DNA of 64,000 bases from Natronolimnohabitans sp. A-GB9. GTDB taxonomy: Archaea > Halobacteriota > Halobacteria > Halobacteriales > Natrialbaceae. Where the stretch lies: contig NZ_JAVDDV010000014.1 of assembly GCF_030848565.1 (NCBI RefSeq), forward strand, positions 1 to 64,000. The letters are read 5' to 3'. Of this stretch, positions 1-64,000 are shown piece by piece. The translations under genes and the position numbers were made by a program. Below the pieces are notes generated by a model, which made no database searches, was not told the origin of the DNA, and worked only from the letters and a program-made list of their open reading frames with translations. Each line of letters opens with the position of its first letter. The first letter of the stretch is position 1.

Positions 1-88
1 TAGCTACAGTACGGACTCGGCGTGACTGACAGGCGTTCTGACCACTCATCGCGCGAGCGAATCGTTCGAGGATGGCTGGTCGTGACTG

Positions 89-170
89 TATAGTAACAAC
101 TGAAACGATTTACACACCGATTGCAGGGCCCTCGTGCGATCGGGTGTGCAGTGACGTGCAGTGGCTACTA
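89..170. repeat. Family A palindromic element, copy 1
   Basis: An 82-bp stretch that runs from TATAGTAACAACTGAAACG to GTGGCTACTA. Its reverse complement matches the copy at 38082-38164 almost along its whole length, with shared blocks CACCCGATCGCACGA, CGGTGTGTAAATCG and TTTCAGTTGTTACTATA. The inner part forms an inverted repeat around GTGCGATCGG / CCGATTGCA. It lies about 190 bases upstream of the nucleotidyltransferase gene. No gene is seen in the rest of 1-363. It looks like a MITE or a remnant of one. Confidence 0.75.
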
Positions 171-363
171 TCGTCGAGCAGGTCCCAGGTGGGTCATCAT
201 ACTCCGACGAAGCGCGGTCGACCACTGTGACTGTTCAAAAGTATCGGTATAGGATTTAAGACAGCAACCCTGGTAGACGGCTGTCCACGACTCCGATCAC
301 CGGTATCCGGCGTGGCGCCTCGATCGAGCGACTGTCGGATCACCACCAGCGGCTTCATCGACC

Positions 364-1323
364 ATGCACGCAATCGTACTCGCAGGCGGTTATGCAACCC
401 GCATGTGGCCCATCACGAAGGATCGCCCGAAAATGCTCCTCCCGCTCGGCGAGCGAACGGTCATCGGGCAGACGATCTCACAACTCGAGGCCGACGATCG
501 TATCGACGAAATTTATCTCAGCGTCAATCGCCGGTTCGTAAGCGAGTTCGAGCTGTTCATCGCGAACAGTGACTTCTCTCGGCCGCGTGTCAGCGTCGAG
601 GAGAGTACGAGCGAGTTCGAGAAACTCGGCGTCGTCGGCGCACTCGGTCAACTCGTCGAACGCGAAGGAATCGACGACGACGTACTGATTATCGCGGGAG
701 ACAACCTCGTGAGTTTCGATATGAGCGACTTCATCGACGCCTTTCGGGAACGGAACACACCGACGATTGCAACCTACGACATCGGCTCGCTCGAGGAGGC
801 AAAGAAGTACGGTCTCGTCCAGGTCGAAAACGACCGCGTGACGAACTTCCAGGAGAAACCCGACGAACCGGAGAGCACGCTCGTCTCGATCGCCTGCTAT
901 GCACTCCCCCAAGAGACGCTTGTCTTCGATGAGTACCTCGCAGACGGTAACAATCCCGACGAGATCGGCTGGTTCATTCAGTGGCTCCAGGACAGCCGAG
1001 ACGTCTACACCTACTCGTTTGACGACGTCTGGTACGACATCGGCTCCGCCGAGAGCTATCTCGACGCCGTCGCCTGGACGCTCGAGGGCGAATCGATCGT
1101 CGCCGACGAGGCGACGGTCGAAAACTCGACGCTCGAAGGAAACGTCCACGTCATGTCCGGTGCGTCGATCGAGGATTCGACGCTACGAGATACGGTGGTG
1201 TTCCAGGAAGCGACCGTGTCGAACAGCGAGATCGAGCGTTCGATCATCGATCAGTACGCGTCGGTTACCGGGCTCGAACTGAGCGGGACGCTTATCGGTC
1301 CGCACTCGAAACTCCGGCGGTGA
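364..1323 (+). CDS. NDP-sugar nucleotidyltransferase (glucose-1-phosphate thymidylyl/uridylyltransferase-like)
   Basis: A 319-residue sugar-nucleotide pyrophosphorylase, which transfers a nucleotide from an NTP to a sugar-1-phosphate and releases pyrophosphate. The N-terminal signature of the family is clear (LAGGYATRMWPITKDRPKML, residues 6-25), with the activating Gly/Arg loop and the PK pair. A second block, IIAGDNL near residue 110, carries the metal-binding Asp. The last 80 residues show hexapeptide-like repeats (STLEGNVHV, SIEDSTLRD, NSEIERSII), suggesting a short left-handed beta-helix. ATG at 364 fits the conserved start MHAIVLAGG. It converges with a large glycosyltransferase, so a role in surface polysaccharide or N-glycan precursor supply is plausible. 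The exact sugar and nucleotide cannot be read from sequence. Confidence 0.9.
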   Translation: MHAIVLAGGYATRMWPITKDRPKMLLPLGERTVIGQTISQLEADDRIDEIYLSVNRRFVSEFELFIANSDFSRPRVSVEESTSEFEKLGVVGALGQLVEREGIDDDVLIIAGDNLVSFDMSDFIDAFRERNTPTIATYDIGSLEEAKKYGLVQVENDRVTNFQEKPDEPESTLVSIACYALPQETLVFDEYLADGNNPDEIGWFIQWLQDSRDVYTYSFDDVWYDIGSAESYLDAVAWTLEGESIVADEATVENSTLEGNVHVMSGASIEDSTLRDTVVFQEATVSNSEIERSIIDQYASVTGLELSGTLIGPHSKLRR

Positions 1324-1365
1324 CTGCGGACTATCCGCGCCCGATCACGGAGACCACCGGAGCGG

Positions 1366-3594
1366 TTACGTCGGTTCGCGCTCTCGCTCGTGGTCGTCGC
1401 CGTGGTCCGCATTCGATTCGGACGCCGAATCCGTTTTCGCGACGGCCTTGGTAGTCACGCTCCACACGGCTGGAGCGCCGGCTGCCTGCAGATACAGCGA
1501 ATGGAGTTGCGCGATCCACCCGAAGAGGATCCACAGGTTTGCGTAGACGACCGCTTCGGCGACGTGGATTGGTGTCGCAGTTCTGGAAACGACCGGATCT
1601 TTGAACGCCGCGTACCCGTAGACGATAGATCGTGCCGGCAGCAAGAACAGAGCGAGCGCGATCGCGAGGACCAGCGGTAGTGGAGGTGCGAACCCAACGA
1701 TCCACAGGAGAAAGAGAATCGGAAAGATCGTGACGAACGGGGAGCTTATTGGAATGAACAACACCCACGCCAGCCCCAGCGTTCGCCGCCAGCCGAGGTC
1801 CCGCCAGGAGCGCCAGATAGCAACACCGTGGAGTCGGGTCACTTGTGCCCACCCTCTCGACCACCGAATCCGCTGGCGGACCAGGTCCCAGAGCGTTTCC
1901 GGCGTCGACTCCCACACCACCATCTGCGGATCGTACACCACCCCCCAGTCAGTCTGGAGATAGAGACGGATCGTGAGTTCGATGTCTTCTGTGAGAACAC
2001 CTTCCGTCCAGCCATCGACCGACGGTGGGACCTCGCGACGGAAGATCGCCGCCGACCCGGCGAAGTGTCCCGCGTCGAAGGCATCGTCGACGAACGGGTG
2101 ATCGATCCACGTGCTGTGCTGGCGCTCGAGGCTAACGAACCGTGACAGGCGGCTCTCGTCCGGGTTTGCCGCTGCTTTTCGCCCTTGAACGACGCCGACG
2201 TCGGAGTGTTCACGGAGCCACGCCAGCCCGCGAGCCACGAATTCGGCGTCGACGAACTCGTCGGCATCGAGGATGAGTACGTACGGCGTTTCTACGTGCT
2301 CCCAGGCCTGATTCAGGTCGCCCGCTTTCGATCCCGTCGTCCCCTCCACGACACGGACCCGATCGGGATAGTCGGCTTCGAACTGCCGGGCTACGTCGAC
2401 GGTGTCGTCAGTGGACTTCGTCGCCGGAACGACGACGAACGGCAGGTCGTCGAGCGTCTCGAGGTTGTGTCGCAGTGTCTCAGGGAGCACCGCGCCCTCG
2501 AAGGCAGCTGCGACCATCACGGTGACGGATGTGTCGTCGGGCATCGGTGGGGGTGGCTCCTGTTTTCGTCGGTGTGCGTATCCGATCTCGAGATACTCGA
2601 TGGTGACCCCGACAGAGAGAAGCCCGAGGTACCCACCAAGCACCCACGGAAAGAGCCCCGGTGCGATCAAGAGGACAGCGAGCACGAGCGCGTTCAGCGC
2701 GAGGACGATCACGACGGCGTGTTGAACGATAGTTACGGTCGGCGTCGTCAGAGAGTTGACGGCGGCAGGTGGAGGGCCGGGAGCGGCGAGCGTCGCGAGG
2801 GCGACCACCGACGAAACGCCGACCACGACTGCCGCCGATCGACCGAGGGTATCGGCTGGAATCAAGAGCCCTTCTCGCGCGGTGAAGCTCCATGCGATAG
2901 CGCCGGCGATCGCGACGGTCACAATGGCGAGTAACACTCCCTCCCAGTACCGGGCCTCCGTCCCTGGACGGGGTGGCAACGCGATATCGCCGAGTTGACG
3001 CATCCAGAACTCGTGTATCACCAGTATTGAGAAGCCAACGGTGTACACGAGCACCGCCACACCGGGTTCGGTGACAGTCACTTCGAGGACTTGTGCGGTA
3101 CCTAGAAGGACGAGCGCGTGACCGACAACCACCAGATACCACCGAACGTCGCGGGATGCGCTCACCGGACGGAGTTCGAGAGCGAGGAGGAACAATTGCG
3201 CCACGGTCACGTACAGGACCACGCGAACGTCGGTCGGCACACGTGGGGAGAGCGTGGCAGCAGCGGTCACCGACACTGCGAGTACGGTTACCGTGGTGAG
3301 CACGACAGCGAGAGCGCTCCCCAGAGAGGATTTCGTGACTGCTCTCGTTCGGCGGACCGCTGCAACGAGCGCGAGGGCCGAAAGAATCCCGCCGCCAGCG
3401 AACACGAGCATTCCACCCAGCGGGTCGATATCCAGTCCGAGACCGATCACGCCGACGATCGCCGTAACTGTCGATACGTACCAGACGACACGATAGAGAC
3501 TGGACGTCACCAGTGCCGTTACACCAAGCACTGAAAAAAGCTCGGGTGCAGACCGGGAACCGGGTCCTCCACAGCGGACGAGCGACGTGGTCAC
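1366..3594 (-). CDS. Multi-pass membrane glycosyltransferase family 2 protein
   Basis: A protein of about 742 residues. The first half is a run of hydrophobic segments (about ten likely membrane helices). A cytosolic GT2 domain follows, with the DxD-like motif LILDADEFVDAEF, then LTEDIELTIRL and the QxxRW motif QRIRWSRGWAQ. Four or so hydrophobic segments close the protein. This is the architecture of processive or polyprenol-linked membrane glycosyltransferases, as in cellulose/hyaluronan synthase-like enzymes. No ATG is usable before the first helices. GTG at 3594 is chosen because the longer GTG start at 3636 lies inside a palindromic repeat that begins at 3601. Convergent with the sugar nucleotidyltransferase, it probably belongs to extracellular polysaccharide or S-layer glycan synthesis. 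Product sugar unknown. Confidence 0.85.
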   Translation of the reverse strand: MTTSLVRCGGPGSRSAPELFSVLGVTALVTSSLYRVVWYVSTVTAIVGVIGLGLDIDPLGGMLVFAGGGILSALALVAAVRRTRAVTKSSLGSALAVVLTTVTVLAVSVTAAATLSPRVPTDVRVVLYVTVAQLFLLALELRPVSASRDVRWYLVVVGHALVLLGTAQVLEVTVTEPGVAVLVYTVGFSILVIHEFWMRQLGDIALPPRPGTEARYWEGVLLAIVTVAIAGAIAWSFTAREGLLIPADTLGRSAAVVVGVSSVVALATLAAPGPPPAAVNSLTTPTVTIVQHAVVIVLALNALVLAVLLIAPGLFPWVLGGYLGLLSVGVTIEYLEIGYAHRRKQEPPPPMPDDTSVTVMVAAAFEGAVLPETLRHNLETLDDLPFVVVPATKSTDDTVDVARQFEADYPDRVRVVEGTTGSKAGDLNQAWEHVETPYVLILDADEFVDAEFVARGLAWLREHSDVGVVQGRKAAANPDESRLSRFVSLERQHSTWIDHPFVDDAFDAGHFAGSAAIFRREVPPSVDGWTEGVLTEDIELTIRLYLQTDWGVVYDPQMVVWESTPETLWDLVRQRIRWSRGWAQVTRLHGVAIWRSWRDLGWRRTLGLAWVLFIPISSPFVTIFPILFLLWIVGFAPPLPLVLAIALALFLLPARSIVYGYAAFKDPVVSRTATPIHVAEAVVYANLWILFGWIAQLHSLYLQAAGAPAVWSVTTKAVAKTDSASESNADHGDDHEREREPT

Positions 3595-3600
3595 TTCTGG

Positions 3601-3708
3601 TACTGTCGGACAGCACGGGTCACCGGTCGGTCCCACGACTGCGGCCGTTGCCGACGGTGACGGCCGCGACGTCGCGACCGACGGCTCACTGACTGCCGTC
3701 TGACAATA
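3601..3708. repeat. Family B palindromic element, full-length copy
   Basis: Begins TACTGTCGGACAG and ends CTGACAATA. Its reverse complement aligns along its length with the copies at 43770-43877 and 25177-25283 (shared blocks CAGTCAGTGAG, GTCGGTCGCGA, GCGGCCGTCACC, GACGGCCGCAGTCG in the 43770 copy). Flanking triplets are TGG on the left and TGA on the right, one base short of a direct repeat. It sits directly upstream of the glycosyltransferase start. Confidence 0.75.
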
Positions 3709-3745
3709 TGAGGGCGGGTGTCCCGGGATCTACCGTTCACACGAG

Positions 3746-3828
3746 TGATACGGCCTACTGTCGTCAATTACGTTGAGCGCCGACCCGTCCTGACGATCGG
3801 CGGTACACAGTAACAGCTGTCCGTATGA
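3746..3828. repeat. Family C palindromic element with TGA direct repeat
   Basis: A 77-bp element (3749-3825) starting TACGGCCTACTGTCGTC and ending CAGCTGTCCGTA, with an inner stem around GCGCCGACC / GATCGGCGG. It is bounded by a perfect 3-bp direct repeat TGA (3746-3748 and 3826-3828). It lies between the divergently placed repeat B copy and the 3' side of the mutase gene. Confidence 0.75.
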
Positions 3829-3943
3829 GGTCACCAATCCAGACCGAACCTCCCTCGAGCGAGAACACCGGGTGGCTGAAGCGTCCGCTACGGTGTACAC
3901 GTTCGACGTCGGCTACGTCAGCGTGAAACGTGGGTTCGGCCCG

Positions 3944-5629
3944 TCAGACCGCGCTGCCGGGCTGGAATTCGCCGAACTCGTCGCGCAGGACGTTACAGAT
4001 CTCCCCGACGGTCGCATAGACTTTCACGGCCTCGATGATGTACGGCATCAGGTTCTCGTCGCCGCGGGCGGCCTCGCGCAGGGCCTCGAGTTTGGCGTCG
4101 ACGGCCTCGCTGTCGCGGTCGCCACGGACGGACTCGAGGCGGTCGATCTGGCGCTGCTGGTCTTCCTCGGTGACCTCCTCGACGTCCATCTCGGGTTCGC
4201 CCTCGTCGATTTCGAACTCGTTGACGCCGACGATGATGCGCTCTTTCTCTTCGATCTCCTTTTGGCGATCGAAGGCAGTGTCCTGGATCTGGCGCTGAAC
4301 CCACTGCTGTTCGACGGCCTCGAGCATGCCACCACGATCCTCGACTTCGTCTAAGATCTCGTAGGCCTCTTCCTCGACCTCGTCGGTCAGCGACTCGACG
4401 TAGTAGCTGCCCGCAAGCGGGTCGATCGTGTCGGCCGCGCCCGACTCGTGGGCGAGGATCTGCTGGGTCCGCAACGCGGTTCGGACGGATTCCTCGGTCG
4501 GCAGGGCAAGCGCCTCGTCTTTGCCGTTGGTGTGGAGGCTCTGGGTGCCACCGAGAACGGCCGCGAGTGCCTGGTAGGCGACGCGGACGACGTTGTTCTC
4601 GATCTGCTGGGCGGTCAACATCGAGCCCGCGGTCTGGGTGTGGAACTTGAGCTGTTTCGACTTGGGATCGTCCGGGTCGAACCGCTCTTCCATGATGTCG
4701 TGCCACATCCGACGGGCGGCGCGGAACTTCGCGACCTCCTCGAAGATGTTGTTGTGACCGTTGAAGAAGAAAGACAGCTGGGGGGCGAAGTCGTCGACGT
4801 CGAGACCAGCCTCGATCGCGGCCTCGACGTACTCGATGCCGTTACCCAGTGTAAAGGCGAGTTCCTGTGCAGCTGTTGCACCGGCCTCGCGGATGTGATA
4901 CCCCGAGATCGAGATCGTGTTGAACTTCGGTGTCTCCTCGCCACAGAACTCGAAGATGTCGGTGATGATCCGCATCGACGGCTCCGGCGGATAGATGTAC
5001 GTGTTGCGCGCGATGTACTCCTTCAGGAGGTCGTTCTGGATCGTCCCCCGGAGCTGCTCGCGGTCGACACCCTGCTGGTCACCGACCGCGATGTACATTG
5101 CCAGCAACACGGAGGCCGGTGCGTTGATCGTCATCGACGTCGAGACCTCGTCTAGGGGAATGCCGTCGAAGACGGTCTCCATGTCCCGCAGCGAGTCGAT
5201 CGCGACCCCTGCCTTGCCGATCTCGCCGGCGGCCATGCTGTCGTCGGAGTCGTACCCCATCTGGGTCGGCAGGTCGAAGGCCATCGAAAGCCCCGTCTGG
5301 CCCTGATCGAGCAGGTAGTGGTAGCGCTCGTTGGTGTCCTCCGGCGTCGAGAACCCGGCGTACTGGCGCATCGTCCACAGCCGGCCGCGATACCCAGTCG
5401 AGTACACCCCGCGCGTGTACGGCGGTTCGCCGGGGTTGCCAAGGTCCTCCTGGTAATCGAAGTCCGCGACGTCGTCGGGCGTGTAGAGCCGGTCGACCTC
5501 CTGGCCACCCGTATCTGTCGTGAACGTTTCCTTCCGCTCGCCGAATCGCTCGAGGACTGGCTGAACCTCCTCCTCGTGCCACTCTTCTTTGCTGGCACGG
5601 ATCTCCTCGAGTTCGTCAGGGTCGAACAT
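3944..5629 (-). CDS. mcmA: Methylmalonyl-CoA mutase, large (substrate-binding) subunit
   Basis: A 561-residue subunit of the adenosylcobalamin-dependent enzyme that interconverts methylmalonyl-CoA and succinyl-CoA. The family's N-terminal block is clear ([18 protein letters not shown], then [20 protein letters not shown]), followed by [12 protein letters not shown] and [18 protein letters not shown]. The length matches the archaeal split form, which lacks the C-terminal cobalamin-binding domain (no DxHxxG motif is present). That small subunit must be encoded elsewhere. ATG 5629 gives the usual short acidic N-terminus. In haloarchaea the enzyme serves propionyl-CoA breakdown and methylaspartate-cycle carbon flow. 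The promoter region is 5630-5711; the next gene upstream is a GNAT in the same orientation. Confidence 0.95.
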
Positions 5630-5711
5630 TATTGTTATGGTGGGTCGGGTGGGGCTTGAAGCTTGATGAACGCGGCCGTAACTGTTCTAACACCTAACAA
5701 ATCGGGCGAGC

Positions 5712-6293
5712 CTACCGACCCGTATCGTACTTGTAGGTCGCGGTGTCGGGGTCGATCCCGAAGTCCTCGGCGGACTCGTCGTCGGAGACGTCGTCTCGGC
5801 CCTCGGGTGCTCGCTTGAACGCCTCCCGGAGTCGCTCGGGCATGCGGAACCGATCGACGTCGATCGACAGCGGAACCGCGTCCGGATCGACGCCCTCACG
5901 TTTGTCCTCGAGACGACTCTGTAACGGCTCCGGCAGTTGTGACTCGTCGATACGACGGAAGCCAAACTGGGCGAGATACGCCCCGTCACCCGTCAACGCG
6001 TAGACGGTATCGAATCCCTCGTCGCTGGCGTACTCGACGAGTCGCTCGACGACGTGGGCCCCGACGCCCTGGCCGCGCCAGCCCTCGAGGACGCCGATGC
6101 TGGTCAGCTCACAGACGTCGCCGTCGTCGGTCTTGTGGATCCGGATACGTCCGAAGCCGGCCTTCTCGCCCGACTGTTCGTCGACCGCGACGACGTAGTC
6201 TCGCGAGCGGAACGCCGTCTCGTCGAGGCCCATCGCCTCGATGTGCTCGAGCAGCCAGACCTCCTCTCTGTTTTTCGCGTCCCGCACGTACAT
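5712..6293 (-). CDS. GNAT family N-acetyltransferase
   Basis: A protein of about 193 residues with the Gcn5-related fold. The acetyl-CoA pyrophosphate loop is seen as GVLEGWRGQGVGAHVVERL (a Q/RxxGxG/A type motif), followed by YALTGDGAYLAQFGFRRI, the typical beta5 region. The start MYVRDAKNREEVW at ATG 6293 is preferred to the longer open frame, since the upstream 70 residues are of low quality and the base composition there looks intergenic. The C-terminal 60 residues (acidic, ending in DTATYKYDTGR) form a haloarchaeal extension with no recognised domain. Substrate unknown. It lies 82 bases upstream of the mutase start in the same orientation, but a link in function is not evident. Confidence 0.85.
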   Translation of the reverse strand: MYVRDAKNREEVWLLEHIEAMGLDETAFRSRDYVVAVDEQSGEKAGFGRIRIHKTDDGDVCELTSIGVLEGWRGQGVGAHVVERLVEYASDEGFDTVYALTGDGAYLAQFGFRRIDESQLPEPLQSRLEDKREGVDPDAVPLSIDVDRFRMPERLREAFKRAPEGRDDVSDDESAEDFGIDPDTATYKYDTGR

Positions 6294-6525
6294 GATTCGA
6301 CGTAGGGTGCGTGTGGCCAAAAGTATTTGTGGGACCGGCGGGCTCGCGGTCCGACACGGGCCCGCCGAACGAGCGCCGTCGAGACGACGCAGCCGTCCGG
6401 TAGCGAGCGAGACGTCAGTGATACTATTCGAAGCGATAGTCGGGATCCGTGTATAGCTGCAACGAAAACGAGACATTCGGAGTACGAATGGGGAATTATT
6501 ACGGAGTAACACACGTCTTTGGGAA

Positions 6526-6540
6526 ATGCTTATATTTCGG
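6526..6540 (+). promoter_or_regulatory. Putative archaeal TATA box for the small zinc-finger gene
   Basis: The AT-rich segment around CTTATATTT (6529-6537) lies about 25-30 bases before the ATG at 6562, in an otherwise GC-rich setting. This spacing fits leaderless transcription, which is common in haloarchaea. It is inferred from spacing and composition only. Confidence 0.4.
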
Positions 6541-6561
6541 TGTGTTGTGTGTTGTCATACG

Positions 6562-6738
6562 ATGGTAGAATGCGAACGCTGCGGTGACGAGGTCGCGCGA
6601 CGCTTCGAACACCGAGCCCGAACGGAGACGATGACGTACCGCCGTACCGAACGCGTCTGTGCGAACTGCCATCCAGCCGTTCCGGCCGCCCTCGAGGGCG
6701 AGTTCGAACGCGAGCGCCTGGTTACCGACGGCGGGTGA
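6562..6738 (+). CDS. Small zinc-ribbon protein (58 aa)
   Basis: A very small protein with two Cys pairs: CERCGDEV near the N-terminus and VCANCHP about 30 residues later. Together they form a one-zinc ribbon, as in many haloarchaeal micro-proteins. The start MVECERCGDE at 6562 is preferred to the upstream in-frame ATG at 6526, because the TATA-like box overlaps the latter and the extra residues do not look like protein. Its stop is 22 bases from the stop of the convergent M48 protease. Such proteins often act as regulators or protein-interaction adaptors, but nothing here shows its target. Confidence 0.7.
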   Translation: MVECERCGDEVARRFEHRARTETMTYRRTERVCANCHPAVPAALEGEFERERLVTDGG

Positions 6739-6760
6739 GACACCGACGACGGCGAGAACG

Positions 6761-7723
6761 TCACGTGCGTCGATTGTGGCTGGATCGGCGTCGATCAGCG
6801 TGGGCCCGCTCGACCAGCCGTTCGATGCGGTCGTCCGTCGAGGGGTGGGTCGAGAACAGCCGCGTCCAGTCGTCTTCCTCGGTGTGGACGTACAGGGGTG
6901 AGAGCAGCCCGCGGCGCGGATCGGCCACACGCTGGATCTTCCGCAGTGCGCGGGCCAGCGCCAGCGGATTCCCGGTGACGTCGACTGCCCGGTCGTCGGC
7001 CGCGTACTCGCGTCGTCGCGAGTGGGCCCTGACCAGCAGCGTGACGAACAGCAGGATCAGTTGGACGCCGCGTTCGATCCATCGCAGGAACCGACCGAAT
7101 GCCGTCTGCGTCCACGCGCTCGGACGGCCACGGATCCAGGCGACGGACCGTGCGAGCCCGACGATCGCCACCAACAGCGGCGACGCGAGCAGAAAGGCGA
7201 CGCCGGCGACCGTCCGAAACACGCCGAAGGCGAGTGTCTGGACGAACGCGTCGTATCCCTCGAGGTGGGCGAGTTCGTGTGCGAGCAGCGCCTCGAGTTC
7301 GTCGACGCTCAAAACCCGCAGGAGCGATCGGTCGAGGACGATCACGCCGTTTCGAGCGGTGCCGATCGCGAAGGCGTTGGGTGCTGGAAGTCGCGCGACC
7401 AGTAGCGTCGGCGTCTCCACGCCCATTCGCGCCTCGAGGCGATCGAGCCGCCGGTAGAGTTCGGGTGCCCGCGATCGCGGGAGTTCGACGGCCTCCAGTC
7501 GCGAGAGCAACGTCGTCGTCCCGAACCGGTAGCTCAAGTAGCCAGCGAGCAAGCCGGCGACGACGACGGCCAGAACGGCCGTCCCCGGGTCGAGGGCCGA
7601 CTGCCAGAGAGCCACGAGTGTCAGATAGCCGACCGCGGCCAGCCCGAGCGACGTCAGGAGCACCAGCACGCCCACGGCGACCATTAGGAAGCGGGGCGTC
7701 CTCGAGCGTGAGCGCGAGCGCAT
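6761..7723 (-). CDS. M48-family (HtpX-like) membrane zinc metalloprotease
   Basis: About 320 residues. Two hydrophobic helices at the N-terminus (MVAVGVLVLLTSLGLAAVGY and WQSALDPGTAVLAVVVAGLL) are followed by the zinc motif HELAHLEGYD (HExxH). A second hydrophobic pair comes next, then REYAADDRAVDVTG, which carries the third zinc ligand of the family, and a C-terminal STHPSTDDRIERL block typical of HtpX/Ste24 proteins. The start is placed at ATG 7723 (MRSRSRSRTPRFLM). The longer frame from 7813 begins inside a palindromic repeat and adds a Pro/Arg-rich stretch with no family match. The role is probably membrane-protein quality control. It is convergent with the zinc-ribbon gene and lies downstream of PAP2 in the same orientation. 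Confidence 0.85.
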   Translation of the reverse strand: MRSRSRSRTPRFLMVAVGVLVLLTSLGLAAVGYLTLVALWQSALDPGTAVLAVVVAGLLAGYLSYRFGTTTLLSRLEAVELPRSRAPELYRRLDRLEARMGVETPTLLVARLPAPNAFAIGTARNGVIVLDRSLLRVLSVDELEALLAHELAHLEGYDAFVQTLAFGVFRTVAGVAFLLASPLLVAIVGLARSVAWIRGRPSAWTQTAFGRFLRWIERGVQLILLFVTLLVRAHSRRREYAADDRAVDVTGNPLALARALRKIQRVADPRRGLLSPLYVHTEEDDWTRLFSTHPSTDDRIERLVERAHADRRRSSHNRRT

Positions 7724-7809
7724 GCGTATCCGATACGACGAACGAGGGTCGGAAACGGGTGTCGGCTCGGGACACGCAGTCGAGCGTGGCGGACGACGAT
7801 GGAGTCGGT

Positions 7810-7861
7810 TCATACTGCCGGACGAGCGGCGAAGCTGACAATAGTCTGTCCGGCAGTATCA
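7810..7861. repeat. Family B short element with TCA direct repeat, at a stop codon
   Basis: A 46-bp element (7813-7858) with perfect 11-bp ends TACTGCCGGAC / GTCCGGCAGTA. It is bounded by TCA on both sides (7810-7812 and 7859-7861). The right-hand TCA is the reverse complement of the TGA stop of the PAP2 gene. Confidence 0.8.
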
Positions 7862-8779
7862 GCCGGCGAGACGTCGACTTCGTCGCTTCGCGGACGTCCA
7901 GAGTTCCCGCGTCGGCGCGATCCACGGGACGAGGACGACGGCCGCGAGAAACAGCGCAGCGAGGGGCGCCATGACCGCGTAGGTGCCCAGTTCCAGCTCG
8001 GCGACGAACCAGGTGAGGCCGACGATGGCGAGACCGAACACCGGCGCGAGCGTCTCCCAGACGGTGTTTCGGGTGTGACGCGCGATCGTCGGTGCACAGT
8101 ACCAGGCGAGGAGACCGCCGACGGCGCCACCGAAGACGATGTAGGAGTTGCGACTGCCGACGTAGACCGCCGCGATCAGGCCGACAACGAGGCCGACCGC
8201 GAACGCGACCGACGTCGTATCGAGCGACGTCCGGCCCACCACGGTGTATCTCGCCAGGTAGTAGACGGCGAGAAAGCCGAGTCCGTAGGCGATACCGCCG
8301 ACGACGTCGCCATGATAGTGAACACCGAGGCCGACGCGGGTGAAGCCGACCCAGCCGACGGCGGCGATGCCGGCGACGAGACGCCGCCGGAACGTGCTCA
8401 CGGGGAGATCGACGACCAACATGCCGACGATGATCGTCGCCGCCATCGCGTGGCCACTCGGGAAACTCGTCGTGGAGATGTGTGCGGCGTGTTCGTACGC
8501 CGGAACGAACCATGAGGGAAAATCCGCGCTGCTTACCGGCGGCTCGACGGTCGGTCGACTCGCGGAGTGGTAGGATTTGGTGATCGACATCAGCCCGTAA
8601 CAGCCGATGACGCCGCCGATCCAGGGGGCAGCGAGATCCCGGTTCGCCCAGTAGGCGGCGATCATCCCGGGAGCGATCAGGTAGACGCTGCCGAAATAGG
8701 AGAGCACGACCATGACGATACCGAGCCAGGTCGGGACGAGATCACGGACGGCCTCGACGATAGCGGGGTCGAACCACAT
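7859..8779 (-). CDS. PAP2-family membrane phosphatase
   Basis: About 306 residues, mostly hydrophobic. All three motifs of the acid phosphatase/vanadium haloperoxidase superfamily are visible: KSYHSASRP (KxxxxxxRP), SFPSGHAM (PSGH) and TRVGLGVHYHGDVVGG (an SRxxxxxH-like motif with Thr in the first place). These give the active-site His pair and phosphate-binding Arg. About nine membrane segments follow the usual order, with the active site facing out. Likely substrates are lipid phosphates such as polyprenyl pyrophosphate or phosphatidate-like archaeal lipids. ATG 8779 (MWFDPAIVEAV) is chosen over GTG 8830. Its stop codon coincides with the end of a palindromic element. Confidence 0.88.
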   Translation of the reverse strand: MWFDPAIVEAVRDLVPTWLGIVMVVLSYFGSVYLIAPGMIAAYWANRDLAAPWIGGVIGCYGLMSITKSYHSASRPTVEPPVSSADFPSWFVPAYEHAAHISTTSFPSGHAMAATIIVGMLVVDLPVSTFRRRLVAGIAAVGWVGFTRVGLGVHYHGDVVGGIAYGLGFLAVYYLARYTVVGRTSLDTTSVAFAVGLVVGLIAAVYVGSRNSYIVFGGAVGGLLAWYCAPTIARHTRNTVWETLAPVFGLAIVGLTWFVAELELGTYAVMAPLAALFLAAVVLVPWIAPTRELWTSAKRRSRRLAG

Positions 8780-8896
8780 CGGCACATAGTTCAGATCTCC
8801 AACTGGTAGTTCTTTCGGTCGAACGAACACGTCCGCATAGCAACAGTATTCCTCGAGAGCACTGCGGCCGTTCAGCCAAGTGGGATCGAACGGGGA

Positions 8897-9832
8897 CTAT
8901 CCCGCCGTCAGCGCTTCCTCGAGTCGATCCTCGATCTCTTCGAGGTCCTCGCGGAGGGGGTCGCCCGCGGCGTCCTCGAGGTCGTCGATGCGATCGGCGA
9001 GTCCCTGAAGTCGGTCGAACTTCTCGTCTTCGTCGACGCCGGTCTTTTGGACGTAGACGGACTCGGTAGTGTCGTAGACGTCCGCTTTCTCGAGGTCGGT
9101 CACCGAGAGGACGACGTCGAGTTTGTCAGGGTCGACACCGAGAACCCACTCGCGGGGGATACCACGCTCGTCGAGGGCCGCGAGGATCGTCTCGTCGTCT
9201 TTCGGCCGCCGACGCTGGCGGGCTGTCCGTCGAACCGTCCCGAACCGACCGTGGAGTTGCTGGTCGGGGCCGAGTCGTTCGAGCAGTTCGTCACGAGCCA
9301 CAGACCGGAGCCCGTCGGCACCGCGCTGGACGTCGGACGCGAGGACGTAGTAGTCGGTCAGCGAGTCGGTATCGAGTGACTCGAGGTCGTCGTTGTCGTC
9401 GATCCCGAGGTGTTCGACGAGGTGGGCCAGCAACAACGCATCGTCGTGGACGCGCTCGGGCGGCGTCCGGGCGTCGGCCGCCGAGACGAGAAACGGACTC
9501 TCGCCGCCGACCGCGTCGTCGGGCGCCTCGACGATCGCATCGTCCGTGACGGTGTACGACGCCGAGAGCGTCAGCACTGTCGCGTACGGCTCGACGCCCG
9601 GCTGGAGGTCGTCGATCGCCATCGCCTGGCCCTCGAGTTGCTCGTCGAAGACGCCGAACTGTTCGCGCCAGAGCGGTCGGTCCTCGGTGCTGTCAGTAAA
9701 GCGGACGACGATCCGATCGTCCGTGGTCGAATCGATCCGGAACGGCCGCTCCGAAAGCGGTGTCAGGAGCTGGGCGCCGGGCTCGAGGTTCTCACAGCGG
9801 GTTCGAAGGTCGGACCACGCGTCGTCGTTCAT
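8897..9832 (-). CDS. Conserved haloarchaeal hypothetical protein (acidic, coiled-coil C-terminus)
   Basis: About 311 residues, highly acidic, without membrane segments or a signal peptide. I do not recognise a named domain. The N-terminal 150 residues look like a beta-rich globular domain (FRIDSTTDDRIVVRFTDS, YATVLTLSASYTVT). A central basic patch (RRTARQRRRPKDDETI) is followed by a region with WVLGVDPDKLDVVLSVTDLEK. The last 60 residues are a predicted coiled coil (LADRIDDLEDAAGDPLREDL, EEIEDRLEEAL). ATG 9832 gives MNDDAWSDL. It is a stand-alone cytosolic gene between PAP2 and a divergent zinc-finger gene. Confidence 0.7.
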   Translation of the reverse strand: MNDDAWSDLRTRCENLEPGAQLLTPLSERPFRIDSTTDDRIVVRFTDSTEDRPLWREQFGVFDEQLEGQAMAIDDLQPGVEPYATVLTLSASYTVTDDAIVEAPDDAVGGESPFLVSAADARTPPERVHDDALLLAHLVEHLGIDDNDDLESLDTDSLTDYYVLASDVQRGADGLRSVARDELLERLGPDQQLHGRFGTVRRTARQRRRPKDDETILAALDERGIPREWVLGVDPDKLDVVLSVTDLEKADVYDTTESVYVQKTGVDEDEKFDRLQGLADRIDDLEDAAGDPLREDLEEIEDRLEEALTAG

Positions 9833-9989
9833 GGAGAGAGCTCCGGCTCCCGTACGCAAAAATCCGCGGGGGAAATCCCGACGGCGGCGCAGACGCCGAT
9901 GGCGAAATCGTCGCAGCTGAGCTAACTCGAGTCGGACCCATGCGAATACGTGGCGAACCGTTACGGCGCTGTCCGGAACAGTGGTTAGT

Positions 9990-10295
9990 ATGGACTGTCT
10001 CTTCTGTGACGAGGCGGTGCCGTTTACTCAACACGAGATGGCGTATCACGTCTTCGAGCTCACCGACGTCGAGAACAGGTGGCGGCTCTGTCGTGACTGT
10101 GCCGAGATCCGAACCGACGGCGAACAGTTCAGCGGCTACGGTCACCAGGGTGCCAGCGGGACGTGTATCGACTGCGACGAACCGGCCACGTACGCGATCA
10201 CCCTGCTGAAGGAGACGCCGACCGGGGATATCGTCCCCGACGACGACGTCTACCACGTGCTCTGTGCGGACCACCTCGAGCAACGGCGAGCTTGA
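9990..10295 (+). CDS. Small double zinc-ribbon protein (101 aa)
   Basis: Two zinc ribbons can be traced. The pairs are CLFC (residues 3-6), CRDC (about 32-35) and CIDCDEP (about 54-57), with a last Cys/His pair in VLCADHLEQ. The N-terminal block MDCLFCDEAVPFTQHEMAYH resembles other haloarchaeal zinc-finger micro-proteins. The start is ATG 9990. It is transcribed on its own and convergent with the HAD gene, 52 bases away. The function is unknown; a nucleic-acid or protein-binding role is an inference from the fold. Confidence 0.7.
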   Translation: MDCLFCDEAVPFTQHEMAYHVFELTDVENRWRLCRDCAEIRTDGEQFSGYGHQGASGTCIDCDEPATYAITLLKETPTGDIVPDDDVYHVLCADHLEQRRA

Positions 10296-10347
10296 ACGCC
10301 CGCGATCCATGTGGGAATGCAACGGAACCGATGGGCGGCGGTCCGTC

Positions 10348-11031
10348 TCACTCGAGGACCGTCGGTAGCTGCGTAAGCGACGAGAGGCGGTGGGTCGGCG
10401 ACGTCTCGAGTTCGGATCGGTCTTCGCTTTCGTCTTCGTCGTCAGTCCCATCCTCACTCGAGCGCGACAACAGGGCCGAATCGATTCCCGCGTTGTCGGC
10501 GGCTCGAACGTCGACCGGCCGGTCGCCGACGTACAGCGCCGAGTCGGCCTCGAGGGCGTCCATCGCGCGCTCGATGTTCGTCGGGTCGGGTTTCCGGCGG
10601 GAGAACCCCTCCGGCGTCAGAGGACAGCCGTAGACGGTCTCGAACAGCGACCGCAGGCCGAAGCGATCGAGCAGTCGCGAGACGACGGTCGGATGGTTGT
10701 CGCTGACGATCCCGAGCGGAAGGGAAAGCGAGCGGACGGTATCGACGTCGTCGTACATCGACCGCAGCCCGCGTTCGACCTCCGAGAGCTGGGCTCGAAC
10801 CATCTCGCGGGCCGCCTGTGTACAGAACGCGTCGGTATCGATCTCGAGGCGCCGACAGCGGTCGGCGATCGATTCGAAGTCGCCGTGCATGAACTCCTGG
10901 AGGGTCTCCGGCGACGGGCTGGATCGACCGAGCTTCTCGTAGGTCCGGCCGAGCGCGTCGTACATCCGCCGTGACGAGGGGGTCTCGACCACGACCCCAT
11001 CGAAGTCGAACAGGACCGCGTCGTACTGCAT
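10348..11031 (-). CDS. HAD-family hydrolase (phosphoglycolate-phosphatase-like)
   Basis: A 227-residue haloacid-dehalogenase fold enzyme. Motif I is DFDGVVVETP (residues 9-18, nucleophile Asp 9 and general acid Asp 11). Motif II is the Ser in GIVSDNHP. Motif III/IV appear as RRKPDPTNIERAM (Lys) and YVGDRPVDVRAA (GDxxxD). A helical cap domain lies between motifs I and II. The last 40 residues are an acidic low-complexity tail (DGTDDEDESEDRSELE). The substrate is probably a small phosphomonoester. ATG 11031 is the only sensible start. It is divergent from the HTH regulator gene at 11152. Confidence 0.88.
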   Translation of the reverse strand: MQYDAVLFDFDGVVVETPSSRRMYDALGRTYEKLGRSSPSPETLQEFMHGDFESIADRCRRLEIDTDAFCTQAAREMVRAQLSEVERGLRSMYDDVDTVRSLSLPLGIVSDNHPTVVSRLLDRFGLRSLFETVYGCPLTPEGFSRRKPDPTNIERAMDALEADSALYVGDRPVDVRAADNAGIDSALLSRSSEDGTDDEDESEDRSELETSPTHRLSSLTQLPTVLE

Positions 11032-11151
11032 TACTACGACGGACTACTTCCCCAACAGTAAAAAGACTCCTGCGTGGGAGTGTCCCACGCCGTGAAACGA
11101 TCCAGCGGGCCGAACCGGAACCACAAAGTTCAGCTAGCTGTCAGCAGTCGT

Positions 11152-11946
11152 ATGAACGACTCGACGCGGGACGCACTCGAGAGCCTCGAGTTTCTCGTTT
11201 CGTCGCCGGTTCGTCCGCGGATCGTGGCGGCGTTAGCCGACGGTCCGATGGCGGGTCGACGGCTCCAGGAACACCTCGAGGTGCCTCGGTCGACGCTCCA
11301 CCGGAATCTCTCGGCGCTCGTCGATCGTGGGTTCGTTTCCCGGTCGGCGTCGGCGGCGGAGTACGAGTTGACGCCGACGGGAGAGATCGTCAACGAGGCG
11401 GTGTCCGATGCGCTTACCGCCGTCGAGCGGGCACAGTCGATACGGCCGTTTCTCGAGTACTTTCCCGCCGAACTACCGACCACGTCCGAATCGGTGGCCG
11501 CGGCTGAGGTCGTCGTCTCGGACGTCGAGGCACCGTTCGATCCGATCGCGACCGTCGAGTCTCAAATCGTCGACGGCGAGACCGTTCGTGGGTTCCTCCC
11601 CGTGATCAACCCCCTGTACGTCGACGCACTCCGCCGGAGCACCGAAACCGACGTCAGCGTCGACGTGATCGCGCCGCCGTCGTCCTACGAACGGGTGGAA
11701 CGCAACCACCCCGATGCGTTCGAAGCGATCGTCGAACAGCCGTCGATCCGACTGTACGAGTCAGATTCGGTCCCGCAGTACGCGATCGGCTTCGTCGACG
11801 ATACGGTGTTGCTCGGTGCCTTCGACGAACACATGCGGACGCAGTCGGTCCTGCGGGCCGACTCGGGGACGCCGATCTGGGACTGGGCAACCAAACAGTA
11901 CGCGGAGCTAGAGCCCACGGCAGACCGATTCGATACCGACCGGTAG
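11152..11946 (+). CDS. Winged-helix transcriptional regulator with C-terminal sensor-like domain
   Basis: About 264 residues. The N-terminal winged helix is clear (LVSSPVRPRIVAALADGPMA, RRLQEHLEVPRSTLHRNLSA, then LVDRGFVSRS). It is of the ArsR/TrmB type often joined in archaea to a DUF1724-like domain. The C-terminal domain from about residue 100 (FLPVINPLYVDALRRS, VDVIAPPSSYERV, YAIGFVDDTVLLGAFDE) follows the pattern of a PLD/TrmB-like effector domain. Ligand and targets are unknown. The adjacent aldehyde oxidoreductase, 98 bases downstream on the same strand, is a candidate target. The start is ATG 11152, because the longer frame covers the promoter of the divergent HAD gene. Confidence 0.82.
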   Translation: MNDSTRDALESLEFLVSSPVRPRIVAALADGPMAGRRLQEHLEVPRSTLHRNLSALVDRGFVSRSASAAEYELTPTGEIVNEAVSDALTAVERAQSIRPFLEYFPAELPTTSESVAAAEVVVSDVEAPFDPIATVESQIVDGETVRGFLPVINPLYVDALRRSTETDVSVDVIAPPSSYERVERNHPDAFEAIVEQPSIRLYESDSVPQYAIGFVDDTVLLGAFDEHMRTQSVLRADSGTPIWDWATKQYAELEPTADRFDTDR

Positions 11947-12044
11947 CCGGCGACTCGAGACGCTCTTTCGAGGTGTTTCGACGCGTTCGCAACGGCCGAC
12001 GAATCGGGAGACGAGTTAAGGGATCGTTCCTGGTATCTGGTGCC

Positions 12045-13712
12045 ATGCTTCACGCCACGGGACCGATGCTCACCATCGACGTCGACGAGCGGACGATCAT
12101 CGAGACGGAGATCGACGACCTACTCGAGGTCACCGTCGGCGGTCGCGCGACGGCGACGGCGCTGGCCCACGATCGAATTCCGTTCGACGCGGATCCGTTC
12201 GGCCCGGAAAACCGCGCGTATCTCTCGACGGGACCGCTCCAGCAATCGCGGATGTCCTTTACCGGTCGGTTGAACATGACCGGTCTCTCGCCGCTGACCG
12301 ACGGGCTGGTCTCGAGCAACGCCGGTGGCTATCTCTCGCGAAACGTCGTCGCAACCGGCTACAGCGTCCTCGAACTGACCGGCGCGAGCGACGAACTTCT
12401 GGCCATCCACGTCACGGATTCGGGCGTCGAGTTCGAGCCAGTACCCGACCTCGAGGGGGCGACGGTACCCGAAACGTCCGACTACATCGCCGACGAACAC
12501 GATCTCGGTCCCGAACACTGCATCGCGATCGGTCCCGCCGGGGAGAACTTGGTTCGGTTCGCGTCGGTGATGACCTTCGACTCTCGCGCGTTCGGCCGGG
12601 GCGGGCTCGGCGCCGTCTTGGGGTCGAAAAACGTCAAATGCGTCACCTTCGACGGCGAGGTCGATCCGCCCCTCGAGATCCCGGACCCACCCGAGATGGA
12701 CGTCCACCGCGAGGCCGCCACCGCCGACGATCGGATGCGAACGCAGGGAACGACCGGCAACACGGAGTTCATCAACGACAACTTCTCGCTGCCGACGCGG
12801 TACTTCCGCGAGTACGAGTTCGAGGGCGCCGCCGACATCGGCGGCAACGCAGTCGAGGAGAAGAAATACGAGACCGGTGCCTGCTCGGCGTGTGCCTACG
12901 CCTGCAAGCTCCCGACACGGGACGCAGAGACCGGCGTCGAAACGGAGGGGCCGGAGTTCGAGACCGTCTACGCCTTCGGCGCGATGCAAGGCGTCGACGA
13001 CATCGTCGACGTCATGCGTGCGAACGAACTGTGTGACATCCTCGGGATGGATACGATCTCGGCGGGCGTCACCGTCGCGGCCTACCTCGCAAGCGAGGAC
13101 GCGTTCGGGGATGCGAAACTCGCACAGGAAATCACCGAACGAATCGCCTACCGCGAGGGGATCGGCGACACGCTCGCGGAAGGTGTCGCCCGCTGTCACG
13201 ACGAGCTGGGGGTCGACGACTACACGGTCAAGGGACTGGAGTTTGCCGCCCACGACGGCCGTACGCTCCACGGACAGGGACTGTCCTACGCCGTCGCCAA
13301 CCGCGGCGCAGACCACCTGTACGCGAGCATGCTCCGCCTCGAGTACGCCGGCCAACTCGATCCACAGGGTACGCTCGGCAAGGCCGAGACGCTCGTCGCC
13401 TGCGAGAACGACTCGGCGTTTCACGACTCCGGAATCGTCTGTGTCTTTGGCAGCGAGTACGTCACCGAAGACCGCCTCGAGACGCTGTTCGACGCCGACT
13501 ACGAGGAGTTGCTCGCCGTCGGCGCACGGACCGTCGAGCGCGAGCGCCACTTCAACAACCAACGCGGCTTCGATCGAGGCGACGACGTCTTACCGTACGA
13601 GTTGCCAGACCTCGAGGCCGCAATCGAGGAGTACTACGCGGCCCGCGGCTGGTCGAACGATGGCGTCGTTGCGGACTCGAGTCTCGAGTCCCTGCCATTA
13701 CCGACCGAATGA
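12045..13712 (+). CDS. aor: Aldehyde:ferredoxin oxidoreductase (tungsten/molybdopterin)
   Basis: About 555 residues, a little shorter than the usual 600. The N-terminal AOR domain shows FGPENRAYLSTGPL and SRMSFTGR. The block FDSRAFGRGGLGAVLGSKNV is the hallmark of this family. The [4Fe-4S] motif is CSACAYACK (about residues 283-291), with the fourth Cys in HDSGIVCVFG. Asp/Gly pterin contacts are seen at DDIVDVMRANELCDILGMDT. It oxidises aldehydes to acids with ferredoxin as acceptor, using a bis-pterin W (or Mo) cofactor, in the cytosol. ATG 12045 is used; the frame upstream to 11973 is basic and unlike the family. A MoaD-like protein lies 230 bases downstream on the other strand. Confidence 0.93.
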   Translation: MLHATGPMLTIDVDERTIIETEIDDLLEVTVGGRATATALAHDRIPFDADPFGPENRAYLSTGPLQQSRMSFTGRLNMTGLSPLTDGLVSSNAGGYLSRNVVATGYSVLELTGASDELLAIHVTDSGVEFEPVPDLEGATVPETSDYIADEHDLGPEHCIAIGPAGENLVRFASVMTFDSRAFGRGGLGAVLGSKNVKCVTFDGEVDPPLEIPDPPEMDVHREAATADDRMRTQGTTGNTEFINDNFSLPTRYFREYEFEGAADIGGNAVEEKKYETGACSACAYACKLPTRDAETGVETEGPEFETVYAFGAMQGVDDIVDVMRANELCDILGMDTISAGVTVAAYLASEDAFGDAKLAQEITERIAYREGIGDTLAEGVARCHDELGVDDYTVKGLEFAAHDGRTLHGQGLSYAVANRGADHLYASMLRLEYAGQLDPQGTLGKAETLVACENDSAFHDSGIVCVFGSEYVTEDRLETLFDADYEELLAVGARTVERERHFNNQRGFDRGDDVLPYELPDLEAAIEEYYAARGWSNDGVVADSSLESLPLPTE

Positions 13713-13759
13713 ACGACGGGAACCGTGGCTATGGGCCGTCGTTCGAAGGGATCGGGAGA

Positions 13760-13835
13760 AGTGGGTCACGCGATGACGGGTCCGGATCGACGGTGGACGC
13801 CCGTTGTAACACGGCACGAAGGTGCGTGACCCACT
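13760..13835. repeat. 12-bp inverted repeat, 76-bp span
   Basis: AGTGGGTCACGC (13760-13771) and GCGTGACCCACT (13824-13835) are perfect inverted copies, in the gap between the convergent AOR and MoaD-like genes. It could be a shared terminator or the ends of another mini-element. The ends differ from families A, B and C. Confidence 0.6.
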
Positions 13836-13939
13836 GGCGCGTTCGCACACGGTGCCTTCGGCCGACCGTCGGACTTGCTATCGTCCGACTGTATTCGTCG
13901 GTTGGACGGCCACCCACATAAGCAGCATGGGTGTCATAC

Positions 13940-14257
13940 TCATGCATGAACACGCGTTCCGATCACGTCACAGCCACCGTACACCGACGGCACCAGGCGG
14001 ATCACGTCGCCGTCCTCGAGTCCCGTCTCGAGGCCGTCGAGGTGGGCGACGTTGCGCGTGTTCTTCGTCACGACGGTGTCGCCCGCGAGGGCGGTCGGCT
14101 CCTCGGGGTCGACCACGAGCTGTCCTTCGAGGTCCGGATAGCTCGCCTCGAGGTCGGCGAGCAGTTCGCCGACGGTGGCAGCGTCGGTCTCGTAGCGGAC
14201 GGTCTTCTGACCGACGGCGTCCCGGAACGGGCCAAAGAAGACACACTCGAGTTCCAT
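13940..14257 (-). CDS. MoaD/ThiS-family ubiquitin-like protein (SAMP-like) with extra C-terminal tail
   Basis: 105 residues with the beta-grasp MoaD pattern: MELECVFFGPFRDAVGQKTV, VGELLADLEASYPDLEGQ, VTKNTRNVAHLDGLETGLED and DVIRLVPSVYGG. In this family the protein normally ends at the di-glycine, which is adenylated for sulfur transfer to molybdopterin/tungstopterin or for SAMP conjugation. Here ten residues (CDVIGTRVHA) follow the GG. The gene therefore either needs processing or has lost its original stop. Neighbour to AOR, it may serve tungstopterin synthesis. ATG 14257 is the natural start. Confidence 0.82.
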   Translation of the reverse strand: MELECVFFGPFRDAVGQKTVRYETDAATVGELLADLEASYPDLEGQLVVDPEEPTALAGDTVVTKNTRNVAHLDGLETGLEDGDVIRLVPSVYGGCDVIGTRVHA

Positions 14258-14378
14258 GCCGCGGTTTTCGAGGGTCTGTCTCTTGTATCCGAGGGTCGTT
14301 TGGGACGAGGGGCAGACTGGTGTAATGCAGGGCTATCCCTGATGTCCGGCCGACCCATACCCTCGAGTACGTCAGGAG

Positions 14379-15539
14379 ATGGACCTATGGGACTGCTACT
14401 GGCAGGTCGTTGACCGGGCCGTGAGAACACCGACGAGACTCGGCCAGACACCGCTGCGGGCACTCCAGCTCGCGACCGCCGAACCCGGCGTGACGCCGTA
14501 TGAGGTCGTCTTCGAGGAAGGGCCGATATCGATGCGGCGGTACGAGCCCCGTGTCTCCGCCGGCGAGCGTCGGGACGTCCCGGTGGTGATCGCCTATCCG
14601 TTCATCAACGATCCGTCGATCCTCGACTTCGCCGCGGACCGGAGCGTCGTCCGCGCGTTCGCAGACGCCGGGTTTCCCGTCTACGTCGTCGAGTGGGGCG
14701 ATCCGCTGCCACTGGATCGGTCGCTCGGACTCGGCGACTACGTCTGCCGATTTCTCGACAACTGTCTCGCCCACGCTCGAGCGGAGACGGGTGCGGACAC
14801 CGTTCACCTGCAGGGCTACTCGACGAGTGCGCCGCTGGTCGCCGGCTACGCCGGCTGCTTTCCCGACGACATCCGGACGCTGATGCTTCAGGGGCCGCCG
14901 CTCGCGTTCGACGGCGTGTCGGAGCCACAGGCCGTCGACGGCTCCGGGGCGCGTGATTCGACGCTCGAGTCGGTCGACGGCGCCGACGGAATCGATCTCT
15001 TCCGAAAACTGGCAGCCGCCCACGATCCCGAACAGGTCGCCGACGCCTTCGGTGCCGTGCCGACGCCGCTGCTCGAGGTCGGACTGGCACTTCGCAAACC
15101 CGTCGAGTACACCGTGATGAACCCGTTGCGGCTCTGGGACCGGTTCGACGACGATGCGTTCGTCGAGGAGTACGGCCGGAAACTCGCGTGGGCGAGAAGC
15201 GGACCGAGCCTGCCTGGCAGGGCCTACCGCGAGTTCGTCGAGGAGTTGGTACTTCAGAACCGGCTGCTCGAGGGGACCTGGGAACTCCTCGGTCGGGACG
15301 TCGACCTCGAACGAATCGAAATGCCTGTCCTGTTGATCCTCGGCGCGGAGGACAAGTTCATCCCGCGGCGGGCTGCCGTCCCCTTCCTCGAGGCGATCGC
15401 CAGCGAGGAGACGGCCGTCCTCGAGTTCCCGACCAACCACGTCGGGACGTCGGTTGCTGGCGAGGCCCACGAATCGGGATGGCCACAGGTCCTCGAGTGG
15501 GTCGCGGATCGGAGTGGGACCTCGGGTGGCTGTGAGTAG
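14379..15539 (+). CDS. PhaC-like alpha/beta hydrolase
   Basis: 386 residues, an alpha/beta-hydrolase that follows class III poly(hydroxyalkanoate) synthase layout: PVVIAYPFINDPSILDF, VYVVEWGDPLPLD, then the nucleophile elbow LQGYSTSAPLVAGY, and a late Asp/His pair (LLILGAEDKFIPRRA and FPTNHVGT). True PhaC enzymes use Cys in a GxCxG box. Here the box reads GYSTS, so Ser would be the nucleophile and PHA synthase activity is doubtful. It may be a lipase/thioesterase-like relative or a PHA depolymerase. No phaE or phasin gene is adjacent. ATG 14379 fits the PhaC-type N-terminus. It is transcribed away from the MoaD-like gene. Confidence 0.75.
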   Translation: MDLWDCYWQVVDRAVRTPTRLGQTPLRALQLATAEPGVTPYEVVFEEGPISMRRYEPRVSAGERRDVPVVIAYPFINDPSILDFAADRSVVRAFADAGFPVYVVEWGDPLPLDRSLGLGDYVCRFLDNCLAHARAETGADTVHLQGYSTSAPLVAGYAGCFPDDIRTLMLQGPPLAFDGVSEPQAVDGSGARDSTLESVDGADGIDLFRKLAAAHDPEQVADAFGAVPTPLLEVGLALRKPVEYTVMNPLRLWDRFDDDAFVEEYGRKLAWARSGPSLPGRAYREFVEELVLQNRLLEGTWELLGRDVDLERIEMPVLLILGAEDKFIPRRAAVPFLEAIASEETAVLEFPTNHVGTSVAGEAHESGWPQVLEWVADRSGTSGGCE

Positions 15540-15613
15540 CCGTCGACGACTACACTCGGGCGCGCAGGCCGAAAATATCCGTCTTTCGCCGTGGCAACCA
15601 CCGAGCCGGCTGC

Positions 15614-15687
15614 TATAGTAGCTACTGGGCCGATTTCGATCGCAACTCTCTCCGGCGATCGGATGTGCAGTGACGTTCAGTAGCTAT
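15614..15687. repeat. Family A palindromic element, degenerate copy 2
   Basis: TATAGTAGCTACTG at the left and CAGTGACGTTCAGTAGCTAT at the right, around a core with GGCGATCGGATGTG. It resembles the copies at 89, 19144 and 38082, but the left arm has diverged. It lies in the otherwise empty gap 15540-15794. Confidence 0.6.
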
Positions 15688-15741
15688 CGTTTTTAGCATG
15701 GCTGTTGGGTGCTAATGGTCGGTTAAGATTACGAGGCGTAT

Positions 15742-15760
15742 CCACGGCCTTTGGCCGTGG
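15742..15760. repeat. Perfect hairpin, possible IS200/IS605-type end
   Basis: CCACGGCC-TTT-GGCCGTGG, an 8-bp stem with a 3-base loop, preceded by GAGGCGTAT. Short subterminal hairpins of this kind are typical of IS200/IS605 and TnpB-only elements. The site at 35055-35075 has a related context (GAGGCGAAAGCCCACGGCTTT). No TnpA or TnpB gene is near. It could also act as the terminator of the hydrolase gene. Confidence 0.45.
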
Positions 15761-15794
15761 TATTGCACCTGTTCCGTGTATAACGGATCACTCG

Positions 15795-16109
15795 CTACTC
15801 GTCTTCTTCGTCGTCCTCTTCGTCATCCATTTCGTCGTCATCCATTTCATCGTCCTCTTCGTCGTCATCCATTTCGTCGTCATCCATTTCATCGTCCTCT
15901 TCGTCGTCCACTTCTTCGTCGTCATCCATTTCATCGTCCACCTCTTCGTCATCCACTTCTTCGTCGTCCACTTCTTCGTCGTCCACTTCTTCGTCATCCA
16001 CTTCGTCGTCGTCTTCTTCGTCGGGACAGCCAGCGAGCAGTGCCGTGATCCCTGCAATACCTGTTGCCTTGAGGAGACGCCGCCGGGTGTGGTTGGTATT
16101 TCCACTCAC
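15795..16109 (-). CDS. Tat lipoprotein with an almost pure Asp/Glu repeat tail
   Basis: 104 residues. The N-terminus is a classic haloarchaeal Tat lipoprotein signal: TRRRLLKATGIAGITALLAGC, with twin Arg at residues 9-11 and lipobox LAGC (Cys 28). After the Cys comes PDEE, then about 75 residues made nearly only of D, E, V and M in short repeats (VDDEE and MDDDE units). The DNA is a tandem array of TCGTCGTCC-like units. Exported and lipid-anchored, it would be an extremely negative surface polymer, perhaps for cation or Ca2+/Mg2+ binding. The signal peptide favours the minus-strand reading over the plus-strand frame, which gives a VHF/IVL repeat. Confidence 0.7.
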   Translation of the reverse strand: MSGNTNHTRRRLLKATGIAGITALLAGCPDEEDDDEVDDEEVDDEEVDDEEVDDEEVDDEMDDDEEVDDEEDDEMDDDEMDDDEEDDEMDDDEMDDEEDDEEDE

Positions 16110-16157
16110 ATGAATCGGTTGGATATAGCGATAAAAAATGCGTACACCTGCAACTGA

Positions 16158-16501
16158 TGGGGGGTAGTACTTCGAGTCGGTCTACGAAGAGGAACTTCCG
16201 GACCGTCGAATCGAACGTAAGTTTGCGCTCGTGGAACGCAGCGTGTTTCGCACCCGGGACGAGTTCGAGCCTTCCGTTTCTCACACCAGCAGCCGTCTCA
16301 CGGGCCAGATCGGCCGTAAAGAACGGATCCCCCTCGCCACCGAAGACGAGCGTGGGTTGTTCGATCGCTGCGAGCCGGTCGCAGCCGTCGAAATCCAGAC
16401 ACGACGAGCGCCCGCGAGCCGTTCCCGACGCTGACGTAGGGATAGTCACCGGGCAGTGTCCCGGTATCGGTCCGAATCACGACAGTGTCAGCCGGTCCCA
16501 C
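16158..16501 (-). pseudogene. Alpha/beta-hydrolase remnant with internal deletion and frameshift
   Basis: Two pieces of one hydrolase lie in different frames. The 5' piece (from 16501) reads as an N-terminus, ending DYPYVSVGNGSRALVV, the usual lead into an alpha/beta-hydrolase core. The 3' piece (about 16410 down to 16158) reads FDGCDRLAAIEQPTLVFGGE, then DPFFTADLARETAAGV and LELVPGAKHAAFHERK, which is the typical Asp/His C-terminal third. The middle part with the GxSxG elbow is missing. The gene is therefore dead by deletion. The stop of the DUF892 gene (16477) overlaps the 5' piece. Confidence 0.7.
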
Positions 16502-16896
16502 AGCGACTTCATGTCCGATGCCGTTTCCATCGCCGACAGCTCGCGGTAGGCCGACTGCTCCTCGTCGTAGTTCGACTCGAGCGGTTTGCGGACCTCGTCG
16601 TCGTAGTCGAGTTGGCCCGCCATCGACGTCAGACCCTCGTAGGCGGTCATCTCGATGCGTTCGGTCATCATTCCCGCGTTCATGTAGGCCATGTCCAGCA
16701 GGTCGTCGTCCTCGATGACCGATTCGAGGGTCGATCGCTCGGCCTCGAGCGCGTCGAGGATCGGCGCCTCGCGCCGCTCGGCTGGTCGGTCGAGCGCCGC
16801 GAAGACGTCCTCGAGACGTTGGACCTGTGTTCGGGTCTCGTCGCGGTGGTCCGCAAACCCCTCGCTCATCCGGTCGTTGGTCGCGTTGATCGCCAT
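16477..16896 (-). CDS. DUF892 (YciF-like, ferritin-like) protein, 5' end probably truncated
   Basis: 139 residues as called from ATG 16896. The helical DUF892 pattern is clear: HRDETRTQVQRLEDVFAALD, then APILDALEAERSTLESVIED, DLLDMAYMNAGMMTERIEMT and AYEGLTSMAGQLDYDDEV. Homologues start earlier, with a YxIEQELVETL helix. That helix is present here in frame (QYYIEQELVETLDEMA) but has no start codon before an in-frame TAG at 16942-16944, the same TAG that ends the permease gene. Either the gene starts at the internal ATG and lacks its first helix, or it is a truncated relic. The family is stress-linked in bacteria and haloarchaea. Confidence 0.65.
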   Translation of the reverse strand: MAINATNDRMSEGFADHRDETRTQVQRLEDVFAALDRPAERREAPILDALEAERSTLESVIEDDDLLDMAYMNAGMMTERIEMTAYEGLTSMAGQLDYDDEVRKPLESNYDEEQSAYRELSAMETASDMKSLWDRLTLS

Positions 16897-16941
16897 CTCG
16901 TCTAACGTCTCGACGAGTTCCTGTTCGATGTAGTACTGACG

Positions 16942-18354
16942 CTAATCGTCGCTGGGGCCGGCCGCAGGGGCGTTCGAGTCGACGGGATCCGAAGTCGACT
17001 CCGCGGGCACGGTGTCGAACAGCGGGCTTTGTTCGCCGGGGACGAGCGTGTTCAAAAGCAGCGCCGAAAGCGCCGTCAGGATGACGGGTTCGCCGAAGAA
17101 GGTCTCCGCCGCGTCCGGGAGTCCTGCAAGGGCTTCGGGCGTCGTCGCGACGCCGAGGCCGAGACCGAGCGAGACGGCCACGATGACCATGTTCCGGCGG
17201 TCGAGTTCGGTGTGCATGACGATCAGTCGGACGCCGCTGGCGGCGACCATCCCGACCATCAACAAGACGGCGCCGCCGAAGACGGCACTCGGGATGGTCG
17301 TGACGGCGGCCCCGACTTTTGGACTGAGGCCCAACAGCGCGAGGATCACGCCGCTGATGCCGACGACGTGGCGGCTCATCACGCCGGTGAAGGCGACGAT
17401 ACCGACGTTCTGGGAGAACGACGTGATCGGGAACGCGGCGAAGACCGACCCGATCGAACTCAGGATTCCGTCGGTGAACAGGCCGCCGCGAAACTCCTTG
17501 TCGGTCGGGTTACGACCTTCGGCGGCCGTGACACCCGACATGTCGCCGACAGTCTCCATCGCGGAGACCAGAAAGAGAAAGGCGAAGACGACGATCGCGA
17601 CCGGCTCGAACTCGAGGCCGAACCTGGTCGGCGACGGAACGGCGAGCCAGGCGGCATCACCGATCGCCGAGAAATCGACGACGTCGTACCCGAATCCAAA
17701 ACCGAGGACGACGGCAACGACGTAGCCGACGACGATCGCGGCGAGGATGCTCAACAGTCGGGCGACGCCCCGCGTGAACATGTTGAGTCCGACCGCAAGT
17801 CCCAACACGAGCGCGGCCAGCCCGATATTGTAGAGCGCGCCGTAGTCGGCCGCGTCAGCGCCGCCGGCGGCGTAATCCATCCCCGTCGGGATGAGGTATA
17901 GCCCGATGATAGCGACGACCAGTCCGGTTACGAGCGGCGGGAAAAACGGTTTGATGCGTTCGAACTGCCAGCCGATCAGCCCTTCGACGGCGAAGCCGGT
18001 GACGAGAATCGCCCCGAACACCGCGGCCATCCCGTAATCGACGCCGATCGTCGTCGCCGCACCGACGAAGGTGAAACTCGAGCCCATCACGATCGGGAGC
18101 CGTGCCCCGACCGGACCGACGGTATAGGCCTGGACGATCGTCGCCAGCCCGGAGAACAACAGGACCATCTGGACGATATACGCCGTGTCGGCCGGACTGA
18201 GACCGACGCCACCCGCGACGATGAACGCGACCGCCGTCGCCGGGACGATCATCACCGCGACGTGTTGCAATCCGAGGAGAATCGATCGGAGCCACGGCGG
18301 CCTGTCGTCGAGGCCGTACTCGAGTTGGATGCTCCCGTCAACGTCGTTCGACAT
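16942..18354 (-). CDS. NCS2-family purine/uracil (xanthine/uracil) permease
   Basis: About 470 residues with about 12-14 hydrophobic segments. The N-terminal GLDDRPPWLRSILLGLQHVA matches the nucleobase-cation symporter-2 start. Family markers include PIVMGSSFTFVGAATTIG, VTGLVVAIIGLYLIPTG, the signature-like NPTDKEFRGGLFTDG and ITSFSQNVGIVAFTGVMSRH. It imports uracil, xanthine or related bases with a cation. ATG 18354 (MSNDVDG) is preferred to the frame that begins at 18387. It lies 161 bases downstream of hpt on the same strand, which supports a joint role in nucleobase salvage. A TATA-like sequence precedes it. Confidence 0.92.
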   Translation of the reverse strand: MSNDVDGSIQLEYGLDDRPPWLRSILLGLQHVAVMIVPATAVAFIVAGGVGLSPADTAYIVQMVLLFSGLATIVQAYTVGPVGARLPIVMGSSFTFVGAATTIGVDYGMAAVFGAILVTGFAVEGLIGWQFERIKPFFPPLVTGLVVAIIGLYLIPTGMDYAAGGADAADYGALYNIGLAALVLGLAVGLNMFTRGVARLLSILAAIVVGYVVAVVLGFGFGYDVVDFSAIGDAAWLAVPSPTRFGLEFEPVAIVVFAFLFLVSAMETVGDMSGVTAAEGRNPTDKEFRGGLFTDGILSSIGSVFAAFPITSFSQNVGIVAFTGVMSRHVVGISGVILALLGLSPKVGAAVTTIPSAVFGGAVLLMVGMVAASGVRLIVMHTELDRRNMVIVAVSLGLGLGVATTPEALAGLPDAAETFFGEPVILTALSALLLNTLVPGEQSPLFDTVPAESTSDPVDSNAPAAGPSDD

Positions 18355-18392
18355 TCTGTACGGACCCCGTAGCGAACTGAGGCACAAAAAGT

Positions 18393-18406
18393 CTCGTATA
18401 TACGCT
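18393..18406 (-). promoter_or_regulatory. Putative TATA box of the permease gene
   Basis: CGTATATACG (18395-18404) is an AT-rich island about 41-50 bases upstream of the permease ATG on the minus strand, followed by an A/T run (CACAAAAAG on the plus strand). Its position fits a short leader. It is inferred from sequence only. Confidence 0.35.
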
Positions 18407-18515
18407 CATCATGCGGAGTACTCCAGTCGAAAATACCCACGTTTGTGGATATTCCGTCTGCGACGGAGACCTCGGCAATGGACTCGAGTCCCACGCCACA
18501 GCCCACTATCGAATA

Positions 18516-19061
18516 TCAGTGAACGACCACTTCGCCGTCTTCGACGGTGATATCGATGAGACTCGTCGCCTCGAACTCCGTCTCGTCGAGGGCGGACGGA
18601 CCCGCCTTTCGCATCACGACGACGATATCGACGATGTCGGCGCCGATGTCGTCTAAGGCCTCACAGATCGCCGCCAGCGTTCCGCCCGTCGAGAGCATGT
18701 CGTCGACGATGACGACGCGGTCGCCGGCCTCGATATCGTTGATGTACATCTCCGACTCCGAGTACCCCGTCTCTTGATGGAGCGAAACCTCCCCCTCGAG
18801 GCCGTACTCGCGTTTGCGGATCACGACCAGCGGGATGTCGGTCTGCAGTGACAGCGCCGTCGCGAGGTGGATCCCCATCGCTTCGGGAGCGACGATCTTG
18901 TCGACGTCGAGGTCGATCGTGCGCATGACCTCGACGACGACTTCCCGCAACAGGTCGGGATCGAGCCGTGGAACACCGTTGCTGATCGGATGGACGAGAT
19001 ACTCGTAGCCGTCTTTGTCGATGATCGGTGCGTCGTCGAGCGACTCGATGAGCCTCTCCAT
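18516..19061 (-). CDS. hpt: Hypoxanthine/guanine (adenine-type) phosphoribosyltransferase
   Basis: 181 residues. The type I PRTase PRPP-binding loop is seen as [20 protein letters not shown] (about residues 112-131). [20 protein letters not shown] and [20 protein letters not shown] match archaeal Hpt/adenine-PRTase-like enzymes. It converts a free purine base and PRPP to the nucleotide in the cytosol. ATG 19061 ([18 protein letters not shown]) is the usual start. It is upstream of the NCS2 permease on the same strand, so import and salvage may be linked. Base preference (hypoxanthine, guanine, adenine) cannot be fixed from sequence. Confidence 0.92.
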
Positions 19062-19143
19062 ACTGCCGGTTGGAGAAATCGGTGCAAAAACGGATCGCTC
19101 TCCGATCGATCATCTGGACGGCGACCCGTCACGTACGGGCTGT

Positions 19144-19298
19144 TGTAGTAGCCACTGAACGTCAATCCACATCCGATCGCACGAGGGGCACGCGGGTCGA
19201 CGCGACTACCGGAGCGAGACCCGCGAACTGGCGAGCGGGGAGCAGCGTGACCCGTGAGCCCTGCGATCGGTGTGTACATCGTTTCAGTTGTTGCTATA
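19144..19298. repeat. Family A palindromic element interrupted by extra sequence
   Basis: Left arm TAGTAGCCACTGAACGTCAA and right arm CGATCGGTGTGTACATCGTT, then CAGTTGTTGCTATA, match the copy at 38082. The usual short loop is replaced by about 70 bases (near 19188-19260) holding CACGCGGGTC and GACCCGTG. This suggests an insertion into an older copy. Confidence 0.65.
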
Positions 19299-19320
19299 GA
19301 CGTCGGTACAGCAACTCGTC

Positions 19321-19405
19321 TCATACGGACTACTGTAGTCAGTACCGGCGCACCCGTGACCCGGGCTGTGGTTGCGCCGGTACATCGGCACAGCAATCCG
19401 TCTCA
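19321..19405. repeat. Family C palindromic element with TCA direct repeat, at a stop codon
   Basis: Element 19324-19402 starts TACGGACTACTGTAGTCAG and ends GCACAGCAATCCGTC. The inner stem is TACCGGCGCA / TGCGCCGGTA. TCA flanks it on both sides (19321-19323 and 19403-19405). The right TCA is the complement of the TGA stop of the AMP-ligase-like gene. Confidence 0.75.
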
Positions 19406-20155
19406 GGGAATCGTCACGTCCTCTGGATCGATACGCGTCGACTCGGGAACCGGCTCACTCGAGACGGCGTATGTGCCCCGGTCGACGGTGGTCTCGTTCT
19501 CGCTGCCGTCGCCGGTGAGGACGATCACGCCATCGGCGATCAGGGGTGCGAGAACGCCCGCGGCGATCGTTTCGGGCTTCGAAAACGGCGCGCGAACGAC
19601 GACACGATCCTCGGCCTCGAGATCGTACTCGTCGACGACGTCGCTTGCGGCCTCGAGGATTCCGCGGTGGCTGACGGTCCGCTCGCCGTCGGTCAGAATC
19701 GTCCTCTCGGGATCGATGTCGAGCGGCGGAAAGGCGGGGTTCTCGGTCCAGACGCCGGCGTCGAAGTGGTGGATGTCCGGCTCCTCGGGTTTGGCTCCGT
19801 AACCGACCCGTTGGGCACCCCGCGGGAGGTCGTACGTATCTGACTCCAGTTTGTGGACCGGCGCCACGAGCGCCCGGAAGTCGTCGACCTCGGTGAGGTC
19901 GGTCGGCGGATCGAAGCGGCTGGTCCCCTCGAGCAGCGTCGTTCCGAAAAACGCAAGCAAGGAAAGGGGATTCTCGCCGACGATTCCGACGGTGACGTCC
20001 TCGCGAACGCCCGAGTGTCGCAGGAAGTTGCCGGACTTCCAGGCAGTCGTACACAGCCAGTGATGATCGAACTCCCGGCCCGTCGCGTCGATCAACGACG
20101 TGTGCTCGGCCCTGAGTTCGCGCGTGAGTAGTTCGTCGACAGTCGTGGCAGTCAT
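19403..20155 (-). CDS. Acyl/acetyl-CoA synthetase-like (AMP-ligase-like) protein, short form
   Basis: About 250 residues, related to haloarchaeal short proteins annotated as acetyl-CoA synthetase-like. Visible parts are the N-terminal TVDELLTRELRAEHTSLIDA, REFDHHWLCTTAWKSGNFLR, then DVTVGIVGENPLSLLAFFGT, and YDLEAEDRVVVRAPFSKPET plus IAAGVLAPLIADGVIVLTGD. The last block resembles the gating of AMP-forming ligases, but the P-loop (SGTTGxPK) and the C-terminal hinge Lys are absent. Enzyme activity is therefore unlikely; a regulatory or binding role is possible. ATG 20155 (MTATTVDELL) is chosen. Its stop codon is provided by the end of a palindromic element. Confidence 0.65.
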   Translation of the reverse strand: MTATTVDELLTRELRAEHTSLIDATGREFDHHWLCTTAWKSGNFLRHSGVREDVTVGIVGENPLSLLAFFGTTLLEGTSRFDPPTDLTEVDDFRALVAPVHKLESDTYDLPRGAQRVGYGAKPEEPDIHHFDAGVWTENPAFPPLDIDPERTILTDGERTVSHRGILEAASDVVDEYDLEAEDRVVVRAPFSKPETIAAGVLAPLIADGVIVLTGDGSENETTVDRGTYAVSSEPVPESTRIDPEDVTIP

Positions 20156-20243
20156 ACTCACTACTCGCGGCCGGGCGGAAAAAAGCACGCCGACTCGAGA
20201 CAGCGCGGCCGCCGAAAAGACCCGCCAGACGGCGGTGATATCG

Positions 20244-20279
20244 TGGTCGATCGTCGAATCGTGCTGTCCGGCAGTATCA
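20244..20279. repeat. Family B right-half fragment
   Basis: TCGATCGTCGAATCGTGC followed by CTGTCCGGCAGTA matches the right arm of the family B copies, and TCA follows (20277-20279). The left arm is missing. It lies upstream of the HalOD1 gene. Confidence 0.55.
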
Positions 20280-20360
20280 CGCCATTACGAATCGACGTGT
20301 GGTCCCGACTTCTGGGAACTGCACGCGCCACCTTTCAGTATCTCGTGCCGACTTCGACGT

Positions 20361-20609
20361 ATGGAACAGGGGAGCTATCGGTGGGAGATCGACGACCAGC
20401 CAGCGACGGTGGTCATCGCCGACGCCGTGTCGTCGATTACGGAGACGCCACACGAACGACTGGAACCGATCCACGAGTCCATAGACGGCGAGTCCCTTGA
20501 CGCGCTCGTCGATCACGCCGACGACGTCCGTGTGCGTTTCGAGTACGCGGGGTTCGAGATCGAGGTGACGCCAGACGAAGTGCGGTTGAACGAACGGGAG
20601 TCGCGCTAG
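20361..20609 (+). CDS. HalOD1-type output domain protein (82 aa)
   Basis: A single small domain: WEIDDQPATVVIADAVSSIT, then ERLEPIHESIDGESLDALVD and VRFEYAGFEIEVTPDEVRL. This is the pattern of the haloarchaeal HalOD1 output domain (IPPLYESIDPEALD-like core), found alone or at the end of signalling proteins. Its biochemical role is unknown. ATG 20361 is used; the longer frame upstream runs through the repeat fragment. It converges with dnaJ, and the two stop codons overlap (TAG on each strand within 20606-20609). Confidence 0.8.
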   Translation: MEQGSYRWEIDDQPATVVIADAVSSITETPHERLEPIHESIDGESLDALVDHADDVRVRFEYAGFEIEVTPDEVRLNERESR

Positions 20610-21766
20610 AACGCGCGTTTGATCTTCTCGAAGAACCCTTCGTTGACCTCGATTTCGTCACCGCCGGCCTCGGCGAACGCCTCGAGTGCCTCGCGTTGCT
20701 CGTCGTTTAAGCTCTCGGGAGTGACGACCTGTACCTTGACGAAGAGGTCGCCGTGGCCGCGGCCGCGCAGGCGGGGCATGCCCTTCCCCTCGAGACGGAA
20801 GGTCTCGCCGCTTTGGGTGCCTTTGGGAACGTCGAACTCGACGGTGCCGTCGAGCGTCGGCACTTCGACGGTGTCGCCGAACGTCGCCTGTGGGAACGAG
20901 ATCGGCAGCCGATAGCGCAGATCGTCGCCCTCGCGTTCGAACTCCTCGTGTTCGCGCACCGTGACGTCGATCAGCAGGTCACCGCGACGGCCGCCCTCGG
21001 GACTCGGGGCGCCTTCCCGCTCCATCCGGAGCGTCTGGCCGTCCTGGATGCCCGCGGGCACTTCGATGGTGAGCGTCGCCTCGTTGCGGACGTACCCCTC
21101 GCCGTGACAGTCGTCACAGGTCTCGGAGTACAGCGTGCCCTCACCGTCACACCGTGGACACGTGGTCGTCTGCTGTACCCGACCCAGCGGCGTCTGCTGG
21201 ACCTGGGTCACCTGCCCGCGGCCCTGACACTCCGGACAGGTTCGGGAGTCGGCGTCCGGCGGATGGCCCGCGCCGTCGCAGGTGTCACACTCCTCGGGTC
21301 GCTCGACGGTGAACTGCTTCTGGGCGCCCTCGTAGGCCTCCTCTAAGTCGATCTCGAGTTCGGTTCGCAGGTCGCGACCTTTCCGTGGTCGGCGGCGACC
21401 GCGGCCGCCACCGCCGCCGAAGACCTGCTCGAAGATGTCGCCGAGTCCGCCGCCGCCCATACCGCCACCGCCCATGCCGCCAAACGGGTCGCCACCCATC
21501 CCGCCGGCACCGCCCTCGCTGGCGTCGAAGCCGTGTTTTTCGGCCTGCTCGTAGCGGTCGTGACCCATCTGGTCGTAGGCCTGGCGTTTCTCCTCGTCGG
21601 TGAGGACTTTCTTGGCCTTCTGAATCTTCTTGAATTTCTCTTCGGCGTCCGGGTCGTCGCTGACGTCCGGGTGATACTCCGTGGCCTTCTCCCTGTAGGC
21701 CTGTTTGATCTCCTCGGTAGAGGCGTCGGGACTCACGCCGAGTACGTCGTAGAAGTCCTCGCTCAT
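20606..21766 (-). CDS. dnaJ: Chaperone DnaJ (Hsp40)
   Basis: 386 residues with full type I architecture. The J domain (residues 1-70) has EYHPDVSDDPDAEEKF with HPD. A Gly-rich region follows (GGMGGDPFGGMGGGGMG). Four CxxCxGxG zinc repeats come next: CDTCDGAGH, CPECQGRGQ, CPRCDGEGT and CDDCHGEGY. The substrate-binding C-terminal domain (GIQDGQTLRMEREGAPSPEG, FPQATFGDTVEVPTLDG) closes the protein. It stimulates DnaK ATPase and delivers unfolded clients. It is downstream of dnaK and grpE on the same strand but separated by a 350-base gap with a palindromic element, so it probably has its own promoter. Confidence 0.97.
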   Translation of the reverse strand: MSEDFYDVLGVSPDASTEEIKQAYREKATEYHPDVSDDPDAEEKFKKIQKAKKVLTDEEKRQAYDQMGHDRYEQAEKHGFDASEGGAGGMGGDPFGGMGGGGMGGGGLGDIFEQVFGGGGGRGRRRPRKGRDLRTELEIDLEEAYEGAQKQFTVERPEECDTCDGAGHPPDADSRTCPECQGRGQVTQVQQTPLGRVQQTTTCPRCDGEGTLYSETCDDCHGEGYVRNEATLTIEVPAGIQDGQTLRMEREGAPSPEGGRRGDLLIDVTVREHEEFEREGDDLRYRLPISFPQATFGDTVEVPTLDGTVEFDVPKGTQSGETFRLEGKGMPRLRGRGHGDLFVKVQVVTPESLNDEQREALEAFAEAGGDEIEVNEGFFEKIKRAF

Positions 21767-21837
21767 TCGTTGTCACACCGATACTCGGTTGAACCACTTG
21801 AAACGACCGTTCCGCAGATACCTTTTTAGCAGGGCCC

Positions 21838-21883
21838 TCATACGGTCTCCTGTCGTCATACTGCCGGACAGCAGTCCGTATCA
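21838..21883. repeat. Short B/C composite element with TCA direct repeat
   Basis: A 40-bp unit (21841-21880) beginning TACGGTCTCCTGTCGTCA and ending TACTGCCGGACAGCAGTCCGTA combines family C ends with a family B terminus. TCA flanks it on both sides (21838-21840, 21881-21883). It lies between dnaJ and dnaK. Confidence 0.7.
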
Positions 21884-22006
21884 CGCGCCGTTGGCGCGTT
21901 CGAACCCCGCGAGAAAAGCCACTCGTTCCCTCAGGTCGGTGACGGGTGCAGCACTCGGCGCTTCAATCCGGAGCCACCACTCCGTATACTCCCTTCGAGG
22001 CCACAC
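21881..22006 (-). CDS. Possible small ORF or gene fragment ending at the repeat
   Basis: The frame on the minus strand reads VWPRREYTEWWLRIEAPSAA and VTDLRERVAFLAGFERANGA, which looks more like protein than the surrounding gap. GTG at 22006 would give 41 residues. The stop TGA is the TCA copy at the right end of the palindromic element. I do not recognise a family. The rest of the gap 21767-22118 holds only the element and low-complexity sequence. Confidence 0.3.
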   Translation of the reverse strand: MWPRREYTEWWLRIEAPSAAPVTDLRERVAFLAGFERANGA

Positions 22007-22118
22007 TCGAGAACTCGCTTCGCTCGTTTTCGAAACTACGGAAGACGAACGACGTGAGTCTTCCGAGCCGAAGATGACGACTCGTCCCGTTAGTTGTCGT
22101 CGTCGTGACGAAAACGAC

Positions 22119-24053
22119 TCAGTCTTCGTCGTTTTCGTCAACGTCTTCGAAGTCGGCGTCGACGAACTCCTCGTCCTCGCCGCCAGCAGCGCCACCCTGG
22201 GGACCGGCGTTCGGGCCGCCGCCCATGCCGCCCATGCCGGCGCCAGCAGCGCCGCCTGCAGCGCCACCGGCCGCACCGCCGGCACCCGCGGCGCCGGCCT
22301 CTCCGGCCTGTTGCTGGTAGACCTGCTTGCCGATCTCCTGGAGCTCCTTGCTCAGGGTCTCGGTCGCGGCTTCGATATCCTCGGCGTCTGCCTCGTCGTC
22401 GTCGATCGTCTCCTCTAAGTCCTCGATCGCGGCTTCGATGTCGGCTCGCAGATCGTCGTCGACCTGCTCGTCGTTCTCCTCGAGCAGCGTCTCGGCGCGC
22501 TGGATCGTCGCTTCGGCCGTGTTCCGGGCCTCGATACGCTCGCGTTTCTTCTTGTCCTCTTCGGCGTGTTGCTCGGCCTCGCGTTGCATCTCCTCGATCT
22601 CCTCGTCGGAGAGGCCAGCACCGCCTTCGATGGTGATCTCCTCGGACTCGCCGGAGCCTTTGTCCTCGGCGCCGACGTTGACGATCCCGTTCTCGTCGAT
22701 GGAGAACGTGACCTCGATCTGGGGCGTTCCAGCGGGTGCCGGCGGGATGCCAGTCAGGTGGAACTCACCGAGCAACTCGTTTTTCTCGGCCAGTTCGCGC
22801 TCACCCTGGAAGACCCGGACCTGCACGGAGGTCTGGTTGTCAGCGGCCGTGGTGAAGATCTTCGACTCCTCGGTCGGGATCGTCGTGTTCTTCTCGATGA
22901 GCCGTTCGAAGAGCCCGCCTTTGACCTCGATACCCAGCGACAGCGGCGTGACGTCGAGCAGGACGATGTCGTCGACCTCGCCGCCCAGCACGCCACCCTG
23001 GATCGCCGCGCCCAGCGCGACGGCCTCGTCGGGGTTGACGTTCTTCTGGGGTTCCTGGCCGGTGAGTTCTTCGACCTTCTCGGCAACCTGGGGCATCCGG
23101 GTGGAACCGCCGACGAGCAACACCTCGTCGATGTCGTCTTTCTCGTAGCCCGCGTCCTCGAGGGCCTGTTCCGTCGGTTCGACGGTACGCTCGATGAGGT
23201 CGCTGGTGAGCGACTCGAACTTCGCGCGGGTGAGCGACTCCTCTAGGTGAATCGGACCGTCGTCGGTCGCGGTAATGAACGGCAGGTTGATCTCGGTCTC
23301 CTTGCGCGAGGAGAGTTCGATCTTGGCCTCCTCGGCGGCGTCTTTCAGCCGCTGGAGGGCCTGACGATCCTCGCGGAGGTCGATGCCGTGTTCCTCCTCG
23401 AAGGTCTCGGCGAGCCAGTCGATGATGGCCTCGTCCCAGTCGTCGCCACCGAGGTCGTTGTCACCGTTGGTCGCGACGACCTCGTAGACACCGCCACCGA
23501 GATCGAGAATAGAGACGTCGAAGGTGCCGCCACCGAGGTCGTAGACGAGGACGGTCTGGTCGGACTCGTCGTCCAGTCCGTACGCCATCGAGGCGGCCGT
23601 CGGCTCGTTGACGATGCGCTCGACCTCGAAGCCGGCGATCTCGCCGGCGTCTTTGGTCGCCTGGCGCTGTCGGTCCGAGAAGTACGCGGGGACCGTGATG
23701 ACGGCCTTCTCGACCTCGTCGCCGAGGTACTCCTCGGCGTCGCGTTTGATCTTCTGGAGGGTCATCGCCGAGATCTCTTCGGGCGTGTACTCCTCGCCCT
23801 CGATCTCGACGGTGTAGTCGTCTTCCCCCATGTGGCGCTTGATCGACTGAATCGTCTTTTCGGGGTTCTGTACGGCCTGGTTCTTCGCGGGTTTCCCGAC
23901 GAGTCGCTCGTCGTCGTCGGTGAAGGCAACGACCGAGGGCGTCGTTCGCTCGCCTTCGGCGTTGACGATGATCTCCGGGTCGCCACCTTCCATCACCGCA
24001 AACGCGCTGTTCGTCGTTCCGAGGTCGATTCCGAGAATTTTGTTGCTCGCCAT
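22119..24053 (-). CDS. dnaK: Chaperone DnaK (Hsp70)
   Basis: About 644 residues. The ATPase domain shows [19 protein letters not shown] (phosphate 1), [20 protein letters not shown], then [16 protein letters not shown] and [19 protein letters not shown] (phosphate 2). The substrate-binding domain is marked by [20 protein letters not shown] and the helical lid by [20 protein letters not shown]. The C-terminal tail is Gly/Ala-rich and then acidic ([17 protein letters not shown]). ATG 24053 (MASNKILG) is the family start; seven upstream in-frame residues are ignored. It works with GrpE and DnaJ in ATP-driven folding in the cytosol. An A/T-rich promoter-like stretch (TTTAAAAC) precedes it. Confidence 0.97.
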
Positions 24054-24073
24054 CGTGGAGGCTATTGTGCGCA

Positions 24074-24092
24074 CTTTGTTTTAAAGGTTACT
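24074..24092 (-). promoter_or_regulatory. Putative core promoter of dnaK
   Basis: On the minus strand ACCTTTAAAACAAAG lies about 25-35 bases before the DnaK start, the position expected for an archaeal TATA box in a leaderless or short-leader gene. Regulation by heat is an inference from the gene's role. Confidence 0.4.
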
Positions 24093-24208
24093 AGGGAATA
24101 TCGACGGCCGAATAAAATAAGTCCGCGCAGCACAGACCGGCCGCTCACGGGCGTGAAAAGCGGGGTTAGGAGTGTTCGAGAACGACGCCTCGAGTGTGAG
24201 AAAAGCTG

Positions 24209-25078
24209 TCAGTCGTCCGTCTCGTCGTCTTCGGTCGACGCGTCCGCGTCTTCGCTGTCGTCGGCGTCGTCCTCGAGTTCGCCGTTCGAGACCGTCACCT
24301 GCGCGTTCTGGATGACCTTGTCGCCCATCTCGTAGCCGGGCGTGTAGACGTCGGCGATCGTCCCTTCCGGCAGGGCGCTGTCGACCTGCATCATGACTTC
24401 GTGGCGCTGTGGATCGGTCTCGGCGCCGGGCTCGGGATCGATCTCGGAGACGTTCTCCTCCTCGAGGACGCGGTCGAACTCCGTTAAGGTCATCTCGACG
24501 CCCTCACGGAGGCTGTCGGCGTCGCCGCTTTCCTCCTCGAGGGCGCGTTTCATGTTGTCCCGAACGCCGAGGAGCCGTTCGACGAGGTCCTCGGTCGCGC
24601 GGTCTTTCATCTGCTCCTGGCGTTTCTTGGCGCGTTTCTTGTAGTTCTGGAAGTCGGCCTGTTTACGCTTGAGCCGGCTCTCGAGGTCGTCGACCTCCGC
24701 TTCGCGGGCCTCGAGTTCGCTTCGAAGCCCTTCGATCGTCTCGGCCTGTTCCTCGACGCGTTCGCCCAAGTCCTCGAGTTCGGCACGCTGGTCGGCGACC
24801 GTCTCGTTCAGATCGCGGGCCTCCTCGACGATAGCGTTGACCTCGTGGGCGAGGTCGTCGTCGTACTCGGTGATCCGATCGAGTAGTTCCTGGACGTCCT
24901 CGCTCGTCTCTGGAGCCGACGGCTCCTCGGACTCTGTGTCAGTCTCGGAGGCGTCGACGTCCGACTCGTCCGTGTTCGCTCCCGCCGTGGACTCGACGTC
25001 CGCCGACTCGCCGTCGTCGGAGTGCTCCTCGGACGGGACACCTTGGGCCCCAGCGTTCGTGCCCTCGTCTTCGCTCAT
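24209..25078 (-). CDS. grpE: GrpE, nucleotide exchange factor for DnaK
   Basis: About 289 residues. A long acidic low-complexity N-terminus (about 90 residues, rich in D, E and S) precedes a coiled coil (VNAIVEEARDLNETVADQRA, EDLGERVEEQAETIEGLRSE). The conserved GrpE core follows: DFQNYKKRAKKRQEQMKD, LVERLLGVRDNMKRALEEE and a C-terminal beta domain with RHEVMMQVDSALPEGTIADV and YTPGYEMGDKVIQNAQVTVS. It promotes ADP release from DnaK. ATG 25078 (MSEDEGTNAG) is chosen over the longer frame, which runs into a palindromic element. It lies 155 bases upstream of dnaK on the same strand. Confidence 0.95.
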   Translation of the reverse strand: MSEDEGTNAGAQGVPSEEHSDDGESADVESTAGANTDESDVDASETDTESEEPSAPETSEDVQELLDRITEYDDDLAHEVNAIVEEARDLNETVADQRAELEDLGERVEEQAETIEGLRSELEAREAEVDDLESRLKRKQADFQNYKKRAKKRQEQMKDRATEDLVERLLGVRDNMKRALEEESGDADSLREGVEMTLTEFDRVLEEENVSEIDPEPGAETDPQRHEVMMQVDSALPEGTIADVYTPGYEMGDKVIQNAQVTVSNGELEDDADDSEDADASTEDDETDD

Positions 25079-25155
25079 GTGCCAGTCAACGAACAGCGGT
25101 AATAAAAGGGTTGAGGTACGGTACTCTGTCGCCGTCCTCGAGCGGTCGGGCCGGG

Positions 25156-25286
25156 TCATACGGTCTCCTGTCGTCGTACTGCCGGACAGCAGTCAGTAAC
25201 CCGTCAGTCGGAAATTCGCGACCGTCACCCGCGGGGACGGCTGCAGTCGTGCGCCCGATCCGTGAATCGTTCTGTCGGAAGGATGA
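25156..25286. repeat. Composite C-B palindromic element between grpE and the helicase gene
   Basis: Starts with a family C end (TCA TACGGTCTCCTGTCGTC) and continues directly into a full family B copy from TACTGCCGGACAGCAGTCAGT (25177) to CTGTCGGAAGGA (about 25283), with TGA after it. The inner stem is CCGTCACCCG / CGGGGACGG. It looks like one element inserted in, or recombined with, the other. It sits between two divergent genes. Confidence 0.7.
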
Positions 25287-25349
25287 GGAAATGGTGTCGC
25301 TGGCCAAAATATCAGACAGTATTTGTCCGTCCCGTCCTCAGTAGCGCGC

Positions 25350-26807
25350 GTGACGGACCCCAACGCGGCGGAGACGGGATCGACGCCGATCAGGCTCCGG
25401 TACGAGGACGGCACCGTCCGGATCGACGGCATAGAGGAGCCAGCGCTGACCGCGGTCCGGGACGCGGTCCCCGAACTCGAGGCCGATCACCGAACCGACG
25501 GGCGGCGCGTCCCCGGCTACCGATACGCGCCGCTGCGGGCCGCCCTCGCCTCGGTCGACGGAATCCGACTCGAGGACCGCGTTCTCGACCTCGAGTCGCT
25601 GCCCGAGCTTCACTCGGCGTACGAACTCCGCGACTACCAGCGCGAGGCCCTCGAGACGTGGCTCGAGACCGATCGCTGGCGAGATAGCGACACCGATACC
25701 GATGGCGCTCTCGAGTGTGCCCCTGCGGGCGTTCTCGAACTCCCGACGGGAAGTGGGAAAACCGTGATCGCCATCGAGGCGATCGAGCGGTTCGCGACGC
25801 CGACGCTGGTCGTCGTTCCGACGATCGACCTCCTCGAGCAGTGGCAACGGGAACTCGAACGTGAATTCGACTGTCCGATCGGTCGCTTCGGCGGCGGCGA
25901 GCAGCGCCTCGAGCCGATCACGGTCTCGACGTACGACTCGGCGTACCTGAAAGCCGATTCGGTGGGCGATCGGTTCGGCGCCGTCGTCTTCGACGAGGTC
26001 CACCACCTCGGCGGCGAAGGCTACCGCGAGATCGCACGCCTGCTCGCTGCACCCGCTCGACTGGGGCTGACGGCGACGTTCGAGCGTCCCGACGACGCCC
26101 ACGAGATCGTCTCGGGGATCGTCGGCCCGCTGGTCCACCGCGTCGACGTCGACGAACTGGCTGGCGACCACCTTGCAAACTACGACCTCAAACGACTCGA
26201 GGTCGAGCTCACACCCGAGGAACGCGAGGAGTACGAACGCAATCAGGAGACGTTTACGAACTACCTCGCGCAATCCGGCATTCGGATGCAAAGCGGCTCG
26301 GACTACCAGGAGCTCGTCAAACGCTCGGGCTCGGACCCCGCCGCTCGCGAGGCGTTACTCGCTCGCCAACGCGCACGGGAGATCACCTTCGGTAGCGAGG
26401 CCAAACTCGAGGCACTCGAGGGCATTCTCGAGGACCATCGCGGCGAACGAACCATCGTCTTTACGGCTCACAACGACCTCGCGTACGACGTCAGCGAGCG
26501 GTTTTTGATCCCGACGATTACCCACCAGACGGGCGCCGCGGAGCGCCGGGAGATCCTAGAGCGGTTCCGCGAGGGGACCTATACCCGGATCGCGACCTCG
26601 AACGTCTTGGACGAGGGGGTTGACGTCCCCGACGCGTCGGTCGCGGTCGTCCTCTCTGGCAGCGGCAGCGAACGGGAGTTCGTCCAGCGACTGGGACGTA
26701 TCTTGCGGCCGAAAGCGGACGGGACGCGGGCGGTCCTCTACGAGGTCGTCGCCGCGGACACCGGCGAGGAACGGGTGGCCGACCGGCGACGCGACGACGC
26801 GCTGTGA
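25350..26807 (+). CDS. XPB-type superfamily 2 DNA helicase
   Basis: About 485 residues. An N-terminal damage-recognition-like domain (about 80 residues) precedes helicase motifs: Q-like YELRDYQREALETWL, Walker A ELPTGSGKTVIAIEAIE, DEVH box VVFDEVHHLGGEGYREIARL, GLTATFERPDD, ITHQTGAAERREILERFREG, TSNVLDEGVDVPDASVAVVL and motif VI QRLGRILRPKADG. This is the archaeal XPB (Ercc3) layout. It unwinds or remodels DNA in nucleotide excision repair together with the Bax1 nuclease, whose gene follows at 28512. GTG 25350 (VTDPNAAETG) is preferred to TTG 25323. It is divergent from grpE. Confidence 0.92.
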   Translation: MTDPNAAETGSTPIRLRYEDGTVRIDGIEEPALTAVRDAVPELEADHRTDGRRVPGYRYAPLRAALASVDGIRLEDRVLDLESLPELHSAYELRDYQREALETWLETDRWRDSDTDTDGALECAPAGVLELPTGSGKTVIAIEAIERFATPTLVVVPTIDLLEQWQRELEREFDCPIGRFGGGEQRLEPITVSTYDSAYLKADSVGDRFGAVVFDEVHHLGGEGYREIARLLAAPARLGLTATFERPDDAHEIVSGIVGPLVHRVDVDELAGDHLANYDLKRLEVELTPEEREEYERNQETFTNYLAQSGIRMQSGSDYQELVKRSGSDPAAREALLARQRAREITFGSEAKLEALEGILEDHRGERTIVFTAHNDLAYDVSERFLIPTITHQTGAAERREILERFREGTYTRIATSNVLDEGVDVPDASVAVVLSGSGSEREFVQRLGRILRPKADGTRAVLYEVVAADTGEERVADRRRDDAL

Positions 26808-26954
26808 GGACACTCGAGGCCGTCCTCGATCACTAGCACGCACTCCGTTTCGTCGAACTTGTAGACCTACCGTGGCGCGAACGAGACGCTGCCCGACCAG
26901 TTGGTCCACTCGCGTCCGATTCTCCCGCTTCCGCGTCCGGGTCCCGGACCACGA

Positions 26955-27152
26955 TCACTCACCCGGGTATGCCATCGTCGTGAGCAGTGCGTTCTCGGCC
27001 TGTCTCGAGTCCAGTCGCGTGTGCTGGCAGACAACCGGGACGTCCGACTCGACGACGCTCGCGAAGTCCTCGCCTTTGGGAATCGCTTCGGGGTCTTCGA
27101 GTTCGTTGAACCGGAAGTGGCGGGTCCGATTCGCATGAGCGACGGGGGTCTT
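26955..27152 (-). CDS. Unrecognised short reading frame without a clear start codon
   Basis: The frame reads RTRHFRFNELEDPEAIPKGE, then DFASVVESDVPVVCQHTRLD and SRQAENALLTTMAYPGE before TGA at 26955-26957. It has good protein-like composition and haloarchaeal codon use. No ATG or GTG is present in frame between its 5' end and the stop of the LLM gene at 27157, so it may start at an unusual codon, or have lost its 5' end. I cannot name the family. It lies just downstream of the LLM gene on the same strand. The plus-strand frame here is a shadow. Confidence 0.45.
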   Translation of the reverse strand, partial: KTPVAHANRTRHFRFNELEDPEAIPKGEDFASVVESDVPVVCQHTRLDSRQAENALLTTMAYPGE

Positions 27153-27156
27153 CGAC

Positions 27157-28116
27157 CTACCGGAACGACGGAAGCACGTCCTCGCCGAACACCTCGAGGA
27201 ACGCTTCCTGGTTCGTATTCACGTTGTGGACGAACACCCGGTCCACGTCGAGGTCGAAATCAGTCTCGAGCCACTCGATGTGATCCTCGAGGTCACTCGA
27301 GACCCGCACGTTCGCTTCGACTTGCTCCTCGTCGACGGTTTCGGTCAGTTCGTCGTAGTCCTCGGGCGTGCGCAGTTCCTGGGTCACCGTGCCCGGCACA
27401 CACTGGGTGCGCCACTGGTCGTAGGCACCCTCGAGGGCAGCATCGTCGGTGTCGTCGTAGGAGTGTTGGGCCTTCAGATAGACCGGCTTCTCCGGCGCCG
27501 CCTCTTTGAACGCCTCGACGCGGGCGGCGTCGTTCTCGTGGTCGGGTGTGGCGATCGTGATCATTCCGTCGGCCCACTCGGCGAGCCACGCGGCGGTCTC
27601 TTCGGAGAGAGCGGCGCCGATCAGCGGCGGCGCCGTCTCGGGGCGGGAGTAGAGTTGGGCACGCTCGACATCGATCCGGCCGTGGTGGGTTACCTCCTCG
27701 CCGTCCCACAGCCGACGCATGATGTCGGCACACTCCTCGAGACGGGCATTGCGCTCCTCTTTGACCGGCCAATCCGTGCCCGTGATCCCCTCGTTCAACA
27801 GCTGGCCGCTGCCGACGGCCAGCCAGAAGCGCTCGGGATACATCTCGCGCAGCGTCGCCGCTCCCTGGGCGATGATCGCGGGATGGTAGCGGTAGCCGGG
27901 TGCGTTGACGGTGCCGAACGTGAGATCGGTCGCCTCGAGCGCTGAACCCAGCCAGGACCAGACGAACCCCGACTCGCCCTGGTCCTCGCTCCAGGGATGG
28001 AAGTGATCCGAAGCCAGCGCGTGGTCGAACCCCTGTTCGTCCGCGAGCCGAGCGTACTCGAGGAGGGAACTCGGGGCGAACTGTTCGTGGGAGACGTGGT
28101 AGCCGAGATCGGTCAT
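27157..28116 (-). CDS. LLM-class F420-dependent oxidoreductase (G6PDH-like subfamily)
   Basis: 319 residues with the bacterial-luciferase-like TIM barrel. N-terminal markers are GYHVSHEQFAPSSLLEYARL and DHFHPWSEDQGESGFVWSWL, followed by FGTVNAPGYRYHPAIIAQGA, ERFWLAVGSGQLLNEGITGT and PPLIGAALSEETAAWLAEWA. These match the F420-dependent glucose-6-phosphate-dehydrogenase-like group (TIGR03557 type). It would transfer hydride between a substrate and coenzyme F420; the substrate is unknown. ATG 28116 is clear. It lies between XPB and Bax1 on the opposite strand. Confidence 0.9.
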   Translation of the reverse strand: MTDLGYHVSHEQFAPSSLLEYARLADEQGFDHALASDHFHPWSEDQGESGFVWSWLGSALEATDLTFGTVNAPGYRYHPAIIAQGAATLREMYPERFWLAVGSGQLLNEGITGTDWPVKEERNARLEECADIMRRLWDGEEVTHHGRIDVERAQLYSRPETAPPLIGAALSEETAAWLAEWADGMITIATPDHENDAARVEAFKEAAPEKPVYLKAQHSYDDTDDAALEGAYDQWRTQCVPGTVTQELRTPEDYDELTETVDEEQVEANVRVSSDLEDHIEWLETDFDLDVDRVFVHNVNTNQEAFLEVFGEDVLPSFR

Positions 28117-28246
28117 GGATACCTCCGGTCAGAACTGTGAAGCGCCGCCAGCACGGTTCGATTCTCGACGAATTGGGACTTAGTTCCACGGCGTGTCTAT
28201 GCCAGATGGCGGGCTCAGAAGCCGGTCGGCCGTTGGCGTATGCGTA

Positions 28247-28375
28247 TCAGGAGTCCGTCCTCGGGTTCCACTCGCCGATAGCCTCGAGTTCGCTCGGCAT
28301 CAGGTCGCTGAACCGAACCAGTTGGCGCTGGACGACGCCGTCGGCGCTGACGACGACCGCCCCATCGCGGGTCAT
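28247..28375 (-). pseudogene. Possible remnant of a DisA_N/diadenylate-cyclase-like gene
   Basis: On the minus strand the frame from ATG 28375 reads MTRDGAVVVSADGVVQRQLV, then RFSDLMPSELEAIGEW and a TGA at 28247. The block DGAVVVxxDGxxQxQxVRF recalls the strand before the catalytic region of archaeal diadenylate cyclases. The frame is open further upstream into the region opposite the Bax1 start, but the catalytic half is not present. It may be a truncated relic or an unrelated short gene. The family guess rests on my memory of the pattern. Confidence 0.3.
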
Positions 28376-28511
28376 CGCGACCCCCCGTGCCGTCGTCGTC
28401 CATACCGGCGTTTCACCGTCCCCTCTCGTACTCTCGTCGCTTGATTGTCGTCTCGAGACGGGCTCCTGGGAGCGCCGTGCTTTTGCCCTCGCCGCACCGA
28501 TCTCGAGTCGA

Positions 28512-30047
28512 ATGCTGACGAAGGACCTGCTGCGCGTCTCCCGGGCCGGCGGCGGCTACCACCTCCAGTTCGCCGGCCGCGAACACCGTCCCCTCGCGGC
28601 CCGCGTCATCGGCACCTACCAGGGGCACGTCGGTGAGACCCGCGGTACTCTCGAGGACGCACTCACCGACCTCGAACGCGACGCCGAGGACTTCAAACTC
28701 GTCCGGGGGTTCGCGGCCCTGCTCGAGCGCGACGCAACCTTCGAGACCGAGGCGCCAGTCGATCCCGAGCGGGCCCGTCGAGCCGCCTTCGAGGCCGCCG
28801 AAACCGTCGACGTCGTCACCGACGACGAACGCGCGACGGCGCTGTACCGCGCAGGCGAGTCGCTCGGCGTCTCGGCCGATTCCATCGAGGCGGCACTGTA
28901 CGCCGACCTCGAGGAACGACAGGTCCTCACGGAACTGACGTCACGGTGGGACCCCGACGATCTCCTCTCGCAGTACAATCTCTCGCTTTCCCAGACCGCA
29001 CTGTTCGACGCGACCGAGCTTCGGGTGCGCTCGAGCGATCCGAAGGCGCTGATTTCGGCGATCAAGCGTCTGCGATTGATGTACGAGATCCGGCGACTGG
29101 ACGGACACGACGGTGGCGGTAACGACATCGCCGAGCGCGAAGTCGTCGTCACCGGACCGACCCACCTCTTCCGGGCGACCCGGCGGTACGGCACCCGCTT
29201 TGCGCGTCTCCTGCGGACGATCGCCGGCGCCGAGGCGTGGTCGCTCGAGGCGACGATCGACGACCGCGGTACCGAACGGACGCTTTCGCTTATTCACGAG
29301 GACCCCGTTCGGGTGCCCGACGCCGAGCCGGTTGCCGACGTGCGCTTCGACAGCAGCGTCGAGGCCGACTTCGCCGCCCGGTTCTCGGCGCTCGACCTCG
29401 AGTGGGACCTCGTCCGCGAACCCGAACCGCTGGCGACGGGAACACGGGTAATGATCCCGGATTTCGCGTTCGAGTACGCACACGGAACCTTTCGCGTCTA
29501 CTTCGAGATCATGGGGTTTTGGACGCCCGAGTACGTCGACAAGAAGCTGGCCCAACTCGAGGACCTCGAGGACGTCGAACTGATCGTCGCCGTCGACGAG
29601 TCGCTTGGCGTCGGCGAGGAGATCGCGGCGCGTGACTTCCGGGCGATCCCCTACTCGGATACCGTCCGGGTGAAAGACGTCGCCGGCGTCCTCCGGGAGT
29701 ACGAACGCCAGCTGGTCGCGGAAAGCGCCGCTGCGTTGCCCGCACAGCTGTGTCCCGACAAGGACGTCCTCTCCCTCGAGGCCCTCGCCGATCGCCACGG
29801 CGTCAGTGAAGACGCGCTCGCCGACGTCGCCTTTCCCGACCACCGACGGGTCGGTCGCACGCTCGTTCGACCCTCGGTTCTCGAGTCACTCGATGAGACC
29901 ATCGAAGTCGGAATGGACCTCGACGACGCCGAGGACGTCCTCGACTCACACGGCGTAAGCGACTCGAGTGCGATCCTCTCGGAACTGGGCTATCGCGTCG
30001 AGTGGGACGGGCTGGCCGGTGGGACGATCGTCGAGCGAGAGCAGTAG
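28512..30047 (+). CDS. bax1: Bax1-type nuclease (DUF790), XPB partner
   Basis: About 511 residues of the DUF790 family, known from Sulfolobus and others as Bax1, the nuclease that binds archaeal XPB. The N-terminus MLTKDLLRVSRAGGGYHLQF is typical, followed by ATALYRAGESLGVSADSIEA and DLLSQYNLSLSQTALFDATE, then the nuclease region MIPDFAFEYAHGTFRVYFEI-MGFW with PD-(D/E)xK-like acidic residues. The C-terminus (LEALADRHGVSEDALADVAF) holds small helical repeats. XPB opens damaged DNA and Bax1 cuts it, in a repair path that resembles NER. ATG 28512 is used; the long frame upstream to 28137 is not protein-like. The two partner genes are 1.7 kb apart here. Confidence 0.92.
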   Translation: MLTKDLLRVSRAGGGYHLQFAGREHRPLAARVIGTYQGHVGETRGTLEDALTDLERDAEDFKLVRGFAALLERDATFETEAPVDPERARRAAFEAAETVDVVTDDERATALYRAGESLGVSADSIEAALYADLEERQVLTELTSRWDPDDLLSQYNLSLSQTALFDATELRVRSSDPKALISAIKRLRLMYEIRRLDGHDGGGNDIAEREVVVTGPTHLFRATRRYGTRFARLLRTIAGAEAWSLEATIDDRGTERTLSLIHEDPVRVPDAEPVADVRFDSSVEADFAARFSALDLEWDLVREPEPLATGTRVMIPDFAFEYAHGTFRVYFEIMGFWTPEYVDKKLAQLEDLEDVELIVAVDESLGVGEEIAARDFRAIPYSDTVRVKDVAGVLREYERQLVAESAAALPAQLCPDKDVLSLEALADRHGVSEDALADVAFPDHRRVGRTLVRPSVLESLDETIEVGMDLDDAEDVLDSHGVSDSSAILSELGYRVEWDGLAGGTIVEREQ

Positions 30048-30166
30048 GCGAATCGGCGGCGTTCCTTCTCGTAGTTCTCACGCAGTTTCAGCATCTGGCT
30101 GGGTCACAACGGATGTGACACACCAGCACTCGCTTCACCGTCACGAACGAAATCCGAGGAGGCCGG

Positions 30167-31276
30167 CTACTCCGGTTGCTCGCGCTGCCAAGGCCACTCT
30201 GCCCACTCGCCCCGGTCGGGAATTTCCTCGGTCCGATCGGGATCGCGTTCGAAGAGTGACTCATCGGCGGTCTCCTCGAGGATCGCCCGATTCTCTTCAC
30301 GAACGATCCGTACCATCTGTCCCTCTCGACGCTCGCCACGGTCACCGGTCTGGCCAGTCATCTCGTTCAGAACGCTGCCGAAACCGTAGGCACCGTAGGC
30401 GTTGCGCGCGATATTGACCGTCGTGCCGCCGATGTGGTATAGCGTGACGTTCGCGTTGGCAACATCCGATCCCCGGTCGTACATCGCGACATTCATTCGT
30501 TTCGAGATGTTGCGGCCCTCCTCGTCGATGTTCGGATTGAACGGCCAGGCGTTCGAGGAGTGGTCGAGATGTCCCGGGTTCTCCTTGTCGTTGTGGTACA
30601 TCCCGCTTTGCGTATGCAGGTCGGCGACCCACAGCGGCTCGAGATCCAGCACGTAGTCCAGCATCGCCTGCGTCTCCGGCGATGGGTTCTCGTCCGGGAT
30701 CCCGACATCGGCGTCGAAGTCATCGCCGTCGAGCTCCTGGAGCTCGTCCTCGGTGAACCCGAAGTAGTGCTGGCGATTCGGATCTGCCGGACCAGTCTGC
30801 TCGCCGAAATATGGGTCCTCCCACGTATAGTCCTCCGGGAGAGCGTTCTCACGCTGGTTGCGCATCGCGCCGTCCGGGTTGTGCATCGGGAGGACGTGAA
30901 CGGTCAAATTCTCCCGGACCGTCCGCGCGTATGGACTGTTCGTCACCGCGAACTCTTCTAAGTCTCGCAACGCCGCCAGCGTTCCCGTCGGTTCGTCACC
31001 GTGCTGTTCGGTAGTGATGAAAACATCCGTATCACCTTCACCGATGCGAGCAACGGTGAGCTCGCGACCCTCGTAGCTCTCACCGATATCCTCGAGTTCG
31101 AACTCGACTCGTGAGCGTCGTTGGATGCTATCCAGCTCGTCCTGTACCTGCTGGTGTGTGAGGAACAGACCCGTTTCCTCGCGTGGCCACGATTCGTCCG
31201 CGCTTACGACGCTTGGCCCGAGCGCTACTGTACCTGCGATCCCTCCGATCGTTTTCAGTGTGGTACGGCGTTTCAT
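30167..31276 (-). CDS. Tat-exported M14-family zinc carboxypeptidase
   Basis: 369 residues. The N-terminus MKRRTTLKTIGGIAGTVALG is a Tat signal (RRTTLK plus a hydrophobic stretch, cleavage near VVSADES). The M14 zinc motif HxxE is TEQHGDEPTG (about residues 92-101), and the third zinc His is in ADLHTQSGMYH. The substrate-binding Arg/Asn block is HVLPMHNPDGAMRNQRENA. The C-terminal third (TTVNIARNAYGAYGFGSVLN) completes the fold. It would remove C-terminal residues from peptides outside the cell, an exported digestive role common in haloarchaea. The gene stands alone, with its promoter in 31277-31360, where the DNA is AT-rich. Confidence 0.9.
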   Translation of the reverse strand: MKRRTTLKTIGGIAGTVALGPSVVSADESWPREETGLFLTHQQVQDELDSIQRRSRVEFELEDIGESYEGRELTVARIGEGDTDVFITTEQHGDEPTGTLAALRDLEEFAVTNSPYARTVRENLTVHVLPMHNPDGAMRNQRENALPEDYTWEDPYFGEQTGPADPNRQHYFGFTEDELQELDGDDFDADVGIPDENPSPETQAMLDYVLDLEPLWVADLHTQSGMYHNDKENPGHLDHSSNAWPFNPNIDEEGRNISKRMNVAMYDRGSDVANANVTLYHIGGTTVNIARNAYGAYGFGSVLNEMTGQTGDRGERREGQMVRIVREENRAILEETADESLFERDPDRTEEIPDRGEWAEWPWQREQPE

Positions 31277-31542
31277 GATACACCGTCAGTATTTCGAATT
31301 ATCATATATACGTTTCCCTCAAGTTCAGAATGTGATTTATTTATGAATTCGAAGATAGAAACTAGTGATGTCATGTTGTCAGCTTTCCGCCTTTATCGGC
31401 TCTAGCAATGCTGGCTGGCGAACGTAGCGTGAGATTTCGTTCGGTTCACGAACGTAGCGGGCGTTCGATACAGGAACACGAAGATCGGAACTTGCGGAGG
31501 GGGAACCGATATACGGTTTCGGTGTGATAAATGTGATGTTCC

Positions 31543-32121
31543 GTGGAGAAAATCTTACTTTTGGGTATATGGTTGTTCGGTGTGACCCACCTCGATACGC
31601 TGATCGTCATCAGCGCGTTTTGTGCGGACAACGATTATCGGATTTGGGAGGTCTTCGTCGGGCATTACGTTGGTTTCTGTATCGGCCTCATCGCTGCGGT
31701 CATCGGGGCCATCGTCGCTGCTGAACTCCTGGAAGAATGGACGTTTCTTCTGGGAGTCGTCCCGCTCAGTATCGGTCTCTGGGGCCTCCTTCGTCGCCCA
31801 CCGGAAGCGAGTATCGAGCGAACGCCGGCCGTGCCAAACTCGACTGGACGTATTGGTGTGGTCACCGTCGCAGGAATCGGTCTCAGCGGTGAAAACCTCG
31901 CAGTGTTCATCCCGTTTTTCGCCGACCTATCGACGACAGAGCTGACGCTCATCGTCTGTGTGTATCTCATCGGTGCTGGAATCGTGTTCCTCGCGGCGCT
32001 CTCGATCGTGTATCACGTCGCTGTCGACGGGATTTCTGATCGGCTCGACCGATGGCTCGTTCCCACCGTGTTGGTGTTCGTAGGCGGATACGTTGTCGTG
32101 ACTGGATTGGTTGTCGTCTGA
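31543..32121 (+). CDS. CadD-like cadmium/small-cation membrane transporter
   Basis: 192 residues with five to six hydrophobic segments. The first segment LLLGIWLFGVTHLDTLIVIS resembles the CadD/LysE-related start (T-N/H-LD), followed by VGHYVGFCIGLIAAVIGAIV, FLLGVVPLSIGLWGLL and GLSGENLAVFIPFFADLSTT, with a GxEN motif typical of the CadD family. GTG 31543 is the only start that preserves the first helix; the in-frame ATG at 31531 is followed at once by TGA. It likely exports Cd2+ or a related ion. The flanking gaps on both sides hold no gene. Confidence 0.75.
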   Translation: MEKILLLGIWLFGVTHLDTLIVISAFCADNDYRIWEVFVGHYVGFCIGLIAAVIGAIVAAELLEEWTFLLGVVPLSIGLWGLLRRPPEASIERTPAVPNSTGRIGVVTVAGIGLSGENLAVFIPFFADLSTTELTLIVCVYLIGAGIVFLAALSIVYHVAVDGISDRLDRWLVPTVLVFVGGYVVVTGLVVV

Positions 32122-32535
32122 GAGTCTCCCTTTCCACGAATCGATCGGCAATCAGCGAGTTCGTCAACTGCCACGGACGCGGTGACCGATGGCTTGTCAG
32201 TGGACTCACCGCATCGTACCGAGGGATTCTCGGTGTTGACAGGTCGCCGTTCCTGACTTCGAGACCCGGTCGACGGCGGCCCATAGCCGACGACAACTGT
32301 TGGCCGCCGACGGGTGTTCGAACCGACGCGTACACGTACGCAGCCAAGCTGACCACCATGATCGAGACCACGAGTTGTATTTCGATAAAGCAACATGAGA
32401 TCGTCTTCTCAACCGATCAGTAAACAGACCGACGCAACGATCCGTTCACGGGAAAAGCGAGTAGAACCAACACTGTGGGCGGAGTTCGACGACACCCTCA
32501 TCGACGGCTACCGGCAGGCAGTTGCCGAACGGTCG
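32122..32535. other. Intergenic gap, no supported gene
   Basis: Between the convergent CadD-like and MATE genes. Several short frames exist on both strands, but none shows a recognisable domain, consistent codon use or a convincing start. The plus-strand frame from 32395 reads on through the MATE gene as its shadow. The segment 32440-32530 on the plus strand (LWAEFDDTLIDGYRQAVAER) looks slightly protein-like and could be a relic. Confidence 0.5.
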
Positions 32536-33918
32536 TTACTCCTTGCTATCGGTCTCGACGGACAAACTCCCCCGTTCGTGCATCATCTCCGTTCCGCGCT
32601 CGAGCCAGTTACCCCGGAGGTAGACGGCGCTGACGACGACGTTTCGCCAGGCGAAGTCGGCGACGACTGCGACGTAGGCGGCGACGACGCCGTACTCGAG
32701 GTGGACGCCAAAGAGGTAGGTCGTCCCCAGCAGGAAGACGACGGCGCCGGTGAGCTTCGCGACGAACGGCGGCCGGGTCTCGCTGCCGCCCCGCAGCGAG
32801 CCGGCGAGGACGACGTAACAGGCGATGAGGACCGTCGAGATGGCGTAGGCTCGAGCGAAGTCGGTGGCGTAGCCGATCGTGGTCGGATCGCTCGTGAACA
32901 CGCGGACGACCGGCTCGGCGGCGACGAAAATCACGGCGCCGAGACTACCGACAGTGAGGACGGCGAGGGCCGCAGCGGCGAGGCCGTTGAAGTACGCCGC
33001 GTCAGTATCACCGCGACCGAGGGCCTGTCCGGAGATGATGTTCGCGGCGGTGCCATACCCCCGCGAGAGCGGCGAGGAGATCTGCTGGTACACCCGGCGA
33101 CCGATGTGGTAGGCCGCGTTGACCTCAGTGCCGAACGCGAGCAGGATCGCGTTGAACGGGAACTCGGCGATCAGTTCGGTGATCCCCTCGGCGACTCGCG
33201 GTGCGCTGATGACGAGCAGCTGTTTCATGATCACCAACTGCGTCGGTCGAACGAACGACAGTTCGCTCCAGGAGCTGTAGATCACGATCAGAAACGTCAG
33301 CGCCGCCAGCACGTCGCCGACTGCTGTCGCGACGGCGATGCCGACGACCGAGAGTTCGGGGAACGGGCCGAGCCCGAACGCGAGCGTAACGGTAAGAGCG
33401 ATGTTGAGCGCGTTCGCTGCCGCGTTGACGTACATCGGCGTCTTGGTGTCGCCGGTCCCCTGGATCGATCGGGCGGCGATCATCGTGACGTGAAACGCCG
33501 GCGCCGTAAGAAGGATGATCGCCAGGTAGAGTCCGCCCAGGCGGACGGTCTCCGCGTCGGCGCCCAGGACCTCGATCGCCCAGAAGCTCCCGACGAGCCC
33601 GAAGATGGCGAAGGGAAGCCCCGCGAGGACGCCGAGCAACAGCGCCTGACTGACCGCCTCGTCGCGATTGGCCGTCCGGCCGCTACCGGTGTCCTGACTC
33701 GAGAGTGCGATCGCGCCGTCGCCGACGCCGAGGCCGAACCACAGCGGCAGTCGGCCGTAGATATCCGCAAGTCCGACGGCAGCGACGGCGGCAGGCGAGA
33801 AAAACCCCGCGACGATGAGGTCCGTCGTCCGCATCAGCGTCCGAAGCACCTGTTCGGCCATCACCGGCCAGGAGAGATCGAACACGCGTCTCCAGACGGC
33901 GAGGATGCGGCTCCGCAT
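32536..33918 (-). CDS. MATE-family multidrug efflux transporter
   Basis: About 460 residues with twelve hydrophobic segments in two similar halves. N-terminal VFDLSWPVMAEQVLRTLMRT and TDLIVAGFFSPAAVAAVGLA match the MATE start, and ARSIQGTGDTKTPMYVNAAA is the first-half signature. The second half has ITELIAEFPFNAILLAFGTE and SRGYGTAANIISGQALGRGD, then AGSLRGGSETRPPFVAK as its signature. It exports drugs or metabolites in exchange for Na+ or H+. ATG 33918 (MRSRILAVWRRVF) is chosen; GTG 33942 would add eight residues. It is divergent from the malate/lactate dehydrogenase gene. Confidence 0.9.
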   Translation of the reverse strand: MRSRILAVWRRVFDLSWPVMAEQVLRTLMRTTDLIVAGFFSPAAVAAVGLADIYGRLPLWFGLGVGDGAIALSSQDTGSGRTANRDEAVSQALLLGVLAGLPFAIFGLVGSFWAIEVLGADAETVRLGGLYLAIILLTAPAFHVTMIAARSIQGTGDTKTPMYVNAAANALNIALTVTLAFGLGPFPELSVVGIAVATAVGDVLAALTFLIVIYSSWSELSFVRPTQLVIMKQLLVISAPRVAEGITELIAEFPFNAILLAFGTEVNAAYHIGRRVYQQISSPLSRGYGTAANIISGQALGRGDTDAAYFNGLAAAALAVLTVGSLGAVIFVAAEPVVRVFTSDPTTIGYATDFARAYAISTVLIACYVVLAGSLRGGSETRPPFVAKLTGAVVFLLGTTYLFGVHLEYGVVAAYVAVVADFAWRNVVVSAVYLRGNWLERGTEMMHERGSLSVETDSKE

Positions 33919-34051
33919 CGACGACCCGGAAGCGGTGTCCACGACTGTCGCTTTCGTCAGGGACCCCTTGTAGCTTCAGATCCCGGTGACTCGACTCGCC
34001 GACCGAACCCACGACAAGGAGTTTCTTTACGCCGGAACGTAATCGTCGATC

Positions 34052-35032
34052 ATGCACGTTCTCGTCATCGGCGGCGGCGGAACGATCGGTGCCACCGTCG
34101 CGTACACGCTGGCCGTAACGCATCCGACCGCGGATCTGACTCTCGCCGATCCGCAGACGGACGTAACCGAGGGACACGCGATCGATATCCACCACGCTCG
34201 GTGTCACGCCGCCCATGCGGTTGGCCGGCCGGCGTTCGACGACGCCCGGCCCGGCTCCCTCGAGGTCGTCGACACCGAAACGGGAACCGATCCCGGGCTC
34301 GTCGACGACGCCGACGTCGTCGTGGTCGCGGCCAGCGCACCGCGCGATCCGGGAAGTTTCGAACGCGGTGGTCGCCTGTCGGTCCTCGAGGAGAACCTCG
34401 AGCTGGCGGCCGAGCTCGGCGACTGGTTTGCAAGCGCCGAACCGACCCCGACGGTCGTCGTCGCGAACCCGTCCGATCGGGTGACCCACCGGCTCTGGGA
34501 GTCGAGTAGCTGGCCACGGCGGTGTTTCCTCGGCTACTCGCTGTCCGAGAGCGCACGGATCGCCGACGAACTGGCCCGACGGGTCGACGGCGACGTCTCG
34601 CCGGCCGACGTCTCCTGTCCGATCCTCGGGGAACACGGGGAACACATGGTCCCGCTGTTCTCACGGGCGACCGTCGACGGCGATCCGGTCTCGTTCTCGG
34701 CGGCCGAACGCGAGGCGATCCTCGATGCCGTCCGGTCGATCCCCTACGACGTCATCGAGAAACGCGGCGGCGACGACTCCTCGCGATGGGTCACCGGTCG
34801 TGGCGTCGCCTTGCTCGTCTCGCGGCTCCTCGAGGGTGGCACCGACCCGGACGAGCCAGTCTGTCTCTCGACGCCGCTTGACGGCGCGTACGGACTCGAG
34901 GACGTCAGCCTGAGTGTTCCAGTGGTCCTCGACGGCGACGGCGTCGCCGAAATCGTCGAGTGGGAGCTTACGGCCACCGAGCGGGAACGTCTCGAGCGGG
35001 CCGCGACGGCGATTCGGGACTCGCTCGAGTGA
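34052..35032 (+). CDS. Malate/lactate dehydrogenase-family enzyme, diverged paralogue
   Basis: 326 residues. The Rossmann NAD-binding loop is VLVIGGGGTIGATVAYTLAV. Active-site parts are present: SAPRDPGSFERGG (mobile-loop Arg pair), VVVANPSDRVTHRLWE (the NP pair), SLSESARIADELARR (substrate Arg) and LGEHGEHMVPLFSRA (catalytic His). The order and length fit archaeal L-malate dehydrogenase of the LDH-like type. The loops differ from the typical haloarchaeal MDH (ASAPRDPG in place of AGIPRQPG, and LSESAR in place of LDSAR). It may thus be a second 2-hydroxyacid dehydrogenase rather than the TCA-cycle MDH. ATG 34052 is clear. A CRISPR remnant follows downstream. Confidence 0.85.
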   Translation: MHVLVIGGGGTIGATVAYTLAVTHPTADLTLADPQTDVTEGHAIDIHHARCHAAHAVGRPAFDDARPGSLEVVDTETGTDPGLVDDADVVVVAASAPRDPGSFERGGRLSVLEENLELAAELGDWFASAEPTPTVVVANPSDRVTHRLWESSSWPRRCFLGYSLSESARIADELARRVDGDVSPADVSCPILGEHGEHMVPLFSRATVDGDPVSFSAAEREAILDAVRSIPYDVIEKRGGDDSSRWVTGRGVALLVSRLLEGGTDPDEPVCLSTPLDGAYGLEDVSLSVPVVLDGDGVAEIVEWELTATERERLERAATAIRDSLE

Positions 35033-35054
35033 ACGCCGGGAATTACAGGGTATC

Positions 35055-35078
35055 GAGGCGAAAGCCCACGGCTTTATA
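35055..35078. repeat. Hairpin AAAGCC-CAC-GGCTTT next to the CRISPR repeats
   Basis: A 6-bp stem with a 3-base loop preceded by GAGGCG, similar to the hairpin context at 15733-15760. It lies 25 bases upstream of the first CRISPR repeat. It could be an IS200/IS605-type end or a terminator of the dehydrogenase gene. Confidence 0.4.
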
Positions 35079-35100
35079 GTCGATGCGGTATCGCCCGCCG

Positions 35101-35213
35101 GTCGCAGGACACCGAAAACCCGAGAAGGGATTGAAACTTGGATTTCACCCACCGTGAACGAATTCGCTGTGGGACTGTCTCAGGACACCGAAAACCCGAG
35201 AGGAGATTGAAGC
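35101..35213 (+). CRISPR. Two-repeat orphan CRISPR (37-nt repeats, one 39-nt spacer)
   Basis: Repeat 1 (35101-35137) begins GTCGCAGGACACCGAAAACC and ends AAGGGATTGAAAC. Repeat 2 (35177-35213) differs at four positions and ends GAGATTGAAGC. The 39-nt spacer between them begins TTGGATTTCACCCACCG. The GATTGAAAC end is the usual 3' end of archaeal CRISPR repeats, so the array reads left to right and the degenerate copy is the last repeat. No cas gene is present in the window. It is an array at the end of its life or a solitary mini-array that could use Cas proteins encoded elsewhere. Confidence 0.85.
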
Positions 35214-35295
35214 GGTGTCGTCTTGGGCCATGATGCCACCATCGCAGGACGACTCCAGCGCAGTACTCAAGGAATTAGCTGTGATCCGGCGCAGT

Positions 35296-35511
35296 CTATC
35301 TCCGGTCCGCAAGGTCAACAAACGACTCGGCGCCGGTCGCCACGATCCAGCGATTCAGTAGTTCGTCGTTTGTCGTCTCGGGATAGATCGCTAGCTCGGT
35401 GGGCGCATCGTTGACGTCAACGAGCGTGTGCACAAGGTCGCGATCAATCTGGTTGTGATGCGGGGCTTTGAGATCATGATCGTAATCGAACGGGTTGTCA
35501 GTCGTGGTCAC
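35296..35511 (-). CDS. Small DUF7511-like haloarchaeal protein
   Basis: 71 residues: TTDNPFDYDHDLKAPHHNQI, then LVHTLVDVNDAPTELAIYPE and NDELLNRWIVATGAESFVDL-ADRR. The run DAPTELAIYPxTTNDELLNRWI followed by SFVDL resembles the haloarchaeal DUF7511 domain (PTECTIFP...WI...GSYVDL). Its function is unknown. It overlaps the end of the next upstream small gene by 14 bases, which suggests a shared transcript. A truncated paralogue lies at 38166-38274. Confidence 0.65.
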   Translation of the reverse strand: MTTTDNPFDYDHDLKAPHHNQIDRDLVHTLVDVNDAPTELAIYPETTNDELLNRWIVATGAESFVDLADRR

Positions 35512-35626
35512 TGGTAGTACCTCCGCGATTCTGTCTCGCGATCGTCGTCGCGCTCGAGCGCTGCATCACCTGTTCGATGTCCGCTTGCGTCGCCTGTTCA
35601 TCATCTGGTAGACGGGAGTAACTCAT
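35498..35626 (-). CDS. Small hypothetical protein (42 aa) of the duplicated cassette
   Basis: MSYSRLPDDEQATQADIEQV followed by MQRSSATTIARQNRGGTTSD and HD. ATG 35626 overlaps the stop of the upstream fragment (ATGA), and its end overlaps the DUF7511-like gene. The same arrangement occurs at 38215-38305 (fragment stop and ATG sharing ATGA), where the reading frame is damaged. No known domain. The longer frame upstream is a shadow. Confidence 0.5.
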   Translation of the reverse strand: MSYSRLPDDEQATQADIEQVMQRSSATTIARQNRGGTTSDHD

Positions 35627-35790
35627 GCCCACTTGCCTCGCTTCGAGAACTGCGTGTGTGAGTCGTCGTCCGTCGTCGACGAGAGTCCGACATCTTCGGG
35701 AGCGATCTCGGGGGCGGCCAGTTGCGACCATCGATAGGTTATCGTGTCACCACCATAGAGCAGGAATACCTGCCCCGGGCCATTCTTTTG
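35623..35790 (-). pseudogene. 5'-truncated first gene of the cassette
   Basis: The frame reads KNGPGQVFLLYGGDTITYRW, then SQLAAPEIAPEDVGLSSTTD and DDSHTQFSKRGKWA before TGA. The end (LAAPEIAPEDVGLS--TDDDSxxQFSKRG) is clearly homologous to the fragment at 38302-38566 (LAEPEIGPEDVGLSAMTDDE, then SIAKFSKRG). The N-terminal half is different or lost, and no start codon is seen. Confidence 0.55.
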
Positions 35791-35819
35791 GGTCTCAAAT
35801 CAGACTCAGTCCACTCATT

Positions 35820-36467
35820 CTATCCGGCAGTAGAATTTAGTCTTTTTCCAGCATAGAAGACCAATCCGCTTCCTATGGCAAACAGAGCTATTCGGACCGG
35901 AATAAGACCATCACTTGCTATCCAAGGAGCTGGTTGATTCAGAGTCCCTGTTCTGAAATAATACTCATTTTCATATTCAATAATTTCACCTCGCTCAAAA
36001 GTTTCCACTCGTTCATCATAGACAGTGGTTGATCCCGTCTTGACAGCCTCTTTGACTTCTGGAGGACGATCTTCGGCCGGGATAGCAGCATGAGGTATTG
36101 CATTAATATTAGATGTCTCTCGTAATGTGAATTCTGTCGTACCATTATTTATATTGCTTTCTGGAATATATACGTCTTCTTCATGTTGAATAACAGGATA
36201 CGAGGGGCCTCTATCAATACTCCCATTATACTCTATTGACCCTTCTTCAAGAATCTCTTCTTCGAATATACATTCTCTAGCACCGGGACAGTTTAATACT
36301 TGTTCTGATGACAAAAGCGCAGCTTCTGCTGCAGACTCATTTTCTATTTTGTCCACATAATAGGTCATTTCTCCGTCACCACCCCCATCGGGATACAAAT
36401 AAACAGTATTTAGTAGTAATATTATTCCCAAAGTGAATATTGCTATGGTAATTATATGTTGCTTCAT
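35820..36467 (-). CDS. Hypothetical membrane-anchored protein of an AT-rich block
   Basis: About 215 residues. A hydrophobic N-terminal helix (IITIAIFTLGIILLLNTVYL) and a C-terminal one (IPVRIALFAIGSGLVFYAGK) bracket an external domain with two Cys (VLNCPGARECIFEEE), likely a disulfide. I do not recognise the domain. Codon use is A/T-rich, in contrast to neighbours at either side. ATG 36467 (MKQHIITIAIF) is chosen over 36479. The last codons and stop TAG overlap a family B-like end (TACTGCCGGATAG on the minus strand), so an element may have fixed its C-terminus. It sits downstream of two genes of the same block. Confidence 0.65.
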   Translation of the reverse strand: MKQHIITIAIFTLGIILLLNTVYLYPDGGGDGEMTYYVDKIENESAAEAALLSSEQVLNCPGARECIFEEEILEEGSIEYNGSIDRGPSYPVIQHEEDVYIPESNINNGTTEFTLRETSNINAIPHAAIPAEDRPPEVKEAVKTGSTTVYDERVETFERGEIIEYENEYYFRTGTLNQPAPWIASDGLIPVRIALFAIGSGLVFYAGKRLNSTAG

Positions 36468-36534
36468 TCTGTTACACAATATATATAGAACAAGTCACTA
36501 AAAATTTTTCATTTAGGCTGTTCAGATAAACTAC

Positions 36535-37257
36535 TCAAATGTCTTCATTATCTGGTACAATGTCGACATCAAGCTCAAGCAACTCACCGTCGTCAGCGGT
36601 ATAGATAGTACTATATCCATTTCTATCGATCTCGTATAACGTAGCGTCCCGAGACCACTCCGCAGAAAGTGTAGATTCGGTATAACTATTCCCACCAGAC
36701 ATATCAAATGCAACCCCTGCAGCATCCCTTTGACCACTAGGAAATCCATCTACTGGAATTTCCCACTCGGTGTATTGATAATCCTCATCATCGGTCGTAA
36801 CTCTGTCGGCAGGAAACGACCTTGTCAGTATATCACTACTGGCTGAAATTGGGCCAAGGCCTGCGCCAAGAGCTATTTCAATTGAAGTATAGTCATCATC
36901 TTCAGTTGGATATGGATCTTGAACATCTATATGATTATCAAATCTATTATCACCATATTCTAGTGATACTACCATATTATCAGCAATCCAATTATATATT
37001 TTGGAATCATCCTCCGCACTCTCTGATAATTCGGGTTCGTCATCATAATGCCACATGAATGCCCACGTGGTTTCATTTCCTGAAGGGATTGACGGCTCTA
37101 ACGGATTATCAAAACTATCTACCTTAGTATCTGCTAATATATATGTTCTATATTCATACGTCGCTCCATCGATCGTTCCAGAAAAATCATTCCTTTGTCT
37201 AGTTTTGATTCCAGATGGGATAATTTCAAAAGAACCAGGAGGTTCAAGACGACTCAT
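36535..37257 (-). CDS. Hypothetical protein of the AT-rich block (240 aa)
   Basis: 240 residues, acidic and soluble, with no signal peptide. Parts read PPGSFEIIPSGIKTRQRNDF, YEYRTYILADTKVDSFDNPL, TWAFMWHYDDEPELSESAED and WSRDATLYEIDRNGYSTIYT. The many aromatic and beta-prone stretches suggest a beta-sandwich, but I recognise no family. Its ATG overlaps the TAA of the upstream Tat-protein gene by one base (TAATG), so they form one operon. A/T-rich codon use marks it as recently acquired. Confidence 0.6.
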   Translation of the reverse strand: MSRLEPPGSFEIIPSGIKTRQRNDFSGTIDGATYEYRTYILADTKVDSFDNPLEPSIPSGNETTWAFMWHYDDEPELSESAEDDSKIYNWIADNMVVSLEYGDNRFDNHIDVQDPYPTEDDDYTSIEIALGAGLGPISASSDILTRSFPADRVTTDDEDYQYTEWEIPVDGFPSGQRDAAGVAFDMSGGNSYTESTLSAEWSRDATLYEIDRNGYSTIYTADDGELLELDVDIVPDNEDI

Positions 37258-37751
37258 TATTTTTCTCCTCCTTTAGTTTTTTCAAGAAGATTCAGAACCC
37301 TATCATACCCACCATTTCGAGTATCATCTAGCACAAATGCTGTTCTCTCCAGTGACTCTGGCGAACGAACGAAGCCAGTAATATTACCCTTATTAGGGAC
37401 TATTGCTTTGATTAGTTCATTATAGACCTCATCCTCTTTCTGGGTAAGTTCTCTGAAGGATTGGGCCTTTAGATCATTATTATTATAATTAGAATGAGGG
37501 GTATTTTGATTCATATTATAACTTCTTCCATTAACTCGGAGATTTCCAACAAATTCTCCAGAGTTCTGATTGAGTTGAGCAGATGCTTCACCCAAGATCT
37601 CGTGGGTGTAAGGATCGTATGCAATACCCTCAAATCTAGAACCGCGTGATGCACCTCCGGTAACCGCAAATCCAGAACTCACAACCGATGCTGTACCTAG
37701 TGCCTTTAGCACTTTTCTTCGATTCTTATTAACAGGGATTCTGCGACCCAT
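37257..37751 (-). CDS. Hypothetical Tat-signal protein of the AT-rich block
   Basis: 164 residues. KNRRKVLKALGTASVVSSGF with AVTGGAS is a Tat signal (NRRKVLK). The mature part reads GIAYDPYTHEILGEASAQLN and SGEFVGNLRVNGRSYNMNQN, then FRELTQKEDEVYNELIKAIV. No domain is recognised. It is first in a three-gene block read leftwards. Upstream (37752-38081) the DNA is AT-rich and would hold its promoter. Confidence 0.65.
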   Translation of the reverse strand: MGRRIPVNKNRRKVLKALGTASVVSSGFAVTGGASRGSRFEGIAYDPYTHEILGEASAQLNQNSGEFVGNLRVNGRSYNMNQNTPHSNYNNNDLKAQSFRELTQKEDEVYNELIKAIVPNKGNITGFVRSPESLERTAFVLDDTRNGGYDRVLNLLEKTKGGEK

Positions 37752-38081
37752 AATACAATAATTATATGGTTAGTAATAATGAATTACTTCCCGGATAATG
37801 TTTCTGATGGAGAAAGTATTATATAAAAATGTAAAATATATTATAGTTATAGATCACCACCATATACTTGGATAATCTGGAATATTTTTAGCATTATTCT
37901 TGGAAACTTAATGATATTAGTTATTGAGTTCTGTTTTTAACTAAGCGAGAAGCCACGTGATAGCGGTGGCTTATCGTGGCCTCTAATCGAGAAGAATGAA
38001 GAAATCAAGTCCATGCACGACAACGACCCTTCATCTCGAATTATGCATCAGTTCACTATACTCTTTCCTTGAGCCGGCGCT
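37752..38081. other. AT-rich intergenic region with a hairpin
   Basis: No gene is seen. The segment 37780-37940 is strongly AT-rich, unlike the rest of the window. At 37950-37972 lies AAGCCAC-GTGATAGCG-GTGGCTT, a 7-bp stem with a 9-base loop, followed by CGTGGCCTC. It may be another IS200/IS605-type end or mark the border of the acquired block. Confidence 0.5.
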
Positions 38082-38274
38082 ATAGTAGCCACTGAAAGTC
38101 AATGAACACCCGATCGCACGACAGCTGTGCGATCGGTGTGTAAATCGTTTCAGTTGTTACTATAGTACCATCCAGACTCTCGAAATCGTAGTCGTAGTCG
38201 AGAGGGTTGTCGATCGCACTAATTGGTGGGATCTCCGCGAGCCGGTCTTGCAGTCGTCGCGCTCGAGAGCACAA
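38080..38274 (-). pseudogene. DUF7511-like gene truncated by a family A element
   Basis: The frame reads ISAIDNPLDYDYDFESLDG, matching the N-terminus of the intact paralogue at 35296-35511 (TTDNPFDYDHDLKAP). It then enters the family A element and continues through it as TIVTTETIYTPIAQLS before a stop. The conserved DAPTEL...W...SFVDL part is gone. The 5' region also appears shifted relative to the cassette's small gene. Confidence 0.6.
38082..38164. repeat. Family A palindromic element, best-preserved copy
   Basis: An 83-bp unit from TATAGTAGCCACTGAAAG to TTTCAGTTGTTACTATA. The core is the inverted repeat CCGATCGCACGACAGCTGTG with CGATCGG. TA is present at both borders and could be a target duplication. 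It is inserted in the small DUF7511-like gene and supplies its present stop codon. Confidence 0.8.
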
Positions 38275-38301
38275 ATTGCTTGTCCTGTCGGGTTGCTTCG
38301 G

Positions 38302-38566
38302 TCATACCGATCCCCCACGCTTGCTAAACTTCGCGATCGATTCGTCGTCCGTCATCGCCGAGAGTCCGACATCCTCGGGACCGATCTCGGGCTCTGCAAG
38401 CCGATCGGCAAGTGTCTGTCCGTCCCGATTGATCCCGTAGTGGCCCATCCGACGGCGAATCGTCTCCGCACCAGGCCCGTCGGGGAAGCAATCGGCGAGC
38501 TTGACGAGCGTGTGGTCGTAATCGTGGTACAGATGTGCGAGCGTCCGCGGATCGTCCCACGGTTTG
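38302..38566 (-). pseudogene. First gene of the cassette, 5' end cut by the ISH3-like element
   Basis: The frame from the IS border reads KPWDDPRTLAHLYHDYDHTL, then VKLADCFPDGPGAETIRRRM, GHYGINRDGQTLADRLAEPE and IGPEDVGLSAMTDDESIAKF-SKRGGSV. The part LADCFPDGPGAETIRRRMGHYGI looks like a helix-turn-helix. It would thus be a small DNA-binding protein. No start remains because the IS lies at its 5' end. A paralogue end lies at 35623-35790. Confidence 0.6.
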
Positions 38567-39954
38567 ACAGTAGTTGCTGAAGTGGCCAGACAACGATTAT
38601 CGTCGCGGTCGTTGTCTCATATGGTCGAGACAAGCGAGGCAACGCAGGTGACCCGTGCGGCGTCGTCACTACTGTTTCCTGAACTTGAGTTCGGGATCGC
38701 TGCGAATGGGACGTATCCAAGCGAGGACTTCCAGCGAGTCCTCACTCGGATCGCCTTCGACAACGAGTTCGCCAATACTGGCGCGAAAGCCTATCAGCTT
38801 GTCCGTGGCGACGATATTTCTATTGACGCAACCGCTCGAAATCCGCTTGCGCGGGCGCTTCTCTACCATTTGCGTGGACTCAACGCGGACGCGGTCGACA
38901 ACCAGGTTCGACCGCGTCCGCGACGCAATCCTCGACGAAGCAGCTCGCAACCGCGTGTTTACCCGGCCAGTCGACGTCGCAATCGATGTTCACGACTGGC
39001 TTTATACGGGGACGAAGAGACACCTCACGTCTGTACAACGAATCCAATCCAAGGCACCGATCGTGCATACAAGTTCGCTACCGTCTGTATTGTCGATCCG
39101 AGCGTTCGATTCACGCTTGGATCGGTAGCGTTGGGGGGAGCGATACCGACGAGTTGGCGGAGGCGCTCCGCCAACTCGTCTCAGAAGTCCGCGAGTACGC
39201 CGACATCAACCGGCTCTACCTCGATCGTGGCTTCTATCGCGTTCACCTCGCATTGACGCTCGAAGATCTCGACGTTGAGTTCCTGATGCGTGCGCCGCAA
39301 ACACGAAAGGTACAGCAATTCATTGACGACCACGACAGTGATACGTTCATCGCAGAGTACGAGATGGCTCGATCGAATCCACCCGACGGGCCGGACGTCA
39401 GTCCGGCTCGTCGTCGTTCCGCATCGAACACGAGATGACGACCACTTCTGTCTGGTCACCAACCGCGATCTCGACGTCAGTGCCGACGTCGAGATCGCTC
39501 GTCCGCTAGCTGAAGCATATCGTCGTCGCTGGGGTATCGAAACGTCCTATCGCAAGATCACTGAGTTTCTCCCAAGAACGTCCTCACCGACGTTCTCAGT
39601 ACGGCTGTTCTACTTCCTGTTCGCTGTTGCGTTGTACAATCTGTGGGTATTGACAAATCTGCTCGTGAGACCACGGTGGGCAGTCGGGACGGACCCAGTC
39701 GTCCCGACCGCCCTGTTTCGCGCGTTTCTCGGCCAAATACCGTACGGATAGCGGTTGTCTCGGCGACTGACTCGGGCTGATCAGCCCGAGTCAGTACGTC
39801 CCTCAATACTGGCAAGACTGGGAGAACAGCGGCTGACGGGATGATTTGGCAGTTGTTGCACTCTCTGGCTAGCCCTGGGAACAGTTTCACGAAGCTAGGG
39901 CCGATACGGAAATTCCATTCTCGCGGTTTTCCTGATCGAATCAGCAACTACTGT
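38567..39954 (+). mobile_element. ISH3/IS4-like insertion sequence, about 1.39 kb, inactive
   Basis: The ends are a perfect 14-bp inverted repeat, ACAGTAGTTGCTGA (38567-38580) and TCAGCAACTACTGT (39941-39954). The span of 1388 bp is what the ISH3 family has. It contains one transposase gene in several frames. No clear target duplication is left. It interrupts the HTH-like cassette gene on its left. The 190 bases after the transposase carry no gene. Confidence 0.8.
38621..39751 (+). pseudogene. Frameshifted DDE transposase of the ISH3-like element
   Basis: Pieces in at least three frames give a full transposase when joined: VTRAASSLLFPELEFGIAAN (from 38621), FDRVRDAILDEAARNRVFTR and VAIDVHDWLYTG (frame shifted), ETPHVCTTNPIQGTDRAYKF, then INRLYLDRGFYRVHLALTLE, and from about 39430 DDDHFCLVTNRDLDVSADVE with AEAYRRRWGIETSYRKI and YNLWVLTNLLVRPRWA. 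The DDE residues would be the Asp in AIDVHD, the Asp in LYLDRG and the Glu in WGIET; the Y-R-E signature of IS4-like enzymes is visible. Several frameshifts show it is dead. Confidence 0.8.
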
Positions 39955-40064
39955 TTAGCCGAGGGAGGAGGTCAAGGTCACGGTGTAACGGATTCTACTA
40001 CTGGCCGACCCAATGCTGTTAGTGCACAGCCTTATGCTGGCGAGGTATCAAAAACGCACGAGCC

Positions 40065-40514
40065 GTGACTGACCAGCCGTCGGAACCGATACGGATCCTG
40101 CTTGTCGAGGACAATCCCGGAGACGTCCGTCTCGTCAAGGAGGCGTTCCGGGAGGTGGACGTCGAGACGAGGTTTCACACCGTCCACGACGGCGACGCAG
40201 CCCTCGAGTTCCTGTACACGCGACAGCAAAACGAGGACACGCCGGAACTCGACCTGGTGTTGCTCGATCTGAACCTCCCTCGGAAAAGCGGCTTCGACGT
40301 CCTCGAGACGGTCGAGAGCGATTCGGACCTCACCGCGCCGCCGATCCTCGTCCTTACGAGTTCGGAGGCGACCGAAGACGTCGCCCGGAGTTACGAACTC
40401 TGTGCGAACGCCTATCTTACGAAGCCGACGGATCCGGACGAGTTCACCGAACTGGGCCGGGCGGTCGAGGCGTTTTGGTTCGCCGAGGCGACGTTGCCGC
40501 CAGCGGCGGCGTGA
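40065..40514 (+). CDS. Single-domain response regulator
   Basis: About 149 residues, a receiver domain only: RILLVEDNPGDVRLVKEAFR (acidic pair), LDLVLLDLNLPRKSGFDVLE with the phospho-acceptor Asp 68, ILVLTSSEATEDV (Thr/Ser) and NAYLTKPTDPDEFTELGRAV (Lys). The DNPGDVRLxKEA pattern is of the Rcp1-like type that is common in haloarchaea and is fed by soluble or membrane histidine kinases. No output domain. GTG 40065 is the start. No kinase gene is near, so the partner must be elsewhere. Confidence 0.92.
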   Translation: MTDQPSEPIRILLVEDNPGDVRLVKEAFREVDVETRFHTVHDGDAALEFLYTRQQNEDTPELDLVLLDLNLPRKSGFDVLETVESDSDLTAPPILVLTSSEATEDVARSYELCANAYLTKPTDPDEFTELGRAVEAFWFAEATLPPAAA

Positions 40515-40576
40515 CCACGGCATCGCCCTCTCACAACAGTATTTTATTTCGGCTGGCGGTGTAGGCGCCACTCGCC

Positions 40577-41503
40577 ATGCCCACTGCCACCCCCGGAATC
40601 CACCACGTGACTGCCGTCGCGAGCGATCCACAGCGCACCGTCGAGTTCTATACGGAGACGCTCGGTCTGCGACTCGTCAAACGAAGCGTCAACCAGGACG
40701 ACGTGTCGGTCTATCACCTCTTCTATGGAGACCACGAGGGGACACCGGGGACGGGCATGACCGTCTTCCCGTATCCAGACGCCGACGGCGGCCGCGTCGG
40801 GACGGGACAGGTCAGTACGGTCTCGTTTCTCGTCCCCGACGGCTCGCTCGAGTACTGGCGGGATCGACTCGCTGAGGCCGATGCCGATCCCGGGTCGCCA
40901 CACGACCGGTTCGGGAACACCGTGTTACCGGCGACCGATCCAGACGGCCTCCCACTCGAGTTAGTCGCTCGCGCGGACGCCCCGCCCGCGAATCTCCCGG
41001 AGAGCCCGGTACCCCACGCCCATGCGATTCGTGGCTTCTTCGGCGTGACGCTCTCGCTGACGAGCGGCGACGCGACCGGCGACCTGCTGAAGGGGATGGG
41101 CTATCGCCAGACCAATCGCGACGGCACGCGACTGCGCTACGAGGCCGGCGGCGACCTGGGATACGTCGTCGATATCGTCGAAGAGCCACAGGCGAGACCC
41201 GGGATCCCCGGCGCGGGGACCGTCCACCACGTCGCCTTCCGGGTCGACGACGACGAACAAGACGAGTGGCGCCAGTTCCTGATCGATCGCGGATTACGAC
41301 CGACCGAGGTCATCGACCGAACGTGGTTCGAATCCGTCTACGCCCGGGAGTACGAGAGCGTCCTCTTCGAGTTCGCCACCGAATCGCCCGGCTACACGGT
41401 CGACGAGGACCTCGAGGCGCTCGGCGAGCGACTCGTCTTGCCGGCGTGGCTCGAGGACCGACGCGAGGAAATCGAGGCAGAACTACCCGATCTCACCGGC
41501 TGA
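40577..41503 (+). CDS. VOC-family ring-cleaving dioxygenase
   Basis: 308 residues with two glyoxalase-like halves. The N-terminus GIHHVTAVASDPQRTVEFYT has the first metal His and ETLGLRLVKRSVNQDDVSVY is typical of PcpA/LinE-like (MhqO-type) hydroquinone dioxygenases. The second half starts with GFFGVTLSLTSGDATGDLLK, and GTVHHVAFRVDDDEQDEW carries the metal His; the Glu is in YESVLFEFATESPGY. It would open a (hydro)quinone or catechol ring with Fe2+ and O2. ATG 40577 is clear. It is alone between the response regulator and a convergent gene. Confidence 0.9.
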   Translation: MPTATPGIHHVTAVASDPQRTVEFYTETLGLRLVKRSVNQDDVSVYHLFYGDHEGTPGTGMTVFPYPDADGGRVGTGQVSTVSFLVPDGSLEYWRDRLAEADADPGSPHDRFGNTVLPATDPDGLPLELVARADAPPANLPESPVPHAHAIRGFFGVTLSLTSGDATGDLLKGMGYRQTNRDGTRLRYEAGGDLGYVVDIVEEPQARPGIPGAGTVHHVAFRVDDDEQDEWRQFLIDRGLRPTEVIDRTWFESVYAREYESVLFEFATESPGYTVDEDLEALGERLVLPAWLEDRREEIEAELPDLTG

Positions 41504-41535
41504 CCGAGAGTCGATCCGACAACAACACTGCAACG

Positions 41536-42066
41536 CTACAGCTCTCGCTGTCGCCCCTTCGGCACCATCGAGCGCAGTTCGCCGTGGACGTAGAGTCCGA
41601 TACCCAGCGCCTCGAGTTCGCCGGCCACTTCGTGAGCGGCGATCAGGTAGCCCCAGTCACCCTCCCAGCGCTCGAGGGCCTGGTCTTCGCCGGCGGCGAA
41701 CGCCTGCGCTTCCTCGCGGTCGAGGTCGATCACACAGTCGGTAGCGTGATCGCCAAAGCGCTGGACGAAGTCGGTCGTCGGCTTCCAGTGTTCCTGTCGC
41801 GTTCGCAGACAGGTCATACCGATCGCTTCGATCTCGAGCGGCGTCGGCGCCTCACCGCCGTAGATCCAGATCTTGCCGGCGCCTTTCTCCCAGAAGGTGT
41901 GGTCGTCGAACGTCTCGGGTGGGATGCCAAAGCGATCCGCGAAGTAGTCGAGTACCTCCTCGCGGCTGACGCGACCCTCGACGGTGCGCTCGTCGGGTGT
42001 CGGGGGGAGGCGATCGAATCGCTGCCCGTCGTTTCGCTCGAGGCCCGAGTCGGTGTCGTCGGCCAT
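41536..42066 (-). CDS. PUA-like NOL1/NOP2/Sun C-terminal domain protein (DUF7122-type)
   Basis: 176 residues. VSREEVLDYFADRFGIPPET, FDDHTFWEKGAGKIWIYGGE and LEIEAIGMTCLRTRQEHWKP form the small PUA-like fold that in other organisms ends the NOL1/NOP2/Sun methyltransferases. GDWGYLIAAHEVAGELEALG closes it. Its ATG overlaps the TGA of the methyltransferase gene (ATGA), so the two are translationally coupled. The most likely role is RNA binding for that enzyme. ATG 42066 (MADDTDSGLERND) is fixed by the overlap. Confidence 0.8.
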   Translation of the reverse strand: MADDTDSGLERNDGQRFDRLPPTPDERTVEGRVSREEVLDYFADRFGIPPETFDDHTFWEKGAGKIWIYGGEAPTPLEIEAIGMTCLRTRQEHWKPTTDFVQRFGDHATDCVIDLDREEAQAFAAGEDQALERWEGDWGYLIAAHEVAGELEALGIGLYVHGELRSMVPKGRQREL

Positions 42067-42974
42067 CAGGCAGTCACCTCCAGTTTCGCGACGAAGAAGC
42101 CGCCGGTGTCGTTGTGGTGGGGGTAGATCCGTGCCGCCCGCTCGAGACTCGAGTCGTAGGTCTCGTCGTCCCATTCGGTCAGCCCCGGTGCATGCTCGAG
42201 GCCGAGGTCGAAGTCGACGACGCGACAATCCTCCTCGTCTAATGCGTGTTGGATGACGGCCTCGTTCTCCTCGGGGGCGAAGGTACACGTCGAGTAGACG
42301 ACGGTGCCGCCCTCGCGCGTCGCCTGGACGGCCCGTCGGAGAATGCCCTTCTGGATCCCTGCGACGGAGGCGATGTGATCTTCCGACCAGTTGTCCAGGG
42401 CGTCGGGGTTCTTCCGGATCGTCCCCTCACAGGAACAGGGCGCGTCGACGAGCGCGCGATCGAACTCGTCGAAGGAGAAGCGGTTCAGCGAGTAGTTTCG
42501 TGCGTCGTCGTTGGTTACGGCCAGACTCGTCGCACCGAGGCGTTCGGCGTTGAACCGCAGCGCCGAGATCCGCCCGAGGTTGCTGTCGTTGGCGACGACG
42601 GTCCCCTCGTCGTTCATCAGCGCCGCGAGCTGGGTCGCCTTCCCGCCCGGCGCGGCACAGCTGTCCCAGACGCGTTCGCCGGGCTGGGGGTCGAGGACGA
42701 CCGGCGGCACCGCCGAGACTTCTTCCTGCCCGTGTGTGAAGCCGTGAAACGACGTCCACGTCGATCCCGGTGATCCCGTCTCCAGGCGCAACACGCGGGG
42801 GTTCCAGTCGGCCTGCTCGTACTCGAGACCGTCTTCCTCGAGGGTCTCGAGCGCTCGCTCGACCGAAGTCTTGATCGTGTTGATCCGAACGGCGTTACCA
42901 AGCGGCCGCTTACAGGCCGCGAGAAACGCCTCGAAGTCGTCGATGATCGGTCGATACCGCTCGAGTGGCTCCAT
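42066..42974 (-). CDS. RsmB/NOP2/Sun-family RNA (cytosine-5) methyltransferase
   Basis: 302 residues. AdoMet-binding motif I is VWDSCAAPGGKATQLAALMN. Motif IV with the PCSC cysteine is ALVDAPCSCEGTIRKNPDAL. Motif VI with the catalytic TC is TVVYSTCTFAPEENEAVIQH. N-terminal part: FLAACKRPLGNAVRINTIKT. These define the m5C methyltransferase family acting on rRNA or tRNA. The PUA-like domain lies in a separate gene that follows with an ATGA overlap. ATG 42974 (MEPLERYRPI) is clear. The RNA target cannot be told. Confidence 0.93.
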   Translation of the reverse strand: MEPLERYRPIIDDFEAFLAACKRPLGNAVRINTIKTSVERALETLEEDGLEYEQADWNPRVLRLETGSPGSTWTSFHGFTHGQEEVSAVPPVVLDPQPGERVWDSCAAPGGKATQLAALMNDEGTVVANDSNLGRISALRFNAERLGATSLAVTNDDARNYSLNRFSFDEFDRALVDAPCSCEGTIRKNPDALDNWSEDHIASVAGIQKGILRRAVQATREGGTVVYSTCTFAPEENEAVIQHALDEEDCRVVDFDLGLEHAPGLTEWDDETYDSSLERAARIYPHHNDTGGFFVAKLEVTA

Positions 42975-43088
42975 TGACGCGGCGTTCGAGCGCCCGGCGT
43001 TTGTGGGTTTCGAAGCGCTGCGGTCCTCGAGGCGGAGGGCTCTCTCGCACGAGAGACTCGAAGACGCCGCTGTGGATGTCCAGTAGCC

Positions 43089-43739
43089 TCAACCCGGTCG
43101 GAACCGCTGTGCCGTCGGGAGCGACCAGCCCTGGGTGACGGCTATCAGCCGCGTCCCGACGGTTACCGCCGCGCAGGCGGCCGCAGCGGTGCTGCCGCCC
43201 AGGCCGGCAGTCACCGCGAGCCAGTACGTCGTGCCGCCCAGCACGGCACAGCTCGCATAGAAGTCTTCGAACAGGATAAACGGCGCTCGATCCAGCAGGA
43301 TGTCGGCTATCGCGCCGCCGCCGACCGCGTTGACCGTCGCGATGGCGACGACACCGAACGCCGAGACGCCCGCCTCGGTCGCCACGATAGCCCCGGCGGT
43401 GGCAAACGCCGCGAGACCGACGGCGTCCGAGACGAGCGTGACCGGATGATCGTCCGGCGACTCGAGGACGACGTGGAGGCCGATCGCCAGGCCGACGCCG
43501 ACGACGCCGAGCGCGATTTCGCTCGGATCGCTAAGCGCCAGCGGGATGCGGTTGACGAGGATGTCGCGGGTCATCCCGCCGGCGAAGGCCGTCGCGAGGC
43601 CGACGACCGCGATTCCGAACAGGTCGAACTGCTCGCGGATCGCCTTGCTCGCGCCGACGAGCGCGAACGCGACGAGTCCGATCGCGTTCATCACGACGAA
43701 CGGGTCTGCGACTAACAGGGCACCGAGCTCCCGAACCAC
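43089..43739 (-). CDS. TRIC-like (YadS/UPF0126) cation channel protein
   Basis: 216 residues in two similar halves of three helices each. The Gly-rich signature is FGIAVVGLATAFAGGMTRDI in the first half and FGVVAIATVNAVGGGAIADI in the second. The halves follow the prokaryotic TRIC (trimeric intracellular cation channel) pattern, with G-G-G near helix 2/5. It would be a K+-permeable trimer in the cytoplasmic membrane. GTG or ATG at 43739 gives MVRELGALLVADPFVV. A family B element follows at its 5' side. Confidence 0.9.
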   Translation of the reverse strand: MVRELGALLVADPFVVMNAIGLVAFALVGASKAIREQFDLFGIAVVGLATAFAGGMTRDILVNRIPLALSDPSEIALGVVGVGLAIGLHVVLESPDDHPVTLVSDAVGLAAFATAGAIVATEAGVSAFGVVAIATVNAVGGGAIADILLDRAPFILFEDFYASCAVLGGTTYWLAVTAGLGGSTAAAACAAVTVGTRLIAVTQGWSLPTAQRFRPG

Positions 43740-43766
43740 TGCTTGTCGAGAGGGGGAGAGCTCTCT

Positions 43767-43880
43767 TGATACTGTCGGACAGCAGTCAGTGAGTCGTCGG
43801 TCGCGAACGCGCGGCCGTCACCCGTTGGGACGGCCGCAGTCGCGCGACCGATCGTTGAATAGTTCTGTCCGGTAGTATGA
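43767..43880. repeat. Family B element, full length, TGA direct repeat
   Basis: Element 43770-43877 starts TACTGTCGGACAGCAGTCAG and ends GTTCTGTCCGGTAGTA, with an inner inverted repeat GCGGCCGTCACCCG / GGGACGGCCGC. TGA flanks both sides (43767-43769 and 43878-43880). It is the cleanest full-length copy of the family. It lies between the TRIC gene and the aldo/keto reductase gene. Confidence 0.85.
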
Positions 43881-44038
43881 GCGCTACGAAGCATGATTCG
43901 TTCTCGGCAGACCGACCGAGTAGATCGCACCGACCGGGTCGCCACGTCGGTCCAAGCGACTGGAGTGTCCGAAATCGAAACCCCGAACCACTCACCGCAA
44001 CCCAAATCCATTTTCGCGTTCTGGGCGTCGATCCGGAC

Positions 44039-44881
44039 ATGGGAACCGATGACGCCGACACCGTCACGCCGGAAGCGTGTCCGACCGCAAGCGGCATACC
44101 GATGCTCGGACTCGGCACCTGGCAGAACGACGACCCCGATCAGTGTGCCGAGAGCGTCCGGACGGCCCTCGAGGCGGGCTATCGACACATCGACACCGCA
44201 CAGGGCTACGACAACGAGACGGCCGTCGGCGAGGGGATCGCCCGGGCCGACGTCGACCGCGAGGAGGTCTTCCTCGCGACCAAGATCTGGATCTCGAATC
44301 TCGACTCCGACGACGTCCTCGAGACGGCCCGCGAGAGTATCGATCGACTCGGCGTCGACTACCTGGACTTGCTGTACGTCCACTGGCCAGCCCGGACCTA
44401 CGACCCCGAGGAGACCTTCGCGGCGTTTTCAGAGCTGTACGAGGAGGGGCTGATCGAACACGTCGGCGTTAGCAACTTCGTCCCCGAACAACTCGCCGAG
44501 GCCGTCGACATCTGTGACGCACCGATCCTGGCTAACCAGGTCGAGGTACATCCCCTGCTCCCCCAATCCGAGATCAGGGCGGCCTGTCAGAATCACGACG
44601 TCGAGGTCGTCGCCTACTCGCCGCTTGCCCGCGGTGCGGTCTTCGACCAACCCGAGATTCAAGACGTCGCCGACAAACACGACGTCAGCGAGGCCCAGGT
44701 CAGCCTGGCCTGGCTGCGCGAAAAGGGCGTCACCGCGATCCCGAAGGCGACGGGCGAAGACCACATTCAGGACAACTGGGCGTCGCTGAGCCTCGAGTTG
44801 GATCGAGCGGACGTCGAAGCGATCGACGGCATCGACGAGACCGACCGTACGGTCGATCCCGACTTCGCACCCTGGAACTGA
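44039..44881 (+). CDS. Aldo/keto reductase
   Basis: About 280 residues. N-terminal GIPMLGLGTWQNDDPDQCAE and GYRHIDTAQGYDNETAVGEG carry the catalytic Asp/Tyr region, EEVFLATKIWISNLDSDDVL the Lys, and DLLYVHWPARTYDPEETFAA the His (VHWP). The NADP-binding end is VTAIPKATGEDHIQDNWASL. It reduces aldehydes or ketones with NADPH. ATG 44039 is used; the frame up to 43877 passes through a low-quality region next to the family B element. It is a lone gene. Confidence 0.93.
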   Translation: MGTDDADTVTPEACPTASGIPMLGLGTWQNDDPDQCAESVRTALEAGYRHIDTAQGYDNETAVGEGIARADVDREEVFLATKIWISNLDSDDVLETARESIDRLGVDYLDLLYVHWPARTYDPEETFAAFSELYEEGLIEHVGVSNFVPEQLAEAVDICDAPILANQVEVHPLLPQSEIRAACQNHDVEVVAYSPLARGAVFDQPEIQDVADKHDVSEAQVSLAWLREKGVTAIPKATGEDHIQDNWASLSLELDRADVEAIDGIDETDRTVDPDFAPWN

Positions 44882-45100
44882 GCCGGCGACTCCAGAGATC
44901 CGGTTGTGGTGTTGCCGGGCCAGCGAAGCGGGACACAGCACGCAGCGATTTCTATCATACATTCGAGGAGTATGGCGGCGGACCGATCGGCGACCGTCGA
45001 ATCACGCCGCTTGCGGGTTACAGCGGCCGACACTCACGGACCTATCGGAATCGAAGAAAAAGCAGGAACGTTTACGGTACGGCGTTCGTATGGCTCGGGT

Positions 45101-45871
45101 ATGTCCACCCGCACGCAACGACGTGGCGGTGGTGGGATCGTCGGCGCGATCAAAGCCGACGTCCAGCGGCTTCACGGGGCCTGGATGGAACTCGTCTTTC
45201 CTCGCCAGCGTGGCCGCGGCCACTCCGTCATGGGAAAGTGGAAACCCGAGACCCCACTCCAGAAGGTCGGCTATCACGCCTGGAGTATTCTCGGACTGTT
45301 CGGCTTGTTGATCCTCTACCCGCTTACCGTCATCGGGTTCGCGACCCGCTACTACGCGGCGAAACTCGACTCGACGCGCACCCGACTCGGCATTCTCGGC
45401 GTCACGGGTGTCGCGTTGCTCGGCTGGGGCCTGTTGACGATCGTCTGGGGTGCGATGTCGTACATGGAGCAGGTCGATATCCCAGTCGACGCGGTGCTTG
45501 CCGTCGCCGCCGCCAGCGGCGTCGCGACGGTCTCGACCGCGCTCGCCGCGACGTGTACGAAGAAGGGCGGTCGTGGAGTGACGGTTGTCCTCGCCTATCC
45601 CTTCGCGATGACCGCGCTGTTTCTCCCGCCGGTCGTCGCCGCGCTCGTAACGCCTGCCCTCGAGGGCGTCGTTCTCGAGCCCAGTTACGACTTCGCCGCC
45701 TGGACGCTCGATAACGTCCTTCACGTCGGCGGTATCAACGAGATACTCCGAGCGAACTTCGACCTCGAGGGAGCCGCCTACGCGGCGATGTGGTTAGGAC
45801 TGTCGTTCCCGCTTGGCTGGTTCCTCGGCGTCGTCGTCGCGCTGGCGAACTTGGTCCGCCCGTCCGCATGA
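45101..45871 (+). CDS. Multi-pass membrane protein of unknown function
   Basis: About 256 residues. A basic N-terminus (TRTQRRGGGGIVGAIKADVQ, then LHGAWMELVFPRQRGRGHSV) is followed by five hydrophobic segments: ILGLFGLLILYPLTVIGFAT, LGILGVTGVALLGWGLLTIV, VLAVAAASGVATVSTALAAT, GVTVVLAYPFAMTALFLPPV and YAAMWLGLSFPLGWFLGVVV. I recognise no named domain; it appears to be a conserved haloarchaeal membrane protein. ATG 45101 is preferred to the far upstream frame starts. Confidence 0.75.
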   Translation: MSTRTQRRGGGGIVGAIKADVQRLHGAWMELVFPRQRGRGHSVMGKWKPETPLQKVGYHAWSILGLFGLLILYPLTVIGFATRYYAAKLDSTRTRLGILGVTGVALLGWGLLTIVWGAMSYMEQVDIPVDAVLAVAAASGVATVSTALAATCTKKGGRGVTVVLAYPFAMTALFLPPVVAALVTPALEGVVLEPSYDFAAWTLDNVLHVGGINEILRANFDLEGAAYAAMWLGLSFPLGWFLGVVVALANLVRPSA

Positions 45872-45959
45872 AAACGCAATAATTGCTGTCTCTGGACTCC
45901 ACGACAAGCGGACTGCCGATTTCCGAGACCATTAGGTGGCCGATTCCTAACAGTCGCGT

Positions 45960-46151
45960 ATGGAGTTCGACGAACTCACGGCGGCAGTTGCGTTCATCGC
46001 CGTCATCGCTGTCGGCGTTGGCGGAATGATCGCCTCGGACATGATGGTCACGGATACGATTCTAATGATGGTCGCGCCGTCGATGATCGTCTTCGGCGCG
46101 ATCATGTTCGCGATCGGGCTCAAACACGGCGAGTACCGGGCGACGAACTGA
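45960..46151 (+). CDS. Small two-helix membrane protein (63 aa)
   Basis: MEFDELTAAVAFIAVIAVGV and GGMIASDMMV form the first helix region, and TILMMVAPSMIVFGAIMFAI the second, with a short C-terminal tail GLKHGEYRATN. It resembles the DUF7333-type micro-proteins of haloarchaea. It lies 88 bases after the preceding membrane gene on the same strand and has CCTAACAGTCGCGT before its ATG. No function is known. Confidence 0.75.
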   Translation: MEFDELTAAVAFIAVIAVGVGGMIASDMMVTDTILMMVAPSMIVFGAIMFAIGLKHGEYRATN

Positions 46152-46249
46152 CGAACTGACGGTCTCGAGCACAGAGCCGCTGCTACGCCGCGGAGACAGT
46201 CGGTATAGAAAGCAATCGATACTAACGCGGGTACGCGACGCCGCTGCGC

Positions 46250-47221
46250 TTACATGTATCCGAGATCGCGCAGGCGCTGCATCAGGTCCTCTTTGTCCTG
46301 GGCGCGACCCGCGCGTTCGGTCGTTCCCTCGAGGTCCTGCAGCCAGGCGGGATCCTCGTCGCTCTTTTCGGTGCTGACTTCGCTGCCCAGCGAGCGGAAG
46401 CCAGCGAAGTACTTCGGCGAGATCGGGATGTCGTCCTGCGTGACGTCGTTGGGGAGGTCGTCGTCGCTCTCGGGGACGTAGCCGTCGTCGGGGAACTCGG
46501 CGACGGTGTCGGGAACGACGAAGTTCCAGAACGCGTCCCAGACGGCTGCCTCGTCGAACTGCAGGATGGGCTGGATGCGGTCGTGGGGCGGGTAGATGTC
46601 GGGATCGTGGCGCGGCGAGAAGAACGTCTCGTCGGCACGGGCCTCCTGTTCGTCCCAGCGGACGCCGGAGATGACGCCGTCGATGTCGTGGGTCTCGAGT
46701 GCGTCGTTGAGCGCGACCGTCTTCAGCAGGTGGTTACCGACGTAGGTGTCGAGCAGGAACGGGAACGTGTCCTCTTCGTACTCGAGGATCTCACGGACGT
46801 GGTGGCGGTTGTGCTCGGAGAGTTCGGAGATCTCGATCTCGTCACCGGGCTCTAGGCCGTGTTCCTCGACGTAATCGCCGACGTCCTCGTTGCGTGCGTA
46901 GATGACTTCGAGGTCCCACTCGTCGGCCCAGTGGTCGACGAAGCCGTGGATCTCGTCGAAGTGCTGGAAGTGGTCGATGAAGACCGCGGGGGGAACCTCG
47001 AGATCGAAGCGTTCGGCGACCTCCTTGATGAAATACAGCGTCAGCGTCGAGTCTTTCCCACCGGTCCACATCACCGCGGGATTCTCGTACGCCTCGAGAC
47101 CCTCGCGGGTGACCTCGATCGCCTTCTCGATCTTGTCCTGAATGTGGGGGTAGTCTTCAGGATCTTCGCCGTCACCATCGTCGTAGTCGACGTCGACGTA
47201 GTCGGGGAAGTTCTCCGTCAT
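46250..47221 (-). CDS. PAPS-reductase/CysD-like ATP pyrophosphatase family protein
   Basis: 323 residues. The PP-loop is PAVMWTGGKDSTLTLYFIKE (about residues 48-67). Further parts are VFIDHFQHFDEIHGFVDHWA, VISGVRWDEQEARADETFFS and DIYPPHDRIQPILQFDEAAV, as in haloarchaeal PAPS reductase family proteins. The family includes APS/PAPS reductases and sulfate adenylyltransferase subunit 2; the C-terminal Cys of true reductases (ECGLH) is not seen. It may therefore be an adenylating or sulfur-transfer enzyme. ATG 47221. It is a single gene with AT-rich DNA before its start (TTAGATATAATT). Confidence 0.85.
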   Translation of the reverse strand: MTENFPDYVDVDYDDGDGEDPEDYPHIQDKIEKAIEVTREGLEAYENPAVMWTGGKDSTLTLYFIKEVAERFDLEVPPAVFIDHFQHFDEIHGFVDHWADEWDLEVIYARNEDVGDYVEEHGLEPGDEIEISELSEHNRHHVREILEYEEDTFPFLLDTYVGNHLLKTVALNDALETHDIDGVISGVRWDEQEARADETFFSPRHDPDIYPPHDRIQPILQFDEAAVWDAFWNFVVPDTVAEFPDDGYVPESDDDLPNDVTQDDIPISPKYFAGFRSLGSEVSTEKSDEDPAWLQDLEGTTERAGRAQDKEDLMQRLRDLGYM

Positions 47222-47311
47222 GAGGTGTAATTAGATATAATTACCACATTTAAACCCTTTGGGGGACCGGAAACCTCTGACGGAAGCTGCGAGGTGCGAC
47301 GGACCCGTCGG

Positions 47312-47563
47312 TCACGATCTCGAATCGCGGGTACCAGTCGATCGGTAATAAGCGTAGGGGCAATTTTCAGCCGCTGTATCCCGGCATTTCACCCGATCGG
47401 GGAACGAAGAAGCGATATCGACCGCGGCGAGACGAGTCAGTAGGCGATCGGTATCCGAGCGATCGGTCGGCGAAATTGCGCGGTCGAGCATCCGATAGAA
47501 CGATGCGAATATATCCGGTTTCGAAACCGCCGGCAGCTGGGCTCGTGACTCGAGACGAGTCAT
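47312..47563 (-). CDS. Doubtful small ORF in a gap
   Basis: The frame MTRLESRAQLPAVSKPDIFA, then SFYRMLDRAISPTDRSDTDR and LLTRLAAVDIASSFPDRVKC could be an 83-residue protein. Codon use is only moderately haloarchaeal and no domain is recognised. The rest of 47222-47709 holds the family C element at 47634. Confidence 0.25.
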   Translation of the reverse strand: MTRLESRAQLPAVSKPDIFASFYRMLDRAISPTDRSDTDRLLTRLAAVDIASSFPDRVKCRDTAAENCPYAYYRSTGTRDSRS

Positions 47564-47633
47564 CGCTTCGCCGCGAGGAGCTGGCGCTCCGGATCGCTGC
47601 TTCGCGGAGAATAGAGAGGGGGGAACCGTAGCA

Positions 47634-47712
47634 TACGGACTGCTGTCCCGAGTTCCCACCGATCGCCGACCATTTGGCGATCGGCGGTAATTGGCTACAG
47701 TAGACCGTATCA
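47634..47712. repeat. Family C palindromic element at a stop codon
   Basis: Element 47634-47709 runs from TACGGACTGCTGTCCCGAG to CTACAGTAGACCGTA with the inner stem ACCGATCGCC / GGCGATCGGC. The left flank is GCA and the right TCA, one mismatch from a direct repeat. The right TCA is the complement of the TGA stop of the DUF2150 gene. Confidence 0.75.
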
Positions 47713-48294
47713 GTCTTCGTCGTCTTCTTCGACGACCTCGGGATCGCTCATCGCGCTCTGGAGGCTGTCGAGACCGTTGATCCACTCGGTGACGAGCCCG
47801 TACTCCAGGTCCTCGGCGACGCCCATGTCGAGTTCCTCGCCGTCGATGATGAGCGTCCCCGCCTGTGCGGCGTAGCCGAGCGCGGCGTCTAAGTCCTCCT
47901 CGGCTTCCGCGTCCGCGGCTGCGCCGAGGTAGTCACCGACGCTGCCGTCCTCGGCAGGGCCGCCGGCGACGTACTCTTCTGCGGCGAAGAAGACACAGAC
48001 CAGGCTCGTCTGGACGCCGTCGACGAGGATCAGTTTCTCCTCGTCCTCGATGTCGACCTCGTCGAGGACGATCTCGCGAACGTCGTTGATCTCCTCGAGT
48101 GCCGCTTCCTGTTCTAGGTCCCCGTCGTCGTAGGCCGCGACGATCTTGGCGATCGCGATCGCGGTGTCGTCCTGCAGGTTCAACAGGAGTCGGGCCGAGT
48201 CTTCGTCTTCCGGATCGATGTCCTCGTCTTTGATGCGGTCGATCCAGTTCTGCCAGCGTTCCTCCGAGTAGAACTCGGTCGGGGGATTGCTCAT
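47710..48294 (-). CDS. DUF2150 family haloarchaeal protein
   Basis: 194 residues, very acidic. FYSEERWQNWIDRIKDEDID and DSARLLLNLQDDTAIAIAKI mark the DUF2150 family, followed by VDIEDEEKLILVDGVQTSLV and CVFFAAEEYVAGGPAEDGSV. It is soluble, probably alpha-helical, of unknown role, and widespread in haloarchaea. ATG 48294 (MSNPPTEFYSEERW) is clear. The stop TGA coincides with the end of a family C element. Confidence 0.88.
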   Translation of the reverse strand: MSNPPTEFYSEERWQNWIDRIKDEDIDPEDEDSARLLLNLQDDTAIAIAKIVAAYDDGDLEQEAALEEINDVREIVLDEVDIEDEEKLILVDGVQTSLVCVFFAAEEYVAGGPAEDGSVGDYLGAAADAEAEEDLDAALGYAAQAGTLIIDGEELDMGVAEDLEYGLVTEWINGLDSLQSAMSDPEVVEEDDED

Positions 48295-48368
48295 ACAGAC
48301 ACCTACACCGGCCGCTTGAAATGCCTTTCTCTACCTGTACGCCTTCCCTACTCGAGTCAGACCCCGCT

Positions 48369-49220
48369 TTAAGCCCGCTCGAGGGTCTCTTCCGTGTCGA
48401 TTCCGTAGACGAGCTTCGGCGTCTCGACGTGGGCGTTCCGGACTGCATCCGCATAGTCGTTTTCGAGCAGCCAGCCGACTCGCCGCGGGACGGTCTTCGG
48501 TCCCAGGACGGCACCCGGCCGGTCGGGGTCGTCGATGTAGTCGGTCTCCATCAAGAACGGCTCACCGCGTTCGGCGGCCGTCTCGAGGCGATCCGTCTCG
48601 GACATGACGCTCGGAATCGGCCCCTCGAGGCGGCCACTCGCGTAGTGTTTGACCACCTTGTGGGCGGGAAGACCCGCGTCCTCGGCCCACTCGGCGACGT
48701 CGGTCATGTCCTCGCTGGCCTCGGTATGGAGCTGGACGGCACACTCGAGGTCGGCGCCGTGTTCGAACGCGCGACGCATGACGGCGTTCGAGGCCTCCCA
48801 GACCGCGTCGTCGACGTCGTAATGCGGACGGCCCGACTTCAGTGCCAGCGCCTCGCCGGACGCGACGTACTCCGCGGCGACGTCGATCCCTGCCTGCATC
48901 AGCTCACCCGCCTCCTCGGGACTGAATCCGCGGTCGTCGACCAGCCGCGAGATCAGTCCGGGGTGGACGCCCAGCACGGGCCAGGCACGCCCCTCGAGGA
49001 CCCCATTGGCCTCTTCGACGATCTCGATCGTCCGCTCGAAGACCGCACGGAAGTCCTCGCCGGTCTCGGCCTCGACGCCGAGATGCCAGGAGGGTTTGTT
49101 CACCACGAGCAGGTGCGTGCCGCCGACGCGGGCGAAGTCACGGACGGCGTCGATGCCACGGTTGTTGTCCGGGTCGAGATGGAGATGGTTGTCGAGCACC
49201 GGCGTCTCGTCGTCGATCAT
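48369..49220 (-). CDS. TatD-family metal-dependent hydrolase
   Basis: 283 residues. The amidohydrolase metal motif HxH is LDNHLHLDPDNNRG (residues 10-15). Further ligands are in WPVLGVHPGLISRLVDDRG (His), CAVQLHTEASEDMTDVAEWA (His), VVKHYASGRLEGPIPSVMSE (His) and FLMETDYIDDPDRPGAVLGP (Asp). The archaeal branch of TatD deoxyribonuclease-like enzymes fits best. It may act on DNA 3' ends or be a general hydrolase. ATG 49220. The gene lies 74 bases upstream of the DUF2150 start on the same strand. Confidence 0.88.
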   Translation of the reverse strand: MIDDETPVLDNHLHLDPDNNRGIDAVRDFARVGGTHLLVVNKPSWHLGVEAETGEDFRAVFERTIEIVEEANGVLEGRAWPVLGVHPGLISRLVDDRGFSPEEAGELMQAGIDVAAEYVASGEALALKSGRPHYDVDDAVWEASNAVMRRAFEHGADLECAVQLHTEASEDMTDVAEWAEDAGLPAHKVVKHYASGRLEGPIPSVMSETDRLETAAERGEPFLMETDYIDDPDRPGAVLGPKTVPRRVGWLLENDYADAVRNAHVETPKLVYGIDTEETLERA

Positions 49221-49271
49221 AGCCGACAGTGAGTGGGCGACGGGGGAAAATTCTCCGACTTCGGGTGCGTC

Positions 49272-49355
49272 TCATACTGCCAGACAGAACTATTGTGAAC
49301 GTTCGCCGCTCCCGTCTGGCGAATACACGTCACTGACTTCTGTCTGGCAGTATCA
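49272..49355. repeat. Family B element with TCA direct repeat
   Basis: Element 49275-49352: TACTGCCAGACAG at the left and CTGTCTGGCAGTA at the right, a perfect 13-bp inverted repeat in which G of the usual CCGG is A on both arms. TCA flanks it (49272-49274, 49353-49355). The compensated change on both arms suggests selection for pairing or a subfamily. It abuts the family C copy that follows. Confidence 0.8.
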
Positions 49356-49412
49356 ATTACCGCCGATCGCCAGGACGGGGTCGGCGGTAACTAGTTACAG
49401 CAGTCCGTCTCA
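49356..49412. repeat. Family C element, left end missing, at a stop codon
   Basis: Begins in ATTACCGCCGATCGCC, with the inner stem CCGCCGATCGCC / GGTCGGCGG, and ends CAGCAGTCCGTC followed by TCA (49410-49412). The TCA is the complement of the NYN gene's TGA stop. The left arm TACGG... is missing where the family B copy ends. Confidence 0.65.
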
Positions 49413-49892
49413 GTCCTCGAGCGTGATCGCGTCGTCGGCTGCGTTTCGCAAAGCATCGGAGCGACCGTACGATCCCGGTGCGATCGCGACCGTCTCGACA
49501 CCGGTCGACCCCGCGTACTCGAGGACGGGCTTGAAGTCCGTATCCCGGGAGGCGATCGCCAGTCGGTCGATCGTGCCGTTACTGCAGAAGGCGGTCGCGT
49601 CGACGGCGAGTTTGACGTCGACGTCGCCGCTGGTGATGATCACTTCGAAGCCACGAGCCTCGGCGGCCTGGATGAGCCCGGGTGTGGCGTGTTCGTCGAG
49701 GTAGAGTCGAATAACGCCGACGCGCCCCAGATCACGGGCGGCGTCGCGCAGGTCGTCTAAGTCGACGTCGAACTCGTCGCGGAAGACGTTCGGCCCGTCG
49801 ACGAACAGCCCCACTGTCGGCCCGCTCTCGGTCGCAGTCTCGACGTCGGGACCGACGAGACGGGCGAGACGGGCACGAACGCGGTCGATCAT
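49410..49892 (-). CDS. NYN-domain (PIN-like/LabA-type) nuclease-like protein
   Basis: About 160 residues. TVGLFVDGPNVFRDEFDVDL carries the first acidic site, DLGRVGVIRLYLDEHATPGL follows, then EVIITSGDVDVKLAVDATAF and DRLAIASRDTDFKPVLEYAG with a second acidic pair (SRDTDF). These are the four acidic positions of the NYN/PIN RNase fold. It likely cuts or binds RNA. ATG 49892 (MIDRVRARLARLVG) is chosen. Its stop is provided by the end of a family C element. Confidence 0.85.
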   Translation of the reverse strand: MIDRVRARLARLVGPDVETATESGPTVGLFVDGPNVFRDEFDVDLDDLRDAARDLGRVGVIRLYLDEHATPGLIQAAEARGFEVIITSGDVDVKLAVDATAFCSNGTIDRLAIASRDTDFKPVLEYAGSTGVETVAIAPGSYGRSDALRNAADDAITLED

Positions 49893-50000
49893 GCTCGAGC
49901 GTTCCCGCGGGCGCGAGATAGGTGTGACGAAAACAGGGCGGGAACCGCGAGACGTTCGGCGACGAAAAGACATTACTACACTGCCAGTGATAGCTCGACT

Positions 50001-51095
50001 ATGCCGCTTCAGACGCCGCCGTTACGTGGGATCCACGACGAGCGAGGCGCGAAGTTTACGGAGTTTGGCGGCTGGGACATGCCGGTCGAGTTCGATTCGA
50101 TTCAGACGGAGCACGCGGCCGTCCGTGAAGACGTCGGGATCTTCGACGTCTCTCATATGGGCCAGCTCCACGTCACCGGACCCGACGCGACCGAGCTGAT
50201 GCAACGGCTCACGTCGAACGACGTCACCCGACTCGAGGTCGGTGACTCCCAGTACGCCGCGATCACCGACGAAGAGGGGGTCATCATCGACGACACCATC
50301 GTCTACCGGCTGCCCGACGAGGACGACGAGACGTATCTTTTCGTCCCCAACGCCGGCACCGACGAGTCGACCCACGAGCGGTGGGTCGACTACCGCAACG
50401 AGTGGGACCTCGAGGCGACCGTCGACAACCGGACCGACGAGTACGCCATGTTCGCCGTCCAGGGGCCAAACGCCGTCGAACCGGTCGAGGCGGTCACCGA
50501 CGAACCGCTCGCGGAACTCGAGCGGTTCGCGGCCCGATACGCCACGATCGACGACGTCGAGTGTTGGGTCGCGCGGACGGGGTACACCGGCGAGGACGGC
50601 TTCGAACTGATCGTCCCGTGGTCTGCAGCCAAGCAGATCTGGTCGCTGTTCGACTGCCAGCCCTGTGGCCTGGGTGCTCGAGACACCTTACGGATCGAGG
50701 CCGGCCTCCTGCTTGCGGGTCAGGACTTCGATTACGAGTCCGACCCGCGAACGCCCTACGAGGCCGGCATCGGCTTTGCGGTCGATCTAGACACCGAGTT
50801 CGTCGGTCGGGACACACTCGCCGAGATCGACCGCGAGGGCGTCGAGGAGAAACTCGTCGGCTTCCAGCTGATCGACCGCGGCGTCCCACGACACGGCTAC
50901 GACATCACGAACACCGACGGCCGGGTCATCGGCACCGTCACCAGCGGAACGATGAGCCCGTCACTCGAGCAACCGATCGGACTCGGGTACGTCCCGGTCG
51001 AGTACGCCGAGCCGGGAACGACCCTTCAGGTCGTCGTCCGCGGCCGGTCGAAAAAAGCAAGAGTTGAACCACTGCCGTTCATCGATACTGAATAA
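50001..51095 (+). CDS. gcvT: Glycine cleavage system T protein (aminomethyltransferase)
   Basis: 364 residues. N-terminal [20 protein letters not shown] and [20 protein letters not shown], then [20 protein letters not shown], and the central [20 protein letters not shown] are GcvT markers; [20 protein letters not shown] and [20 protein letters not shown] belong to the folate-binding and C-terminal domains. It transfers the methylene group from the H protein's aminomethyl-lipoate to tetrahydrofolate with release of ammonia. ATG 50001 is clear. One or two bases separate it from gcvH, so they form an operon. The P subunits are not in the window. Confidence 0.97.
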
Positions 51096-51096
51096 C

Positions 51097-51480
51097 ATGA
51101 GTTTCGACATTCCAGACGACAGACGATATCTCGAATCGCACGAATGGGCACACGAAGACGACGGCACCGTCCGCGTCGGTATCAGCGACTTCGCACAGGA
51201 CGAGTTGGGTGACGTCGTCTTCGTCGAACTTCCCGACGAGGGCGACGAACTGGGCCAGGAAGAGGAGTTCGGCGTCGTCGAGTCGATCAAGGCCGTCTCC
51301 GACCTCTACGCACCGGTAAGCGGCGAGGTGACGGCCGTCAACGAAGCGCTGTTCGACGCCCCCGAACTCGTCAACGAGGAGCCCTTCGATGACGGCTGGA
51401 TGCTCGAGATCGACGCCGACGACGCCGACGAACTCGAGGAGCTGCTAACGGCCGCGGAGTACGAAGACCAGATCGCCTGA
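51097..51480 (+). CDS. gcvH: Glycine cleavage system H protein
   Basis: About 127 residues. [20 protein letters not shown] and [20 protein letters not shown], then the lipoylation loop [20 protein letters not shown] with the modified Lys in ESIKA, followed by [20 protein letters not shown]. It shuttles the aminomethyl group from P to T protein and the electrons to L protein. It follows gcvT directly. ATG 51097 is used; an upstream in-frame TTG is inside gcvT. Confidence 0.97.
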
Positions 51481-51506
51481 TCGGTCGGCGATCACGACGT
51501 TTTTTC

Positions 51507-52598
51507 ATGGCGATTACAGTACCGACGCTACAGCCGACGACGATCGTCACGGGGTTAGACATCGTCGTTCTCGTGTTGCTTCTTCACGTCTGGCTCCTCG
51601 TCGTCGGGCTGGCTGCCTGGAACGACGACGCCCGGACAGGTGTAAGGTGGATCGATCGGCGAATCCACATGAGCACTCGACTCTACGGGACGATGATGCT
51701 CCTCGCGGTGCTCGCCGTGTGGGCTCCGTTTGCTGTCGGACAGTATCCGATCGGGCCGACAAACCCGTTCGGGCACAGTCGAACCGCCTTCGGGACCGTC
51801 GTCATCGCCGGTCTGCTGGTCGGTACCGGTTTCTATTTTCTCGGCGGTGTGGTGACGAACCTCCGGTCCTACGTTGCGTTTCGACGCAGTCGACCCACCA
51901 GCGCGGGTGCGGTTACGTCCGGGCCGGTACAGGTGTCGGGGACGGTCGTCCCGCTCGAGAAGCCACTCGAGGCACCTGTGACCGGCGCCGAGGTGATCTG
52001 GTATCGCCTCTCCGCGACGCGAGTGGCCGACGATGACGACGAGCGGCTTCAAGAGGCGAGTGACTATCAGTTCGGATCGACACCGGCAGGGGACACGACG
52101 CTCGACTCGGTGCTGGTCGACCAGACAACCCGCCTCGAGGAACGGCGGCGGCTGTTTGCCGTTCGTGACGATACCGGACGTGTCGCCGTCGACCCTTCCG
52201 CGGCCGAACTCCGACTCGAACGGACGGCGTCCGAACCCGTTCCGGGCGATTCCACGCCTTCAGAGCCCCTTGCAACGCATCTGCTCGAAACGAACGAACT
52301 CGAGTTATCCGACCGGAACCGGATCTACCACGAGGAAGCGCTTCGACCGGGTGAAGAGGTGACGGTGGTCGGTGTCGCGACCGAGCCGAACGACGCTGCT
52401 GGAGACGACGAACCGACGATCACGGCCGGCGAAACCGGTACCGAATTCGTCGTTGCATCCGGCTGTGCGGAGACGACCGAGCGCCACTTCCGGCGGACGA
52501 TCGTCTCGTGTTCGGTCGCAGCCGTCGTCGCGAGTTCGGTCGGCCTCTCGATGCTGTCGTGGTTGGCCGGTCACGGCTGGTGGATTACAGGGCCATGA
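51507..52598 (+). CDS. Membrane protein with GIDE (MULAN-like) domain
   Basis: 363 residues. An N-terminal helix (LDIVVLVLLLHVWLLVVGLA), two further segments (YGTMMLLAVLAVWAPFAVGQ, FGTVVIAGLLVGTGFYFLGG), a large soluble domain with VQVSGTVVPLEKPLEAPVTG, DDTGRVAVDPSAAELRLERT and IYHEEALRPGEEVTVVGVAT, and a last helix (IVSCSVAAVVASSVGLSMLS). The soluble part matches the GIDE/E3-ligase-like domain of archaeal and mitochondrial MULAN relatives, without a RING. Its function in archaea is unknown. ATG 51507. The stop TGA is the left copy of the TGA flank of a 26-bp element. Confidence 0.8.
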   Translation: MAITVPTLQPTTIVTGLDIVVLVLLLHVWLLVVGLAAWNDDARTGVRWIDRRIHMSTRLYGTMMLLAVLAVWAPFAVGQYPIGPTNPFGHSRTAFGTVVIAGLLVGTGFYFLGGVVTNLRSYVAFRRSRPTSAGAVTSGPVQVSGTVVPLEKPLEAPVTGAEVIWYRLSATRVADDDDERLQEASDYQFGSTPAGDTTLDSVLVDQTTRLEERRRLFAVRDDTGRVAVDPSAAELRLERTASEPVPGDSTPSEPLATHLLETNELELSDRNRIYHEEALRPGEEVTVVGVATEPNDAAGDDEPTITAGETGTEFVVASGCAETTERHFRRTIVSCSVAAVVASSVGLSMLSWLAGHGWWITGP

Positions 52599-52627
52599 TA
52601 CGGACCGCCGGACAGTGATTGGTATGA
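52596..52627. repeat. Minimal 26-bp element with TGA direct repeat at a stop codon
   Basis: Element 52599-52624: TACGGACCGCCGGACAGTGA and TTGGTA. TGA is present on both sides (52596-52598, 52625-52627). The left TGA is the stop of the GIDE gene on the plus strand. It is the smallest member and shows how little is needed. Confidence 0.65.
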
Positions 52628-52658
52628 GAAACCCAGCTGCCCCGCTCGTACCGTCGCG

Positions 52659-52743
52659 TCATACGGCCTCCTGTCGTCACTGCCCGCCGATCGCTGACCC
52701 CACCCTGGCGATCGGCGGGACCTCGGGACAGCAGTCCGTATCA
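52659..52743. repeat. Family C element with TCA direct repeat at a stop codon
   Basis: Element 52662-52740 runs from TACGGCCTCCTGTCGTC to GACAGCAGTCCGTA with the inner inverted repeat GCCGATCGC / GCGATCGGC. TCA flanks both ends (52659-52661, 52741-52743). The right TCA is the complement of the stop codon of the small membrane-protein gene on the minus strand. Confidence 0.85.
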
Positions 52744-52926
52744 GTCGGCCGATGGCCCGTTTCGATTGACGAGAACGAGCGCACTGCCCGCGAGCAAGAC
52801 CATCGCAGTCCCCCAGACCAGCCACACCCACGGGCTGTCCGACTGGAGGGTCACTGCGAAGGTACCCGCGAAGACGGCCGTCAGTGCGAGCGACAGTCGT
52901 TCCGTCCAGTCGAGTCGATCGAGCAT
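52741..52926 (-). CDS. Small two-helix membrane protein (61 aa)
   Basis: MLDRLDWTERLSLALTAVFA forms the start of helix one and WVWLVWGTAMVLLAGSALVL helix two, with a short tail VNRNGPSAD. It is probably a haloarchaeal micro-protein of the cytoplasmic membrane; no family is recognised. It starts 3 bases after the stop of the HTH regulator gene on the same strand, so the two are likely cotranscribed. Confidence 0.7.
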   Translation of the reverse strand: MLDRLDWTERLSLALTAVFAGTFAVTLQSDSPWVWLVWGTAMVLLAGSALVLVNRNGPSAD

Positions 52927-52929
52927 AAC

Positions 52930-53640
52930 TTACTCGAGGCCGACGAGGTACTCGAGCATCTCGTCTAAGTCGGCGTTCGTGACGGCGAGCGAGTAGCCGT
53001 CGATGCGTGCGAGATCGCCGGCGTGGTCCCAGAGTTCGTCCTCGTCGATACCGTGGAGGATGACGGCGTTGGGCGTCGGATTGACGACCCGCAGGGCGAC
53101 CAGCGGCGACTCCCCGCGAGTGACGCCCGTAAACACCAGCACGCGGTTCGTACTCTGGCCGTACAGCCGGAAGAACTCCTCACTCGAGAGACGGGTGATC
53201 GCCTCGATGCTGTCGATGACGGTGTGCCCGCTGATGCGATCGGTGTTGCCGGGCGCGATCTGGGTCGCGTCGAGTTCGTCGTAGAGTGTCACCAGCGGGA
53301 TCGACGTCGCGTACTCCCGCAGGTCGTAGACGACGTCGCTCTCGAAGCCAGCCGAGAGTACCCGGCCGTACTGTCGGATGCGGTCGCCGCCGCGTCGCTC
53401 GTCGATCGCGAGCAGGCCCTCGACGAGACGTCGAACGACGCCGATCCCGGGGCTCTCCCGTCGCCCGCTTTCATAATCAGAGATGACCGACGAGGAGACG
53501 TCTAGCTCGGACGCGAGATCCGTCTGCGAGACGTCGAAGTCGGTTCGCCACTTGCGCAACGTCGCACCGGGATCGTCGCTCAGCGTGATCTCTCCGGCGA
53601 TCTTCTCGGCGAGTTCCCGTTTCGGCCCACGTCCGCCCAT
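52930..53640 (-). CDS. XRE-type HTH transcriptional regulator (archaeal, with C-terminal domain)
   Basis: 236 residues. The HTH is ATLRKWRTDFDVSQTDLASE and LDVSSSVISDYESGRRESPG (about residues 25-65). The C-terminal domain begins with GRVLSAGFESDVVYDLREYA and contains TLYDELDATQIAPGNTDRIS, RVLVFTGVTRGESPLVALRV and AVILHGIDEDELWDHAGDLA. This layout is widespread in archaea as a conserved regulator of unknown ligand. ATG 53640 (MGGRGPKRELAEKIAG). It is divergent from nothing but lies 56 bases downstream of the DUF3054 gene on the same strand. Confidence 0.88.
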   Translation of the reverse strand: MGGRGPKRELAEKIAGEITLSDDPGATLRKWRTDFDVSQTDLASELDVSSSVISDYESGRRESPGIGVVRRLVEGLLAIDERRGGDRIRQYGRVLSAGFESDVVYDLREYATSIPLVTLYDELDATQIAPGNTDRISGHTVIDSIEAITRLSSEEFFRLYGQSTNRVLVFTGVTRGESPLVALRVVNPTPNAVILHGIDEDELWDHAGDLARIDGYSLAVTNADLDEMLEYLVGLE

Positions 53641-53696
53641 ATGCGTCGGTCGTCTGGTCGACTCAAGTAGCTACTGAAGACGATTCGACGCCGGAG

Positions 53697-54122
53697 CTAC
53701 GGCGACCGATCCACGTACGCCGCGTATGCGATCCGCCAGCCGACCAGCAGGAGGAGCCCGAATCCCGTGATGACGAGCGGAAACGGCCAGACGGCCGTGT
53801 CACCGAAGACGGCCTGTCTGAGCAGTAGCCCGACGTTTGCCGTCGCGAGCCACGTTACCGTCGCCAGCCGCGCCGTTTGTGACACCGACGCGGCGACCGA
53901 CCGCGTATAGAGTCCGGCGAGAGCCGCGACGACGAGCCAGCCGATCACGAACGGTGCGATCGCCTCGAGCGTCGCGAGCGGTTGCTCGATCGGGCTCACG
54001 TTGTGGCTGAGCTGTCCGACGACGATCAGCCCGGCGAGCAAGGCGACGTCGCCGACGCCGAGCAGGATCGTCTCGCGGTCGATCGCCCCGGACTGGTCGG
54101 CCGTTCGAACTGCGGTGTCCAT
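53697..54122 (-). CDS. DUF3054 family membrane protein
   Basis: 141 residues with four hydrophobic segments: ILLGVGDVALLAGLIVVGQL, LEAIAPFVIGWLVVAALAGL, TARLATVTWLATANVGLLLR and FPLVITGFGLLLLVGWRIAY. The spacing and the F-V-I-G-W motif in segment two match the DUF3054 family. It is an integral membrane protein of unknown function. ATG 54122. It is divergent from the zinc-ribbon J-protein gene. Confidence 0.85.
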   Translation of the reverse strand: MDTAVRTADQSGAIDRETILLGVGDVALLAGLIVVGQLSHNVSPIEQPLATLEAIAPFVIGWLVVAALAGLYTRSVAASVSQTARLATVTWLATANVGLLLRQAVFGDTAVWPFPLVITGFGLLLLVGWRIAYAAYVDRSP

Positions 54123-54281
54123 ACCCGTTACTCGAGGCTGGGGCCCTATTGCTCTCCCGGTTCGGCGAGCACCGCCGTGAGCGGGGATCCGTCGACGAAG
54201 CGCCGACGACGTCGGCCAGTCCGTTCACGGCACCGCCTGTCAAAAGAAAATTCATTACGGTGGAATTCAAATAGCCGGCCA

Positions 54282-54965
54282 ATGGCTGTGGCTGACGATC
54301 GTCAGGGAGGCTGTGAGGGGTGTGGCCGTACGGTCCCGCTCGACGAACTGACGGTAGTGACGATGCCCGACGGCGAGCGGGTCGCCTGCTGTCCTCGCTG
54401 TGAGCCACACGCACGGGAGGCCGCACGGAAGTGCGCCTCACTCGACCAGCGCCGGGCCACCTGTGACGGCTGTACCGAAACCTACCTCGAGACCGAACTC
54501 GCGGACGTCGTGTTAGACGACGGCACCGTAATCGACTGTTGTCCGACCTGCATGTCCAAGGTACCCGGCAACGGCAGCGACGACGAGGACGACGCGACGG
54601 CCACGTCAGCGACGGAATCGACCGGCGACGAAAACGCGGCCGACGGCGAGAAGAACCTCTGTATGCAGTGCAACGAGTGGGTCGACGTCGAACTGTTCCG
54701 CGTGACGACGATCGACGACCGGACCGAGCGGTTCTGTCCGACCTGCAAGGAGCGCGCCGAGTCCGACGGGATCGTCAGGGACGTCGATATGCGAAAGACG
54801 AGAGCCCGCGAGGTGCTCGGCGTCGACGAGGACGCGACCGCCGAAGAACTCCGGACCGCGTATCACGAGCAGGTCAAACGCGCCCATCCCGATCGACAAA
54901 GCGGCAGCAAGTCCGCGTTCAAACTCGTCAGCGAGGCCTACGAACGGCTCCGGGACGACGACTGA
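54282..54965 (+). CDS. Zinc-ribbon J-domain protein
   Basis: About 227 residues. Three zinc ribbons in a row: CEGCGRTVPLDELTVVTMPD with CCPRC, CDGCTETYLETELADVVLDD with CCPTC, and CMQCNEWVDVELFRVTTIDD with CPTC. A short J domain closes it: TRAREVLGVDEDATAEELRT, then AYHEQVKRAHPDRQSGSKSA with HPD. It may recruit a DnaK-type chaperone to zinc-finger clients or nucleic acid. The order (zinc fingers first, J domain last) is unlike DnaJ. ATG 54282. Its 3' end overlaps the convergent TIR gene by 28 bases. Confidence 0.85.
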   Translation: MAVADDRQGGCEGCGRTVPLDELTVVTMPDGERVACCPRCEPHAREAARKCASLDQRRATCDGCTETYLETELADVVLDDGTVIDCCPTCMSKVPGNGSDDEDDATATSATESTGDENAADGEKNLCMQCNEWVDVELFRVTTIDDRTERFCPTCKERAESDGIVRDVDMRKTRAREVLGVDEDATAEELRTAYHEQVKRAHPDRQSGSKSAFKLVSEAYERLRDDD

Positions 54966-55576
54966 CCCTCGATCGTCCGCTCCCGACTGATGTAACCGAT
55001 CGTCGCCGGGTCGAAGTAGTACGTCGACGCACACCCTTCACAGGACGCCGTCAGCGGCTTGCCGTGTTCGTGTCGTTTCCACAGCGTCGCCTGATCCTGT
55101 GTGATCTCCAGCGTCACTGGCTGGCCACAGTCGGGGACCGTACACGGGAACCGAACGTACCAGTTGGGAACCGAGAGCGCACCCAGTGGCGCGAGTTCCG
55201 TTCGAAGCCGACCGAGCAGATCGAAGATCGTTCTCGTCGGATCGGCACGGTCGATGGTCACGCCGTCGACGTCGTCGATGAAGCCACCGCGGAGCTCCTC
55301 GTGGTCGTACAGCGGTACCACCGGAATTCCCTTGGCCAGGGCGTATCCGACCTCCTGGTTGATCCATGGGTCGTCGACCCCATCGTCGGTCAACACCGCG
55401 ACGACGACGTCACTGTTCGCGAGACGTCCCTCGAGTCGCTTCCGTGAGCGACTGGTATCGGCCTCCTCGAGCGCGATGTGGACGCCGAAGGGGAAGTTCT
55501 TGACTGTCGAAAACAGACACTGAACGAGTTCGAGGTCGCCAGAGGCATGCGAGACGTAGATCCGTTCGCCGGACAT
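54938..55576 (-). CDS. TIR-domain protein with C-terminal zinc ribbon
   Basis: 212 residues. The TIR fold (residues 1-125) is marked by RIYVSHASGDLELVQCLFST, LEEADTSRSRKRLEGRLANS (box 2 region), DVVVAVLTDDGVDDPWINQE and VGYALAKGIPVVPLYDHEEL. Glu 75 in WINQEVGYA is at the position of the catalytic Glu of NADase TIR domains. The C-terminal part has Cys 145, 150, 179 and 182 (FPCTVPDCGQ and ASCEGCAST), a zinc ribbon. Such proteins can cut NAD+ or make cyclic ADP-ribose signals in anti-phage defence. No Thoeris or other effector is adjacent. ATG 55576. Confidence 0.82.
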   Translation of the reverse strand: MSGERIYVSHASGDLELVQCLFSTVKNFPFGVHIALEEADTSRSRKRLEGRLANSDVVVAVLTDDGVDDPWINQEVGYALAKGIPVVPLYDHEELRGGFIDDVDGVTIDRADPTRTIFDLLGRLRTELAPLGALSVPNWYVRFPCTVPDCGQPVTLEITQDQATLWKRHEHGKPLTASCEGCASTYYFDPATIGYISRERTIEGQSSSRSRS

Positions 55577-55718
55577 CGATGAATCGACAACGACTGGTCT
55601 ACAAGACAGTATTAATCCATCGATAGCATTGAGAGAAACGATCCGTCAGCTGTGTGAATCCGACGTATGAAGGGTTTACTTCCCGTCTCGACGGTCAGCC
55701 AGACTGGCCGGCAGTCTA

Positions 55719-55803
55719 TCATACGGTCTCCTGTCGTCACGTCCTGTCGATCGGCGACCCCACCCTGGCGATCGGCGGGCGATCGGGACAGCAGTCCGTC
55801 TCA
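55719..55803. repeat. Family C element with TCA direct repeat, next to a stop codon
   Basis: Element 55722-55800 runs from TACGGTCTCCTGTCGTC to GACAGCAGTCCGTC with the inner stem TCGATCGGCGACC / GGCGATCGGCGGG. TCA on both sides (55719-55721, 55801-55803). It ends one base before the stop TCA (55805-55807) of the following minus-strand gene. Confidence 0.8.
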
Positions 55804-55804
55804 G

Positions 55805-56260
55805 TCACTCGGCGCTTGCGTCGTCGGTCCGACCGATCGTCCCGAGAACTCGCTGTGAGAACTCGAGGTCGTCGATTTCGAGCCCGAGACCGTCGAACCA
55901 CGCCCGCTCGACGTGCCACTGCCCCCGCAACTCGCCGTCGGTCGAGTACGAAGTCGCCTCGAACCGCCCTGGCGTCCAGTCGCGTTCGTCGGCGATGTCG
56001 AGCAGCGTCCGGACGACGGCGCCGACCTCGTTGCTGTCCACGACGGGTGACTCGGAGACGGTCTCGTACTCGACGGCGAGCCCGACTCCATCCGGGAGGT
56101 CGCCGTCGGTCGTCTCGATATCGGCCGACTCGTTCGATGCGCCGTCGCCCCCCTCGTCGGCGTCGGGCGGCAGCGGCTGCCACGATGTGAGGTAGATCCC
56201 GTGGCTCATCAGGCGGTTCTCGAGCGTGACACCGATCGAGTGAGCGTGCGTATCACTCAT
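55805..56260 (-). CDS. Haloarchaeal hypothetical protein (151 aa)
   Basis: 151 residues, acidic, no membrane segments. HAHSIGVTLENRLMSHGIYL, TSWQPLPPDADEGGDGASNE, LAVEYETVSESPVVDSNEVG and RFEATSYSTDGELRGQWHVE, then RAWFDGLGLEIDDLEFSQRV. No domain is recognised, although the strand-helix pattern suggests a compact alpha/beta fold. The Asp/Glu/Ser-rich stretch at 35-55 is a likely disordered linker. ATG 56260. It lies between the TIR gene and tpiA. Confidence 0.65.
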   Translation of the reverse strand: MSDTHAHSIGVTLENRLMSHGIYLTSWQPLPPDADEGGDGASNESADIETTDGDLPDGVGLAVEYETVSESPVVDSNEVGAVVRTLLDIADERDWTPGRFEATSYSTDGELRGQWHVERAWFDGLGLEIDDLEFSQRVLGTIGRTDDASAE

Positions 56261-56334
56261 ACTCGATGACTGTACGACCGGCGGGAAAAGTCGTCCGGCG
56301 GGGTGGCTACGAGTCGCGACTGCGATCGGTTATC

Positions 56335-56979
56335 TCACAGCGGTTCGACGAGGTCCTCGAGTGCGGCCACGGGATCGTCGGCCTTCGCGACGCCGCTTGC
56401 CAGCAGGACGCCCTCGGCGCCGAGTTCGTCGGCTGCGACGACGTCGTCGCCGGTGCTGATACCGGCGCCACAGAGCACCGAGACGTCGTCGTCGACGGCT
56501 TCGGCCGCCGCGACGGCGTCCTCGACGATATCGGGATCAGCCTGGCTAACCGGCGTCCCGGTACCGATCAGTTCCGGGGGTTCGACGGCGACCGCGTCCG
56601 GACCGAGAGCTGCTGCCGCACCGATCTGTTCGGGATTGTTCGCACAGACGACAGTCTCGAGGCCGGCGCGTTCGGCCGCGCGGACGGAACCGTCGATGTC
56701 GGCCAGTTTCAGCCGCTGCTCGGAGTGGTTGATCAGCGTCCCGACCGCGCCCGCGTCGGCGACCGACTCCGCCAGCGTGTGGCCGGTGTTGCTGCCGTGG
56801 TCGATCGGGTCGACGTGTTGGGCCCACGTCTCGACGCCCGTGTCGGCTACGCGCTCGAGGTGGGCCGCCTGCGGTGCGACCGCGAGGCGGGCGTCGGTGG
56901 ATTCGTCGACGTCGCGGACAGCTTCGGCGACCGCGACGGGATCACAGGGGTACGTCTTCAGGTTGACGAGGACGAACAT
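56335..56979 (-). CDS. tpiA: Triose-phosphate isomerase (archaeal short form)
   Basis: 214 residues. [20 protein letters not shown] has the substrate-binding Asn/Lys, [20 protein letters not shown] the catalytic His, [20 protein letters not shown] the catalytic Glu and loop 6, and [20 protein letters not shown] the phosphate-binding end. The archaeal enzyme lacks several helices of the bacterial one, which explains the length. It interconverts DHAP and glyceraldehyde-3-phosphate. ATG 56979 ([10 protein letters not shown]). Confidence 0.97.
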
Positions 56980-57132
56980 ACTGGCACAGCTTTTCGCACA
57001 GAAGAAATAGCTTGCGAGTCGGCGACGTCTGCGGGCGGTCTCGGTCGAGTCGACCAGTCGCTACGGCGAGCATACGGTCGGTATCGAGCGGCGAACCCGA
57101 CGTCAGCCACCGCTCGAGGCCGACCCGTGGGA

Positions 57133-57675
57133 TCAGTCCTTTCGCTTGACGACGTCCCCGAGCGTGTAGCTACCCGAGGCGGAGCCGCCGGACCACTCCG
57201 AATCCTCGCCAGATCCGCCTTCGGCACTCAGATCGATCTCGAGGAACCGCTCGAGTTTCGACTGGACGCGGTCGCTGGGGAGCGTATCACCGCGCTCGAT
57301 CTTTCGGATCAGGCTCGACTTCTCGTTGAGCTCGTTGGCGAGATCGGACTGGCTGAGTCCCTTGTTCTCGCGGGCCTTGCGAACCCGATCGTCGTAGTCG
57401 GTCGCGAGTTCGTCCATGTCGTCGAACATGTCCGACCGCTGTCGAGTGCTCGAACCACCAGAACTCGACGAGGTCGTCGAGGCACTCGAGGTGCCTGAAC
57501 TCTCGGCACCTGAACTCGAATCGGTCGAGTACTTCGTCGAGGAACTCGAGCTCGAGGGCTGCTTGACCTCGGTGCCGAAGTCCGTACAGTTCGAACACAC
57601 GTCGAGTTTCGCACCCTCGACCTTGATCGTTTTCGGGGACGACGTCTCGGCGCCACACATCTCGCACTGGACCAT
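57133..57675 (-). CDS. mbf1: Multiprotein bridging factor 1 (aMBF1)
   Basis: About 180 residues. The N-terminal zinc ribbon is VQCEMCGAETSSPKTIKVEG with LDVCSNCTDFG. A Ser/Thr-rich linker of about 50 residues follows. The Cro/XRE HTH is RVRKARENKGLSQSDLANEL with NEKSSLIRKIERGDTLPSDR. The C-terminus (GSASGSYTLGDVVKRKD) matches archaeal MBF1. It links to the ribosome or transcription factors. ATG 57675 (MVQCEMCGAE) is preferred to 57702. The serine-rich linker is longer than in many relatives. Confidence 0.95.
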   Translation of the reverse strand: MVQCEMCGAETSSPKTIKVEGAKLDVCSNCTDFGTEVKQPSSSSSSTKYSTDSSSGAESSGTSSASTTSSSSGGSSTRQRSDMFDDMDELATDYDDRVRKARENKGLSQSDLANELNEKSSLIRKIERGDTLPSDRVQSKLERFLEIDLSAEGGSGEDSEWSGGSASGSYTLGDVVKRKD

Positions 57676-57794
57676 GCTGATACGTTTATCGTGACGAGCC
57701 ATAAACCATGCGGCGCCGTCCCGAGATGAGAAAACGCTGATAGCTTCGGTTGCAACTCCGTACTGTCGACGATGGGTTCGAAAGCCGATCCGAA

Positions 57795-58409
57795 TCAGTC
57801 CAGTGCCGACCAGGAGTGGGCGAACCGCTGGAGTGCGGTGAGGTGACCGACGACCGCGAGGAAGACGAGCAGCCAGCCGATCACCGTGAGTCCGCCGGGG
57901 TCGGCACCCGAAAGCGGATAGGCCAGAAAGCCGACGAGGCCGATGATCGCCAGCCGATCTGCGCGACCGACGAGCCCACCGTAGACCCGATCGAGGCCGA
58001 CGGCCTGGGCCTGCGTGCCCAGATAGGAGGTCATCACGACGCCCGTCACGGCGAGAAAGCCGAGGAAGTAGTCCTCGACGCCGGCGGCCAGCCCACCGAT
58101 GATGACGATGTCGGCGTACCGGTCGAGGACGTGATCGAGGAGGTCACCTCCCGCGGAGGCGACCTGCTGTTCGCGGGCGAGTGCGCCGTCGATGATGTCC
58201 AGCCAGCCGTTCAGGAAGACCAACACCGCGGCCACGACGTACCAGATCGGGTCCGCACGACCGCCGAGCAAGAACGCACCGGCGGCGAGGACCGCCATCC
58301 CGAACGCGAGCACGCTCACCCCGTCGGGGGTCATTCCGACGCGATCGAACCCCTTGACGAACGGGTCCAGAAACCGGGAGACGTACGGCCGAAACTTGTC
58401 CAGCGTCAT
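57795..58409 (-). CDS. CDP-alcohol phosphatidyltransferase (archaetidylinositol phosphate synthase-like)
   Basis: About 204 residues with about six membrane helices. The family motif is full: DIIDGALAREQQVASAGGDL with LDHVLD, that is DxxDGxxARxxxxxxxxGxxxDxxxD. VGMTPDGVSVLAFGMAVLAA precedes it. It would join CDP-archaeol to an inositol- or glycerol-phosphate head group; the archaetidylinositol phosphate synthase annotation is usual in haloarchaea. ATG 58409 overlaps the stop of the kinase gene (ATGA), so translation is coupled. Confidence 0.9.
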   Translation of the reverse strand: MTLDKFRPYVSRFLDPFVKGFDRVGMTPDGVSVLAFGMAVLAAGAFLLGGRADPIWYVVAAVLVFLNGWLDIIDGALAREQQVASAGGDLLDHVLDRYADIVIIGGLAAGVEDYFLGFLAVTGVVMTSYLGTQAQAVGLDRVYGGLVGRADRLAIIGLVGFLAYPLSGADPGGLTVIGWLLVFLAVVGHLTALQRFAHSWSALD

Positions 58410-58939
58410 TCGAGATACCCCACGAAGTCGACCTCGCCGGCGCTCGGTTCGCGATCGCCCGTCACGACCGCCTCGAGAGCGTCCGCGACGGCCTCGGGGT
58501 CGCGATCGGTCGTATCGATCTCGTAGATCGACTCGAGGCCGTGTTCCTCGGCGGCTTCCGCGAGGATGACGTCGAGGGCCTCGCTCTCGGCGTTCTCGGC
58601 CGCTTTGGCCTCGGTTTCGCCGCGCTCGCGCAGACGCTTCTCGAGAGTCTCGGGCGCACAGCGCAAGACGGCGACGCGGTCGGCGTCGAAGTGGTGGGCG
58701 AGGTGCGATTCGATCAACACGTCCTCGCGACCCTCGAGCCACGACTCGAGCGCGTCGAGGTCGGCGACCTTACTCTCGCGGTCGGCGTCGACCTCGGTGT
58801 AGAGTCCCTCCTCCTCGAGGACGGTATTCAAGTGAACGGCCTCGAGATCGGGGTGTTCGTCGTCGTCGAGGCGAGAGGCGAGCAGTTCAGTTGCGGTCGT
58901 CTTCCCGGTTCCCGGCGTCCCGGTGACGGCGATCCTCAC
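58406..58939 (-). CDS. Adenylate-kinase-like NMP kinase (Fap7/AK6 type)
   Basis: About 177 residues. The P-loop is RIAVTGTPGTGKTTATELLA at the very start. HLNTVLEEEGLYTEVDADRE and VADLDALESWLEGREDVLIE, then SHLAHHFDADRVAVLRCAPE and LEKRLRERGETEAKAAENAE match the AK6/Fap7 group, which has adenylate kinase or ATPase activity and a role in small-subunit ribosome maturation. GTG 58939 overlaps the hisC stop (GTGA), and its own stop overlaps the next ATG. The upstream extended frame is inside hisC. Confidence 0.9.
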   Translation of the reverse strand: MRIAVTGTPGTGKTTATELLASRLDDDEHPDLEAVHLNTVLEEEGLYTEVDADRESKVADLDALESWLEGREDVLIESHLAHHFDADRVAVLRCAPETLEKRLRERGETEAKAAENAESEALDVILAEAAEEHGLESIYEIDTTDRDPEAVADALEAVVTGDREPSAGEVDFVGYLE

Positions 58940-60099
58940 GTATCGGACACCTCCGGGTCGATGCTCGCGTCGCCGTCGCCACCAGCGTCGGCTTCGGTTT
59001 CGGTCTCGAGGTCGGCAAGCACCTCGTTGCACGTCTCGACGGCGCGTTCGGTCTCCTCGTCGGTGCCACAGGTGATGCGGATACAGCCCGGCAGGCCGAA
59101 GCTCGTACAGTCCCGGACGATGACGCCGCGTCGTTGCATCGTCTCGGCGACGGTCTCGGCGTCACCGACGTCGACGAGGACGAAGTTGCCTTCGCTCTCC
59201 CAGACGTGGGCGTCGATTTCCTCCCGCATGTACTCGCGGGACTCCCGTGCCGTCTCGACGGTGCGTTCGACGTGTTCCTCGTCGTCGAGTGCGGCCAGCC
59301 CGGCTCGACAGGCGAGTTCGCTCGCCGCAAACGGCGTGTTCACGCGGGCGTAGGCGTCGGCCCACGAGTCGGGCACGACGGCGTAGCCGAGTCGGACGCC
59401 GGCCAGGCCGTAGGCCTTCGAGAACGTCCGCAAGACGGCGACGTCGTCGCGGGCGTCGAACCCGTCCCGACCCTCGATCAGCGCGATGGCGCTGTCCCGG
59501 TCGGCGAACTCGCCGTAGGCTTCGTCGACGACCACGAGCGTGTCGTCGTCGGTCTCTTCGGCGATCGTCTCGATCTCCGGGAGCGCGATCGTCGACCCCG
59601 AGGGGTTGTGCGGGCTGGTGAGGTAGACGATCCGGTCGCCGTCGTAGGACTCGAGGACGCCCGCAGCGGTCTGTTCGAACTCCTCGGCTTTCGAGAGCGC
59701 GTACTCCCGGACGTCGCCGTGGTGGAATCTGGCGCTCATCCCGTAGTAGGCGAAGCCGGGGGTGGGTACGAGGACCGTATCGTCGGGCTCGAGGGTCGCT
59801 CGAGAGAGGTAGTCGATCGCACCGTCGCCACCATTTGCCAGCCAGACTTGCTCGTCGGCGACCGACCAGCGGTCGGCGACGGCGGCGGTCAGGTCTGCGT
59901 GGGCGGCTTTCGGATAGGAACTCACGCTCGAGGCGGCCTCGCGAAGCGCCACGGCGGCCGCGGGGGAAGGACCGTGTGGGTTCTCGTTGGAGGCGAGTTT
60001 GACGAACTCCGAGGGGTCCCGGTCGAGTTCCCGGGCGACTTCTTCGATCCCTCGACCCGCCTCGTAAGCGACGTGATCGGACAGGTCGCGTGGCTGCAT
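58936..60099 (-). CDS. hisC: Histidinol-phosphate aminotransferase
   Basis: 387 residues, PLP-dependent class II aminotransferase. LASNENPHGPSPAAAVALRE, then VWLANGGDGAIDYLSRATLE and DRIVYLTSPHNPSGSTIALP, VVVDEAYGEFADRDSAIAL (PLP Asp/Tyr), AVLRTFSKAYGLAGVRLGYA with the Schiff-base Lys, and NFVLVDVGDAETVAETMQRR. It makes histidinol phosphate in histidine synthesis. An acidic C-terminal tail (ETETEADAGGDGDASID) is added. ATG 60099. First of three coupled genes. Confidence 0.95.
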   Translation of the reverse strand: MQPRDLSDHVAYEAGRGIEEVARELDRDPSEFVKLASNENPHGPSPAAAVALREAASSVSSYPKAAHADLTAAVADRWSVADEQVWLANGGDGAIDYLSRATLEPDDTVLVPTPGFAYYGMSARFHHGDVREYALSKAEEFEQTAAGVLESYDGDRIVYLTSPHNPSGSTIALPEIETIAEETDDDTLVVVDEAYGEFADRDSAIALIEGRDGFDARDDVAVLRTFSKAYGLAGVRLGYAVVPDSWADAYARVNTPFAASELACRAGLAALDDEEHVERTVETARESREYMREEIDAHVWESEGNFVLVDVGDAETVAETMQRRGVIVRDCTSFGLPGCIRITCGTDEETERAVETCNEVLADLETETEADAGGDGDASIDPEVSDT

Positions 60100-60148
60100 A
60101 CGAGGATGCTGTTGGCCGTGGGTCTTAAGGGTGCTTACCTGTCGTCGC

Positions 60149-60231
60149 TCATACGGACTGCTGTCCCGATGTGCCGCCGCTCGCCGACCCCGTGTGGCGA
60201 TCGGCAGGACGTGACGACAGGGGACCTATGA
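60149..60231. repeat. Family C element upstream of hisC
   Basis: Element 60152-60228 starts TACGGACTGCTGTCCCGATG and ends GACGACAGGGGACCTA. The flanks are TCA on the left and TGA on the right. It lies in the space between divergent hisC and the transporter gene. Confidence 0.7.
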
Positions 60232-60310
60232 ACGGAGCGAACAGGCTTCGGTGGCACATCTCGACAGCATATGTGAGATAATGTCATCCGCATCTGGTCG
60301 CTTGAAAAGA

Positions 60311-60325
60311 CCTATATTTGGCCTT
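60311..60325 (+). promoter_or_regulatory. Putative TATA box of the BASS transporter gene
   Basis: CCTATATTTGG (around 60311-60321) is 33-43 bases before ATG 60354, the position of an archaeal TATA box for a short leader. The region before it (TGAGATAATGTC) is less GC-rich than its surroundings. Confidence 0.4.
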
Positions 60326-60353
60326 TCGAATACTCGCGGCTATCGCTCGACAC

Positions 60354-61325
60354 ATGGACCGCATCTGGAACGCCCTCCGTTCGCAACGTTCGCTGCTCGT
60401 CGTCGTCGCCGCGACGCTCGCCGGCGTCGCATACCCCGACCTCGCCGCCCCGCTCCAACCGATCATCCCCGCACTCGTCGCCGGACTGATCTTCACGGCG
60501 TTTTACGGGTTCAGCTTCGGCGAGCTTACGTCGCAGAACCTCTCGGTTCCGGTCGTCGTCTCGCTCGCCTGTCTCTATCTGGTCGTCCCGGTCGCACTGT
60601 ATCCGGTCGCCTCCATCGTGCTCTCCGGGGAGGTCTTGCTCGGCGTGCTTATCGTTCTCTCCGCGCCGGTTGCTGCCGGTAGTTCGATCATCTGGACGCG
60701 CCTGGGCGGCGGAAATACGCTGCTGGCGACTGTCATCGTCCTCGTCTCGATGGTGCTTGCGCCGGTCGTGATGCCGTCGCTCATCGCGTTTTTCGGCGAC
60801 TCGGGGGTCGATATCGCCGCCTCCGATCTGGTCGTCGAACTCGCCGCGATCATCGCGGTCGCTGGCGTGTTCGCGTATCTCGTTCCGGACGGAACCGTCT
60901 CCGACGGCCAGTTAGACGGGTTCTCGATCGCGGCGATCGGCGCGCTGATCTACGCCGGTGTCGGCGGCTCGACGCTCTCGGTCAGCCCCTTCGATCTCGC
61001 GTTCGTCGGCGCGATCGCGATCGCCGCGCTCTGTCTTAGCGCCGGACTCGCGTACGCCTTACACGTCCACGGACTGCGAAACGACGACTGTATCACGGTG
61101 TTGTTCTCCAGTTCGATGAAGAACATGAGCGTCTCCGTCATGGTCGGTGCAGTGTTCGGCGGCGGGGCCGTCATCGCAAGCATCACCGCGTTTCACGTCG
61201 CCCAGCAGGTCGTGAGCAGTTCGCTCGTCCAGCATCTCGACTCGATTTCGCCCACACAGTCGTCGGAGGCCGTCACCCCGACACAGTCCTCGGAGACGAT
61301 CACCACGGAACAGCTCGGCGACTGA
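60354..61325 (+). CDS. Bile-acid:sodium symporter family (BASS-like) transporter
   Basis: About 323 residues with ten hydrophobic segments. SLLVVVAATLAGVAYPDLAA, then VAGLIFTAFYGFSFGELTSQ and LSAPVAAGSSIIWTRLGGGN (a BASS signature-like block), VIVLVSMVLAPVVMPSLIAF and VLFSSSMKNMSVSVMVGAVF fit the family. A Ser/Thr-rich tail (TQSSEAVTPTQSSETITTEQ) closes it. It would take up an organic acid with Na+. ATG 60354 is chosen; the TTG frame from 60318 adds little. The region 60100-60353 has a family C element and an AT-rich promoter-like part (CCTATATTTGG). Confidence 0.85.
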   Translation: MDRIWNALRSQRSLLVVVAATLAGVAYPDLAAPLQPIIPALVAGLIFTAFYGFSFGELTSQNLSVPVVVSLACLYLVVPVALYPVASIVLSGEVLLGVLIVLSAPVAAGSSIIWTRLGGGNTLLATVIVLVSMVLAPVVMPSLIAFFGDSGVDIAASDLVVELAAIIAVAGVFAYLVPDGTVSDGQLDGFSIAAIGALIYAGVGGSTLSVSPFDLAFVGAIAIAALCLSAGLAYALHVHGLRNDDCITVLFSSSMKNMSVSVMVGAVFGGGAVIASITAFHVAQQVVSSSLVQHLDSISPTQSSEAVTPTQSSETITTEQLGD

Positions 61326-61342
61326 CCGCGTCGGCCAAGCCG

Positions 61343-63151
61343 CTACCGGAGGCGTTCGATCCGCTCGAGTGAATCCGCGTCTCCCGGGTCCTTATCCGAA
61401 CGCACGCCCAGAAACCGGGGGAATCGCAGCGCGTACCCGGAAGAGTAGGTCGGCGAGGTCTGGATCTCCTCGTAGCCGACCTCGAAGACGATTTCGGGCT
61501 CGAGATCTACCTCCTGGCCCTCCTCGCTTGCGATGTGGGGCTCGAGCAACTCGGTCAGCTCGGCCAATTTCTCGTCGGTGATCCCCGTCGCGACCTTGCC
61601 GACCGTCTCGAGGTTCTGCGGTTCCACCGCAGAGCCAGCGGGACTTCGTTCCGCGCTGTCGTCGCCGTCCCGAACGGACAGCTCGAAGGTCCCCAGGAAC
61701 GTCGCCCGGCGGCCCTCGCCCCATTCGGCGCCCGTGACGACGCAATCGAGCGTCTCGACGTCCGGCTTGCGCTTGCGCCAGTGTTTCCCGCGCCGGCCCG
61801 GCGAGTACGTCGACGCGGGGTCTTTGAGCATGATCCCCTCGTGACCCGACTCGAGGGCGTCGGCGTCGATCGCCTCGATCTCGTCGGGGTCGTCGGTCAG
61901 CCACAACAGGGACAGCCCCTCGACGTCGCGCTCGTCGTCGACGTCCATCTCGGCTGGTTCGATATCGGTCGTCGTGTCGGAGTCGATCAGCACCTCTCGG
62001 AGCCGCTCGTGGCGGATCGTCAGTGGCTCCTCGAGGAGGTCCTCGCCGTCGGCGTGCAGACAGTCGAAGAAGACCGGTCGAACCGTGACGTCCTCGCGGG
62101 CCTTTGCGACGTCGTGTTTACGGCGGAAGCGTTTGAGCACCTCCTGGAAGGGAAGGGGGTTGCCGTCGTCGTCGATCGCGACGACCTCGCCGTCCAGAAT
62201 GGTGGGCTCCTCGAGGGTTTCTTCGGCGTACTCGACGACCTCGGGCAACGCGTCGGTGACGTCCTCCATGTTCCGCGAGAAGACCCTGGTCTCCGACTCG
62301 CCAGCAGCATCGAACTCGTGATGTAATTGAATTCTGGCTCCGTCGTATTTCCACTCCACTGCGGCCTCGTCCCACTCCTCGAGTGCGTCGGTCACGGTGC
62401 CGGCCTGTGCGAGCATCGCCTGGACGGGCCGGCCGACCTCGAGCTCCATCGCGTCGAGTCCCTCGAGACCCTCCTCGCGGGCGACGCGGGCGACCTGCCC
62501 GTAGTCGTTTGACACCTGTAGGGCGCGTTCGACTCGCTCCCCGGGGACGTCGAACGCCTCGCCGATCGCGTCCCGCACCGTCCCCTCGCCGACACCGATG
62601 CGCATCTCAGAGAGGACCAGCCGGGCGAGATAGCGGGCCTCCTCGCTCGAGCAGCGATTGAACAGTCCAAACAGGAGGTCGACTTTGCGATCCTGGCTGC
62701 CCGATCCCTCGGCAGCGGCAAGGTCGACGAGCGTCTCGTAGACCTCGCGAACGGTGAGGTCGTTATCGTCAGCGCCAGCGTCACCGCCGGTAAAGGCACC
62801 AAGCCCCTGTTGGCCGCCGAAATCGTAGCTTGCGGCGACGTCGCCGATCTCGCCGACCTCGGCGAGGCGCTCCTCGACGTCATCGCTACGCACGTTCGTC
62901 CCAGCCGCACGCGCAAGCGCTTCGTAACACGCGTTAGGACCGATATCGAGCGTCGTCGAGTCCCAGGCCGGAAACACCCGCCCCTGGACGAAGCGGGCGA
63001 CGATCTCGACGGTCCGTGGCTCCGCATCCCCGGCGCCGTCCTCACTGTCGCCGGCCTCGTCGAGGAGGTCGCTGACGTGGGCGACGATCTCGAGATCGGC
63101 GGGCTCGGCTTCGATCGCGGCGGCGCGGTCGGCGAACGTGGCGAACTCCAT
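61343..63151 (-). CDS. lig: ATP-dependent DNA ligase
   Basis: 602 residues. An N-terminal DNA-binding domain (EFATFADRAAAIEAEPADLE; RYLARLVLSEMRIGVGEGTV; RALQVSNDYGQVARVAREEG) precedes the adenylation domain with motif I AAVEWKYDGARIQLHHEFDA (KYDG Lys), RNMEDVTDALPEVVEYAEET, LDGEVVAIDDDGNPLPFQEV and SGHEGIMLKDPASTYSPGRR. The OB domain with GKHWRKRKPDVETLDCVVTG and YSSGYALRFPRFLGVRSDKD follows. It seals nicks in replication and repair. ATG 63151 is clear. Convergent with the BASS transporter, 17 bases apart. Confidence 0.97.
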   Translation of the reverse strand: MEFATFADRAAAIEAEPADLEIVAHVSDLLDEAGDSEDGAGDAEPRTVEIVARFVQGRVFPAWDSTTLDIGPNACYEALARAAGTNVRSDDVEERLAEVGEIGDVAASYDFGGQQGLGAFTGGDAGADDNDLTVREVYETLVDLAAAEGSGSQDRKVDLLFGLFNRCSSEEARYLARLVLSEMRIGVGEGTVRDAIGEAFDVPGERVERALQVSNDYGQVARVAREEGLEGLDAMELEVGRPVQAMLAQAGTVTDALEEWDEAAVEWKYDGARIQLHHEFDAAGESETRVFSRNMEDVTDALPEVVEYAEETLEEPTILDGEVVAIDDDGNPLPFQEVLKRFRRKHDVAKAREDVTVRPVFFDCLHADGEDLLEEPLTIRHERLREVLIDSDTTTDIEPAEMDVDDERDVEGLSLLWLTDDPDEIEAIDADALESGHEGIMLKDPASTYSPGRRGKHWRKRKPDVETLDCVVTGAEWGEGRRATFLGTFELSVRDGDDSAERSPAGSAVEPQNLETVGKVATGITDEKLAELTELLEPHIASEEGQEVDLEPEIVFEVGYEEIQTSPTYSSGYALRFPRFLGVRSDKDPGDADSLERIERLR

Positions 63152-63306
63152 CGGCGGTGTGTATCGCCGGCGGGAGTAAAACGGTTCTGAGACGTCGCGC
63201 TCGAGTAGCCGTTCGCAAGCGAACGCGTTTCGCTCGGCGAACGACGGCGTCTCCAGGCGTCACTCGAGGGCAGGATTTAAAGACCGTCGCGCTCGCACTC
63301 GGAGGT

Positions 63307-64000
63307 ATGCCAGCAGAGGATCTCGCACCGCGGGTTGCAGACGTGTTGTCGGTCGACGGCGACGAGTTTCGCGAGCGAGCCAGGGCCGACGCCGAGGTGA
63401 TCAAAGACGCCGTCGACGACGGTGTCTTCGACAACCCCCAGGCGATCGTGGGCCTCGAGTACGAGTTCTACGCCGTCAAAAGCGACGACTGTACGTTACG
63501 GCGCGTACCCCGGCGGCTGCTCGAGCTCATCGGGTTCGAGAAGGAACTCGGGCTCCACAACGCGGAGATGACGACCAGCCCGCAGCCGCTGAACGCCGAC
63601 GGGCTGACCGCCCAGGAGGCAGAGGTCAAGTCCCGCCTGCGGACCGCACTCGACGTCACCCAGTCCGAACGCATGCGGCTGGTCAGCGACTCGCTCTGGA
63701 CGATTCCCGTCGAGGGAGAGGACGCGACGACGTATCTCACCGACAGCATTGAGCGGACGGTTTCGACCCCCGATGGCGACGAGCGGACCATCCGTATCGC
63801 GACCAACATGAGCGACTCGGCCCGGTATCACGCAATGGCAAACACCGACCAGGCCGACGCCGCCGGCATGCGCCTCGAGACCCCGCACGTTTCCCTGCAG
63901 GCCGACACCGTCATGCCCGAGAGCCTCATCACGTCGATCCAGCCCCACTACCAGGTGCCACACGCCCCCGACCTTCCGGAGTACTTCAACTACGCGCTCC
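63307..64000 (+). CDS. Glutamate-cysteine-ligase-like (GshA-type) protein, cut by the window end
   Basis: The first 231 residues are present, open to the end of the window. AIVGLEYEFYAV (about residues 55-66) has the Glu-rich site of the glutamine-synthetase-like fold of gamma-glutamylcysteine ligases. LGLHNAEMTTSPQPLNADGL and SARYHAMANTDQADAAGMRL and LETPHVSLQADTVMPESLIT follow that plan. Haloarchaea use gamma-glutamylcysteine as their main thiol, so the role fits, but the C-terminal half is not seen. ATG 63307 sits behind GAGGT, and TTTAAAGACC at about 63276 may be its TATA box. Divergent from the ligase gene. Confidence 0.65.
   Translation, partial: MPAEDLAPRVADVLSVDGDEFRERARADAEVIKDAVDDGVFDNPQAIVGLEYEFYAVKSDDCTLRRVPRRLLELIGFEKELGLHNAEMTTSPQPLNADGLTAQEAEVKSRLRTALDVTQSERMRLVSDSLWTIPVEGEDATTYLTDSIERTVSTPDGDERTIRIATNMSDSARYHAMANTDQADAAGMRLETPHVSLQADTVMPESLITSIQPHYQVPHAPDLPEYFNYAL

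Follow-up and report, generated by a model that had tools for sequence, protein, structure and literature searches.

Genes and composition of the locus

The stretch of DNA analysed here, referred to as the window, comprises 64,000 nucleotides of Natronolimnohabitans sp. A-GB9 (contig NZ_JAVDDV010000014.1, positions 1 to 64,000). The original prediction had described three minus-strand genes, namely genes for a Tat-signal protein (P1), a soluble beta-rich protein (P2) and a two-helix anchored protein with a Cys pair (P3), and these open reading frames (ORFs) were confirmed at 35820-37751, all of them intact. The 164-aa product of P1 (37257..37751) consists of a Tat signal (NRRKVLK) and an N-domain, as judged from the ORF, its RR motif and the homology to the N-terminal domain found in fused relatives. 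P2 (36535..37257) encodes an acidic C-domain of 240 aa that is homologous to the C-terminal domain of these fused relatives. It possesses neither a signal peptide nor a cysteine, and one hydrophobic segment is located at approximately residues 124-144. P3 (35820..36467) encodes 215 aa and exhibits hydrophobic segments at its N- and C-terminal ends by hydropathy as well as a family-conserved cysteine pair (Cys60/Cys66); it is found in the same place in Natrinema gari. The ATG at 36467 was adopted as the start of P3, the alternative TTG at 36479 resulting in 219 aa.

The TAATG overlap was also found as predicted. At the P1-P2 junction (37257..37274, minus strand), the stop codon of P1 and the start codon of P2 share one base, and a GGAGG Shine-Dalgarno sequence is located just 5' of them; judging from this arrangement, the translation of both genes is coupled. 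P2 and P3 are separated by 67 nt. The strong AT-richness of the block was equally evident, with GC contents of 0.404, 0.407 and 0.397 for P1, P2 and P3 and GC3 values of 0.285, 0.282 and 0.269, in comparison to a mean GC of 0.648 (sd 0.024, minimum 0.573) and a GC3 of 0.778 for 40 further long ORFs in the window. The lowest GC content of a 1-kb segment is 0.365 in this region versus 0.535 elsewhere in the window. The block had originally been drawn at 35820-37970, but its ORFs stop at 37751, and positions 37752-37970 are AT-rich upstream DNA. As noted before, none of the three proteins has a recognised domain in Pfam or NCBIfam, and sequence searches of Pfam, NCBIfam, PHROGs, PADLOC and PDB provided nothing usable for P1-P3 or their close relatives.

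The island carrying the block

The block is part of a 5.05-kb island (35037..40082) with flanks collinear to those of the same-genus genome G378. Because G378, which is collinear with window positions 33008-35036 and 40083-41475, has just 148 bp in between, the island constitutes an insertion relative to this genome. No member of the family described below was detected in G378 with the family profile, and the more distantly related genome G120 shares this gene order but lacks the block. Right of the three genes, the island harbours a decayed insertion sequence on the plus strand (38552..39969), which was recognised by fragments of a DDE transposase with DDE_Tnp_1 matches below the cut-off and which is bordered by 29-bp inverted ends (38552-38580 and 39941-39969). 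An imperfect palindrome of 86 bp (38080..38165; self-complementary, 76% over 89 columns) adjoins the block and is probably a MITE. To the left, a DUF7511-type gene and a neighbouring remnant are found on the minus strand (35296..35760; PF24351, E 1.8e-8), and a related remnant is present on the right (38192..38560, minus strand), which is 91% identical to the left-hand one across 53 nt and 73% identical across 82 nt; this pair is possibly a scar of recombination or insertion. In addition, two CRISPR-like repeats (35101-35135 and 35177-35211; 35 nt matched, approximately 91% alike, spacing 76 nt) both end in ATTGAA. No further copies were found in this genome assembly, and the pair is perhaps a relic of an array.

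The insertion missing from the congener, the patchy occurrence of the family and its AT-richness in comparison to the flanking regions support the acquisition of the island and the foreign origin that had been proposed for the block. The location of the closest trio, that of Natrinema gari, among quite different genes suggests that the block moves. Mobile-element debris in the island and the presence of two relatives on Halorussus plasmids would also agree with a decaying viral or mobile-element cargo without cellular function, for example a surface protein of a virion or element. We consider this very improbable in view of the three intact genes in the window and of many relatives located between chromosomal housekeeping genes. 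Moreover, scans of IMG/VR viral contigs did not identify any relative, and no convincing match was obtained with PHROGs.

P1 and P2 as the two parts of a predicted exported product

An initial P2 search led to longer proteins that unite a Tat signal with both the P1 and the P2 domain. Such fusions of N- and C-domain account for approximately half of the related loci, the others having two separate genes. Where the genes are split, the two ORFs mostly overlap by one or four bases, and GGTGA or GGAGG is located before the start codon of P2 in 11 of 12 loci as well as in the window. The split P2 proteins listed lack a recognisable signal peptide; the signal is present on the P1 half only, in line with the pattern expected of a Tat hitchhiker pair. 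Given the fusion behind a Tat signal in about half of the loci and the signal-less P2 half in the others, P1 and P2 appear to be the halves of one exported product, and the sequences strongly support the view that they form one unit. The Tat pathway is known to export folded proteins and complexes (PMC4273604). Together with the Tat signal of the fused form, the simplest inference is that the split P2 exits bound to P1, and P2 thus probably hitchhikes through Tat on P1. The original picture of a soluble P2 separate from the exported P1 is probably incorrect, as the P2 domain follows a Tat signal in the fused relatives. Programmed frameshifting between P1 and P2 was also considered, but we discarded it because the split genes possess a Shine-Dalgarno sequence before an ATG, and a shared slippery heptamer was not seen.

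The mean net charge per 100 aa is -12 for the C-domain and +1.0 for the N-domain, with flanking proteins averaging -7.6. A positive net charge was calculated for 17 of 31 N-domains, and the N-domain of the window itself, with its signal removed, is slightly negative. This charge contrast is weak evidence that would fit an interaction of both domains.

Apart from one stretch, the C-domain is hydrophilic. In 35 of the 36 acidic C-domains, the most hydrophobic 21 residues occupy one common position of the alignment and form either a Gly-rich segment (in the window: IALGAGLGPISA) or a likely helical hairpin. A single stretch of this kind in an otherwise hydrophilic, acidic domain may be expected of a membrane-inserting protein. 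Two C-domain subtypes align over their full length (hhalign probability 99.9, E 5e-32), and the central segment is very variable.

The structure prediction and remote homology search proposed earlier resulted in models of P1 (pLDDT 60) and P2 (pLDDT 36.8), but no significant Foldseek match was obtained for P1. The P2 model, predicted from an input of three sequences, was too poor for a structure search. The middling P1 model is a small beta-barrel; VIA-align reported a Z of 7.0 to small barrels of the factor H-binding-protein and TbpB type, and a middling resemblance to lipocalin-like barrels was observed, too. We do not draw any function from this model since a Z of 7.0 is a level common in VIA-align. 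An ordinary exported two-domain metabolic or binding protein such as a ligand-binding barrel, whose AT-richness would merely stem from the mobile-element setting, might account for the barrel resemblances and for the absence of a known toxin motif. It appears improbable in the light of the conserved hydrophobic segment, of relatives whose genomic contexts are unrelated to one another and of the lack of metabolic neighbours, and no enzyme or binding family was matched.

Distribution of the family

Using the family profile, members of this N-C family were identified in 29 of 391 Halobacteria genomes with a patchy distribution, a count from which 16 further genomes were left out as their matches comprised essentially the signal region only. 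In every host tabulated, the family loci are AT-rich in comparison to their own flanks. The window exhibits the features of this haloarchaeal family of exported proteins, namely a Tat-signal N-domain and a homologous C-domain in adjacent coupled ORFs and, as a second feature, an anchored partner (P3) next to the C-domain.

With respect to the co-occurrence of the three genes, the same trio in the same order was found at another locus in Natrinema gari JCM 14663, with protein identities of 64, 53 and 59%, which argues for more than a chance assembly; elsewhere, the partner is often a small lipoprotein termed lip or another protein. This strain harbours the intact trio, a fused member with lip, a frameshifted member with an intact lip, and a solitary lip (L044, L046, L049, L105).

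Membrane-anchored partners

In most loci, the anchored partner beside the N-C genes is a small lipoprotein of the lip family; a lip profile built without the proteins of L049 and L051 recovered both. Other partners are beta-propeller lipoproteins (L088, L107, L114), further small lipoproteins and small membrane proteins. In the C-domain tree, P3 replaces lip on three branches, and in the window clade it is nested among lip-bearing relatives. The idea of a three-gene unit therefore needs to be narrowed: P1 and P2 belong together, in keeping with their frequent fusion, but the trio is not obligatory and P3 is one of several alternative partners. Likewise, single homologues with normal GC, named in the original prediction as speaking against a unit, were found for P3 alone. 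P3 homologues were present in 34 of 194 genomes, mostly solitary and with normal GC, and P3 is hence not specific to the block. The cysteine pair is conserved across the P3 alignment. A second P3 gene and an adjacent lipoprotein-like gene, which matches the lip profile only weakly, are found on contig 18 of the same genome (L116:3824-4513, minus strand, and 4782-5411, plus strand), with no N-C gene in the stretch examined. A membrane protein of 63-66 aa is encoded near the same C-domain subtype in two other loci (L091:3064-3255 and L110:2253-2453, both minus strand), one of the two being weakly DUF6199-like, as if the partner type followed the effector subtype.

Genes of the lip superfamily were detected in 180 of 194 genomes, as a rule in a few copies each; with so few copies among several thousand genes, a lip gene would rarely be located beside an N-C gene by chance. 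The partner position was tabulated for 26 loci that carry lip or P3. In 22 of these, the partner gene lies immediately downstream of the C-domain, on the same strand in 13 and on the opposite strand in nine, with gaps up to approximately 130 nt. In L093 and L111, P3 adjoins the C-domain gene in convergent orientation. The divergence of lip tracks that of the N- and C-domains (r 0.67 and 0.66, p 2e-4, 17 loci). In five loci (L045, L089, L105, L106, L128), the exported gene is broken by an insertion sequence, a frameshift or a truncation while lip is intact, a count that is biased since L128 was found through its partner. No recognisable partner was identified in L100 and L102, and L100 is a counter-example to partner retention. 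Close lip genes and P3 genes also occur solitarily in genomes without the exported gene.

These partners are anchored and seemingly outward-facing, their lip and P3 families occur widely and often stand alone, and beta-propeller lipoproteins are typical binding modules. All this could also be explained by a non-antagonistic cell-surface complex for adhesion, mating or surface recognition, in which lip or P3 holds the P1-P2 product as a docking partner. Conserved neighbours on both strands could be docking partners instead of immunity proteins, and the lip and P3 families may have other roles as well. Persistence of intact partners beside broken exported genes, the rapid swapping of partners and the very patchy distribution make a surface complex rather unlikely in our opinion. 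A partner that outlasts the exported gene is expected of an immunity protein and less of a docking protein, which favours the immunity reading, the cases of retention being few.

Proposed function as an antagonistic system

Based on comparative genomics, which underlies our overall verdict, the block is a split member of a haloarchaeal Tat-signal two-domain family that would most likely comprise halocin-like antagonistic toxins, an explanation for which we consider the arguments and our doubts to be about evenly balanced. It is supported by a layout shared with halocin precursors that have a C-terminal active part (PMC12893001, PMC11509114) and by the patchy, island-borne nature of the family. 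Furthermore, fused homologues bear a Tat signal, the split P2 is signal-less and preceded by a Shine-Dalgarno sequence at the stop-start junction, and the single hydrophobic segment keeps its place among the acidic C-domains. The anchored genes point in the same direction by their position downstream of the C-domain on either strand, by the divergence of lip following that of both domains, by the recurrence of P3 on three branches, nested among lip-bearing relatives in the window clade, by intact lip genes beside broken exported genes and by solitary P3 and lip genes. A competition function, which had been suggested originally, would thus be plausible, and we infer the putative killing and immunity functions from these patterns. 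As a whole, the earlier interpretation is partly supported. An experiment on export, complex formation, killing or protection for any family member was not found in the literature searched.

In the proposed mechanism, P1 and P2 would fold together in the cytoplasm, and the complex would leave via Tat on the P1 signal. P1 would serve as both export escort and inhibitor, keeping P2 inactive until release or proteolysis outside the cell. As the effector, P2 would then insert its hydrophobic segment into the membrane of susceptible haloarchaea, and P3, facing outward on the producer, would block P2 and confer immunity. More tentatively, and with considerable doubt, the block may represent a new archaeal class of two-polypeptide secreted toxins with a Tat-signal inhibitor and escort, a folded membrane-active passenger and an interchangeable outward-facing anchored immunity protein, the interchangeable set then comprising P3, small lipoproteins, beta-propeller lipoproteins and small membrane proteins.

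Archaeal protein weapons are poorly known, and to our knowledge only few halocin genes have been cloned so far. If the toxin explanation is true, some 30 candidate precursor-immunity loci, named in no family database, exist across Halobacteria, and with them it could be tested directly whether archaeal toxins cross Tat carried by their own inhibitors.

Comparison with known systems

Halocin H4 is made as a secreted precursor that the protease HlyR4 cleaves to yield an active C-terminal fragment (PMC12893001), and pinholes in the envelope have been described for its producer (PMC6759562). The N-C family resembles H4 in the exported RR-signal precursor, in a hydrophobic segment inside an acidic C-terminal half and, by proposal, in an active C-terminal part. 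Due to this shared layout, homology was tested and rejected at the sequence level: using a three-member H4 profile derived from a partial probe, hhalign aligned the signal alone, and the probability dropped to 0.7% after removal of the signal. An N-domain resembling P1 is missing in H4, and the lipoproteins neighbouring H4 relatives do not match the lip family. With no match outside the signal and none to lip, the system is therefore halocin-like in its working at most. The partial H4 probe retrieved three apparent relatives with 61, 32 and 35% identity (L052, L053, L054), each adjoining a small lipoprotein gene that is a possible immunity gene of the halocin H4 family.

In the case of halocin C8, the precursor ProC8 is exported via Tat and gives rise to the immunity protein HalI and the 76-aa peptide HalC8 (PMC11509114). 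ProC8 is one Tat precursor whose N-terminal part protects and whose C-terminal part is active (PMC11509114), and the N-C family would share this arrangement. In contrast to the C8 peptide released from one precursor, P2 is a separate protein of 240 aa without cysteine, a comparison made by description, the N-C halves can be separate genes, and an additional anchored protein is present. H4 and C8 both need the cutting of a single precursor. Two naturally separate genes would demonstrate that the halves can function as subunits of their own.

A shared N-terminal trafficking part, a diverse C-terminal part and immunity-like genes that are both adjacent and solitary are reminiscent of bacterial polymorphic toxins. 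In contrast to these, the C-domain subtypes, despite their very variable central segment, seem to form one homologous family instead of being exchanged unrelated domains, and export would proceed via Tat, no secretion machine having been recognised. Pore-forming colicins are soluble proteins with a hydrophobic hairpin, and their immunity gene may be located downstream on the opposite strand. Both traits recall the likely hairpin of some C-domains and their possible opposite-strand immunity gene, but the export route is another one, and we know of no homology to the N-C family. A parallel to the putative export of P2 is offered by PaoABC, in which a signal-less partner is exported bound to the Tat-signal subunit (PMC4273604); the passenger there is part of an oxidoreductase, whereas the passenger proposed here would be an effector.
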